From NCBI GenBank assembly GCA_028282325.1, contig JANQID010000019.1, positions 1 through 39,638 of the forward strand: a DNA stretch of 39,638 nucleotides. The letters are read 5' to 3'. The stretch comes from Chloroflexaceae bacterium. Lineage in GTDB: Bacteria; Chloroflexota; Chloroflexia; Chloroflexales; Chloroflexaceae. Shown piece by piece: positions 1 through 39,638 of the stretch (its first letter is position 1; each line of letters starts with the position of its first letter). The position numbers and the translations under genes are program-made. The notes below the pieces were generated by a model, which made no database searches, was not told the DNA's origin, and saw only the letters and a program-made list of their open reading frames with translations.

Positions 1-1
1 G

Positions 2-247
2 GTGGACGAAGAGTTCTCGACGTTGCTGCGCCAGGCGCAGGGCACGATCGATGTCGAAGCCCGCCGCGCAATTATGGCCGACCTGCAACGCATCCAGCAA
101 GAGCGGGGATCGATTGGCATCGCCGTCTGGCAGCGGGTCTGGGAGCTGTTTAACCCGGCCTTCCAAAATGTCATCGCGCATCCCAATCTGTACACGCTGT
201 GGCCGGAGATTTGGTACGATCCCGACAAGGATCCGCACAAAGCCTAG
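2..247 (+). CDS. ABC transporter peptide-type substrate-binding protein, C-terminal end (partial)
   Basis: Only the last 81 codons are visible; the gene begins before the window and the first base belongs to an earlier codon. The residues match the C-terminus of family 5 (peptide/nickel) solute-binding proteins: an A-x-x-x-x-D-x-E-A-R-R-A-I-type helix for the paired 'D..aR..l..lq' segment, then the conserved hP-N-L-Y-T-L-W-P-E-I-W-Y-D end. The mature protein would lie outside the membrane and deliver an oligopeptide-like solute to the permeases that follow at 385 and 1723. A stem-loop sits in the 137-nt gap to the first permease, a usual arrangement where the binding protein is made in excess. 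The substrate cannot be read from this fragment. Confidence 0.85.
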   Translation: MDEEFSTLLRQAQGTIDVEARRAIMADLQRIQQERGSIGIAVWQRVWELFNPAFQNVIAHPNLYTLWPEIWYDPDKDPHKA

Positions 248-277
248 TCGGGATGTGTTTGCGGTAAACAACGGTTC

Positions 278-311
278 GAGGCGTAAGTTGTCGCCGTATG
301 ACTTACGCCTC
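278..311 (+). promoter_or_regulatory. Intercistronic stem-loop between binding-protein and permease genes
   Basis: A perfect 11-bp inverted repeat (GAGGCGTAAGT at 278-288, ACTTACGCCTC at 301-311) encloses a 12-nt loop, about 30 nt after the binding-protein stop. No T-run follows, so it looks more like an RNA-stabilising or attenuating hairpin than a full terminator. In many ABC operons such a hairpin raises the amount of binding protein relative to permease; that role here is inferred. Confidence 0.6.
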
Positions 312-384
312 AAATCGGCGAAAGCGCGCCATTTGTCGCTATGCCGTTCTGTCAGGTGCGTTTTCAGTTTGAGGGGAGTTCTCT

Positions 385-1707
385 ATGACCAAATTTTTGA
401 TTCGCCGCATTATATTTCTGGTTGGCACCCTTTTTGCCGTCTCCATCGCCGTCTTCGCGATTTCGGAGCTAGCGCCGGGTGACATCGCGGTGAATGTGTT
501 GGGCAATACGATTACGCCTGACCAGCGCACATCATTTAATGCGCAGAACGGCCTTGACCAGCCCGTAGTCACGCGCTATGTTCGCTGGATGTTCGGCAGC
601 GATTGGCAAGCTTCCGCACTCATCGGCAATTCCCTGACAAAGGTGTATGACGCCGATGAGAATCGCACCAAGTGGTGGGCGGTCGCTGAAGATAACGTGG
701 TGTTCTATAACAAAACGCCGGATGGCGAGACGATGTACCGCGTCGAGCGCACGATCCAGCCTGATGGCAAGCTTGGCGAGTCGCGCGAGATCGAGCTTGG
801 CGATGATGTATGGACTGTGAATGACGCCGGCGATAAGATATTCTGGGGCGTTGACGAAGATGGTCGAGCAGCAATGTGGGTCAGGGGCGCTGCACAAGAA
901 GAGCAACGCCTGACCAAAGCCGGCTGGATCAGCATCGCCGGCGCTCCCTCGGCCTACATCCCGTTACAGTCGGGGCTGATTCGCGGTGATCCAGGCGTGT
1001 CGTTCATTACCCGTTCGCCGGTGATCGAGACGCTATGGCCGCGTCTGAAGAATACGCTGTTGCTTGCAGGGATCGCCTTTGCCTTTATTATGCCGCTTGC
1101 GTTGCTCTTCGGCATCATCGCGGGACTGAATGAAGGACGAGGGTTGGATCGCTTTCTCTCAATCACTAGCCTGGTGGCCACAGCAACGCCGGAATTCGCC
1201 AGCGGCGTCTTCTTAATCGTTATCTTCGCCGTCTGGCTCGGTCTGTTCCCCGGCGCGGTCGTGATACCGCCCGGCACATCGATTTTTGATCGTCCGGAGA
1301 TGCTTGTGCTGCCGGTGATGACTCTGACCTTGATCGAGCTTGGCTATGTCTTGCGCGTCACCCGCGCGAGTATGATCGAAGTGATGCGCGCGAACTACAT
1401 CCGAACCGCTGTGCTCAAAGGGTTGCCCTATTTCCGGATCGTTTTTCGGCATGCCCTGCGCAATGCACTGCTGGCGCCGATCACCGTGATTATGCTGCAC
1501 GTCAACTGGCTGGTCGGCGGCATTGTGGTGGTCGAGACATTGTTCGGCTTTCCCGGCCTGGGCAGCTACGTGCTCACGTCGGCGCTCAATACCGACATCT
1601 TCGCGTTAGAGGCAGCCACGATGGTGCTGGTCATCATTGCGGTGTTGACCCAACTGTTGGCCGATATTATTTATGTGTATCTGAATCCGCGCATTCGTTA
1701 CACTTAA
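385..1707 (+). CDS. ABC transporter permease, DppB/OppB family, with large extracytoplasmic insertion
   Basis: Inner-membrane permease subunit of a peptide/nickel-type importer, 440 residues against about 310-340 usual. The N-terminus has a basic start and one transmembrane helix (about residues 8-29) followed by the conserved A-P-G-D segment. The permease core resumes near residue 200 (G-D-P-G-V-S-F, R-S-P-V), and the cytoplasmic coupling loop is visible as E-V-M-R-A-N-Y-I-R-T-A-x-x-K-G, residues about 330-345. Between residues about 72 and 197 is an extra stretch rich in Trp, charged residues and alternating beta-like patterns that standard DppB lacks; topology places it outside the membrane. 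The start is supported by a GAGGGGAG Shine-Dalgarno at about 370-377. Next gene starts 15 nt downstream. Family call is firm; substrate unknown. Confidence 0.93.
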   Translation: MTKFLIRRIIFLVGTLFAVSIAVFAISELAPGDIAVNVLGNTITPDQRTSFNAQNGLDQPVVTRYVRWMFGSDWQASALIGNSLTKVYDADENRTKWWAVAEDNVVFYNKTPDGETMYRVERTIQPDGKLGESREIELGDDVWTVNDAGDKIFWGVDEDGRAAMWVRGAAQEEQRLTKAGWISIAGAPSAYIPLQSGLIRGDPGVSFITRSPVIETLWPRLKNTLLLAGIAFAFIMPLALLFGIIAGLNEGRGLDRFLSITSLVATATPEFASGVFLIVIFAVWLGLFPGAVVIPPGTSIFDRPEMLVLPVMTLTLIELGYVLRVTRASMIEVMRANYIRTAVLKGLPYFRIVFRHALRNALLAPITVIMLHVNWLVGGIVVVETLFGFPGLGSYVLTSALNTDIFALEAATMVLVIIAVLTQLLADIIYVYLNPRIRYT

Positions 1708-1722
1708 TGCCGGAGCTTGTGT

Positions 1723-2712
1723 ATGACTACTGCTGAAACTACTGCGGGCGCCACCCTTCCAGCCCCGGCAGCGTCAGAGCCATCGCGCTGGAAAAAGATC
1801 AAGGAAGGCTTGAGCTTCTTCAGCCGATCCAAGGTTGCGCTGGCCGGTTTGATTCTGGTCGGTTTCTGGGTGCTCATCGCGCTCTTTGCGGATAACTGCC
1901 TGATCACGCCACGCTGTTACGTCGGTATGGTCCAGGGCGACGATATTACCCAATGGGCGACCTCGGAGGAATATCAGTCCTGGCTGTCGCGCTATTCACC
2001 GGTTGAGCAATTTCGCGGTCGCAACCGCGAGGGGCCGTCGGCGGATCACTGGCTGGGTACGGACACGCGCGGTCGCGACATCTGGGCGCGCCTGGCGCAT
2101 GGGTCGCGCTCCATTCTCACGCTCGCGCCGATCTCGGTGATTGTCGCGCTGATCGTCGGCGGAACGCTTGGCCTCGCCGCCGGGTATTTCGGAGGATTGA
2201 TCGATGAAGTTATGATGCGTATTCTCGACGCGATCATATCTTTTCCCCAGATCCTCCTCTACCTTGTTATCATCGCCGCCCTTGGCGCATCGGCGACGAA
2301 CGTGGTGCTGGCGATTACGATCGCGGGCGCGCCGGGCATCGCACGTCTGGTGCGCGGGCTAGCGCTCGACATCAAAACCCGCGACTACATCGCCGCTGCG
2401 CAGACCCGCGGCGAAAGCCCCTGGTACATCATGTTCGTCGAGATTTTGCCCAATGCGCGCGGGCCGATCATCATCGACTCGATGCTGCGTATGGGCTATG
2501 CCGTGTTCTCGATCGGAACGCTGGGATTCCTGGGCCTGGGTTTGCCGCCACCCTCGCCGGACTGGGGAAGCATCGTCCAGGCCGGTCGTTCGGCGATTCA
2601 GGCCGGTCGTCCCTGGGAAGCGTTGTGGGGTTCGATTGCCATCGCAATGGTCGTTGTCGGCCTCAATCTGATCGCCGATGGACTGGCCGAAGAATCGCAA
2701 CGCTATCGTTAG
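1723..2712 (+). CDS. ABC transporter permease, DppC/OppC family
   Basis: Second permease of the importer, 329 residues. I chose ATG 1723 because GGAG at 1712-1715 is 7 nt away; the upstream TTG at 1717 would sit against that site. A cytoplasmic N-tail (about 35 residues, A/T/P-rich) is followed by TM1 (about 39-58), then an extracytoplasmic loop of about 60 residues that is longer than usual and has two Cys (in D-N-C and P-R-C). The DppC hallmark H-W-L-G-T-D-T-x-G-R-D follows, then the core helices, the coupling loop (K-T-R-D-Y-I-A-A-A-Q-T-R-G) and the L-G-F-L-G-L-G-x-P-x-P-x-P-x-W-G motif. It pairs with the DppB-like protein. The two Cys could form a disulfide outside the cell, but this is a guess. 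Confidence 0.93.
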   Translation: MTTAETTAGATLPAPAASEPSRWKKIKEGLSFFSRSKVALAGLILVGFWVLIALFADNCLITPRCYVGMVQGDDITQWATSEEYQSWLSRYSPVEQFRGRNREGPSADHWLGTDTRGRDIWARLAHGSRSILTLAPISVIVALIVGGTLGLAAGYFGGLIDEVMMRILDAIISFPQILLYLVIIAALGASATNVVLAITIAGAPGIARLVRGLALDIKTRDYIAAAQTRGESPWYIMFVEILPNARGPIIIDSMLRMGYAVFSIGTLGFLGLGLPPPSPDWGSIVQAGRSAIQAGRPWEALWGSIAIAMVVVGLNLIADGLAEESQRYR

Positions 2713-2721
2713 CATTCGGAT

Positions 2722-2797
2722 GTTGAGTTTTGGGTTTAGGAATCCGGCGCCGTTGTGATTGCAATCACACCATCAGAGCAGAAACCCAGAACTTAGC
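2722..2797. promoter_or_regulatory. CRP-like palindrome nested in a larger inverted repeat
   Basis: TGTGATTGCAATCACA at 2754-2769 is a perfect 16-bp palindrome and matches the CRP half-site rule TGTGA-N6-TCACA exactly. It is centred about 80 nt upstream of the ATPase start. Around it is an imperfect outer inverted repeat, 2722-2737 against 2782-2797 (13 of 16 positions pair), so the whole can also fold as a long hairpin in RNA. It could be an operator for a CRP/FNR-family protein acting on an internal promoter, or an intercistronic hairpin like that at 278-311. The palindrome is seen; the function is inferred. Confidence 0.5.
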
Positions 2798-2841
2798 ACC
2801 CGACATATTTGGCCCAAAACAACGCTATAAAGGCAGATCGT

Positions 2842-4956
2842 ATGAATAGAGAGCTTGAGAAGCAACAACAGCCTGTGGTAACAGTTGAAGACCTGGGCAT
2901 TGCCTACGAAACGCGGGCGGGCGATATCCATGCCGTGCGCGATGTGTCATTCGAAATTTACCGCGGCGAAACGCTCGGCATTGTCGGAGAGTCGGGATGC
3001 GGCAAGAGCACCGTTGCTTTCGGGATGGTCAATTATCTGGGCCGTAACGGCAAGATCGCGAAAGGCAACATCTATTTTCAAGGCCAATCGCTGGTTGGGC
3101 GCACCCCTGAAGAACTGCGTACGCTGCGCGGCGATCAAATCGCTATGGTCTATCAAGACCCAATGACTTCGCTCAACCCGGTGCTGCGCATCGGTGCCCA
3201 GATGATGGAAGTGTTGACAGTCCATCGCGGCGTCTCCAAGGAGGAAGCCCGCGAGCGCTGCATCGAGATGCTTGGCAAAGTCAATATGCCTGACCCCGAC
3301 CGGGTGATGGAACGCTATCCGCATCAGATATCGGGCGGTCAGCAGCAGCGCGTCATTATTGCGACGGCGATGCTCAATAACCCGGCGTTGTTGATTATGG
3401 ACGAGCCGACGACAGCGCTTGACGTTACGGTTGAAGCAGCCGTGCTTGACCTGGTGGATAACCTGCGGCGGGAGTTTGATACCGCGATTATGTTTATCAG
3501 CCACAACCTGGGCGTGGTAGCGCGCGTCTGCGATCGGGTCGCGGTGATGTATGCAGGCGAAGTTGTCGAACTGGCTCCGGTCAGGGACATTTTCGCCAAT
3601 CCGCAACATCCCTACACCCAGGGGCTAATCCGGTGCGTGCCGAAAATCGGGCGCAGCAAATCGAGCAGCGTGCTCTATCCGATTCGCGGGCGGGTTCCTT
3701 CGCCCAAAAATTTGCCCCCGGGCTGCGTATTCGAGCCGCGTTGCGACTATGCCCGCGAGGCATGCCGCACGCAGAAGATTACGTTTCGACCGATCGAGCA
3801 GAATCACTCGGTGCGCTGTCTTTTCGCTGAAGAGATCGATCCGGCGGCATGGACGCCATCCGAAGACCTGATGCCGCAAACGCTTCAGGCGATACCGGCT
3901 GAGGAGCGTGAGCCAATTCTGCAAGTTGATAGCCTCAAGACCTACTACAAGCACGCCAGTTCATCACCATTGAGTCTAATCGGTCTGGGCCCCAAAGAGT
4001 ACGTCAAAGCAGTTGATGATGTGTCTTTCACGGCAATGAAAAGCCTGACGCTCGGCGTCGTCGGCGAGTCGGGATGCGGCAAGAGCACGCTGATCAAAAC
4101 GATCATCGGGTTGGAAGATGTGACCGGCGGCAAGGTCGATTTTATGGGATTTGATCTTAAAGGCAGCGTCAACACCCGTGATATGTCAACCATCCGCGAG
4201 CTGCAAATGGTCTTTCAGAACCCCAACGCCACGATGAACCCCAGCTATTCGGTTGGCAATCAGTTGGAACGCCCATTGCGGCGCTTCAAAGTCGTGCCGA
4301 AAAATCAGATCCGCAGCGAAGTTATCAGGCTGCTGCGGGCGGTCAAGCTCGACGAATACTATTACAACCGCTTGCCCAACCAGTTGAGCGGCGGTGAGAA
4401 GCAGCGCATCGGCATCGCCCGCGCATTTGCCGGACGCCCTGATCTGGTGCTGTGCGATGAGCCGGTTTCGGCGTTGGATGTGTCGGTGCAGGCGGCTGTG
4501 CTCAACCTGTTGTCCGAAATCCAGCAGGAATACGGCACCACAATGATGTTCATCGCGCACGACTTGAGTGTGGTCCGATTCTTTTCCGATTACATCGCCG
4601 TGATGTACCTCGGCAAGATCGTCGAGATCGGCCCGGCGGAAGCGATCTATGCGCCGCCGTACCACCCCTATACGGAGTCGCTGCTGGCGGCGGTGCCGAT
4701 TCCCGACCCGACGATTCAGCAAGAGCACGTCCGACTTTCGGGAAATGTGCCCAGCCCGCTCAATCCGCCCAGCGGATGTCGTTTCCATACGCGCTGTCCG
4801 CGTCGACACCTGCTTCCCAATGATGGTAAGATATGCGAAACAGAAGAACCGCCTTTGCGTGATGCCGGCGATTATCACCAGATTTACTGCCACATCCCGC
4901 TAGAGCAGCTTCGTGAGTTCGAACCGGTTTTTGAAGTTCCAGCCGAGGGTCGTTAA
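2842..4956 (+). CDS. Fused double ATPase of peptide ABC importer (DppD-DppF fusion)
   Basis: Cytoplasmic ATPase of the importer; 704 residues hold two complete nucleotide-binding domains that are usually separate DppD and DppF chains. Each half has Walker A G-E-S-G-C-G-K-S-T, a Q-loop, an ABC signature (S-G-G-Q-Q-Q-R in the first, S-G-G-E-K-Q-R in the second), a Walker B with D-E-P, and the H-loop (I-S-H-N and I-A-H-D). Each half also ends in the oligopeptide-transporter C-terminal module: F-E-P-R-C-x-Y-A-R-E-A-C in the first, F-H-T-R-C-P-R in the second. ATG 2842 is preferred over TTG 2809 because AAAGG lies about 8 nt before it; the TTG has no site. The second half carries an insertion near residues 370-390 before its Walker A. 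Acts with the two permeases upstream. Confidence 0.95.
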   Translation: MNRELEKQQQPVVTVEDLGIAYETRAGDIHAVRDVSFEIYRGETLGIVGESGCGKSTVAFGMVNYLGRNGKIAKGNIYFQGQSLVGRTPEELRTLRGDQIAMVYQDPMTSLNPVLRIGAQMMEVLTVHRGVSKEEARERCIEMLGKVNMPDPDRVMERYPHQISGGQQQRVIIATAMLNNPALLIMDEPTTALDVTVEAAVLDLVDNLRREFDTAIMFISHNLGVVARVCDRVAVMYAGEVVELAPVRDIFANPQHPYTQGLIRCVPKIGRSKSSSVLYPIRGRVPSPKNLPPGCVFEPRCDYAREACRTQKITFRPIEQNHSVRCLFAEEIDPAAWTPSEDLMPQTLQAIPAEEREPILQVDSLKTYYKHASSSPLSLIGLGPKEYVKAVDDVSFTAMKSLTLGVVGESGCGKSTLIKTIIGLEDVTGGKVDFMGFDLKGSVNTRDMSTIRELQMVFQNPNATMNPSYSVGNQLERPLRRFKVVPKNQIRSEVIRLLRAVKLDEYYYNRLPNQLSGGEKQRIGIARAFAGRPDLVLCDEPVSALDVSVQAAVLNLLSEIQQEYGTTMMFIAHDLSVVRFFSDYIAVMYLGKIVEIGPAEAIYAPPYHPYTESLLAAVPIPDPTIQQEHVRLSGNVPSPLNPPSGCRFHTRCPRRHLLPNDGKICETEEPPLRDAGDYHQIYCHIPLEQLREFEPVFEVPAEGR

Positions 4957-4976
4957 CCAACCCCAGGAGAGTACTC

Positions 4977-5660
4977 ATGTTGGTCAGAGACTATATGCTC
5001 AAGCATCCAATAATGATCGAGCCTCACAAGCGTTTGCCTGAAGCGCAGAAATTGATGGTTGAGAATAATATCTACTATCTCCCTGTCGTTGGCGATGGCA
5101 AACGATTGCTCGGGATGATCACACCGCCGCGCCTGGCGATTCCGCCCGAACGGTTGGCTAGCCTGGACGTGTGGGAGATCACCCGCTACCTCTCTGGCTT
5201 AACCGTCGAGAAGGTGATGCTGAAGAGTGCGGAGCTGTTCACCATTGGCCCCAATGCAACTCTGGAAGAGGCGGCGGAGTGTATGATTCGCAATAAAACC
5301 GGTGGCCTTCCGGTCATCGAGAATAACGTGGTGATCGGGTTGATTACCGACGGTGATCTACTGATCGAGTTACGCGATGTGCTCGGCGCCTTCGAGCCGG
5401 GGTGGCGCATTACTGTGCGTGTGCCGAGTAGCCGCGATGAGTTGCTGCTGCTGACGCGCACTATCGCCGACAACGGCTGGGTGATTATGGCACTGGGCAA
5501 TGTGCGCGCGCCCAAGCAACCCGACCACTGGGATATCGTACTGAAAGTCTGGGGCTGCACCCGCGACGAACTTATGAAGGCGATCACGAATCTGGAGGGG
5601 CACGAGGTCCGTGATGTGCGGGAAACGCTGGCCTATTCATACGTAAACGCAGCAACATGA
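4977..5660 (+). CDS. CBS-pair protein with C-terminal ACT-like region
   Basis: A 227-residue soluble protein. Residues about 1-135 form two CBS motifs: V-R-D-Y-M-L-K-H-P-I at the start, and V-E-K-V-M-L-K...G-G-L-P-V-I...G-L-I-T-D-G-D-L in the second. CBS pairs bind adenine nucleotides or S-adenosylmethionine and report energy state. Residues about 140-215 resemble the CBS-ACT architecture (R-I-T-V-R-V-P-S-S-R-D-E-L), so a small ligand may also bind there. AGGAGAG precedes the ATG, 21 nt after the importer ATPase stop, so it is probably in the importer operon. Some ABC importers (OpuA type) carry CBS domains that gate transport; a free CBS subunit doing the same is my inference. The next gene overlaps its stop codon. 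Confidence 0.85.
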   Translation: MLVRDYMLKHPIMIEPHKRLPEAQKLMVENNIYYLPVVGDGKRLLGMITPPRLAIPPERLASLDVWEITRYLSGLTVEKVMLKSAELFTIGPNATLEEAAECMIRNKTGGLPVIENNVVIGLITDGDLLIELRDVLGAFEPGWRITVRVPSSRDELLLLTRTIADNGWVIMALGNVRAPKQPDHWDIVLKVWGCTRDELMKAITNLEGHEVRDVRETLAYSYVNAAT

Positions 5661-6625
5661 AACTTGAAGTTATTGGGCCTGCCAGTTTGCCGCTAGGGAT
5701 TGTCCCGGTTGAACATGAAGGGCGCGTTGTGCCATGTCTGGCGGGGGTGACATTGCAGCACCCCCCCATTCACATTATTGCCGAGCGCCATCAAGAGTTG
5801 CTGATTACCGGCGCCCGGGCTGATCGCGCCTATGAGCACGCCGCAGCCTTTGTGAACTATCATCACACGTCGATGCGCGCCGAGTTGCAGATCGAGTTGG
5901 CAATCCCCAGTTTCATGGGATTGGGTTCGGATGCGCTGCTCGGCCTCTGTGTCGCTCAATCGCTGGCATGGTCCAACAATCTGCCGCTGGACGATACTCT
6001 AGCGCTGGCCCGCGCGATAGGATTGGACGCCGAGTATGCCCTTGAGATCTGGGGCTTTGATCAGGGCGGGTTGTTGCTCGTTGATGCCGATGCGATAGCA
6101 AGAGGAACACTCCCGCCCATCTTGCGTCGCCAAACGATTGAGCATCCCGATAAGAAAGCCTGGGTCTTCGTAATGGTCTTTCCTCGTGTTCCGCCGGAGA
6201 CGCCGAAAACGTTCGAACGTGATCACCTGCGCGCCCTTCTCGATTCACGCACGCATCTGGATCGGGACGCATTGCCGGCGGGCCGGGCGTTCTGGTCGGC
6301 AGCGGAGAACGACAACCTCCCGGCATTTGCCGAGGCGCTCCGCGAGTTGCAGCAGATCAATCAGCATATCTTCAAGCGAGCCGGCGTCCAACCGGAAACA
6401 ACGACGATAGATCGGCAGACCTTTGACATTATGCGCGATCACGGCGCGCTGGTCTGGGGAAAAAGTGCCGCGGGCATGGCCTGCTACGCGCTCATTGAGG
6501 GGGCGCGCGCCAGCATCGATCTGCGCACCCGGCTCCGCGCCGATCTTGGTCCGTTTGGCGGCGCAGTGATGGCCGCCATTGCCAGCAATACGGGCGCCCG
6601 CTCTATCGTCAAGGAAGCGCCTTGA
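5657..6625 (+). CDS. GHMP-kinase-superfamily protein, beta-RFAP synthase-like
   Basis: A 322-residue soluble protein of the GHMP fold. Motif 2 is at residues 84-97 (P-S-F-M-G-L-G-S-D-A-L-L-G-L, the P-x3-G-L-G-S-S/D-A phosphate loop). Motif 3 is near the C-terminus (W-G-K-S-A-A-G-M-A-C-Y-A-L). The layout, including a central G-G-L-L-L-V-D segment, recalls beta-ribofuranosylaminobenzene 5'-phosphate synthase, which joins p-aminobenzoate and PRPP in methanopterin synthesis. No other gene of that pathway is near, so the reaction is uncertain; a sugar or small-molecule kinase is possible. The ATG overlaps the CBS gene's TGA (ATGA), which indicates translational coupling. Last gene of the importer operon as far as can be seen. 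Confidence 0.75.
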   Translation: MKLEVIGPASLPLGIVPVEHEGRVVPCLAGVTLQHPPIHIIAERHQELLITGARADRAYEHAAAFVNYHHTSMRAELQIELAIPSFMGLGSDALLGLCVAQSLAWSNNLPLDDTLALARAIGLDAEYALEIWGFDQGGLLLVDADAIARGTLPPILRRQTIEHPDKKAWVFVMVFPRVPPETPKTFERDHLRALLDSRTHLDRDALPAGRAFWSAAENDNLPAFAEALRELQQINQHIFKRAGVQPETTTIDRQTFDIMRDHGALVWGKSAAGMACYALIEGARASIDLRTRLRADLGPFGGAVMAAIASNTGARSIVKEAP

Positions 6626-7084
6626 GCGATCCGGCGCCGGAACGCCGCCCCCCGAAACATCGCCGTAGCTTTGGTTGACATCTGAACGGCGAACGACTGG
6701 CGGTTGAACGTCCGCATCCTCTTGAGCGTTCAACCGCCAAAAATGTCATCTTATTTCATCTTTATGGTATTCCGCATTCATTTCTCCTTGCGCCGTACAC
6801 TGCGTCATCTACCGCCGGACGTTTCTGCGCCGGGCTTATTGTCACTTCCGCAACTTTACGGTATTATGAGTGCGACAAAGTTAAAACCAGCGAACATTAA
6901 CAAATAAAGATCGGCGGGCTGTTGACGACATGCCGCATGGTGACGTTGCCTTCGAGGTCATCGATGATGAGCGATCATAAATGAAAGGAGGCTCCGCTCA
7001 AGAGTATGGTAACGGTATGGAAAACGAAATTGAACTGTAGACTTGAAGAAATGAGTCTTACATTATCTGTGGAGTTAGAAAAGT
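6626..7084. other. 459-nt gene-free spacer ahead of the PHP-Schlafen gene
   Basis: No credible gene. It holds a 13-bp inverted repeat at 6698-6739, then a stretch lower in GC than the flanks. An AAAGGAGG ribosome-site-like string lies at 6984-6991, followed only by very short reading frames (for example a 7-codon frame ending just before 7040). GGAG about 10 nt before ATG 7085 serves the next gene. The spacer most likely contains the terminator of the importer operon and the promoter and leader of the gene at 7085. I could not identify a convincing -35/-10 pair. Confidence 0.6.
6698..6739. terminator. 13-bp inverted repeat downstream of the importer operon
   Basis: TGGCGGTTGAACG (6698-6710) pairs perfectly with CGTTCAACCGCCA (6727-6739) across a 16-nt loop, 72 nt after the GHMP-protein stop. 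The right arm is followed by AAAA, not T, so it is not a canonical intrinsic terminator for + strand transcripts. It could be a Rho-independent-like hairpin, an mRNA 3' stabiliser, or a dimeric operator for the gene at 7085. Confidence 0.4.
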
Positions 7085-9424
7085 ATGAGTCATCCAGTCA
7101 CTATGCACAGCGGGCTGCGATGGATACGCGCCGATTTGCATATCCATACGCCTGCGTCTGAAGATTATGCGGAACCGGGTATCAGTTATCTGGAAATATT
7201 ACAGGCAGCCGAGCGACGTAATCTGGAAATCATCGCCTTTACAGACCATAATACTGTTCACGGATATGAGCAATTTCAGCGTGAGATCGAATTTTTGCAC
7301 ACACTCGAAACAGCAGAACGGTTAACCGCGGAAGAACAAGAGCGTCTGAACGAATATCGCCGTTTGCTGGCAAAAATCACTGTTCTCCCGGGGTTTGAGT
7401 TTACTTCACACTTTGGCGCTCATATTCTTGGTATTTTCTCACCCAATCAACCGCTCAGTTTGATCGAAGCAACATTGTTGCAGCTAGGCGTTCCGCCGGA
7501 GAACTTGAAACAAGGCATCTGCGGCATTGCCAATACCCGCTATGTCACCGAAACGTACGAGGCCATTGCTCGCGCTGGCGGTCTGGTGATCGCAGCGCAT
7601 GCTAATGGGCCGAATGGCGTCATCACCGAGACGCTGCGTATGGGAACGAGCGGGCAAGCCCGCATCGCCGCAACGCAGAGTCCCTATCTTCATGCCCTGG
7701 AGTTCGTGAATTTCTACACCGATCACGAAAAGTTTACCTCTCCGGGCTTTTACAACGGCAAGACCGATCATTATGACCGTCGGATGTTTTGCATCCAGGG
7801 CAGCGATGCGCATCGCCTGTATCCGGTTACTGAAAACGATGGGCAGACATGGCATCGCCACGGCATCGGTGATCGCTACATCGACCTGTTGCTGCCTGAC
7901 AATAGCTTTGAAGCCTTGCGCGACCTTTTTGCCAGCGAGGATTTTGATCGCGTGCGTGTGCCGAAACGTGATCAGAAGCAGTGGGAGATTGACGCACTGC
8001 GTCTAGGTGCAACTTCGGAGCGGCAGGTGTTGTGCAATATCGGCGAGAACGCAACAGCCGCCGATCTCTGGCGCGAGGTCGCCGCACTGGCTAACGGCGG
8101 CGGCGGCGTATTGATCATCGGCAGCGAGCCGGGCGGCCAGGTTACAGGCGTCACGCAACCCGACCAGGTATGTGAGTCTCTGCGCCTGGGAGTGAGCGAG
8201 CACCTTGATCCGCAACCCTACCTGTCGCTCGAATTAATGCGCTACGAAGATCAGGATGTTGTGCGCGTCGAGGTCAAGGCGTCTGATCTGCCACCGTATA
8301 TTTCCAGCGACGGCGTGATCTACGTGCGCCGCGATGGTGAAACCCAGCCAGCAAATCGGGGCGAGATTATGCAATTGTGCCGCCGAGCGCTGGTAGAAGG
8401 CGAAGCATCGCCGCTCGATAATGGCCAGGAGCTTGAAATGCCGCGCAGCGGCGTGGAAATTGTCGATGCGCAACGCCGCAACGGCGCCTGGTTCTACGAA
8501 GTGCGTGATCTGCGCACAACCCCCGGCGTCACGCGTGATCGCGCGCAAGGACTGTGGGCCTACGCGATCGGGCGTCACGAAGATCTGCGCGAAGGACGGA
8601 TCGATTTGCACAGTCAGGTGCGCTGGCGGGGGCGGCTGGGGCTGTGGCGCGTCTATCGCCAAGGCAACCGCACCAAATATGATCTCGTTCACCGCGATGT
8701 CAACGGCGTTATCGACCACATTTTCTATGGCGTCTCAGACTGGGGGCTGAACGAAAACTGGTTCGAGCTGATGAATGGGCGCGAACCAGAAACGATAGAG
8801 CATGAGCCTGAAGAGTTTGCAAACGGCGAGGCGACGCCGCTTAATGAAACCGAGTATGCTCCTGCATTGGAGGATCTCGAAGAACCCTGGAGCGACCGTC
8901 AGTATCGCTGGCGGGGTCGCGGCGGATTATGGCGCATCTATGTTGATGAGCAGAGGAGTGTGCGTTTCGATCTGGCAATGAAAGACAAGGAAGGCGGCGG
9001 GCATCAGGAGTATCGCGGCATCTCGCAGGATAAGCTCACCGACGCCTGGCTCAGTCTGATTCGGGTGCAGCGACCGCGAACCGGCATCGAGGTTGTCAGC
9101 GCCGACGCCAACGGCAGTGGGGATCAGATCTTTGTCTTCCGCAATCTGCGCACCGGCGATGTTAGCGGCATCCCCTGGCGTCTACAAGATATCGAGCCTG
9201 GAACGGTACGCGAATATGCCGCGCGTATGCATTTGCAGGATGTGCCGCTTGATGAGGACATCGTGCGCTGGTGGGGCAACATCGGCTATTTGCGTCCAAT
9301 GCGCAGTCAGGTCGATCTAGTCTATCGAGACGAAACCGGCGTTGATCATTTCTACTATGCCGCCCGCCGCGAAGAGCTCGATAATGAATGGCGCGAATTG
9401 CTGGAGCTGTACGGGGAAGTGTAG
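7085..9424 (+). CDS. PHP phosphoesterase - AlbA_2/Schlafen-type domain - tandem repeat fusion protein
   Basis: A 779-residue cytoplasmic protein with no close operon partner. Residues 1-250 are a PHP domain with its metal ligands intact: D-L-H-I-H-T (17-22), F-T-D-H-N-T (52-57), E105, H109/H113, H172 and S-D-A-H (240-243). PHP domains hydrolyse phosphate esters, including nucleotide and DNA ends. Residues about 295-430 resemble the divergent AlbA_2/Schlafen-core family: A-L-A-N-G-G-G-G-V-L-I-I-G, then Y-V-R-R-D-G. The usual E-x-K acidic motif before it is not obvious. Residues about 505-779 hold repeats beginning V/Y-R-W-R-G-R-x-G-L-W-R near 511 and 606, and a diverged V-R-W-W-G-N-I-G near 727. 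ATG follows GGAG. The function is unknown; nucleic-acid processing or defence is my guess. Confidence 0.85.
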   Translation: MSHPVTMHSGLRWIRADLHIHTPASEDYAEPGISYLEILQAAERRNLEIIAFTDHNTVHGYEQFQREIEFLHTLETAERLTAEEQERLNEYRRLLAKITVLPGFEFTSHFGAHILGIFSPNQPLSLIEATLLQLGVPPENLKQGICGIANTRYVTETYEAIARAGGLVIAAHANGPNGVITETLRMGTSGQARIAATQSPYLHALEFVNFYTDHEKFTSPGFYNGKTDHYDRRMFCIQGSDAHRLYPVTENDGQTWHRHGIGDRYIDLLLPDNSFEALRDLFASEDFDRVRVPKRDQKQWEIDALRLGATSERQVLCNIGENATAADLWREVAALANGGGGVLIIGSEPGGQVTGVTQPDQVCESLRLGVSEHLDPQPYLSLELMRYEDQDVVRVEVKASDLPPYISSDGVIYVRRDGETQPANRGEIMQLCRRALVEGEASPLDNGQELEMPRSGVEIVDAQRRNGAWFYEVRDLRTTPGVTRDRAQGLWAYAIGRHEDLREGRIDLHSQVRWRGRLGLWRVYRQGNRTKYDLVHRDVNGVIDHIFYGVSDWGLNENWFELMNGREPETIEHEPEEFANGEATPLNETEYAPALEDLEEPWSDRQYRWRGRGGLWRIYVDEQRSVRFDLAMKDKEGGGHQEYRGISQDKLTDAWLSLIRVQRPRTGIEVVSADANGSGDQIFVFRNLRTGDVSGIPWRLQDIEPGTVREYAARMHLQDVPLDEDIVRWWGNIGYLRPMRSQVDLVYRDETGVDHFYYAARREELDNEWRELLELYGEV

Positions 9425-9503
9425 GAAATACAGACTCTGCTTGGCAGAGAGATGAGCCGCGATCTCCGACTCACTCCTTAAATATACCCAGTTCGGTTAA
9501 AGA

Positions 9504-9540
9504 AAAGACCTGACAGGTTTTGGAAACCTGTCAGGTCTTT
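9504..9540. terminator. Bidirectional hairpin terminator between convergent genes
   Basis: A perfect 17-bp stem (9504-9520 with 9524-9540) closes on a 3-nt loop, with A-rich 5' and T-rich 3' ends of the stem (AAAG...CTTT). It sits between the convergent PHP gene (ends 9424) and the E2 gene (ends 9544), only 3 nt beyond the E2 stop, and can terminate both. The inner CTGTCAGGT string recurs in other spacers of the window, which suggests a dispersed element. Confidence 0.85.
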
Positions 9541-9543
9541 ATG

Positions 9544-10893
9544 TTATACCAGCAAGCTCATCGGCGTCTCAAGCAGGCGCTTGAACTCTTGCAAATAGCG
9601 CGCCGCCGTGGCGCCGTCAACCACGCGATGATCGGCGCTGATCGTCGCAAACATCATCTCGCCGACGACGATCTCTCCATCACGGACAACCGGTATCTCG
9701 CGCACGGCGCCGATGGCAAGCGAACCGGCTTGCGGCGGCGTGATGATCGAAACGAATTCGACCACGTCGAACATGCCCAGATTCGAGACCTGGAGCGTCG
9801 CGCCTTCCAACTCATTTTGCTTTAACTTCCCCCCTCTGGCCCGCCCGACAAGATCGCTAATCTCGGCGGCAATGGTTCCGAGGCTCTTTTCGGCGGCATC
9901 GTTGACGACCGGCGCGACCAGACCATCGTCGATAGCCATAGCCACTCCAATGTTGACCCGCCCGTGGCGTATCACGCCCGGCTGGCCGTCTGCCGTCGTC
10001 GCATAGCTGCTGTTGAGCGCCGGAACGGCGCGCAGCGCTTTCGCCGCCGCCTTGACCGCCAGATCATTGATCGAAACCTTGACCGGGGCTGCGCCGCTTG
10101 CATTGATCTGCCGACGCAGGCGCAGGGTCTCGGACATATCGATCTCGACCGTGATGTAGATGTGCGGCGTTCCAGGTTTCGCTGCGCTCATCGTGCGGGC
10201 AATGGCCCTGCGCATCCGGCTGACCGTCTCGACTTCGCCCGCCGGAGCGACGGGCGCGGGTGGCGAAGCGACAGGCGCAACAGCGGACGCGGGAGATGAT
10301 GGGACGATAGGCGCAGCCGGCGCGGCGACCGGCGGCTGCGCGGGTGTGGGCTTCGGAGCGCCGCCGGTTTGGCGTGACCGGTAGAATGCCTCGACATCAT
10401 CCTTGAGAATCCGTCCGCCGGGGCCAGCACCCGTTACCTGATGCAGATCGATGCCGTACTCTTCCGCAAGACGCCGGGCCAACGGAGACGCCTTGACGCG
10501 ATCGCTGCTCGCCTGGCCATTGGCGCCGCCGGCAGCAACCACTGCGGTCGGCGCTGTGCTGACTGCGGGCGTGCTTACTCCTGCGAGTACGGCTTCAACG
10601 GGCTGTTTTTCAGACGCTAACGAGGGAGCGGGCGCGCTCGCCGGCTCGTCTTCGGTCATACTGTCGCCGATCAGGGCGATCACCTCGCCGATGGGGACTA
10701 CCTGACCTTCGGAGATAAGAATCTTTTGGAGAACGCCCTTATCGAACGACTCCAATTCCATCGTGGCTTTATCTGTTTCAATCTCGCACAAGATATCGCC
10801 GACCTCTATCTGATCGCCCGGTTGCTTCAGCCAGCGTCCGACCGAACCTTCCGACATTGTATCGCTCAACCGGGGCATCGTTATTTCAGCCAT
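9544..10893 (-). CDS. pdhC: Pyruvate dehydrogenase complex E2, dihydrolipoamide acetyltransferase
   Basis: A 449-residue core subunit of the 2-oxoacid dehydrogenase complex; transfers the acetyl group from lipoamide to CoA. Residues 1-78 are a lipoyl domain with lipoylated K42 in E-T-D-K-A. A Pro/Ala linker follows. The peripheral-subunit-binding domain is at about 136-171 (S-P-L-A-R-R-L-A, G-x-G-P-G-G-R-I). A second, very Pro/Ala-rich linker leads to the catalytic domain, whose active site D-H-R-V-V-D-G is at 421-427 (H422, D426). The start is supported by AGGAG about 9 nt upstream. It follows the E1beta gene by 18 nt as the last gene of the cluster. The E3 gene is not in the window. Pyruvate is the likeliest substrate; acetoin or branched-chain oxoacids cannot be fully excluded. 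Confidence 0.92.
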   Translation of the reverse strand: MAEITMPRLSDTMSEGSVGRWLKQPGDQIEVGDILCEIETDKATMELESFDKGVLQKILISEGQVVPIGEVIALIGDSMTEDEPASAPAPSLASEKQPVEAVLAGVSTPAVSTAPTAVVAAGGANGQASSDRVKASPLARRLAEEYGIDLHQVTGAGPGGRILKDDVEAFYRSRQTGGAPKPTPAQPPVAAPAAPIVPSSPASAVAPVASPPAPVAPAGEVETVSRMRRAIARTMSAAKPGTPHIYITVEIDMSETLRLRRQINASGAAPVKVSINDLAVKAAAKALRAVPALNSSYATTADGQPGVIRHGRVNIGVAMAIDDGLVAPVVNDAAEKSLGTIAAEISDLVGRARGGKLKQNELEGATLQVSNLGMFDVVEFVSIITPPQAGSLAIGAVREIPVVRDGEIVVGEMMFATISADHRVVDGATAARYLQEFKRLLETPMSLLV

Positions 10894-10911
10894 GCGCTTT
10901 ACTCCTCGCCC

Positions 10912-11904
10912 TTACATAACCCGGCGTTTTCCCTGCAATGACTTGCGGATAGCATAGAGCAGACTATGCGCGCTGGGTTTCGAGACCTGCGAAAGATGAT
11001 TGGCGTACGGCAGCGGAACTTCCACCCCGCCGACCCGCAACACCGGCGCGTCCAGGTAATCGAACGCCTCTTCCTGGATCGTCGCCGCGAGTTCGGCGCC
11101 GACGCCATACGAGTACCAATCTTCGCCGATCACCACCGCGTGATTTGTTTTTTTCACCGAGTTCACGATCGTCTTACGGTCTAGCGGGCGCAGCGAACGC
11201 ACATCGACCACCTCGACGCTGATGCCCTCTTGCTCCAGGCGGCGGGCGACTTCCAGCGCAATAGCAGTCATTCGTGAATAGGCTACAACCGTGATGTCCG
11301 TACCTTCGCGTTTCACATCCGCCGTGCCGATCTGCACGGTATAGTCATCTTCCGGCGTCTCGCCTTTGGTATCGTAGAGCGCCAGGCTCTCGATAAAAAT
11401 CACTGGATCGTCGTCGCGAATTGCGGCGCGCAACAACCCCCGCGCGTCGTACGGCGTGGATGGGCACACCACTTTGAGTCCTGGAACATAGGCGAACCAA
11501 TTCTCGAAGCTCTGCGAGTGAGTCGCGGCGAGTTGCCCAACACCGCCGCTAGGAGTACGAATAACCAGCGGCACGCGCACCTGACCGCCAAACATATAAT
11601 GGATTTTCGAGGCGTGGTTGACGATCTGATCAACCGCGACCAGGATAAAGTTGATCGTCATAATCTCGACGACCGGGCGCAGTCCTAGCATCGCTGCGCC
11701 GGTCGCCAGTCCGACAAAACCCTCTTCGGCAATCGGTGTATCGACGACCCGTTTGGGGCCGAACTTTTCCAACAAGCCTTCGGTGACTCGATACGACCCC
11801 TGAAACACGCCGATCTCCTCGCCCATCAGCACGACATTCGGATCGCGGGCCAGTTCGCCGCTCAATGTTTCGTTGAGCGCTCGACGATAGGTTATCACCG
11901 CCAT
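10912..11904 (-). CDS. pdhB: Pyruvate dehydrogenase E1 component, beta subunit
   Basis: A 330-residue partner of E1alpha, together decarboxylating pyruvate with thiamine diphosphate and acetylating the E2 lipoyl group. The sequence opens M-A-V-I-T-Y-R-R-A-L-N, as usual. It carries the conserved M-G-E-E-I-G-V-F-Q-G motif with the cofactor glutamate, the T-P-I-A-E-E-G-F-V-G-L-A-T-G-A segment, H-S-Q-S-F-E in the active-site region and the C-terminal transketolase half (V-V-D-V-R-S-L-R-P-L-D). The longer reading frame that extends to 12063 runs back into the E1alpha gene and encodes unrelated residues, so ATG 11904 is chosen. Its start is 1 nt after the E1alpha stop (TAG-c-ATG), indicating coupled translation. 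Confidence 0.93.
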   Translation of the reverse strand: MAVITYRRALNETLSGELARDPNVVLMGEEIGVFQGSYRVTEGLLEKFGPKRVVDTPIAEEGFVGLATGAAMLGLRPVVEIMTINFILVAVDQIVNHASKIHYMFGGQVRVPLVIRTPSGGVGQLAATHSQSFENWFAYVPGLKVVCPSTPYDARGLLRAAIRDDDPVIFIESLALYDTKGETPEDDYTVQIGTADVKREGTDITVVAYSRMTAIALEVARRLEQEGISVEVVDVRSLRPLDRKTIVNSVKKTNHAVVIGEDWYSYGVGAELAATIQEEAFDYLDAPVLRVGGVEVPLPYANHLSQVSKPSAHSLLYAIRKSLQGKRRVM

Positions 11905-11905
11905 G

Positions 11906-13000
11906 CTATGCCTCCCCGCGGTTAATGCGCACGGCCTCGACAGCTTCGGCGGAGCCGGGAGTATTCGGTACAGGCGTCGCATACATATTATCAAACAACT
12001 CTTCGTACTTCGGGTCAGGGCTGCTGTTGGCGAAATCGATGGCTTCCTGCACCTCGCGTTCAACGCGCTGGGCTACTTCGCGAATCCAGATCTCGCTCAC
12101 CAGGTCGGCGTCGAGCAGTTGTGCGGCGAACATCCTGACGGGATCGTGTTCGCGCCCTTTCTTGATGAGATCGGGCGAGCGATAGCGATCTGAGTCGATG
12201 ACCGAGTGGCCGCGGAAACGAAAGCTCGCCACATCGAGAATTGCCGGTTCGCCGGCATCCTGCGCTCGTTGGCGCAGTCGTCGCACCGCATCGCGGACTG
12301 CCAGCACATCGACCCCGTTAACTTTCTCGCCGTGGATGCGATATGCGCAACCTTTTTTGTACAACTCCGGCTCGGCCGAGGCGGAGGAGACAGGCGTTCC
12401 CATACCATAGCCATTATTGACGATAAAGAAGAGCACGGGCAGTTTGTAGAGGCCTGCCAGGTTCAGCGACTCATGCCATGCGCCGATGTTCGTCGTTGCA
12501 TCACCCATCTGGCAAACTACGACGCTCGGCTTCTCCTGGTATTTCAACGCATAGGCGGCGCCGACCGCCAGCGGAATCTGGCCACCGACGATGGCGTAGC
12601 CGCCCATAAAATGGGCGTCGTTATCGAAGAGATGCATCGAGCCGCCGCGACCGCGCGCAACGCCGGTCTCCTTGCCAAAAAGTTCGGCCATCACCTTACC
12701 GGGCGATATGCCGCGAGCAATGATATAGCCGTGTTCGCGATAGTTTGTGTAGATGTAATCTTCTGGCTGCAATGCCGCCATTAAGCCGACGATAGTCGCT
12801 TCTTCGCCAAGATTCAAGTGGCAATAACCGCCGATCTTCGCTTTGACATACATCTCGCTGGTGCGCTCCTCGAAGCGCCGTATCAACAGCATCTGGTAGT
12901 AGTAGTGCTGAAGATCGTTGATGTCTTCGTTGCTCAAATCGTGCTGTTCGATGTCCATAAAAGCGAGGGCGGCATGGGTCGTATCCGTTGTATTGGTCAT
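11906..13000 (-). CDS. pdhA: Pyruvate dehydrogenase E1 component, alpha subunit
   Basis: A 364-residue thiamine-diphosphate-binding subunit and first gene of the PDH cluster. The cofactor motif is visible as G-D-A (166-168) followed by N-N at 195-196, at the normal spacing; the third residue is Ala rather than the common Gly, as in many bacterial E1alpha chains. R-G-R-G-G-S-M-H (117-123) and R-G-H-S (near 270) are the other conserved active-site loops. The C-terminal tail ends in a short charged segment. AAGGAA about 10 nt before the ATG is a plausible ribosome site. The gene could equally serve an acetoin or branched-chain complex, but the gene order alpha-beta-E2 and the sequence fit PDH best. 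Confidence 0.92.
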   Translation of the reverse strand: MTNTTDTTHAALAFMDIEQHDLSNEDINDLQHYYYQMLLIRRFEERTSEMYVKAKIGGYCHLNLGEEATIVGLMAALQPEDYIYTNYREHGYIIARGISPGKVMAELFGKETGVARGRGGSMHLFDNDAHFMGGYAIVGGQIPLAVGAAYALKYQEKPSVVVCQMGDATTNIGAWHESLNLAGLYKLPVLFFIVNNGYGMGTPVSSASAEPELYKKGCAYRIHGEKVNGVDVLAVRDAVRRLRQRAQDAGEPAILDVASFRFRGHSVIDSDRYRSPDLIKKGREHDPVRMFAAQLLDADLVSEIWIREVAQRVEREVQEAIDFANSSPDPKYEELFDNMYATPVPNTPGSAEAVEAVRINRGEA

Positions 13001-13168
13001 TACGCAGAGTTCCTTTTTCCTGAAATATTAAGCAGGGAATGAAGGATAACGATGAGAGGGTGCAAATCAGCTTGTGTAGCTGGAAGGCATCAGGCTAGTC
13101 GATGATGTAACAAACGTTTGAGACGTGCCAGTCCGGCGCCGGCGTCAATATGCATCGCGCCGGGGAAA

Positions 13169-13636
13169 CTACATTCCCGGAGGCGCGGCGGTATAGTTGA
13201 ATGCATCCTGGGCTGCGTGGCACCGCGGGCATTGATCCGGCGCCTCGTTGCCGAGAACGATCTCCCCGCATACGCCGCAGACCCAGCGCATCGCGATCTG
13301 GCGCACCAGATCCGAACGGCTGACAATGCCGATAACTTTTCCGTCTTGCACAACCGGCACGCGTCGGATACGCTGGTTCGTCAATAAATGCGATACTTCC
13401 TCGACACTGGTGTCCGGCCCGACGCTTATCACGCTGCGCGCCATAATGTCGGTCACCGTCCGCCCCGATTTCGCGAGCATATCGTATTCTGAGATCAATC
13501 CGACCAACGCGCCAGCTTCATTGACCACCGGCAGGCCGCTGATGCGATGACGCGACAGCAGCCGGGCCGCATATTCGATGGGGCTATTCTCGCGAACACT
13601 CACCACATTTGAGGTCATAACTTCACTGGCCCGCAT
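13169..13636 (-). CDS. CBS-pair protein with C-terminal rubredoxin-like zinc ribbon
   Basis: A soluble protein of 155 residues. Two CBS motifs fill about residues 1-115 (A-S-E-V-M-T-S-N-V-V-S-V; then V-T-D-I-M-A-R-S-V-I-S-V, and G-I-V-S-R-S-D-L). The tail has W-V-C-G-V-C-G...C-P-R-C, two C-x2-C knuckles as in rubredoxin/rubrerythrin and zinc-ribbon domains. CBS pairs bind adenosyl ligands; the ribbon would hold Fe or Zn. ATG 13636 is chosen over GTG 13648 because GGAAGGTG lies 9-11 nt before it, whereas the GTG overlaps that site. An extended -10 promoter is about 70 nt upstream. The role is unknown; a redox- or metal-linked energy sensor is a guess. It lies 168 nt beyond (upstream of) pdhA on the same strand. 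Confidence 0.82.
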   Translation of the reverse strand: MRASEVMTSNVVSVRENSPIEYAARLLSRHRISGLPVVNEAGALVGLISEYDMLAKSGRTVTDIMARSVISVGPDTSVEEVSHLLTNQRIRRVPVVQDGKVIGIVSRSDLVRQIAMRWVCGVCGEIVLGNEAPDQCPRCHAAQDAFNYTAAPPGM

Positions 13637-13707
13637 AACCGATTTCACCTTCCGCGTGTATACATATTTTCAGAATAATCGAGCGATTTACGTGCAAACT
13701 TGTTATA

Positions 13708-13736
13708 AGTATAACAGATAATGCCGCGCTTTTCAG
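13708..13736 (-). promoter_or_regulatory. Extended -10 promoter for the CBS-rubredoxin gene
   Basis: On the minus strand TGTTATACT (13716 down to 13708) gives an extended -10 element, with CTGAAA at 13736-13731 as a 4-of-6 match to the -35 at 17-nt spacing. Transcription would begin near 13701, leaving a leader of about 65 nt. The -10 lies in a GTTATA-AG-TATAAC inverted repeat (13702-13715), which could also be an operator. Confidence 0.5.
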
Positions 13737-13768
13737 GAGCATATGCCCGATCTTCCTTGGAGATGCGC

Positions 13769-13774
13769 TATAAT
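13769..13774 (+). promoter_or_regulatory. TATAAT -10 box placed for a leaderless transcript
   Basis: A consensus TATAAT ends 7 nt before ATG 13782. Normal spacing from the -10 puts transcription start at or within a base or two of the ATG, so the mRNA would be leaderless or nearly so. No good -35 is seen 17 nt upstream and no Shine-Dalgarno precedes the ATG, which agrees with leaderless initiation. Confidence 0.5.
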
Positions 13775-13781
13775 TGGGCCT

Positions 13782-15500
13782 ATGATCTTCTCATCTCTGT
13801 TTCGCATATTCTGGCTCAGCGTCGGAGCGGCGCTGCTAACCATGGTGCTGCTCGCCGGTTGCGCACCTCTGACGCCCGACCCAACGCCGTTGCCGCCGAC
13901 CGCAACGATTGCGCCCAGCCCCACCCCGCTGCCGCGCGGTGGAAATCTGACCGTCCGCCTGGCTGAAGACATCCCCGATCTGCGGCCCTGGCAGCCGCGT
14001 TCGCGGGGCGAGGAGCACGTCATCGCGCTGTTGTATAGTGGATTAATGCACCTGGACGATCAGTTGCACCCTCAGCCTGACCTGGCGCAAACGTGGTCGT
14101 CATCCGCCGATGGACGTACGCTGACCTTTACACTGAGGAGCGATCTTTCCTGGCACGATGGCGAACCGCTCGCCGCCGCCGATGTGAAGTTCACGCTCGA
14201 CCGGCTGCGGGCGCTGCCCTTTACTCAGACAGCATTGCTGACCAATTTGCGGGTTGTTGACGCTGTAGCCGCGCCGACCAGCGATACCGTGGTTCTGTCG
14301 CTCACCGAACGTTTCGCGCCGCTGCTTTCCAGCCTGACGCTGCCGATTCTGCCGCGCCATTTGCTGCTCAACGAGGACTTTGAAACTCTGAATTTCTGGG
14401 ATGCGCCGGTGGGAAGCGGGCCATTTGCTTTGGAGGAGCACATCGCCGGTCAATCGATTGTGCTGTCGCGCAACGAGCGTTTTTATCGAGGCGAGCCATT
14501 GCTCGATCGGGTGGCCTTTGCCCTGGCGATCGACACGGACGAGACGATCGCCGCATTGCGCGATGAGCAGCTCCTGCTGGCCGAATTACCCTGGAGCGCC
14601 GGGCAAGTCGTCTCCGACACCGTCACGACAACGCGTGTTGCAAGCTACCCCGAAAACGGCTACTACTTCCTGGGTTTCAACCTGCGCGAGGGTCGCCCCT
14701 TCGCCGATATACGCCTGCGTCAGGCATTGGCCGCCGCAGTGAATGTTCCGCGCCTGGTCGAAACAGTCACCGACGGCCAGGGTATTCCCATCGCCGGCAG
14801 CGCCGTGCCGGGTTCATGGGCCGATCTGGCTCGTCCGCCCGCCCCCGTCGCCGATCTGGAGCGGGCGCGAACGCTGCTTGAAGAGGCCGGCTGGACACTC
14901 CCCGCCGGCTCCACGATCCGCCAGCGCGAGGGCATAACGCTGACCGCGCACCTGTTCGTGCGCGGCGATGATGAGCGTCGCGTCGCCGCCGCCCGTTGGA
15001 TCGCCGAGACTGCCGCCGGCATCGGGATGCAGATCGAAGTGGAACCGGCTGACTTTGTCACAACGATCATTTCCAAGTACGCGCCGCCCTACGAATTTGA
15101 TCTATTGCTAGGAAGCTGGCGCAACGGGGCGGGTGATCCGAACTTCGCGGACTTTATGTACTACGATCCCGATGATTTCGCGTTGTTCCACTCCAGCCAG
15201 ATCAATCAGGGCGTCACCGATGCGCGCGTTACGCGCAACTTTGTGGCATTCAACGATCCCGCGTATGATAACCAGGTTCAGGCCGCCCGCCAACTCTACG
15301 ACATTGAATCGCGCATAGCTGCCTATCGACAGACCAATGCGCGACTTGCCGAGACATTGCCCTATCTCTTTCTCTGGGCCGATCGCCTTCCGGTGGCGCT
15401 TAATCGATCACTGACGACGCTCGATGGTCCGATCACCTTAGACACACCGCGCTATTTCTGGAATATCGAACGCTGGCATTTCCAAACGAGCACTCCGTGA
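13782..15500 (+). CDS. Peptide-type ABC substrate-binding lipoprotein (orphan)
   Basis: A 572-residue exported lipoprotein of solute-binding family 5. The signal peptide ends in lipobox L-A-G-C (C27), followed by a Pro/Thr-rich tether (about 30-50). The family signature region follows: D-L-A-Q-T-W-S-S-S-A-D-G-R-T-L-T-F-T-L, then W-H-D-G-E-P-L-A-A-A-D-V, and P-V-G-S-G-P-F. The C-terminal lobe is complete. I chose ATG 13782 because the next upstream ATG (13743) would bury the signal peptide behind 13 unrelated residues. No permease or ATPase of an importer follows; instead a STAND-like ATPase overlaps its stop codon. It may feed a transporter encoded elsewhere or act as a solute sensor. Confidence 0.9.
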   Translation: MIFSSLFRIFWLSVGAALLTMVLLAGCAPLTPDPTPLPPTATIAPSPTPLPRGGNLTVRLAEDIPDLRPWQPRSRGEEHVIALLYSGLMHLDDQLHPQPDLAQTWSSSADGRTLTFTLRSDLSWHDGEPLAAADVKFTLDRLRALPFTQTALLTNLRVVDAVAAPTSDTVVLSLTERFAPLLSSLTLPILPRHLLLNEDFETLNFWDAPVGSGPFALEEHIAGQSIVLSRNERFYRGEPLLDRVAFALAIDTDETIAALRDEQLLLAELPWSAGQVVSDTVTTTRVASYPENGYYFLGFNLREGRPFADIRLRQALAAAVNVPRLVETVTDGQGIPIAGSAVPGSWADLARPPAPVADLERARTLLEEAGWTLPAGSTIRQREGITLTAHLFVRGDDERRVAAARWIAETAAGIGMQIEVEPADFVTTIISKYAPPYEFDLLLGSWRNGAGDPNFADFMYYDPDDFALFHSSQINQGVTDARVTRNFVAFNDPAYDNQVQAARQLYDIESRIAAYRQTNARLAETLPYLFLWADRLPVALNRSLTTLDGPITLDTPRYFWNIERWHFQTSTP

Positions 15501-16555
15501 GCGAACAGGACAATCCTTTTATCGTACGCGGACGCATCACCGATGCCACGCGTTTCGTCGGGCGTTGGAAAGAGCTGTCGATAATTTTTGATCGCCTGGA
15601 GCAGTATCGCCCGGTGTTGCTGGCCGGGCCACCGGGCGTTGGCAAGTCATCGCTGCTGACCCACATCACCCAATCGGCGGCGGAGAACCTGGAGCGCTTC
15701 GATCTCGCCGCGTTCTACGCCGATCTGGCAGTGCTGCCCAATGCTGAAGCTGCGTACGCATTGATCGTCAGCGCGCTTGGCGGCGTCGGCAATCAAGCGG
15801 CTTCACTGGAGATCGCGTTGTTGGAACACGAGGGCGCGGTGTTGATGTGCCTAGATCGGGCCGAGGCGGCAATCGCCGCCGGCTGGGGTGAGCTCTTTCT
15901 GGAGCGTCTGGCGCGAATGGCGCGGAGCAGCCGGCTGGGGCGCGGCGGAGCGGCAGCCCTGCCCGAAACCGCCGGACGCGATCTGTTACTGGTCGTCGCT
16001 GTGGGCGGCTCCGCGCCGGTGCTGAGCGAGCCATTCGCGGTTGTGACGCTGGGAGCATTTTCTCCCGCCGAGATCCGTTTGCTTATCGATACCTACCTGG
16101 ATAACACCAGCGTGCAATTCACTCCCGGCAATCTACGCGCGTTAAACATCTTGAGCGCTGGTCATCCGACCTATGTGCAACGTGCTGCCTATCACCTTTT
16201 TATCGCCAAGATTTGCCCCGGCTACGACTGGCGCGCGGCGTATCTCGAAGAGGCCGGCGAACGCCCCGTTCCCGGCGCGCCGCTGCCGCCGTCCGTCTTC
16301 GATGGCGCCTACGCCCCGGATATGCTCGACCTCGTGTACGATGAGGTTGAAGGGCGACCGCCCGAACTACCGGACATCGAATTGCCCCAACCGGGCGGTC
16401 TCCGCGGTCTGGTGGTGATCCTCATCCCATTGGCGGCTGTGTTATTCACGCTGGCGGCTGGCGGTGACTGGCGCTGGGCGACGCTGGCCCTGGTCGGCGG
16501 CATCGCCCTGGCGGCAGTTGTTGAGCGTGTGTGGGGGCGTAAGAGCGGCGGGTAA
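15497..16555 (+). CDS. STAND-like P-loop ATPase with C-terminal membrane anchor
   Basis: A 352-residue protein. F-V-G-R-W-K-E-L (20-27) followed by the Walker A loop G-P-P-G-V-G-K-S-S (44-52) is the start typical of STAND/ORC-type AAA ATPases. V-L-M-C-L-D at about 114-119 is a candidate Walker B, and L-L-V-V-A-V-G-G a sensor strand. No winged helix or repeat sensor follows. Instead, after a Pro-rich linker, two hydrophobic segments (about 304-320 and 327-341) should anchor it in the membrane with the ATPase inside the cell. The GTG start overlaps the TGA of the binding-lipoprotein gene (GTGA), so the two are translated together. Function unknown; linkage to a solute-binding lipoprotein suggests signalling or transport control. 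I cannot name a family more exactly. Confidence 0.75.
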   Translation: MSEQDNPFIVRGRITDATRFVGRWKELSIIFDRLEQYRPVLLAGPPGVGKSSLLTHITQSAAENLERFDLAAFYADLAVLPNAEAAYALIVSALGGVGNQAASLEIALLEHEGAVLMCLDRAEAAIAAGWGELFLERLARMARSSRLGRGGAAALPETAGRDLLLVVAVGGSAPVLSEPFAVVTLGAFSPAEIRLLIDTYLDNTSVQFTPGNLRALNILSAGHPTYVQRAAYHLFIAKICPGYDWRAAYLEEAGERPVPGAPLPPSVFDGAYAPDMLDLVYDEVEGRPPELPDIELPQPGGLRGLVVILIPLAAVLFTLAAGGDWRWATLALVGGIALAAVVERVWGRKSGG

Positions 16556-16557
16556 AT

Positions 16558-16812
16558 CTACCGATTGCCGCGTCGCGCCGCACCCGTGAGCGCTACGAGG
16601 ATGAGCGCTCCAATGACGGCAACCACGAAGCTTTGCAGATCGAACCCGAAATTGAATGGCTGATTGGTCAAAAACCGCATCAGCGTACCGCCGATGAATG
16701 CTCCCACGATGCCGATGATGATGTTCAGGATGCAGCCTTGCCGACCGCTGGAGCCGGTAAGTATGCCGGTAATCCAGCCGGTGATTGCGCCGAAGATGAT
16801 CCAGAAAATCAT
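16558..16812 (-). CDS. GlsB/YeaQ/YmgE-family small membrane protein
   Basis: An 84-residue membrane protein with three hydrophobic segments. The start I-F-G-A-I-T-G-W-I-T-G and the middle G-I-V-G-A-F-I-G-G pattern are characteristic of the transglycosylase-associated/GlsB family, which is often stress-induced and of unclear biochemistry. A short basic tail (R-R-G-N-R) ends it. It lies 18 nt after the PIG-L gene on the same strand and is probably cotranscribed. Its stop is only 2 nt from the stop of the convergent ATPase gene, and I see no terminator hairpin between them. Confidence 0.9.
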   Translation of the reverse strand: MIFWIIFGAITGWITGILTGSSGRQGCILNIIIGIVGAFIGGTLMRFLTNQPFNFGFDLQSFVVAVIGALILVALTGAARRGNR

Positions 16813-16830
16813 ATCTCCCTATCTCCTTAC

Positions 16831-17769
16831 TCAGTCATTATTGTTGGGGCTGTTTTCCACCGCCGACGATTCTCGTTTTGTTGGCGGGCCAATGTGAACG
16901 CCGGCAAACAGGTCACGCTCACGGCGGCCCGGCGTTGGCGGCGGATAGAAGCGCATAAACGTTTCGCGCCCCCCGAACAGCTTGAAGATCCAGCCGAACA
17001 CGCCGTGCATCAGCATAGAGCCTCCACCCTGGCTGCGGTGGCAGGCTGCCGCGTCTTCTTTGCATTGATACACCGACCAGAAATCCACCTCAGCATCAAT
17101 CGGAAAATCCTCCATCGCGATCGATAGCAAGTCGATGTCTTGATTACGCCCGGAGCGGCTGGGATCGCGTCCGAACAGCGGCATCAATCGTACCACGGTG
17201 CGCAGAAACCAGCGCGGGAAGGTCGAGAAGTAGAGCTTTTGCGGCTGATAGGCCGGCAAATCGTCAGGATACGCCGCCGGATCATTGGACGACTGGAACG
17301 CCTTTACCGTTGCACGTTGGATGGCGATATGATCTGGATGGCGATAGCCGCCGATCGGGTCGAAGGTGATGATGACCTGCGGTCGCAGCCGGCGAATGTG
17401 GTGCGTGACCTTCGCCGCCACTTCGTCGAGCGGCGCGGTGGTCAAGGCGTCGGGATGGCGGTTGGATTCAGCGCCGGGCATGCCCGAATCGCGATAGCCA
17501 AGCATCGTGACGCTGGCCAGACCCAACTTCGCCGCCGCGCAGTTGAGTTCGGCTTTGCGCCGCTCGGCTTTCGACGTATAGCCGTTCATATGCTCTGGAT
17601 CAATATCGCCCATCTCGCCGCCGGTGGCGCAAATCAAATGCACCTCTGCGCCGCACCATGCGTAGAAAGCCAGCGTCCCGCCAATGCCGAAGCTTTCATC
17701 GTCGGGATGGGCTAGCACCGCCAGCAGCGTCGGGCGGGTATCGGAAGAAAAGTTCACAGAAGTATTCAT
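16831..17769 (-). CDS. PIG-L/LmbE-family deacetylase
   Basis: A 312-residue zinc-dependent N-deacetylase of the GlcNAc-PI/mycothiol-bacillithiol (LmbE) family. Metal-binding A-H-P-D-D-E is at 20-25 and the second metal motif G-Y-R-H-P-D-H lies mid-protein; L-G-Y-R-D-S-G-M-P matches the family's usual third block. The C-terminal half departs from the family and may determine the substrate. Family members remove acetyl groups from GlcNAc-linked thiols, lipids or antibiotics; which applies here cannot be told. ATG 17769 is taken as the start because the family motif follows 20 residues later and further upstream sequence crosses the divergent gene's start. AAGG about 12 nt before the ATG is a weak ribosome site. 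Confidence 0.85.
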   Translation of the reverse strand: MNTSVNFSSDTRPTLLAVLAHPDDESFGIGGTLAFYAWCGAEVHLICATGGEMGDIDPEHMNGYTSKAERRKAELNCAAAKLGLASVTMLGYRDSGMPGAESNRHPDALTTAPLDEVAAKVTHHIRRLRPQVIITFDPIGGYRHPDHIAIQRATVKAFQSSNDPAAYPDDLPAYQPQKLYFSTFPRWFLRTVVRLMPLFGRDPSRSGRNQDIDLLSIAMEDFPIDAEVDFWSVYQCKEDAAACHRSQGGGSMLMHGVFGWIFKLFGGRETFMRFYPPPTPGRRERDLFAGVHIGPPTKRESSAVENSPNNND

Positions 17770-17890
17770 AGCTTTGATAAACCTTGCAATATGTACAGAC
17801 TCGCCGCCCCCTATCGTATGCGGCGAGATATGACGGAGATTGTGATGATTTTGGATGTTCGGGGGCCACGGATTGTGCAGAGGACTGCTC

Positions 17891-17899
17891 TGGTATAAT
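17891..17899 (+). promoter_or_regulatory. Extended -10 promoter TGGTATAAT for the AddB-like gene
   Basis: TGG-TATAAT is an extended -10 element with a consensus hexamer at 17894-17899. Transcription would start near 17906 with a leader of about 45 nt before ATG 17951. TTGTGC (17873-17878) is a weak -35 at 15 nt, which an extended -10 can tolerate. The same TGG-TATRAT pattern recurs before genes at 31231 (-) and 32462 (+). Confidence 0.55.
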
Positions 17900-17950
17900 A
17901 GCACAGCTCGTCGCGCCCGCACCACCCGGCCCTGTTGCGTGAAGTGAAGT

Positions 17951-20900
17951 ATGGATGCGCTGATGGAATCCGCCGCCGAATCGACGATTACACTGCTGCG
18001 CGCGCCCGCCGCCGCAGGCAAAACCGAGGCGGCGCTGCATAGTCTCCGCGCGCCGCGCCGGGGCCAGGCGATCCTGCTGCTGCCCGACGGTTTGCACGTT
18101 GAGCGAATTATGCCGCGCATACAAGATGCGCATGTGCACGTCCTTCAGTTTCACGGGCTGGCGCGTATGATACTGGGCGGCGAACGCGCGCCGCAGGAAT
18201 TGACCGCGACGATGAAGCGCATGTTGCTGCGCGACATCCTCGCCGCGTCGGTCGAAGAGCAGGCATTGCCGGCGTTCGCGCGCATCGCCCGCAAGCCCGG
18301 TTTCATTGCCACGCTGAGCGATCTGCTGTTCGAGGCGCAGAACGCCGAGGTTGTGCCGCGCGACCTCGCCGCAGCCGGAGTGACGCCGTATGATGCCGAG
18401 CTGGGCGCGCTGTACGCACGCTACCTGGCCGAGCTTGAGCGGCGCAATCTCGCCGATGTGCCGCGTCGCCTGGCGCTCGCCCGCGATGCGTTATCCGCCG
18501 ATCACCGCCGCTTCGCCAATGTCGCCCTGCTGGTCGTCGATGGCTTTGACCAGTTCACGTCGCTCCAACTGAGCCTGCTGACTGCGGCGAGTCGCCAGGT
18601 CGGGCGGATGTTGATCACGCTAACCGGCGAGCAGAACAAGCGTCCGGCCCATCGACGCTTCGAGCGCACCTACCGCCAGCTCGTCGCAGCGCTGAATCCC
18701 GTCGTGGAGGATCGGGCCGTCGAATATGCGATTGCGCCGCCGTTGGCGCTCCTCGAACGCTGCCTGTTTGCGCTGGACGAACCGACGCCTGTCGATGCGC
18801 AAGGCGCCTTGATGGTGATCAACGCCCCCGACCGCGAGCGCGAGATCCGCGCCGTGTTGCGCCAGGCGCGGCGGCGAATCCGCGCGGGCGTCGCCCCCGA
18901 TCAGATCGCGCTGCTGTTCCGTGACGGCGCCGGCTATGGGCCGTTGCTCCGTGAAGTCGCCGCCGAGTATGCGGTTCCACTCACGCTGGCCGAAGGTTTG
19001 CCCTTGCTCGACGCGCCGCCGATCATCGCCATCCGAATGCTGCTGCGGCTGCCGTTGGAGGACTATCCCCGCCGGGCGCTGGTTGAGGTCTGGCGCACAT
19101 TGAGCGATTGGGGTTGGGAGCACGTCGCGCAGCCGCCCGACGCTGCACCAACTTTTGATCTCGCCCAAGCGGCGCGCCTGCTGGATCAGGCGGCGCGGGC
19201 GGCGGGCGTCGCAACCGGTCTGTCGCGGCTGCGCGGCTGCCTGCAACGGCTGATCGAAGCGGAGCCGCCCGCCGATTACGATGAACTGGATCTGCCGCTA
19301 CTCAAGCCGACGATCGCCGCCGAACTGCTGGCGCGTCTCGATGCGTTTGTCGCCTGGCTGACGCCGCCGCCTCGCGCCACGCTTGCCGCGTATGCGGGCC
19401 GGCTGCGCGAACGTGTTGCATCGCCGGATGACCCGATGCAGCGCGACGCGGACGAAACAAGCGCGTCGTTGTTAGAACAGCCGCAGGCTCTCGAAACTGC
19501 CGCCCCCTGGCAGGAAGTGCGCGCCGATTGGGATCGGGCGTTGGACGATCTGGTTAATGCTTATGCGACCCTTGCTACGGCGCCGATCACCTATGCCGAA
19601 TTTGTCACCGAACTGACCACGACGCTGTCCGGCAGGCGTTACCTGAACGAATCGCCCGCGCCGGGCAAGGTCGCGGCGCTTTCCGTGCTCACGGCGCGCG
19701 GGTTTCACTGGGATCATGTTTGTCTGCTGGGGCTGGCCGACGGCGAATTTCCGCCGAAGCCGACCGACCCGCCGCTGTACAGTCGCCGCGAACGGGCTGA
19801 ACTGGCGCGCCGCAGCGTCAACCTGACCCCGCCCGACCCGGCGGATGAGCGTTCGTACTTCTACGAGGCGGTGACGCGGGCGTGCCGCAGCTTGACGCTG
19901 TCGTACACCCGGCTCGATAGCAGCGGCAACGAGCTGCCCGCGTCGTCCTACCTGAAATCCCTACTCGCGTGGATGCAACCCGCCAGCTACCCGACGCACG
20001 CGATCAAAGCCGGCAGCGTTCCCGCCGCCGATGAGGATGCATCGCCGCAAGAGCGGCTGATGGCGCTGATGGAAGCCTCCGTCGATCATCCGGGCGCGCT
20101 GTCTGCCGACGCCGACATTGACGGCGCTCTGCTGGCGCATGTCCGCCGCGCGTGCGAGATCGAGCGCTGGCGCGAAGACGCTCGCACCGACTATGGCCCC
20201 TTCGAGGGCGCGCTGAACGATAACGCCGTCATTGCCGAGATGGCGCACGCATTTGGCCCGGGCCGCCGCTGGAGCGTCACGCAGCTTAACGACTACATCA
20301 CCTGCCCGTTCCGTTTCGCCGCCACGCATGTGCTCAAGCTCCAGCCGCGCGCCGAGCCGGAAGAAGGGCTTGTGTCCGCCGGACGCGGCCGGATGTATCA
20401 CGCCATCCTCGCCATAGCCGGTCGCGCCTGGATAGCGCACGAACTTGCTCCGACCGCTGATAATGCCGATGCGATCATCGCAGTGCTGGAAGCCGCCACG
20501 GATGAAGTGTTGGCCGAAGCGCCGACGACCTTCGGCTTTGCGCCGGATGCGTTCTGGGAGTGGGATCAGCAAAACATCCGGCGCCGGTTGCAGCAAGCCG
20601 TACGCCGAATCATCAACACGGGCGGCGATTGGGCTGATTTCCGCCCCGCCGCTATCGAGAAGTCGTTTGGGCTGAAAAGCGGCGACCCGCCGCTGGTAAT
20701 CACCACACCAGCGGGCGATGTCCGCGTGTGCGGGCGCATCGACCGCATCGACCAGCGCGACGGCGACAAGGCCCTGGCCGTGCTGGACTACAAAAGCAGC
20801 AGCGCTCCGCGCACGCTTAACGAAACCGTCGAGGCCCGCGATGTTCAACTTATGGTGTACGTGCTCGCCGCTGAAGCGCTGTTCGCCGCGCCGGGGCAAT

Positions 20901-21130
20901 CGGTTGATCGGGCGGCGTTTGTGCATCTGGGCAGCGGCAAGCTTAGCAAACCGCTGACCGGCGCGGATCGAGAGTCGGCGGACGCCGCCCTGAGAGCGCG
21001 TATCGCCGAGATTGTTGATCAGACGCGCGCCGGGGATTTCAGCGTACGGCCGCGCGATGATTGTCCGTCCGGGTGCGCGTTCCAGGGCATCTGCCGGCTG
21101 TCTATTCGCAAGCGCGACCATCATCTGTAA
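17951..21130 (+). CDS. AddB-like helicase/PD-(D/E)XK nuclease with Fe-S cysteines
   Basis: A 1059-residue DNA repair protein resembling the AddB (RexB) subunit of the AddAB double-strand-break resection enzyme. The N-terminal P-loop is R-A-P-A-A-A-G-K-T (17-25), with Ala where the first Gly is usual. Later helicase-like blocks include L-T-A-R-G-F-H-W-D-H-V and Y-E-A-V-T-R-A near residue 640. The nuclease domain has G-R-I-D-R-I-D near 930 and L-D-Y-K-S-S near 946, the PD-(D/E)XK acidic and Lys residues. Candidate 4Fe-4S ligands are C785 (I-T-C-P-F-R-F), C1038, C1042 and C1048; the spacing C-x3-C-x5-C is one residue longer than the usual C-x2-C-x5-C. No AddA partner is in the window. A single-chain Chloroflexota variant of the complex is possible. 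Confidence 0.88.
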   Translation: MDALMESAAESTITLLRAPAAAGKTEAALHSLRAPRRGQAILLLPDGLHVERIMPRIQDAHVHVLQFHGLARMILGGERAPQELTATMKRMLLRDILAASVEEQALPAFARIARKPGFIATLSDLLFEAQNAEVVPRDLAAAGVTPYDAELGALYARYLAELERRNLADVPRRLALARDALSADHRRFANVALLVVDGFDQFTSLQLSLLTAASRQVGRMLITLTGEQNKRPAHRRFERTYRQLVAALNPVVEDRAVEYAIAPPLALLERCLFALDEPTPVDAQGALMVINAPDREREIRAVLRQARRRIRAGVAPDQIALLFRDGAGYGPLLREVAAEYAVPLTLAEGLPLLDAPPIIAIRMLLRLPLEDYPRRALVEVWRTLSDWGWEHVAQPPDAAPTFDLAQAARLLDQAARAAGVATGLSRLRGCLQRLIEAEPPADYDELDLPLLKPTIAAELLARLDAFVAWLTPPPRATLAAYAGRLRERVASPDDPMQRDADETSASLLEQPQALETAAPWQEVRADWDRALDDLVNAYATLATAPITYAEFVTELTTTLSGRRYLNESPAPGKVAALSVLTARGFHWDHVCLLGLADGEFPPKPTDPPLYSRRERAELARRSVNLTPPDPADERSYFYEAVTRACRSLTLSYTRLDSSGNELPASSYLKSLLAWMQPASYPTHAIKAGSVPAADEDASPQERLMALMEASVDHPGALSADADIDGALLAHVRRACEIERWREDARTDYGPFEGALNDNAVIAEMAHAFGPGRRWSVTQLNDYITCPFRFAATHVLKLQPRAEPEEGLVSAGRGRMYHAILAIAGRAWIAHELAPTADNADAIIAVLEAATDEVLAEAPTTFGFAPDAFWEWDQQNIRRRLQQAVRRIINTGGDWADFRPAAIEKSFGLKSGDPPLVITTPAGDVRVCGRIDRIDQRDGDKALAVLDYKSSSAPRTLNETVEARDVQLMVYVLAAEALFAAPGQSVDRAAFVHLGSGKLSKPLTGADRESADAALRARIAEIVDQTRAGDFSVRPRDDCPSGCAFQGICRLSIRKRDHHL

Positions 21131-21181
21131 TATGAGCGGCGAGTGACCAGCCGCACATTCCGTATCGCAATGCGGAGTAGG

Positions 21182-21199
21182 GGCGAAGGATGTTTCGCC
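21182..21199. repeat. Dispersed hairpin element, copy 1 (GTAGGGGCGAA... type)
   Basis: GGCGAA (21182-21187) pairs with TTCGCC (21194-21199) across 6 nt, preceded by GTAGGG. A closely similar element lies at 30041-30068 on the other side of the window. Located 51 nt after the AddB-like stop, it may help termination. Confidence 0.5.
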
Positions 21200-21299
21200 T
21201 TTGCTCCTTGCAACGGGTCACCCAGATTTGATATTAAGATGGATGCGCATATCATCGCGCTTTGCTTGGCATAAAAATTAGGTACAGTCGATGCACCGG

Positions 21300-21350
21300 G
21301 GCGCAGATACGACGGTTTTCACCGCATCGTACCTGCGCCTCATCGTTTTT
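21300..21350 (+). terminator. Strong hairpin followed by a T-run
   Basis: Left arm 21300-21315 pairs with right arm 21322-21339: seven pairs, one mismatch, five pairs, a 2-nt bulge and three pairs around a 6-nt loop. TTTTT follows at 21346-21350 after 6 nt. This is a plausible intrinsic terminator, 170 nt beyond the AddB-like gene. With the weak promoter at 21262-21288 it could instead end a small RNA of about 60 nt. Confidence 0.5.
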
Positions 21351-21450
21351 CATCAGCGTTCATCCCGGCTTAGTGGAAGCTAAACCGTGTCTTTACATGG
21401 TTTTAACAGATCGCCGCTATACTCAGCCGGGAACATCCAATCTACCAAAC

Positions 21451-21600
21451 GATGCTACCCATGCCGCATGTCACCCTGAACGGAGCCGCAGGCAGAGCGG
21501 ATGCTACCCATGCCGCATGTCACCCTGAATGGAGCCGCAGGCAGCGTGAAGGGGCTCGGCGTTGGGGGAATCGGAGATTCTTCGCTGCGCTCAGAATGAC
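21451..21600. repeat. Duplicated intergenic repeat with inverted-repeat ends
   Basis: A 45-nt unit occurs at 21451-21495 and again at 21500-21544 with one mismatch (C21481 against T21530), period 49. The second copy continues into GGAGATTCTTCGCTGCGCTC and AGAATGAC (to about 21600). The outer ends, GTCACCCTGAA and the complement of CAGAATGAC, are related as an imperfect inverted repeat. I recognise this as a widespread dispersed bacterial repeat, whose translations give 'HPERSRR'-like peptides. It contains no transposase, so it resembles a non-autonomous mobile repeat. Confidence 0.7.
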
Positions 21601-21651
21601 GCCATGCGGTGTCTCCCATATTGTTTGGTAGCGTTACAATACGGAGATGTT

Positions 21652-23100
21652 ATGCGTTCGCGCATTGGCGTCTGGTCAGGAGCCGCGTTGCTCCTGGCGC
21701 TTGCGATCTTGCTGTCGGCCTGTGCATCCAACTCCAACGCGATCGCAGTTGGCGCAGAAATCACGTCGCCTACCGCTTCAATAATACCGACCGACACAGC
21801 GCAGGCGACGATGGCCACGCCCGCTGTTATCCCAACGGCCACCGCGCCGACCCCGACGCCATCGGAGATCGCGACTGCGTCGCCCGTTGCCGAGCGTGAT
21901 TCGGCACCGCCGCTCAGCGAACGTTTCCGTGCGCGTTCGGGCGACAAGGTGACTGAAATTCGCCCCGGCGTGATCCATATTCAGCGCGTTCTCGATGAAC
22001 CGCTGCGCATCAACATCCTGCTCTTCGATCTCACCGCCCCTGAATTCTCACTCAAGGTTGCGCTTGGCAACGGCTGGCTATCGGGTCGCACGCGCACGTC
22101 GTATATGGTCGGGCAATCCGGCGCTCTCGCCGGGGTCAACGGCGACCTGTTTTCGAGCAACGGTATTCCGCAGAGCTTGACGATCATCGACTCCCGGATC
22201 GCGATGGCGCCCAAACACCGGGCCACATTCGCCTGGAGCCCGGAAAAAGGGCCGTTCATCGGCTATTTCACCGACGAATGGACCTGGCAAGCCCGCGTCG
22301 TCGCGCCGAATGGCCGCCATCAGCCCATCTATCTGCTCAACTCAACATGCGACCCGAATATGATTTGCCTGTTTAATCGCTTCGCGCGGCGCGTCCCGGC
22401 GCGCGCCGGCGATGTGAAGGTCGTGCTTGGGCCACTCAATAACGTTGATCGCATTGTCGAGGAAAAAGCGGTGAAAATCTCGCCCGGCTCGCAAGTGCTT
22501 CAGGCGACGGGGCTGGCGGTGCGCTGGTTGCTCAATAATGTCGAGGTTGGGGAAAAGCTCGAAATCGAGATCTTTACCGACCCGCCGCTCTCTCAATACA
22601 CCCAGGCGATTAGCGGCGGCCCGATCATCCTGCGCGACGGCAAGTTTGTGCAAGATTGCCTCTGTGCGTTGCGCGACTGTAGCGAGACCGACGAGGAAGA
22701 CGAAGACCTGTTCTGTGAGGATTTCAGCACCGACTGGAAGCTGCACCACTATCTCTGGGTGCGGATGCCGCGCACCGGCGTCGGCTTCGACAAAGAGCGC
22801 CAGACGTTGATTGTCGCTGTCGTTGACGGCTATCAGGCTGGCTACAGCCGCGGCATTGAGCAAGAAAAGTTCGCTGCTTTGCTGCGTGAGTTCGGCGCCG
22901 ACGAGGCGATGGAGTTTGACGGCGGCGGATCCACAACGATGGTGCTGGACCAGCGCATCGTCAACCGCCCCTCTGATGACACAGGAGAGCGCTATGTCGC
23001 GAATGCGCTGCTGTTCTTCTGGGACGAAGAAACGCAAACGACCGCGCCGGAGCTTCGGCGCGCCCGACCGCTGCCCGGTCAGCCGCCAGTAGCTGAGTGA
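21652..23100 (+). CDS. Phosphodiester glycosidase-domain (NAGPA-type) lipoprotein
   Basis: A 482-residue exported protein. The signal peptide ends in lipobox L-S-A-C (C24), then a Thr/Pro/Ala-rich tether to about residue 85. The rest matches the phosphodiester glycosidase family (bacterial relatives of the mannose-6-phosphate uncovering enzyme): G-V-N-G-D-L-F, S-G-G-P-I-I-L, R-T-G-V-G-F-D, and the hallmark F-D-G-G-G-S-T-T-M. A Cys/Glu/Asp-rich loop (C-L-C-A-L-R-D-C, then E-D-E-D-L-F-C) inside the domain may be disulfide-bonded. Such enzymes cleave sugar-phosphodiester links in wall polymers or exopolysaccharide; the target is unknown. ATG 21652 follows GGAG and starts exactly at the signal peptide; the longer frame from 21562 merely reads through the repeat. 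Confidence 0.87.
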   Translation: MRSRIGVWSGAALLLALAILLSACASNSNAIAVGAEITSPTASIIPTDTAQATMATPAVIPTATAPTPTPSEIATASPVAERDSAPPLSERFRARSGDKVTEIRPGVIHIQRVLDEPLRINILLFDLTAPEFSLKVALGNGWLSGRTRTSYMVGQSGALAGVNGDLFSSNGIPQSLTIIDSRIAMAPKHRATFAWSPEKGPFIGYFTDEWTWQARVVAPNGRHQPIYLLNSTCDPNMICLFNRFARRVPARAGDVKVVLGPLNNVDRIVEEKAVKISPGSQVLQATGLAVRWLLNNVEVGEKLEIEIFTDPPLSQYTQAISGGPIILRDGKFVQDCLCALRDCSETDEEDEDLFCEDFSTDWKLHHYLWVRMPRTGVGFDKERQTLIVAVVDGYQAGYSRGIEQEKFAALLREFGADEAMEFDGGGSTTMVLDQRIVNRPSDDTGERYVANALLFFWDEETQTTAPELRRARPLPGQPPVAE

Positions 23101-23112
23101 AAGGGCGCATCT

Positions 23113-24060
23113 GTGAATATTCCGCGATTACGCGTGAAACCATCAAGGCTTAGTCTTATCGCAGTTGTATTGTCGCTCGCGTTCATTTCCGTCGCCTTGC
23201 AATCTCAGCACGTTCCAGATGACACCGAAGCGCAAACGACGACCTCCATCGCCCGCGCCAGGGTCGCGCTTCCGCCGGCGACAGCGACCAGCGCTCTCTC
23301 GGCGACGCCCACGCGCATTCCGCCAACCGCGACGCCAGAGACGCCTCCGCTGCCCAGTCGCCGCCCTGCCGTCCGGATGGAGTATATCCCGATCCTGATG
23401 TATCACTATGTGCGCGAGGTTGCGGAAGAGCTCGACCCGATGGGCTTTCGGCTTTCTGTGACGCCGGAGCGCTTCGCCGAGCAGATGGAATGGCTGCACG
23501 ACAACGACTATACGCCGGTTCGCCTCGACCAGCTCGCGGCGTGTCTGCGCAATACGGAGCCTTGCCCCGACCGTCTTGTAGCGCTGACCTTCGACGATGG
23601 CTATGAAGATTCGGCCAGCGCGGCGTTGCCGATCCTGAAGCGCTATCGTTTCCCGGCAACGTTTTTCATCGTGCCGGCGTTTGTTGACCAGCCGGGCTAT
23701 ATGTCGTGGGAACAAATTGAGCAGTTGCGCGATAACGGTATGGAAATCGGCTCCCATACGCTGATTCACGCCGATTTGACCGGGTTGAGCGTTGAAGCGG
23801 CGCGCCACGAGATCGAAGCGTCACGCGCGTTCCTCGAAGAGCGTCTGGGTGTGCCGGTGCGCAGTTTCTGCTACCCGGCCGGCAGCTATACGCCGCTCAT
23901 CTCCGGCATGGTGCGCCAGGCCGGCTACACCAGCGCCGTCACCGCGTCACCGCTTACCGGCTACAATCATATGTATCAACTCGCGCGCCGGCGTGTGTTG
24001 GGCGGCGAGACCATTGCGGGATTCCCATGGTATATGACTCCGCTGCCCGAACAGGAATAG
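23113..24060 (+). CDS. Membrane-anchored polysaccharide deacetylase (NodB homology domain)
   Basis: A 315-residue envelope enzyme. One N-terminal hydrophobic helix (about 14-29) without a lipobox should act as anchor or signal, followed by a Thr/Ala/Pro-rich linker to about 80. The NodB domain has I-P-I-L-M-Y-H-Y-V at its start, the catalytic L-T-F-D-D-G-Y-E-D near 157-165, the metal-binding G-S-H-T-L-I-H near 213-219 (H-x3-H), and F-C-Y-P-A-G-S-Y. It removes N- or O-acetyl groups from wall or capsular polymer. GTG 23113 is chosen with AAAGGG about 8 nt before it. It lies 12 nt behind the glycosidase gene; the two form an envelope-polymer operon. Confidence 0.9.
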   Translation: MNIPRLRVKPSRLSLIAVVLSLAFISVALQSQHVPDDTEAQTTTSIARARVALPPATATSALSATPTRIPPTATPETPPLPSRRPAVRMEYIPILMYHYVREVAEELDPMGFRLSVTPERFAEQMEWLHDNDYTPVRLDQLAACLRNTEPCPDRLVALTFDDGYEDSASAALPILKRYRFPATFFIVPAFVDQPGYMSWEQIEQLRDNGMEIGSHTLIHADLTGLSVEAARHEIEASRAFLEERLGVPVRSFCYPAGSYTPLISGMVRQAGYTSAVTASPLTGYNHMYQLARRRVLGGETIAGFPWYMTPLPEQE

Positions 24061-24079
24061 AACCGCGCCGCAGTCTCGC

Positions 24080-24192
24080 CGCAAAGAACGCACAGATCTT
24101 TGCGGGTTGCGCCCGGCGGCGGAAAACGGCCTGTCAGGTGCGGTGATAGTTCAATCGCACCACAAAGAACGCAGAGAGCGCAAAGATCTTTA
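24080..24192. repeat. Two copies of an 'aaagaacgc' dispersed repeat
   Basis: CCGCAAAGAACGCACAGATC (from 24079) continues into TTTGCGGG, and a related copy CACAAAGAACGCAGAGAGCG (from 24161) continues into CAAAGATCTTT. CGCAAAG (24080-24086) and CTTTGCG (24098-24104) form a 7-bp stem. The same family appears inverted at 36504-36534. CTGTCAGGTGCG at 24131-24142 is identical to 349-360. This spacer separates convergent genes and could act as a terminator region. Confidence 0.5.
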
Positions 24193-24215
24193 ATGATGTA
24201 TTGATACGCGAATCC

Positions 24216-25001
24216 CTACTCCCCCACTCCTTCTATCGCCTCCTGGAAGGCCTCGAACGGCAGCGCGCCGCGGATGACCTGGCCGTTGATCAGGAAGTTC
24301 GGCGTTGAATTTATGCCGAGCTGTTCCGCCAACGCCGCCTCGGTGCGCACCGCCTGCGCGACGCTCGGATCGTCCATACACTGCGCGAAAGCCGTCGCGT
24401 CGAGATTCAACTCGTCGGCGAATGCGACCATCATCTCCCGATCCTGCGTCGGATCGCCGCCCCAACGCTGGCCCTGCGTTGCAAACAACAGCTCATACAT
24501 CGGCCAGAACTGTTCCTGCGCCGCCGCACAACGGCTGGCCACCGCCGCCGTTTCCGCCGACGGGTGAATGTTCAGGGGATAGTCGCGAAAGACCAGCCGA
24601 ACCTGCCCGGTCGCGACATATTCCGCCTTGATGCGCCCGGCGGTCTCGTTCGCATAGCGCGCGCAGAAGGGGCATTCAAAGTCGCTGAACTCGTAGATCG
24701 TGATCGGTGCTGCGGGGTCGCCAATCGCGCGCGGATCGTCGTCGGGAACCAGCAGCGGGTCGATGTCGATGGCCGGGTCGAGACTCGGCATCGTCGGCTG
24801 TTCAAGCGCGGGTTGGGTCGGCAACGCGGCCTGATCAATCGTCGGGAGCGGAGCGACGCCGGACAGGGCGCGTTCGGTCTGGCGCACTTCGGCGGCGGAG
24901 CGAGCGGGTTCCGGTGGAGCGGGCGCGCCACACGCGGTCAGCAACATCGCAGCGACGGCGATCAACAAGACGGTTATCCGGTCCACAAGACCTCCCTGCA
25001 T
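24216..25001 (-). CDS. DsbA-like thioredoxin-fold lipoprotein
   Basis: A 261-residue exported thiol oxidoreductase. The signal peptide ends in lipobox L-T-A-C (C24); a Pro/Ala-rich tether runs to about 80. The DsbA-type thioredoxin domain has the active site C-P-F-C (110-113) in D-F-E-C-P-F-C-A-R-Y and the cis-Pro motif S-T-P-N-F-L-I near residue 230-236, with the helical insertion between. C-P-F-C is typical of BdbD/DsbA-like proteins that make or shuffle disulfides in exported proteins. I chose ATG 25001, with AAGGAG 8 nt before it; GTG six codons later, just after GGAGG, is an alternative that would leave a shorter signal peptide. Confidence 0.88.
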   Translation of the reverse strand: MQGGLVDRITVLLIAVAAMLLTACGAPAPPEPARSAAEVRQTERALSGVAPLPTIDQAALPTQPALEQPTMPSLDPAIDIDPLLVPDDDPRAIGDPAAPITIYEFSDFECPFCARYANETAGRIKAEYVATGQVRLVFRDYPLNIHPSAETAAVASRCAAAQEQFWPMYELLFATQGQRWGGDPTQDREMMVAFADELNLDATAFAQCMDDPSVAQAVRTEAALAEQLGINSTPNFLINGQVIRGALPFEAFQEAIEGVGE

Positions 25002-25003
25002 CC

Positions 25004-25079
25004 TATCGGCTCCTTCGATATCGGGCCAATCTTCATTCGCCCTGGCGTGCCGTAGGCTCATGATTATCTATCGGCTATG
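25004..25079. repeat. ATAGCCGAT-type short repeat between lipoprotein and protease genes
   Basis: CCTATCGGCT (25004-25013) and CGATATCGGG (25016-25025), then CTATCGGCTATG (25068-25079), match the repeat family seen densely at 36361-36660 and 37130-37212. The last copy, read on the minus strand, supplies the final codons and the TAG stop of the aspartic-protease gene. Confidence 0.5.
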
Positions 25080-25943
25080 AGCGAACGGTTCCAGCATGCA
25101 CACCCGGCGCTCGTAATCGAGCGTCATCCCGGTGAAGCGGGAGAGCGTGCGATTGCCAATGTTCGCCCGACCCGCGCGCCGCAAATCGCCGCCGGTCGTT
25201 TCGGCGGCGAGCACATCCAATTCAATATCGTGCAACGTAAACGGATCCAACCGCAACGAACGCGCTGTCCGGCGCACAACATCGCTGGCGCCGCCGAAAC
25301 CACTACCACGAGACAGCGTAACATCAGCCGCACCCGGCTGCAAGCCCAATTGCGCGGCGAGGTCGGGGCCCAGCGTCAAACCACCGTTCGAGCCGGTGTC
25401 GATTGTGGCCAGAGGAATATGAATATGCTCATTGAGGAGCACATCGCGCACCGCCGGAAAGTGTTCAAAGAAAACCAGCTCCAACATCGCTCCACATTCG
25501 GGGAGCGCCGGAAGCCCCAGGTCGAGGTGGCTGAAACGCACCGACCGGCGGGCGTAATCGACGCCCAGGATCAGGCGCGAGAGCACATTGTAGCCCAGCG
25601 CCAGATCCACCGGGAACGGCGCAGCGCTCAGGTCGATTGCCAGCGCGAAGAGGTCGCGTAATTCCAGATCGCCGAGCCGCAACCAGGGCAATACTGTTTC
25701 GGTGAACGGAATGGCATCGCTGGCGGCGTCCTGGCCCAGAGCGAAATCGCCGAGCCGCAGCCCCAGCCGCCGGGCCAGCCCCAGATCGATCGCGGACGGA
25801 TCGGTGCCGGTGTCGATCAGGACAGTGAGCGGATGCCCGCCCGGCCCAGCAGCCATACAGCGCACCACGCGCGGCTCAAACAGCAGCGGAAGTTCGACGA
25901 CGCCGCTGGCGGGAAAGATCAGCCTGGTTCGGTCGTCGAGCAT
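25068..25943 (-). CDS. Two-lobed retropepsin-like aspartic protease homologue
   Basis: A 291-residue protein without a signal peptide or membrane segment, so probably cytoplasmic. It has two aspartic-protease motifs, L-I-D-T-G-T-D (42-48) and T-I-D-T-G-S-N (180-186). Each half ends with the closing strand motif (L-G-Y-N-V-L-S-R-L near 116-124; I-G-N-R-T-L-S-R-F near 262-270). Both catalytic Asp residues are present, so one chain could form the active site that retropepsins build from two chains, as pepsin does. The protein lacks the Thr/Ser usually following DTG in the first lobe only in detail (DTGT, DTGS both acceptable). Substrate unknown. It lies 22 nt after the acyl-CoA dehydrogenase gene on the same strand. 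Confidence 0.75.
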   Translation of the reverse strand: MLDDRTRLIFPASGVVELPLLFEPRVVRCMAAGPGGHPLTVLIDTGTDPSAIDLGLARRLGLRLGDFALGQDAASDAIPFTETVLPWLRLGDLELRDLFALAIDLSAAPFPVDLALGYNVLSRLILGVDYARRSVRFSHLDLGLPALPECGAMLELVFFEHFPAVRDVLLNEHIHIPLATIDTGSNGGLTLGPDLAAQLGLQPGAADVTLSRGSGFGGASDVVRRTARSLRLDPFTLHDIELDVLAAETTGGDLRRAGRANIGNRTLSRFTGMTLDYERRVCMLEPFAHSR

Positions 25944-25965
25944 AGATGCAAAGCCCCCGTATGCG

Positions 25966-27114
25966 TCAGCGCAGCAGCGAGCGGCCGATGATCTCCTTCA
26001 TAATCTCGGTCGTGCCGCCATAGATCGTCTGGACGCGTGCATCAAGATAGGCCGTGGCAATTGGGTATTCGAGCATATACCCGTAGCCGCCGTGCAGTTG
26101 CAGGCATTGATCGACAATCCGCTTCTGCAATTCGGTCGTCCACCACTTGGCCATCGACGCAACCTCCGTCGTCAAGTCGCCACGATTGAGCGCCAGCACG
26201 CACTGATCCACAAACACGCGCCCGATCTGGACTTCGGTCTGCATCTCGGCGAGCGCGAAGCGAACATGCTGAAACTGTCCGATCGGCTGGCCAAACGCCT
26301 CACGCTCCTTGCAATACCGGATCGCTCCATCGAGCGCAGCCTCAGCGGCGGCGACCGCGCCCACGGCGATGGTCAGGCGCTCCTGCGGCAGTTGCTGCAT
26401 CAAATAGACAAAGCCCTGGCCCTCTTCGCCCAGCCGATTCGCTACCGGAACGCGCACATCGTGGAAGAAGAGCTCGGCGGTGTCCTGGGCGTGCAGCCCG
26501 ATCTTCTCCAGATTGCGCCCGCGTTCAAAACCGGCCATACCGCGCTCAACCACCAGCAAGCTGATGCCCTTGTGGCCGCGATCGGGGTTGGTTTTGGCCA
26601 CAACCACCACCAGATCGCTGTTGATGCCGTTGGTGATAAAGGTCTTCTGGCCGTTCAAAATATAGTCGTCGCCGTCGTGGACCGCCATTGTGCGAATGCC
26701 GGCCAGGTCGCTGCCCGCGCTTGGCTCGGTCATAGCAATCGCCGTGATGCATTCGCCGTTGACCATCTTCGGCAGCCAGCGCTCTTTCTGCTCCGGCGCG
26801 GCGTAGTGCAAAAAGTAAGGCACGACCACATCGGAGTGCAGCCCGAAGCCAACGCCGACGCCGGTCGCCCCGACGCGCCAAGTCTCTTCGCCAAGGATCA
26901 TGTTATAGCGAAAATCCGGCTCTTCCGCGCCGCCATACGCTTCAGGCACGCTCATCGCCAGAAAGCCTTGCTCTCCGGCTCTGCGCCACGTCTCGCGCGG
27001 CACAAGCCCATCTTTCTCCCACTGGGCATGAAAAGGGATGACTTCGCGTTCCAGGAAAGTTTGGAACGCGTCGCGAAACATCCGATGTTCGGGTTCAAAA
27101 ATTGTGCGTTGCAT
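25966..27114 (-). CDS. Acyl-CoA dehydrogenase
   Basis: A 382-residue FAD enzyme making the alpha,beta-double bond of acyl-CoA, first oxidative step of beta-oxidation. The FAD and substrate signatures are M-T-E-P-S-A-G-S-D (128-136) and G-x-K-x-F-I-T-N-G (about 155-163). The C-terminal helix ends Y-G-G-T-T-E-I-M-K-E-I-I-G-R. The MCAD-type catalytic Glu position beside G-T is Gly here, but Q-E-R-L (E245) sits where isovaleryl-CoA and long-chain dehydrogenases keep their base, so activity is likely with that geometry. The ATG overlaps the ligase stop (TGATG), with AAGGTG upstream. Confidence 0.93.
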   Translation of the reverse strand: MQRTIFEPEHRMFRDAFQTFLEREVIPFHAQWEKDGLVPRETWRRAGEQGFLAMSVPEAYGGAEEPDFRYNMILGEETWRVGATGVGVGFGLHSDVVVPYFLHYAAPEQKERWLPKMVNGECITAIAMTEPSAGSDLAGIRTMAVHDGDDYILNGQKTFITNGINSDLVVVVAKTNPDRGHKGISLLVVERGMAGFERGRNLEKIGLHAQDTAELFFHDVRVPVANRLGEEGQGFVYLMQQLPQERLTIAVGAVAAAEAALDGAIRYCKEREAFGQPIGQFQHVRFALAEMQTEVQIGRVFVDQCVLALNRGDLTTEVASMAKWWTTELQKRIVDQCLQLHGGYGYMLEYPIATAYLDARVQTIYGGTTEIMKEIIGRSLLR

Positions 27115-28739
27115 CAGACCAATTCACCTTTAGCGTGACGGTGTCGCAACACCTTCTTGTCGAATTTTCCCACGCTGGTCTTGGGAATCTCGGCGATGAT
27201 CAGGAAACGATCGGGGATCTGGAACCTGGCAAAGTGCTGCGCCAGATGCGCCCGCAGTTCATCTTCGCTCAACTCGCCGGCGTCCTTCGTCGGCACGACC
27301 ACCGCCAGCGGGCGCTCGCCCCAATTCTCGTCGGGGATGGCGATCACCGCCGCCTCCATTACGCGGGGATGCGCCATCAGCGTATTTTCCAGGGCGACGC
27401 TCGAAATCCACTCGCCCCCGCTCTTGACCAGATCTTTCGTGCGGTCGGTGATGTACATATAGCCGTCAGGCGAGATCGTCACCACATCGCCGGTGCGGAA
27501 CCACCCGTCGGCGGTGATCGCATCGCGGTTGGATTCGACCTTATAGTAACCTTTCGCAATCCAGGGGCCGCGCACCTGTAACTCACCCATCGTCGCGCCG
27601 TCCCAGGGCAATTCCTCGCCCTCCAGGTTGACGATGCGCATCTCGACGCCGGCGATGGGATAGCCCTGGCGCGCTTTGATGTCCCACTTCTCGTGGTCGG
27701 GCAAATCGCGGTGATGGCGTTGCAACTTGGAAACCGTTCCCAACGGCGACATCTCGGTCATGCCCCAGGCGTGAACGACATTGACGCCCAGCTCTTTTTC
27801 GTAGCCCTCGATCAGGGCGCGCGGCATCGCGGCGCCGCCGACCACGAGGCTGCGCACGTGCGAGACGTCGCGCGGGTTGCTCTTCAGTTCGTGATAGAGC
27901 GCATTCCAGATCGTCGGCACGCCCGCGGCGACGGACACCTTCTCCTCAGCGATCAAGTCGGCGAGGGCAGCGGCGTTCATATGCGATCCAGGGAAGACGA
28001 TGTCCGCGCCGGCCATCGTACACGAGTAGGGCAAACCCCAGGCCATTGCGTGGAACATTGGCACCACGGGCATCACCACATCTTCTTCGATCAAACCAAG
28101 CGCGCTGGCCTGGTTTTCGCCGTAGGTATGCAAGAACATCGAGCGGTGGCTGTAGAGCACGCCCTTGGGGTCGCCGGTTGTGCCGCTGGTATAGCACAGC
28201 CCCATCGCCGTACGCTCGTCGGTCACCGTCCAATCGAACGCCTCGCCAGCCTCGGCCATCAACTCTTCGTAGAACAACACATTCGGCAGCTTCGTCTCAA
28301 GACCGCGCTCGGCATTAAACAACACATAGTGCTGCACCGTGCGCAGGTGCGGGGCGATCCGCTCGAACAGCGGCAGGAGCGTGCCGTCTACAAAGACGAC
28401 CTTATCCTCGGCATGGTTAATGATCCAGGCAAGTTGATCGGGGGAGAGGCGAATGTTGAGCGTGTGGCAAACTGCGGAACAACCCGGCGCCGCGTAGTAC
28501 AACTCAAGGTGCTGGTAGTTGTTCCAGGCGAAGGTGCCAACCCGATCGCCGGTCTGTACATCCAGGCTGCGCAATACATTCGCCAGGCGTTTCACGCGCC
28601 CATAGAATTGGGCGTAGGTGTAGCGATGCATCGAACCGTCGGGCAGTTTGGTGGAGATTTGCTTGTGGGGAAACATGCGATAGGCATGTTCGAGAATGCG
28701 ATCCAGCGTCAACTGGTAATCCATCATCAGGCCCTGCAT
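27114..28739 (-). CDS. Fatty-acid-CoA ligase, AMP-forming
   Basis: A 541-residue member of the adenylate-forming family that activates a fatty acid to acyl-CoA, feeding the dehydrogenase translated from the overlapping next gene. The phosphate loop is [11 protein letters not shown] near residue 180; A-W-G-M-T-E lies near 325, G-W-F-R-T-G-D near 415 and the hinge [14 protein letters not shown] near 430-443, with catalytic Lys in the tail (V-G-K-F-D-K-K). The relatives I recall are medium/long-chain ligases beginning 'M-x-G-L-M-M-D'. ATG 28739 is chosen because GGAGGG lies 9 nt before it; the first in-frame ATG at 28748 touches that site. Confidence 0.92.
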
Positions 28740-28909
28740 TGGACACATCCCTCCGTTGGCATATTAAAGTTATCGGCTTATCCGTGCGTCGCTGCCGGAT
28801 AGCAGCGCAGCGTTATCGCCACGCGCACAACCGGGCCGTTGCGGTTGTCGAACGGCTGCCGAGCGTGTATGCAAGCGGAATTATGGCCAGAAGCGGCGCG
28901 TGCGCGATA

Positions 28910-28918
28910 AGTATAACA
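28910..28918 (-). promoter_or_regulatory. Extended -10 promoter TGTTATACT upstream of the ligase gene
   Basis: The minus-strand string TGTTATACT (28918 down to 28910) is identical to the extended -10 before the CBS-rubredoxin gene. Transcription would start near 28903, giving a leader of about 164 nt to ATG 28739. No -35 match is evident. The spacer otherwise shows two related CCGGATA...GCAGCGCA stretches (28796 and 28937) but no gene. Confidence 0.4.
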
Positions 28919-28972
28919 CAGAACGCGCTGCATCGCCGGATAACGCAGCGCAATGAGGTCAGGATTGCTGCA

Positions 28973-29983
28973 CTACGCCATTCGATAGATCAGATCGCCG
29001 GTTAACGCCCGATCCATCGTCAACTCGCCGTGAACTTCCAGCACGTCGAGGTGACCCATCACTTCCGACACGATCAGGAAGGTTTCGACCTCCGCCCTGG
29101 GGCCGAAGAGAGCGACCGCCACATCCCAGAGCGTGCCCGGCTGTTCGGCGAGCGTCGTGCGAATGCGCTCCAGCCGCCGCTCGTGGAACTGGTTGCGCGT
29201 TGTGATCAGTTCGGGCGCGTCGGTGACGATGGGGCCATGCCCCGGCAGCACCGCCTCGATGGGCATTTCGGCGACGCGCCGCAGCGAGGCCCAGTAGTCG
29301 AGCAGGGAGCGCCGGCGGCGGAACGAACCCGTCGGTGGCGGTTCGATCAAGGCGTTGGAGCTGATGTTGGCCAGCAGGTGATCGTTGCCGATCAGCAGTT
29401 TGCGGTCGGAATGAAAAAAGCAGATCAGCCCGCTGGCGTGGCCGGGGCAGTGCAGTACCTGCCAGTCTTCGCCCGCCAGATCGATCTGGTCGCCCTCGTC
29501 AAGCGTTTCGGCAACCGGAGACGGTTGGGCGCAGCCCTGCATATAGCGCGTCGCTTTGAGCACCGTGTTGCGCAAAGACTCCGGCACGCCCGCTTCATGC
29601 AGCAGCGCGGAGTACCACTCGGCATAGCGCTGCCACTGGCGCTCGTAGTCGGTGAGCGTCTCGATATTGAACGGGTGGGTGATCACCTGCGCGCCCGCCG
29701 CGGCGATCTCTCCGGCCAGACCGTAGTGATCGACGTGGGCGTGGCTGATGATGAGCCGGTCGATGTCGGCGAATGTGTACCCAAGCTCGCCGAGATGGAT
29801 CTGCAACGCCCGACGCGCGTCGGCATTCGATGGGCCGGTATCGATGAGCGTACGCGGTTCGGCGTCGAATAGGTAGGTGTGGATCGGGCCAACCGCGAAC
29901 GGCGTCGGCAGCGTTAACTGATAGATTGGCAAATCGGCGCTGATTTGGAGCGGCTTAAGCTGTTCAAGAGATTCGTCTGTCAT
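28973..29983 (-). CDS. MBL-fold metallo-hydrolase
   Basis: A 336-residue metallo-beta-lactamase-fold hydrolase, probably cytoplasmic. The metal motif S-H-A-H-V-D-H is at 80-86, with further ligands in C-P-G-H-A-S-G, G-N-D-H and L-P-G-H-G-P. L-I-D-T-G opens the fold at 47-51. The C-terminal helical region resembles the LACTB2/hydroxyacylglutathione-hydrolase-like branch that often carries an extra winged-helix-like tail. Lying among acyl-CoA genes, a thioesterase-like or glyoxalase II-like role is possible but not shown. ATG 29983 is preferred to 30016 on homology of the start; no strong ribosome site precedes either. Confidence 0.87.
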   Translation of the reverse strand: MTDESLEQLKPLQISADLPIYQLTLPTPFAVGPIHTYLFDAEPRTLIDTGPSNADARRALQIHLGELGYTFADIDRLIISHAHVDHYGLAGEIAAAGAQVITHPFNIETLTDYERQWQRYAEWYSALLHEAGVPESLRNTVLKATRYMQGCAQPSPVAETLDEGDQIDLAGEDWQVLHCPGHASGLICFFHSDRKLLIGNDHLLANISSNALIEPPPTGSFRRRRSLLDYWASLRRVAEMPIEAVLPGHGPIVTDAPELITTRNQFHERRLERIRTTLAEQPGTLWDVAVALFGPRAEVETFLIVSEVMGHLDVLEVHGELTMDRALTGDLIYRMA

Positions 29984-30040
29984 ACTGTACCCGGATGATG
30001 TAAAGCGTTTCGCCACAGTTGTTATGCATTATCGTCAATT

Positions 30041-30068
30041 GTTGGGGCGAAAGATTTCTCGCCCCTAC
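30041..30068. repeat. Dispersed hairpin element, copy 2
   Basis: GGGGCGA (30044-30050) pairs with TCGCCCC (30059-30065), with two more pairs outside one mismatch (GTT/TAC). It is the same kind of element as at 21177-21200. It follows the thiolase stop by 12 nt on the minus strand and may terminate that transcript. Confidence 0.55.
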
Positions 30069-30079
30069 GCAAAATAACA

Positions 30080-31231
30080 TTACACTCGTTCAATGATCGT
30101 CGCGTTGGCCATGCCGCCGCCTTCGCAGATCGCGATCAGGCCGTAGCGCCCGTCGCAGCGCTCCAGTTCGTGCAGCAGCGTAGTCAGGAGGCGCGTGCCG
30201 GTGGCGCCCAGCGGGTGACCCAGCGCGATCGCACTGCCGTTGACGTTGACCTTGTCCCACGGTGCGCCGATCTCTTTGTGCCACGACAGCACAATCGAAG
30301 CGAAAGCCTCGTTGACCTCGAACAGGTCGATGTCTTCGACCCGCAGCCCGGAGCGTTGCAGGATCTTGCGCGTCACCGGTATCGGGCCGGTCAGCATCGT
30401 TACCGGATCGACGCCGACCACGGCGAAGGAGACGAAGCGCGCCCGCGGGCGCACCCCCAGCGCGTCGGCCATCTCGCGCGAGGCGATCAGCGTGACCGAC
30501 GCCCCATCGGAGATCTGGCTGGAGTTGCCGGCGGTGATCAGTTCGAGGTCGGGGAAAGCGGGCGGCAGGGTCGCCAGCTTTTCCAGCGAGGTGTCGGCCC
30601 GGATGCCCTCGTCGGCGTCAAAGACGGCGCCGTCGATCGGCACGGGGACGATCTCGGCGCGGAAACGGCCTGCGGCCCGGGCTGCTGCCGCGCGCCGGTG
30701 GCTCTCAAGACTCAGGTGGTCGAGATCCGCGCGCGTGATGTTCCAACGCTGGGCAATCAACTCCGCGCCGTGGGCCTGGTCAAACCAGCGGGTGATGTTG
30801 TAGCGGTTGGCGATGCTCTCGGTCAGCGGCGTGCCGGGGCCGCCCTGAAACGCCGCCCACATCGGCACCCGCGACATCACCTCCACGCCGCCGGCAATCA
30901 CCAGATCGTAGGCGCCGGACATCACGCCCTGAGCAGCGAAATGGACGGATTGCAGGCTCGATCCGCACTGGCGATCGATTGTTGTGCCGGGGACTGTTTC
31001 GGGCATACCGGCGGAGAGCCAGGCGTTGCGGGCGATGTTCGCCGACTGTTCACCGGCCTGCGCCACACAGCCGATCAGCACATCATCGACGCGGGAGGGA
31101 TCGATCTGATGGCGTTGCACCAGCGTGGTCAGCATATGGGCCAGCAGATCGACCGGATGAACCACACTCAGCGACTTGCCGCGCTTGCCAGTCGGCGTTC
31201 GCGCAGCGTCGAGCAAAAACGCTTCTCGCAT
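30080..31231 (-). CDS. Thiolase (acetyl-CoA C-acyltransferase)
   Basis: A 383-residue thiolase, the last step of beta-oxidation (or acetoacetyl-CoA formation). Nucleophile C89 lies in D-R-Q-C-G-S-S; the family blocks N-E-A-F-A, N-V-N-G-S-A-I-A-L-G-H-P-L-G-A-T-G and C-E-G-G-G-M-A-N-A follow, with catalytic His and second Cys. Cys is followed by G-S-S rather than the more usual A-S-G, which is common in the wider thiolase family. ATG 31231 has GAGGTG 5-6 nt before it, and the longer frame has unrelated residues, so it is the start. Probably transcribed from the TGG-TATGAT element at 31287-31295. Confidence 0.93.
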   Translation of the reverse strand: MREAFLLDAARTPTGKRGKSLSVVHPVDLLAHMLTTLVQRHQIDPSRVDDVLIGCVAQAGEQSANIARNAWLSAGMPETVPGTTIDRQCGSSLQSVHFAAQGVMSGAYDLVIAGGVEVMSRVPMWAAFQGGPGTPLTESIANRYNITRWFDQAHGAELIAQRWNITRADLDHLSLESHRRAAAARAAGRFRAEIVPVPIDGAVFDADEGIRADTSLEKLATLPPAFPDLELITAGNSSQISDGASVTLIASREMADALGVRPRARFVSFAVVGVDPVTMLTGPIPVTRKILQRSGLRVEDIDLFEVNEAFASIVLSWHKEIGAPWDKVNVNGSAIALGHPLGATGTRLLTTLLHELERCDGRYGLIAICEGGGMANATIIERV

Positions 31232-31286
31232 ATTTTCACCTCGTTGTGTCTGTGAGCAGAGAGGCCGCTTCGATCCTACGTCCCCT

Positions 31287-31295
31287 ATCATACCA
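31287..31295 (-). promoter_or_regulatory. Extended -10 promoter TGGTATGAT for the thiolase gene
   Basis: On the minus strand TGG-TATGAT runs from 31295 to 31287. Transcription would start near 31280, about 50 nt before ATG 31231. No clear -35 is seen, which an extended -10 can compensate. The same nine bases occur at 32395-32403 on the plus strand. Confidence 0.5.
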
Positions 31296-31336
31296 CTCGG
31301 CGATACAGAGCCGACAGAGCGCTGCGGGCCATCGCG

Positions 31337-32320
31337 TCATTCATGATCGCCGGAGGTCGGCAAATCGTGCAGCGGGCCGACGAGCATAAAGTAGAGGTAG
31401 ATGCGCAATACCAGAACGCCAAAGAGGATGCCGATAATCGCGGCGATGAGGCTGTAGGGGTGCGCCGCCGACAGCGAGATGCGCAACATTACCGTCGAGA
31501 TGACGAAGCCCGCGTTGCGAAACACCAGTTGATAGCTATCGGTCAACAGCAGTGACAGGATCAGGATCAGCACGTCGGTGAAAATCAGGATGGTGAAAAA
31601 ATCGGCGTAGAAGATCGTTGTCAGCGTGCGCTTGTCAACGAAGCCCTCGAAGATCGCGCGATACGACTCGACGCCCCAGGTCCACAGGCTCAGCGCCGCC
31701 AGCCCGAAGAGCAATACGCTCAACCCCAGCGCGATGATCTTCTTGCGGGCAATAAAGCGTTCCAGTTCCAGCGACGAAACCTCATGGAACTGCTCGCGGC
31801 TTGTACGGCGGCGGTTGATGTGGTAGAACACCGCCACCAGCAGAAACAGCAGCAGCCCGCCGAACATATCGGTCAGCGTTGTGACGAACGCATCGAACTG
31901 CTGATCCACATGACTGAAGTCGTCGAACTTGGTCAGATCTTTGAACACATTGCGAATAGTAATCAGCGAGATAATCTCGAATTGGGCGCCGACGGCGAGC
32001 GTCGTCGATTGGGGAATCGACAGCACCAGCAACAATACTTCGTAGAAGAGGATCAGCACGAACGGGGTGTAGATCGCCGAGAGGTAGCTTGACCCGACGA
32101 CTACGGCAAACCGTGCCAACGCCGGCACATTCTGCACCAGAAAAACCAAACCGAGATGCGATAGAAAGCCCAGCGTGGCCAGGTAGATCATCAACCGCCC
32201 GGCCTGCTCGCGGCGATGGGGCGTGGCCAGCAGATCATAGAATGCCGCAACACGATTCTGCCACGCATCCAGCCGCGTGGGCGCGGGGCGCTGCCGTCCG
32301 GTTGGATTCACGGCGGTCAT
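31337..32320 (-). CDS. Polytopic membrane protein of unknown function
   Basis: I do not recognise this 327-residue protein. It has a basic N-tail (about 40 residues) and at least six hydrophobic segments: about 45-63, 82-105, 155-172, 198-218, 240-262 and 283-307. Between segments 2 and 3 is a cytoplasmic or external loop containing [13 protein letters not shown] charged stretch ([13 protein letters not shown]) follows segment 3. No catalytic motif is apparent. It is divergent from the HSD10-type dehydrogenase gene and shares its promoter region, but nothing else points to a role. Confidence 0.75.
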
Positions 32321-32362
32321 CGCACGCCTCTTTCACGACTTGCCCGAAAAGTTCCCGGCGCT

Positions 32363-32403
32363 ATCATACTACACTTTTTGTCCCTTGCAGATTGTGGTAT
32401 GAT
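32363..32403. promoter_or_regulatory. Divergent extended -10 promoters with dyad symmetry
   Basis: Minus-strand TATGAT (32368 down to 32363) and plus-strand TGG-TATGAT (32395-32403) face away from each other. ATCATACTAC on the left and GTGGTATGAT on the right pair at 9 of 10 positions, so the two start sites are mirror images around 32383. The plus site would start near 32410, 52 nt before ATG 32462. A single regulator could bind this dyad and control both genes. Confidence 0.5.
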
Positions 32404-32461
32404 CGGAGAGCCGAAGCAACGAATAACCGTAGGACAACCAGGCAATCCAGAGGAGGGATCA

Positions 32462-33229
32462 ATGCGGATCGCGGAAAGCAGTGCGCTGGTGACCGGGGGC
32501 GCATCGGGACTGGGCGCAGCGACGGCGCGGCGACTGGTCGAGGCCGGGGGGTATGTGGCGCTGGCCGACCTCAACCAGGAAGCGGGCAAGGCGATGGCCG
32601 CCCAACTGGGAGACCGCGCAATCTTCGTCCAGACCGATGTGAGCGACGCCGAGTCGGTGGCGCGGGCGATAAGCACGGCGGTTGAGCGACACGGCAGACT
32701 GCATATCGCCGTCAACTGCGCGGGCATCGCTATCGCCGAACGTATTCTGGGCAAAGAAGGGCCACATGACCTCCAACGCTTCAACAAGGTGTTGTATGTC
32801 AACCTGGTCGGCTCGTTCAATGTGCTGATGCTAGCTGCCGAGCAGATGACCGGGAACACGCCGAATCCTGACGGCGAACGCGGCGTGATTGTGATGACCG
32901 CTTCGATCGCCGCGTTCGACGGCCAGATTGGCCAGATCGCTTATGCTGCATCGAAAGCCGGCGTCGTTGGCATGACCCTGCCCGCCGCCCGCGAGCTGGC
33001 TCGCCACGGCATCCGCGTCGCAACCATCGCGCCGGGCATTTTCGACACATCGATGCTCGCCGGGCTGCCCGAAGCTGCCCGCGAGTCGCTCGGCCAGCAA
33101 GTCCCTTTCCCGCCGCGCCTGGGCAATCCCGACGAATACGCCGCACTGGCGCAGCATATCATTGATAATGTGATGATTAACGGTGAGACAATTCGCCTCG
33201 ATGGTGCGATCCGTATGGCGCCGAAGTAA
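32462..33229 (+). CDS. Short-chain dehydrogenase, HSD10/3-hydroxyacyl-CoA dehydrogenase type 2-like
   Basis: A 255-residue NAD-dependent oxidoreductase. The cofactor motif T-G-G-A-S-G-L-G is at 11-18, Asp follows the second strand (A-L-A-D-L, favouring NAD), N-C-A-G lies in the middle, and the catalytic Ser/Tyr/Lys appear as [20 protein letters not shown]. The stretch with G-Q-I-G-Q and P-G-I-F-D-T-S-M resembles HSD17B10-type 3-hydroxyacyl-CoA dehydrogenases, which fits the nearby acyl-CoA genes. A strong GAGGAGGG site precedes ATG 32462; the longer frame upstream crosses the divergent promoter. Confidence 0.9.
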
Positions 33230-33279
33230 CGCAGACGCTATCCGGGTCTTAGTATCGGAGCACAAAGCCAGGAGGAGCT

Positions 33280-33846
33280 ATGCATCAGCATCAACGCTTC
33301 TTAAGTATCGATCTGGAAGAGCTTGCCGCCGCCTTCGCGAGTGCCTCCAGCGAGGGACGTTATCATCTCAACCTGGAGACCGGTGAGGTACTGGCGACTA
33401 CCGAGGAGATCCTCGATGAGTTGAACGTGATCTACGCCGAGTTGTATGACGAGAACGGTGAAGAATCGATGGCGTTTATCGACGCATTAAAGCAGAGCAA
33501 CACCCCGGAATGGATGCACGACTTGCTCATCGAAGCGCACCAGATTGAGCAGGATGACGGCCTGCGCTACCTCGACATTCCCGCCGTCGAGCCGAGTGAT
33601 GCGTATCGCGATATGGAGGCGTTTATCGAGACAGTTGAAGATCGGCGCCTTCAGGCCGCGCTTGAACGGGCGATCGAGAGGAACCGTCCGTTTCGCCGCT
33701 TCAAGGACGCGCTGCTCGACTATCCCGCCGAACGCGAGCGCTGGTTCGCTTTTAGCGACGTCCGGATGCGCGCCCGTGCGTTGGAATGGCTTGCCGAAGA
33801 AGGCATCACCGTGCCGGATAACGATCACGCCGACCAGCACGCCTAG
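33280..33846 (+). CDS. UPF0158-family protein
   Basis: A 188-residue acidic soluble protein. The family's conserved C-terminal part is clear: R-F-K-D-A-L-L-D-Y-P-A-E-R-E-R-W-F-A-F followed by A-L-E-W-L. The N-terminal half is helical and Glu-rich with the E-V-L-A-T-T-E-E-I motif. No catalytic motif is known to me, and function is not established. AGGAGGAG precedes the ATG at ideal spacing. It lies 50 nt behind the dehydrogenase gene and is probably cotranscribed. Confidence 0.85.
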   Translation: MHQHQRFLSIDLEELAAAFASASSEGRYHLNLETGEVLATTEEILDELNVIYAELYDENGEESMAFIDALKQSNTPEWMHDLLIEAHQIEQDDGLRYLDIPAVEPSDAYRDMEAFIETVEDRRLQAALERAIERNRPFRRFKDALLDYPAERERWFAFSDVRMRARALEWLAEEGITVPDNDHADQHA

Positions 33847-33849
33847 CCG

Positions 33850-33888
33850 GAGCGTTCTGCGCAACCCGCGCCGCTTGCGAGAACGCTC
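33850..33888. terminator. Bidirectional hairpin terminator after UPF0158 gene
   Basis: GAGCGTTCT (33850-33858) pairs with AGAACGCTC (33880-33888), and CGCAA (33860-33864) with TTGCG (33875-33879); one G bulges at 33859 and the loop is 10 nt. It lies between convergent genes, 4 nt after the UPF0158 stop. No T-run follows, so termination efficiency is uncertain. CCGGT-CGCGAT-ACCGG at 33941-33956 is a second small hairpin nearer the regulator gene's stop. Confidence 0.65.
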
Positions 33889-33972
33889 ATCGCCGTTCGG
33901 CCAGGCAGGGCGGCAAGCTTACTGCGATTCGTCCTGCCGACCGGTCGCGATACCGGCTGTCCCGACCAGCGC

Positions 33973-34809
33973 TTAAATCGATGGAGGAGCGCCGCGCCGA
34001 TGAATGAACCAGCGCGTGATTAGCCCCATAATCTCGTCGGCGCTTTCCTCGATCGACTTGTCGGTGAGATTGACATACGCGAAGTTTTGGCGGCGGAAGA
34101 GCCGCTTCGACCAGTTCATCTCTTCTTCCAACGCTTCGAGATCGGTGTATTCGCTGCCAAGCGGGACGCCCATTGCTTTCTGGCGCCAGCGCCGCCGGGC
34201 CAGGATCTGCTCCGGCGAGACGATCAGCCCGATCACCCGCCGCCGGTCAATCTCGAATAGCTCCGCCGGCGGTTCGATTCCGCGTACCAGTGCGACGTTC
34301 GCCACTTTCCAGCCCAGCACGGCCAAGTACATGCTAATCGGCGTTTTGCCGACGCGCGATATGCCCGCCAGCACGATGTCGGCGAGATCGAGTTCGTTGG
34401 TCTTGCGCCCGTCGTCGTGGCCGACGGTGTAGGCGATGGCTTCCAGCCGGTCGAAATAGGCGTCGTGCTGCTGATGATACAACCCCGGCAGACCCAGCGG
34501 CGCGCGTCCGAAAAGACGCGCCAGATGATCGAGAATATCGCCGATCAGGTCAAACTCGACCACGTTATGTTCATAGGCCAGCGTGATGAGGCGCCGCCGC
34601 ATTTCGGCATCCACCATCGTGTGAAAAATCATTCCGCGGCTTGTCGCGGCATGGGCGATCACGTCGTCGAGCTGTTCGGGGCGACGCACTTGCGGCGTCA
34701 CGACAACCGGCGTGTCAGAGTCTTGAAACTGAGACAGCACGACGCGGGCCATTTGTTCGCCGATCACGCCTGCGCCGCCGGATACTACAAAAATCGGTGT
34801 TGCTCCCAC
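33973..34809 (-). CDS. Pyruvate,phosphate dikinase / PEP synthase regulatory protein
   Basis: A 278-residue bifunctional kinase/phosphorylase of the DUF299 (PpsR/PDRP) family. It inactivates PPDK or PEP synthase by ADP-dependent Thr phosphorylation and restores it by phosphate-dependent dephosphorylation. The nucleotide loop G-I-S-R-V-G-K-T-P-I-S is near residues 153-163; the family block V-E-F-D-L-I-G lies earlier and V-G-L-I-V-S-P-E-Q-I-L-type residues later. GTG 34809 is the start, with AGAAGG 6 nt before it. Whether it acts on PPDK or on PEP synthase is not decidable, and neither gene is in the window. Confidence 0.92.
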   Translation of the reverse strand: MGATPIFVVSGGAGVIGEQMARVVLSQFQDSDTPVVVTPQVRRPEQLDDVIAHAATSRGMIFHTMVDAEMRRRLITLAYEHNVVEFDLIGDILDHLARLFGRAPLGLPGLYHQQHDAYFDRLEAIAYTVGHDDGRKTNELDLADIVLAGISRVGKTPISMYLAVLGWKVANVALVRGIEPPAELFEIDRRRVIGLIVSPEQILARRRWRQKAMGVPLGSEYTDLEALEEEMNWSKRLFRRQNFAYVNLTDKSIEESADEIMGLITRWFIHRRGAPPSI

Positions 34810-34977
34810 GAAATACCTTCTATAATAGCGAACTGTTACGTTATTATTTCATGATAACGCATATTGGCGGGACTATGGCATTGTCCGCGAGGTCGCCCGC
34901 AGATTGTTGCCGAATAATCAATTCACCCTGCGGGAAGCAAAGCCGCTGCGACCAACTCTGACGGAGTATTCCATCGT

Positions 34978-36360
34978 ATGACCAAACATATTATCAACGG
35001 CCAACGCATTTACGCCCGTGAGGAAGGTCCGAAAACCGGGCAAGTTGCGTTACTTATCCACGGCTGGTCAAGCTCGTGGTACGCATTTTCGCCCTTGATC
35101 CCGCTGCTGAGCAAGCGGTTTCGCTGCATCGCCGTGGATTTGCCGGGTTACGGCAACTCGCCGCCGTTGCCCACGCGTGTGAGCATCGAAGCCTACGCCG
35201 ACATATTGTTCGATCTGCTCTGCGAAGTCACCGACAATCCGGCGGTAGTCATCGGCCACTCGATGGGCGGCATGATCGCCCTGACGATGGCGCTACGCCA
35301 CCGGGTGCAGATCGAGCGCCTGGTGCTGCTCTGCCCGACGGTGAGCGGTCATCTTTCGACCTCGATTAACCTGTTCGTCTCGCCGATCACGATGCTGGAG
35401 CGCTACCCCCTCGCCAACTGGATGGTCTCCGCAATGGAGCCGTATATGCTCAGCGTCACCGACCGGCTGATGCGTCCGGTGTCGTTCGCCGAGCGTACGG
35501 CCATCAGCGAGGATGACTACATTCGTCTGCGCTCCGACGCCCGCCGCCCTGGTCAGGGCCGGGTGCGCGCCGAGTGCTACTGGGCTATGCGTGAGGGTGA
35601 CCTGCGCGGCAAGCTGGCGGAGATCGAACCGCCATCGCTGGTGTTGTGGGGCGCCGAGGATAATACGGTGCCATTGCGCGACGCGGGCGTAGTCGCCGAC
35701 GAGTGGCCGTCCGCCGATCTGCGCATCATCCCCAAGGCCGGGCACTGGCCCCAGTTCGAGACCCCCGAAATCACCCGGCGCTATCTCACCGGCTTCCTGG
35801 GGTTGCCCAGCGAGTCCGGTCGCCTGAAAACCGGCGACGCCGCGCCGGAGGAAATCGAGGAGCTAGCGCAGATGATGCAACACTCCGAGATCGGCAGCAG
35901 CTTGAGTCAGGCCCAGCGCATTCGCCTGGCTTCTCAGGGCGTAATGCGCGAGTACCCTCCTGGCGCGGTAGTCGCCAGAGCGAATGAGCCCGGCGAAGAA
36001 TTGTTCATCGTGAAAGAAGGTTCGCTCGATGTGTTGCTCGTTCCCGAAGGTTCGAGCCAGCGCCTGGAAGAGCCGCATCAGATCGGCTCGATTCCGCCGG
36101 GCCAGATCACCGGCGAGCTGGCGCTGCTCGGCGGCGCACGCACGGCGGCGCTGCACGCCGGTTCGGAGGGTGCGATATTGCTGGTGCTGCACCGCGATGA
36201 TCTGCGGGCGCTCTTCGAGGATGATCCCGCGCTAGGCAACAAGGTGTTGTTGAATATCGCGTCGGCGCTGGCGTTGCGCTTGCGGCTGACCAACTGGCAG
36301 AAGCAGATGGCCGTTCAGGCACTGCAACGGTCTCAGCAGGAACTTGAAGTAAGCGCTTGA
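34978..36360 (+). CDS. Alpha/beta hydrolase fused to cyclic-nucleotide-binding domain
   Basis: A 460-residue fusion. Residues 1-270 are an alpha/beta hydrolase: oxyanion motif H-G-W (28-30), nucleophile elbow G-H-S-M-G-G (93-98, Ser95), the acid Asp in G-A-E-D-N-T-V-P and catalytic His in K-A-G-H-W. Residues about 300-435 are a CRP-type cyclic-nucleotide-binding domain with E-E-L-F-I-V-K-E-G-S and a phosphate-binding cassette G-E-L-A-L-L...R-T-A. No transmembrane or DNA-binding segment follows. Family logic suggests an esterase/lipase-like enzyme controlled by cAMP or cGMP; the substrate is not known. Upstream are a plus-strand TATAAT at 34821-34826 and a 7-bp dyad (34896-34902 with 34928-34934). 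Confidence 0.85.
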   Translation: MTKHIINGQRIYAREEGPKTGQVALLIHGWSSSWYAFSPLIPLLSKRFRCIAVDLPGYGNSPPLPTRVSIEAYADILFDLLCEVTDNPAVVIGHSMGGMIALTMALRHRVQIERLVLLCPTVSGHLSTSINLFVSPITMLERYPLANWMVSAMEPYMLSVTDRLMRPVSFAERTAISEDDYIRLRSDARRPGQGRVRAECYWAMREGDLRGKLAEIEPPSLVLWGAEDNTVPLRDAGVVADEWPSADLRIIPKAGHWPQFETPEITRRYLTGFLGLPSESGRLKTGDAAPEEIEELAQMMQHSEIGSSLSQAQRIRLASQGVMREYPPGAVVARANEPGEELFIVKEGSLDVLLVPEGSSQRLEEPHQIGSIPPGQITGELALLGGARTAALHAGSEGAILLVLHRDDLRALFEDDPALGNKVLLNIASALALRLRLTNWQKQMAVQALQRSQQELEVSA

Positions 36361-36696
36361 TATAGCCGATAGGCGATCAACGATAGCCGATAGGGGGTCG
36401 TCAACCGCCACGTTCGCCAATCGGCTGAGTGCAACTCTATCACCGGCTATCCTGCCTCCCAACCATCCGTGTTCGCCCCCAATCTGCCGGGAGCAATCCA
36501 CGAACCTCTTTGCGTTCCTCGGCGTTCTTTGCGGCCAGATCGAACTACCGCCAGAAGGTCGCAGCCGTCTGAGACCGGTCAGGTGCAAATGGCCCTACGC
36601 CCGCCCCTATCGGATATCGGCTATACAAAGCTACCATCTATCGGATTTTCGGCTATAATGCATCCCAATGTTATTCCACCTGAAGAGGATATCGTT
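36361..36696. other. 336-nt repeat-filled spacer before the DUF3054 gene
   Basis: No credible gene. ATAGCCGATAGG occurs at 36362-36373 and 36383-36394; its inverted or related forms lie at 36606-36624 (CTATCGGATATCGGCTATA) and 36639-36659. An 'aaagaacgc' family repeat lies inverted at 36504-36534. TATAAT at 36654-36659 is part of the last copy and can act as the promoter -10 for the next gene, which starts 38 nt later. Reading frames across it give no recognised protein. Confidence 0.65.
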
Positions 36697-37149
36697 ATGG
36701 CATCACCGGATCATCCCCAGCACGCTTCCTTGCCCAAAACAAACGCCGGCAGCGCCGGATATATGGCTGCGCTGCTGATCGGCGATGTAATCACGTTTCT
36801 GGTGTTTGCGGCAATCGGGCGGAGCAGCCACAGCGAGGCCGCCGGTCTCAACGCGCTGCCGCAGGTCGCCTATACCGCCGCGCCGTTCCTGGCCGGCTGG
36901 CTGATCGCCGCACCGCTGGTCGGGGCGTTCCGCCGCGATACAACGTCACAGGTCGTGCCGGGTCTGCTGCGTGCCACGCTGGCCTGGCTGGCGGCCTGGC
37001 CGCTGGGGCTGGTGTTCCGCGCGTTTCTGTTGCAGCGCGGCATTCCGCCTTCGTTTGCTGTCGTCGTGTTGATCACCAACACCGTGCTGCTGAGCGGCTG
37101 GCGGGCGGCGTTCGCCTCGGTAGCGGGGAGGATAGCCGATAAACGATAG
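36697..37149 (+). CDS. DUF3054-family membrane protein
   Basis: A 150-residue membrane protein with four hydrophobic segments (about 22-41, 54-73, 87-106 and 117-137). The pattern L-I-G-D-V-I-T-F-L-V-F-A-A-I-G and A-P-F-L-A-G-W-L-I-A-A-P-L-V-G matches DUF3054, a family without a known function. AGAGGA lies about 8 nt before ATG 36697. The last four codons and the TAG stop fall inside an ATAGCCGATA-type repeat, so the natural C-terminus may have been replaced by repeat sequence. The gene is flanked on both sides by that repeat family. Confidence 0.82.
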   Translation: MASPDHPQHASLPKTNAGSAGYMAALLIGDVITFLVFAAIGRSSHSEAAGLNALPQVAYTAAPFLAGWLIAAPLVGAFRRDTTSQVVPGLLRATLAWLAAWPLGLVFRAFLLQRGIPPSFAVVVLITNTVLLSGWRAAFASVAGRIADKR

Positions 37150-37212
37150 GGCAAGGCGGACGCTATGCCCTATCGGCTATCGGATATCGGATATCGGATA
37201 TGATCGGCTATG
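37130..37212. repeat. ATAGCCGATA/TATCGG repeat cluster between DUF3054 and NACHT genes
   Basis: GATAGCCGATAAACGATAGG (37130s) is followed by CCTATCGGCTATCGG and three tandem GGATATC units, then GATCGGCTATG, ending at 37212. A TATGAT within the cluster (37199-37204) lies 15 nt before ATG 37220 and could serve as a -10 for a near-leaderless NACHT mRNA. Confidence 0.65.
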
Positions 37213-37219
37213 CAAAATT

Positions 37220-39638
37220 ATGAACGATGAGCGAATCGCCCAATTGCAAACCGAGATCGCGGGGTTGCGCAGTGCAATCGACGCGCTGGCCGCTATGCCC
37301 GCCGAGCAGGAGCGGATGCGCGGCCAACTCGCCGAACGCGAGCGCGAGCTGGCCGCGTTGACCGCACAACCGCCGGATCCCGGCGATGTCGTCCATGGCG
37401 ACAAGCCCGGCGGCGATAAGGTGCTGGGCCACAAGTACAACATCATCCAGAATTTCTTCGGCGGCGCGCGGACCGAAGACGGCGAACGCCTGCTGGCGGA
37501 TTACCTCGCCGGTATGTTGGGCGAGTGCCAGCAATTGCGCCTGCACCGGCTGACCGGCAAGCGCCAGAGCGGCAGCGAGCAGCAGGCCGCGCCCCAACTG
37601 CGCCTGCAACATGTCTACACCAGCCTGACCACCGACGGCCCGCCCGTAGCGACCAGCCGCCCCCGCACGCGCAGCGTCGCCCATCTGCGCGAGCTGTTGC
37701 AGCGCATCAACATCGATGAGTTGTCGCCCGATGTTTGCCCGCCGGAGCTGACGCGCACCGCCGGGTTTGGCGGCCTGCCGGAAGCGATCGACAACGGCCC
37801 GCGCGCCGGACGGGGCGGGCGCTCGATGGCAGACGATCCGCTCGACCAACTCCCCGACGATGCGCGCCTCGCGCTGGAGCTGACGCGCCCCGAACTGGCG
37901 CTCGAGGCCATCGCCCGCCATCCGCGCCTGGCGCTGCTCGGCGAGCCGGGGTCGGGCAAGAGCACGGCGCTGCGCTATCTGGCGCTGCTGCTGGCGCGCC
38001 GCCTGCTCGGCGAGGATGTGCGCATTCCCGGCTGGCCCGCCGACGCCGCGCCCGTGCCGATTGTGCTGCCGCTGGGGCGGGTGACGAAGGCGTTGCCCCG
38101 CTACGACAACGACGCGACGGCGGCGCTCTGGCATACGCTGGGCGATGTGCTGGAAGGCGAGCAAGGGCTGCGCAGCGGGTTGCGCGACTACCTCAAGCCG
38201 GCCCTGCGCCGGGGCGGCGTGGCGCTGCTCGGCGACGGGCTCGACGAATTGCCCGCGACGGCGAGCGACGGCGGCCCCGGTCCGCGCGCGCTGGTCGCCG
38301 CGGCGTTGCGCACCCTCGCCGCCGAGATCGGGGCCCGCGTGGTGGTGACCAGCCGCGTGCTGCCCTATCGCGCACCGGGCGATTGGAAGCTGACCGCCGA
38401 AGAGGGCTGGACGCTACGGGTGATCCAGCCGCTGGCCTTCGGGCAGGCGCGTGCGTTCATCGAAGGCTGGTATCGCGCGCTGGTCGAGACCGACGCCGGC
38501 CTGAGCGCCGCCGCCGAGCAACGCGCCGCCGCATTGATCGCCAAACTGGAAGGCAACGCGCGCCTGGTTCCGCTCACCCGCTCGCCGCTGCTGCTGACGA
38601 TGCTGGCCATTCTGCACTACAACACCGACGATATTCCCGACGACCGAGCCAAGCTGTACGAAGAGGTCGTTCAGTTGCTGCTCGAACGCTGGGAGCTGGT
38701 GCGCACGCCGGGCATGACGCGCCTCGGCCTGATCGAGCAACTGGGATCCCCGCCCGGCCTCACGCTCAACCTGCTGCGCGGCGTGCTGAATGATCTGGCC
38801 TTCCAGGCCCACGACCAGCCGCCGGGCGACGACGGGCGCGGCTTGCTCGACGGCGACAAGCTGCGTGGGCGTATGCTGACGTTTTTCGCCCGCGCCGCGC
38901 CCCAGATCGACGCCGGGGCCGCCGTCGCAACCTTCGTCAAGGCGCTGCACGAAGACGCCGGGCTGTTGCAGGGACGCGGCGACGAGGGCTTCGCCTTCCC
39001 GCACCTGACCTTCGAGGAGTATCTGAGCGCCTATCACCTGGCCGACCGCCAAGATATGATCGACCTGGCCTACCCGCGCTGGCAGAGCGCCGACCGCGAG
39101 CGCTGGCGCGAAGTGCTGCTGTTGTTGATGGGCCGCCTGCGCCAGCAAGGCCAGAAAGCCGCCGAGCGCGACGGCCTGCCCTGGTTAAAGGTTCTCGTCG
39201 CGCCTCGCACCAAACGCATGGGCGCCAAAGACCCGGCCCAACGCCGCCGCGACACGGTTCTGGCCGCGTTGAGCTACGTTGAACTCGGCGGCCAGGCCAC
39301 CTTCGCCAACAGCCTGCTCGACATCGAGCACGATATCGTGGCGCCGCTGCGCGCCGCGATTGCGGACCTGCTGGAAACACCCGACGCCGGCATCGGGCTG
39401 GCCGACCGCCTCGCCGCCGCGAACCTGCTGGGCAACCTCGGCGACCCGCGCCTGCTGGATCCGGACACCGGCAACGCGCCCGACGGGCGCTACTGGCGGC
39501 CCGTCGCGGCGGGCGACTTCTGGTACGGCGATGATCGAGAGGGCGACCTGCAACCGGTCGCGCTCGCCTATGATTTCCAGATCGCGCGCTTCCCGGTGAC
39601 CAACGCCGAGTTTGACCGCTTCATCGCCGCCGGCGGGT
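37220..39638 (+). CDS. NACHT NTPase with C-terminal FGE/sulfatase-modifying-factor domain (partial, cut by window end)
   Basis: The reading frame is open from ATG 37220 to the window end, giving 806 codons. Residues 1-48 form a coiled coil. A Gly-Asp-Lys-rich stretch follows at 55-70 (G-D-V-V-H-G-D-K, G-G-D-K-V-L-G). A helical region (about 85-130) leads to the NACHT domain: Walker A G-E-P-G-S-G-K-S-T (241-249), Walker B L-L-G-D-G-L-D-E-L near 335-343, sensor V-V-V-T-S-R, and the F-P-H-L-T-F-E-E-Y-L-S-A motif near 592. At about 755 an FGE-sulfatase domain begins (V-A-A-G-D-F-W-Y-G; F-P-V-T-N-A-E-F-D-R-F-I). NACHT STAND proteins oligomerise on recognition of a signal, and several bacterial ones act in phage defence; that use is inferred here. 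The start has no Shine-Dalgarno. Confidence 0.88.
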   Translation, partial: MNDERIAQLQTEIAGLRSAIDALAAMPAEQERMRGQLAERERELAALTAQPPDPGDVVHGDKPGGDKVLGHKYNIIQNFFGGARTEDGERLLADYLAGMLGECQQLRLHRLTGKRQSGSEQQAAPQLRLQHVYTSLTTDGPPVATSRPRTRSVAHLRELLQRINIDELSPDVCPPELTRTAGFGGLPEAIDNGPRAGRGGRSMADDPLDQLPDDARLALELTRPELALEAIARHPRLALLGEPGSGKSTALRYLALLLARRLLGEDVRIPGWPADAAPVPIVLPLGRVTKALPRYDNDATAALWHTLGDVLEGEQGLRSGLRDYLKPALRRGGVALLGDGLDELPATASDGGPGPRALVAAALRTLAAEIGARVVVTSRVLPYRAPGDWKLTAEEGWTLRVIQPLAFGQARAFIEGWYRALVETDAGLSAAAEQRAAALIAKLEGNARLVPLTRSPLLLTMLAILHYNTDDIPDDRAKLYEEVVQLLLERWELVRTPGMTRLGLIEQLGSPPGLTLNLLRGVLNDLAFQAHDQPPGDDGRGLLDGDKLRGRMLTFFARAAPQIDAGAAVATFVKALHEDAGLLQGRGDEGFAFPHLTFEEYLSAYHLADRQDMIDLAYPRWQSADRERWREVLLLLMGRLRQQGQKAAERDGLPWLKVLVAPRTKRMGAKDPAQRRRDTVLAALSYVELGGQATFANSLLDIEHDIVAPLRAAIADLLETPDAGIGLADRLAAANLLGNLGDPRLLDPDTGNAPDGRYWRPVAAGDFWYGDDREGDLQPVALAYDFQIARFPVTNAEFDRFIAAGG

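Follow-up and report, generated by a model that had tools for sequence, protein, structure and literature searches.

The window, that is, the whole stretch of 39,638 nucleotides that was analysed, is the entire contig C11 of a Chloroflexaceae genome assembled as 4.6 Mb in 140 contigs. At its right-hand end lies a gene that encodes an N-terminal coiled coil, a GD/GDK repeat, a NACHT core and the beginning of an FGE domain (Table 1). The reading frame runs up to the contig end without a stop codon and, because the window is the whole contig, the gene is truncated by the assembly. Full-length relatives typically have ∼1050–1160 residues, and the truncated FGE domain here lacks ∼240 residues. We found no near-identical continuation of the last 239 bases of the window in the assembly, and a search of the contig ends for a fitting FGE piece returned only the pair on contigs C54 and C60. 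These end pieces belong to other genes and were rejected as the rest of the window gene.

Table 1. Features of the NACHT-FGE gene and its product (positions in the window)
Feature	Position	Strand	Remarks
NACHT-FGE gene	37220..39637	+	ATG start, 806 residues seen, 3' end open at contig end
N-terminal coiled coil, helices 2-22 and 27-49	37223..37366	+	predicted structure
GD/GDK repeat module, GDVVHGDKPGGDKVLGHKYNIIQNF...	37382..37465	+	repeat at residues 55-73
NACHT core, then helical and winged-helix-type modules	37865..39454	+	residues ~216-745, NLR-like fold
Walker A GEPGSGKST, residues 241-249	37940..37966	+	sequence; conserved in alignment
Walker B region VALLGDGLDE, residues 334-343	38219..38248	+	LLGDGLDE at 336-343
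FGE (C-type-lectin fold) domain start, ~45-47 residues from ~759	39494..39637	+	Pfam match; relatives

The initial annotation had described an intact Walker A/B STAND core, and this description holds: both motifs are present, their key positions are unchanged across 14 aligned sequences, and D339, D342 and E343 of Walker B are invariant in the alignment. The NACHT core is followed by helical and winged-helix modules, as in NLR-like NACHT/STAND proteins. The N-terminal coiled coil proposed in the same annotation corresponds to two helices in the predicted structure, and the first part of an FGE-like fold is real, covering residues ∼759–805. The GD/GDK repeat is the lowest-confidence part of the predicted structure, and an α-helical stretch is predicted between it and the NACHT core. 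The window protein scores 17.8 bits against the Pfam NACHT model and 18.7 bits against the FGE model, below the respective cut-offs of 26.7 and 23.3 bits, whereas its relatives exceed both.

The predicted model of the window protein (mean pLDDT 85) matches animal NLRs in a fold search, with Z scores of 20.4 for NOD2, 18.6 for NLRP3 and 17.8 for NLRC4, and Foldseek matched NLRC4 with an E-value of 1e-8. The matched region consists of the NACHT core and the helical modules behind it, so that the two groups share the same fold of nucleotide-binding and subsequent helical modules. At ∼16% identity, the kinship is seen by fold search only; a phmmer search of the window protein against PDB sequences gave no match. 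The proteins differ outside the matched region, where we saw no death-fold domain in the window protein and where an FGE-type tail takes the place of the leucine-rich repeats of the animal NLRs.

The genes upstream are those for a DUF3054 protein, an α/β-hydrolase, a kinase/pyrophosphorylase and a thiolase, and acyl-CoA genes. The visible neighbours are housekeeping genes, and we identified no reverse transcriptase (RT), template repeat (TR) or defence gene upstream, at 25–37 kb of the window. No defence island can be seen around the gene, and a defence-island reading was rejected. PADLOC returned only P-loop matches, none above its cut-offs, and the NCBIfam antiphage models also stayed below their cut-offs (27.5 bits against 1000 for the EruA model). 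Two genes upstream of the NACHT gene, at 34978–36360, the α/β-hydrolase is fused to a cyclic-nucleotide-binding domain.

Eleven places in the genome match the window protein, itself included, and most of them are NACHT-FGE genes; a first scan of the genome's contigs with the single window protein had given no match. The relatives come from Ca. Chloroploca, Ca. Viridilinea and Oscillochloris, filamentous anoxygenic phototrophs of the same family, and in several genomes NACHT-FGE genes stand in tandem. The tree places the window protein with L042 (Ca. Viridilinea halotolerans) and L102 (support 94). This group belongs to a well-supported clade of 10, of which L040 (Ca. Chloroploca mongolica) and L041 (Ca. 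Chloroploca asiatica) are also members. Two paralogues, L064:1-2928 (on C54) and L066:1-2718 (on C60), have a hydrophobic, membrane-anchor-like N-terminus instead of the GD module.

A C-terminal FGE/CLec-fold domain, as found in STAND-FGE proteins associated with diversity-generating retroelements (DGRs), starts in the window and is whole in the relatives. We modelled this domain from the closest full-length relative (pLDDT 83). The model matches FGE/EgtB enzymes with Z scores of 17–22 and also matches the variable proteins of DGRs, namely Treponema TvpA (Z 18.3), Thermus TaqVP (10.4) and Mtd of a Bordetella phage (∼10; 9.8). These three proteins share the FGE/CLec fold and a variable repeat at the very C-terminus, but unlike the NACHT-FGE proteins they are not fused to a STAND NTPase. 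Among the relatives, variability in the FGE domain peaks between GAR and GFRV, and within the FGE tail the variable repeat (VR) stretch has the highest entropy (2.6 against 1.5 bits). Two genes of Ca. Viridilinea halotolerans, L042:158-3322 and L047:7230-10388, have near-identical FGE C-termini and only distantly similar NACHT cores, which could reflect either an exchange of tails between paralogues or an assembly chimera.

The search for an RT and a variable repeat that the initial annotation had called for succeeded in the genome and beside many relatives, but not at the window gene, whose 3' end is off the contig. RVT_1 genes lie beside two NACHT-FGE genes, and C54 and C49 each carry a complete DGR with RT, Avd, TR and VR. 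On the minus strand of C54 the order is VR, RT (418 aa), Avd and TR, followed by a NACHT-FGE gene; on C49 a NACHT-FGE gene with a VR at its 3' end is followed by RT, Avd and TR. Both RTs contain the motif GLPIGN.TSQ, which we take to be of the DGR type. The two Avd proteins, the only ones found by genome search, score 84 and 90.5 bits against NF033474 (cut-off 80). Between TR and VR of the C54 and C49 elements, 25 of 45 template adenines are changed and none of 113 other bases (Fisher p of 1e-10 and 2e-7 for adenine-only changes), in pairs that came from a scan filtered for adenine bias; each pair has 0 non-A changes and is flanked by RT and Avd. A third RT gene of the genome, C16:8123-9112 (L067), for which neither Avd nor TR was found, is probably not a DGR RT.

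Contigs C54 and C60 end in a common FGE segment of 99 bases, 53 of which also head the VR of C54, so the assembly broke at these shared VR flanks. The shared-end regions, all FGE 3' sequence, are C54:1-300, C54:4758-5057 and C60:1-300 of this genome (G000; L064, L066). Given the broken contig ends, the sequence makes it likely that the C54 DGR has more targets. The window contig ends before the shared VR flanks, in unique sequence, so the VR of the window gene, expected ∼650–750 bases past the contig end, lies outside the assembly. Since it lies there, we infer, rather than observe, that the window gene is itself diversified by a DGR.

In the C49 paralogue and in relatives, the 3' end of the gene is a variable repeat that differs from the TR at adenines. 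The closest relative with an adjoining RT is L040, whose gene has a VR at its end and RT, Avd and TR directly after it; 13 of 19 adenines are changed in this VR, compared with 7 of 65 other bases (p 2e-6), and L041 is similar (14 of 19 and 6 of 65). On the fetched stretches, an RT is present at 16 of 55 relatives' loci and a TR/VR pair at 15 of 55, pairs that were selected for adenine bias and are not pooled as a statistic. The TR of L057 lies elsewhere in its genome, on a different contig, and remote (trans) VRs have been proposed for Thiohalocapsa (PMC10907252).

These observations bear on two alternatives in which the window gene encodes something other than a diversified sensor. It could be a STAND sensor with a fixed FGE tail for one conserved ligand, the DGRs of the genome acting on other paralogues, and we regard this as a serious contender at somewhat less than even odds. 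We found neither an RT nor a TR close to the gene where its surroundings are visible, and the near relatives L042, L044 and L043 (L096, L100, L101) have no RT on the fetched stretches and have tails that fit none of the three TRs tried; L042 is the nearest relative. Against a fixed tail, L040 and L041, from the same clade of 10, carry VR-like tails that fit a TR, and trans VRs are proposed for Thiohalocapsa and occur here in L057. The other alternative, a true formylglycine-generating or sulfoxide-synthase-like enzyme joined to an NTPase with a regulatory role, agrees with FGE/EgtB being the top match of the tail in both sequence and fold, and with the two sulfatase-family genes of the genome. 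However, the cysteine pair of FGE occurs in 0 of 23 relatives, a count that rests on the aligned relatives, since the 125 regex matches include junk frames. The sulfatase genes sit on other contigs (C126 and C94), and the hypervariable part is the C-terminal segment, which in known DGR variable proteins makes up the binding face. We therefore consider an enzyme very unlikely. Because all 23 relatives lack the cysteine pair, we read the tail as a C-type-lectin-like scaffold that would bind a ligand, and this reading forms part of the overall explanation to which we give a probability below.

A third alternative arises from relatives in which the NACHT unit belongs to a larger system. In L102 and L099, from the clade of the window gene, and in the more distant L051, NACHT is fused behind a SAV_2336 (vWA-type) domain, and these sensor genes come directly after genes for a MoxR-like AAA protein and VMAP-C. 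L102 has 57% identity and stands beside L042 on the sister branch, and L099 carries a full FGE tail. The sets of VMAP-C, MoxR and SAV_2336(vWA)-NACHT(-FGE) genes are at L102:49-5854, L099:4875-12183 and L051:1684-9938. The order VMAP, MoxR, vWA has been published for the VMAP ternary conflict systems (PMC7159879); by analogy with it SAV_2336 would be the vWA component, here fused to the NACHT(-FGE) unit. The three fusions therefore indicate that this unit is used both alone and in ternary systems. The window gene might accordingly encode a former or free-standing vWA-component module of a VMAP-MoxR system that has lost its vWA part, a possibility favoured by the arrangement in L102 and L099. 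However, the window protein begins with its own coiled coil and has no vWA N-terminal domain, the genes directly upstream are not MoxR or VMAP genes, and genome search gave no SAV_2336 N-terminal domain. It also gave no VMAP-C match, a weak absence, as the control matched nowhere. On balance such an origin is improbable.

The G-D-K stretch behind the coiled coil has more weight than the initial annotation assumed, because it is shared with a caspase. With a composite query, the GDK repeat was found at only four places in the genome: the N-termini of NACHT-FGE proteins on C11, C4 and C69, and a protein on C121 (L164:619-2046, at ∼24.6 kb of C121). The C121 protein carries its GD repeat between two domains, a caspase domain scoring 37 bits (cut-off 21.4) and the ternary-complex-associated domain TCAD2, scoring 58 bits (cut-off 27). 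Its gene is not a neighbour of the window gene, whereas in amyloid-signalling NLR-effector pairs of the BASS type the motif is shared with an adjacent effector. A profile built from the three NACHT GDK motifs retrieves this caspase with 25.8 bits (E 3e-6), whereas the next unrelated frame scores 8.8 bits and none of 5000 shuffled caspase linkers exceeds 7.5 bits. At the level of sequence, the sharing is beyond chance, for a repeat of biased composition whose common descent is not proven. In this assembly a TAG stop codon interrupts the C121 frame close to where the caspase domain begins, so the caspase may be damaged, or the TAG base may be a sequencing error.

Relatives carry a GDV-type module on the N-termini of NACHT-FGE proteins and on small proteins beside them, and a profile of these modules did not retrieve the C121 caspase at an E-value of 1; only the GDK-type profile does. 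Two such small proteins are L112:615-1169 (31.9 bits) and L051:12377-12907 (25.3 bits, frame broken), and they adjoin genes that share a helical segment with a TIR-like or FGE partner, the TIR-like match being below its cut-off. L112:615-1169 joins the GD module to a helical C-terminal segment, and L112:1183-3189 has the same segment and an FGE-like tail; the first is possibly a two-headed adaptor and the second possibly a DGR target that lacks NACHT. No Pfam model covering the module was found, and a search of plasmids for the GD-module/TCAD2 tail gave no match.

The presence of the GDK repeat on three NACHT-FGE proteins and one caspase suggests a homotypic adaptor, and a GD module on both sensors and partners agrees with the published principle (PMC7159879, PMC8195603) that shared adaptors connect sensors with effectors. 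We tentatively propose that the GD repeat may be a previously undescribed homotypic adaptor through which DGR-diversified NACHT-FGE sensors engage caspase or TIR effectors. The route might be direct, through the caspase-TCAD2 protein, or might pass through the small two-headed proteins with a GD module and a helical domain that occur in relatives; the role would resemble that of ASC in bridging NLRP3 and caspase-1. We consider this proposal less likely than not and take it as a lead.

The best explanation of the locus, to which we assign a probability of roughly 0.7, is that the window gene encodes an intracellular NLR-like (STAND/NACHT) sensor with an FGE-fold binding tail. The original suggestion of a ligand sensor with an FGE-like domain is well supported by the NLR-like NACHT fold, the tail without the cysteine pair and the DGRs. 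A foreign ligand would bind the FGE tail and so cause the NACHT core to oligomerise in an ATP-dependent manner. The coiled coil and GD module at the N-terminus would then gather an effector, a candidate being the GD-module caspase on C121, and the outcome would probably be suicide or dormancy of the cell, protecting the filament. FGE tails of the family undergo adenine-specific retro-mutagenesis by DGRs, in this genome and in close relatives. The window gene would thereby have an anti-phage role.

The gene type itself, a DGR-diversified STAND-FGE sensor, is already known; what is new is the lead that the GD module may act as an adaptor. Kaur et al. 2021 (PMC8195603) described STAND-FGE proteins with DGRs as STAND NTPase-FGS conflict systems, which have the same architecture with varied N-termini, a DGR nearby or elsewhere in the genome, and effectors linked through common adaptors. 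The candidate adaptor of the window gene differs: it is a short GD repeat that follows a coiled coil and has no Pfam match. STAND-FGE proteins with DGRs have also been reported in multicellular bacteria, filamentous Chloroflexi included (Dore et al. 2024, PMC10907252); for the latter, that paper's references are to Ca. Chloroploca asiatica and Ca. Viridilinea mediisalina. The STAND/NACHT-CLec(FGE) antigen sensors of clade 5D in that study have the same NACHT core and C-terminal FGE/CLec domain, and that study's systems likewise combine several paralogues with several DGRs comprising RT, Avd, TR and paired targets. The window gene differs from them in that the contig ends before its own VR and no RT lies close by in the part that is visible. 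It differs from the VMAP ternary systems (PMC7159879) in having no vWA domain and no VMAP or MoxR genes in view. As of PMC10907252, there had been no experimental tests of STAND proteins with FGE/CLec tails, and none of the papers listed in our literature search reported later experimental work on DGR-diversified STAND proteins.

If the explanation is correct, a filamentous phototroph possesses a family of NLR-like sensors with binding tails that retroelements mutate again and again, a bacterial counterpart of innate sensors combined with somatic hypermutation. The GD module, if it is an adaptor, would physically connect sensor and caspase, a link that has so far been missing.
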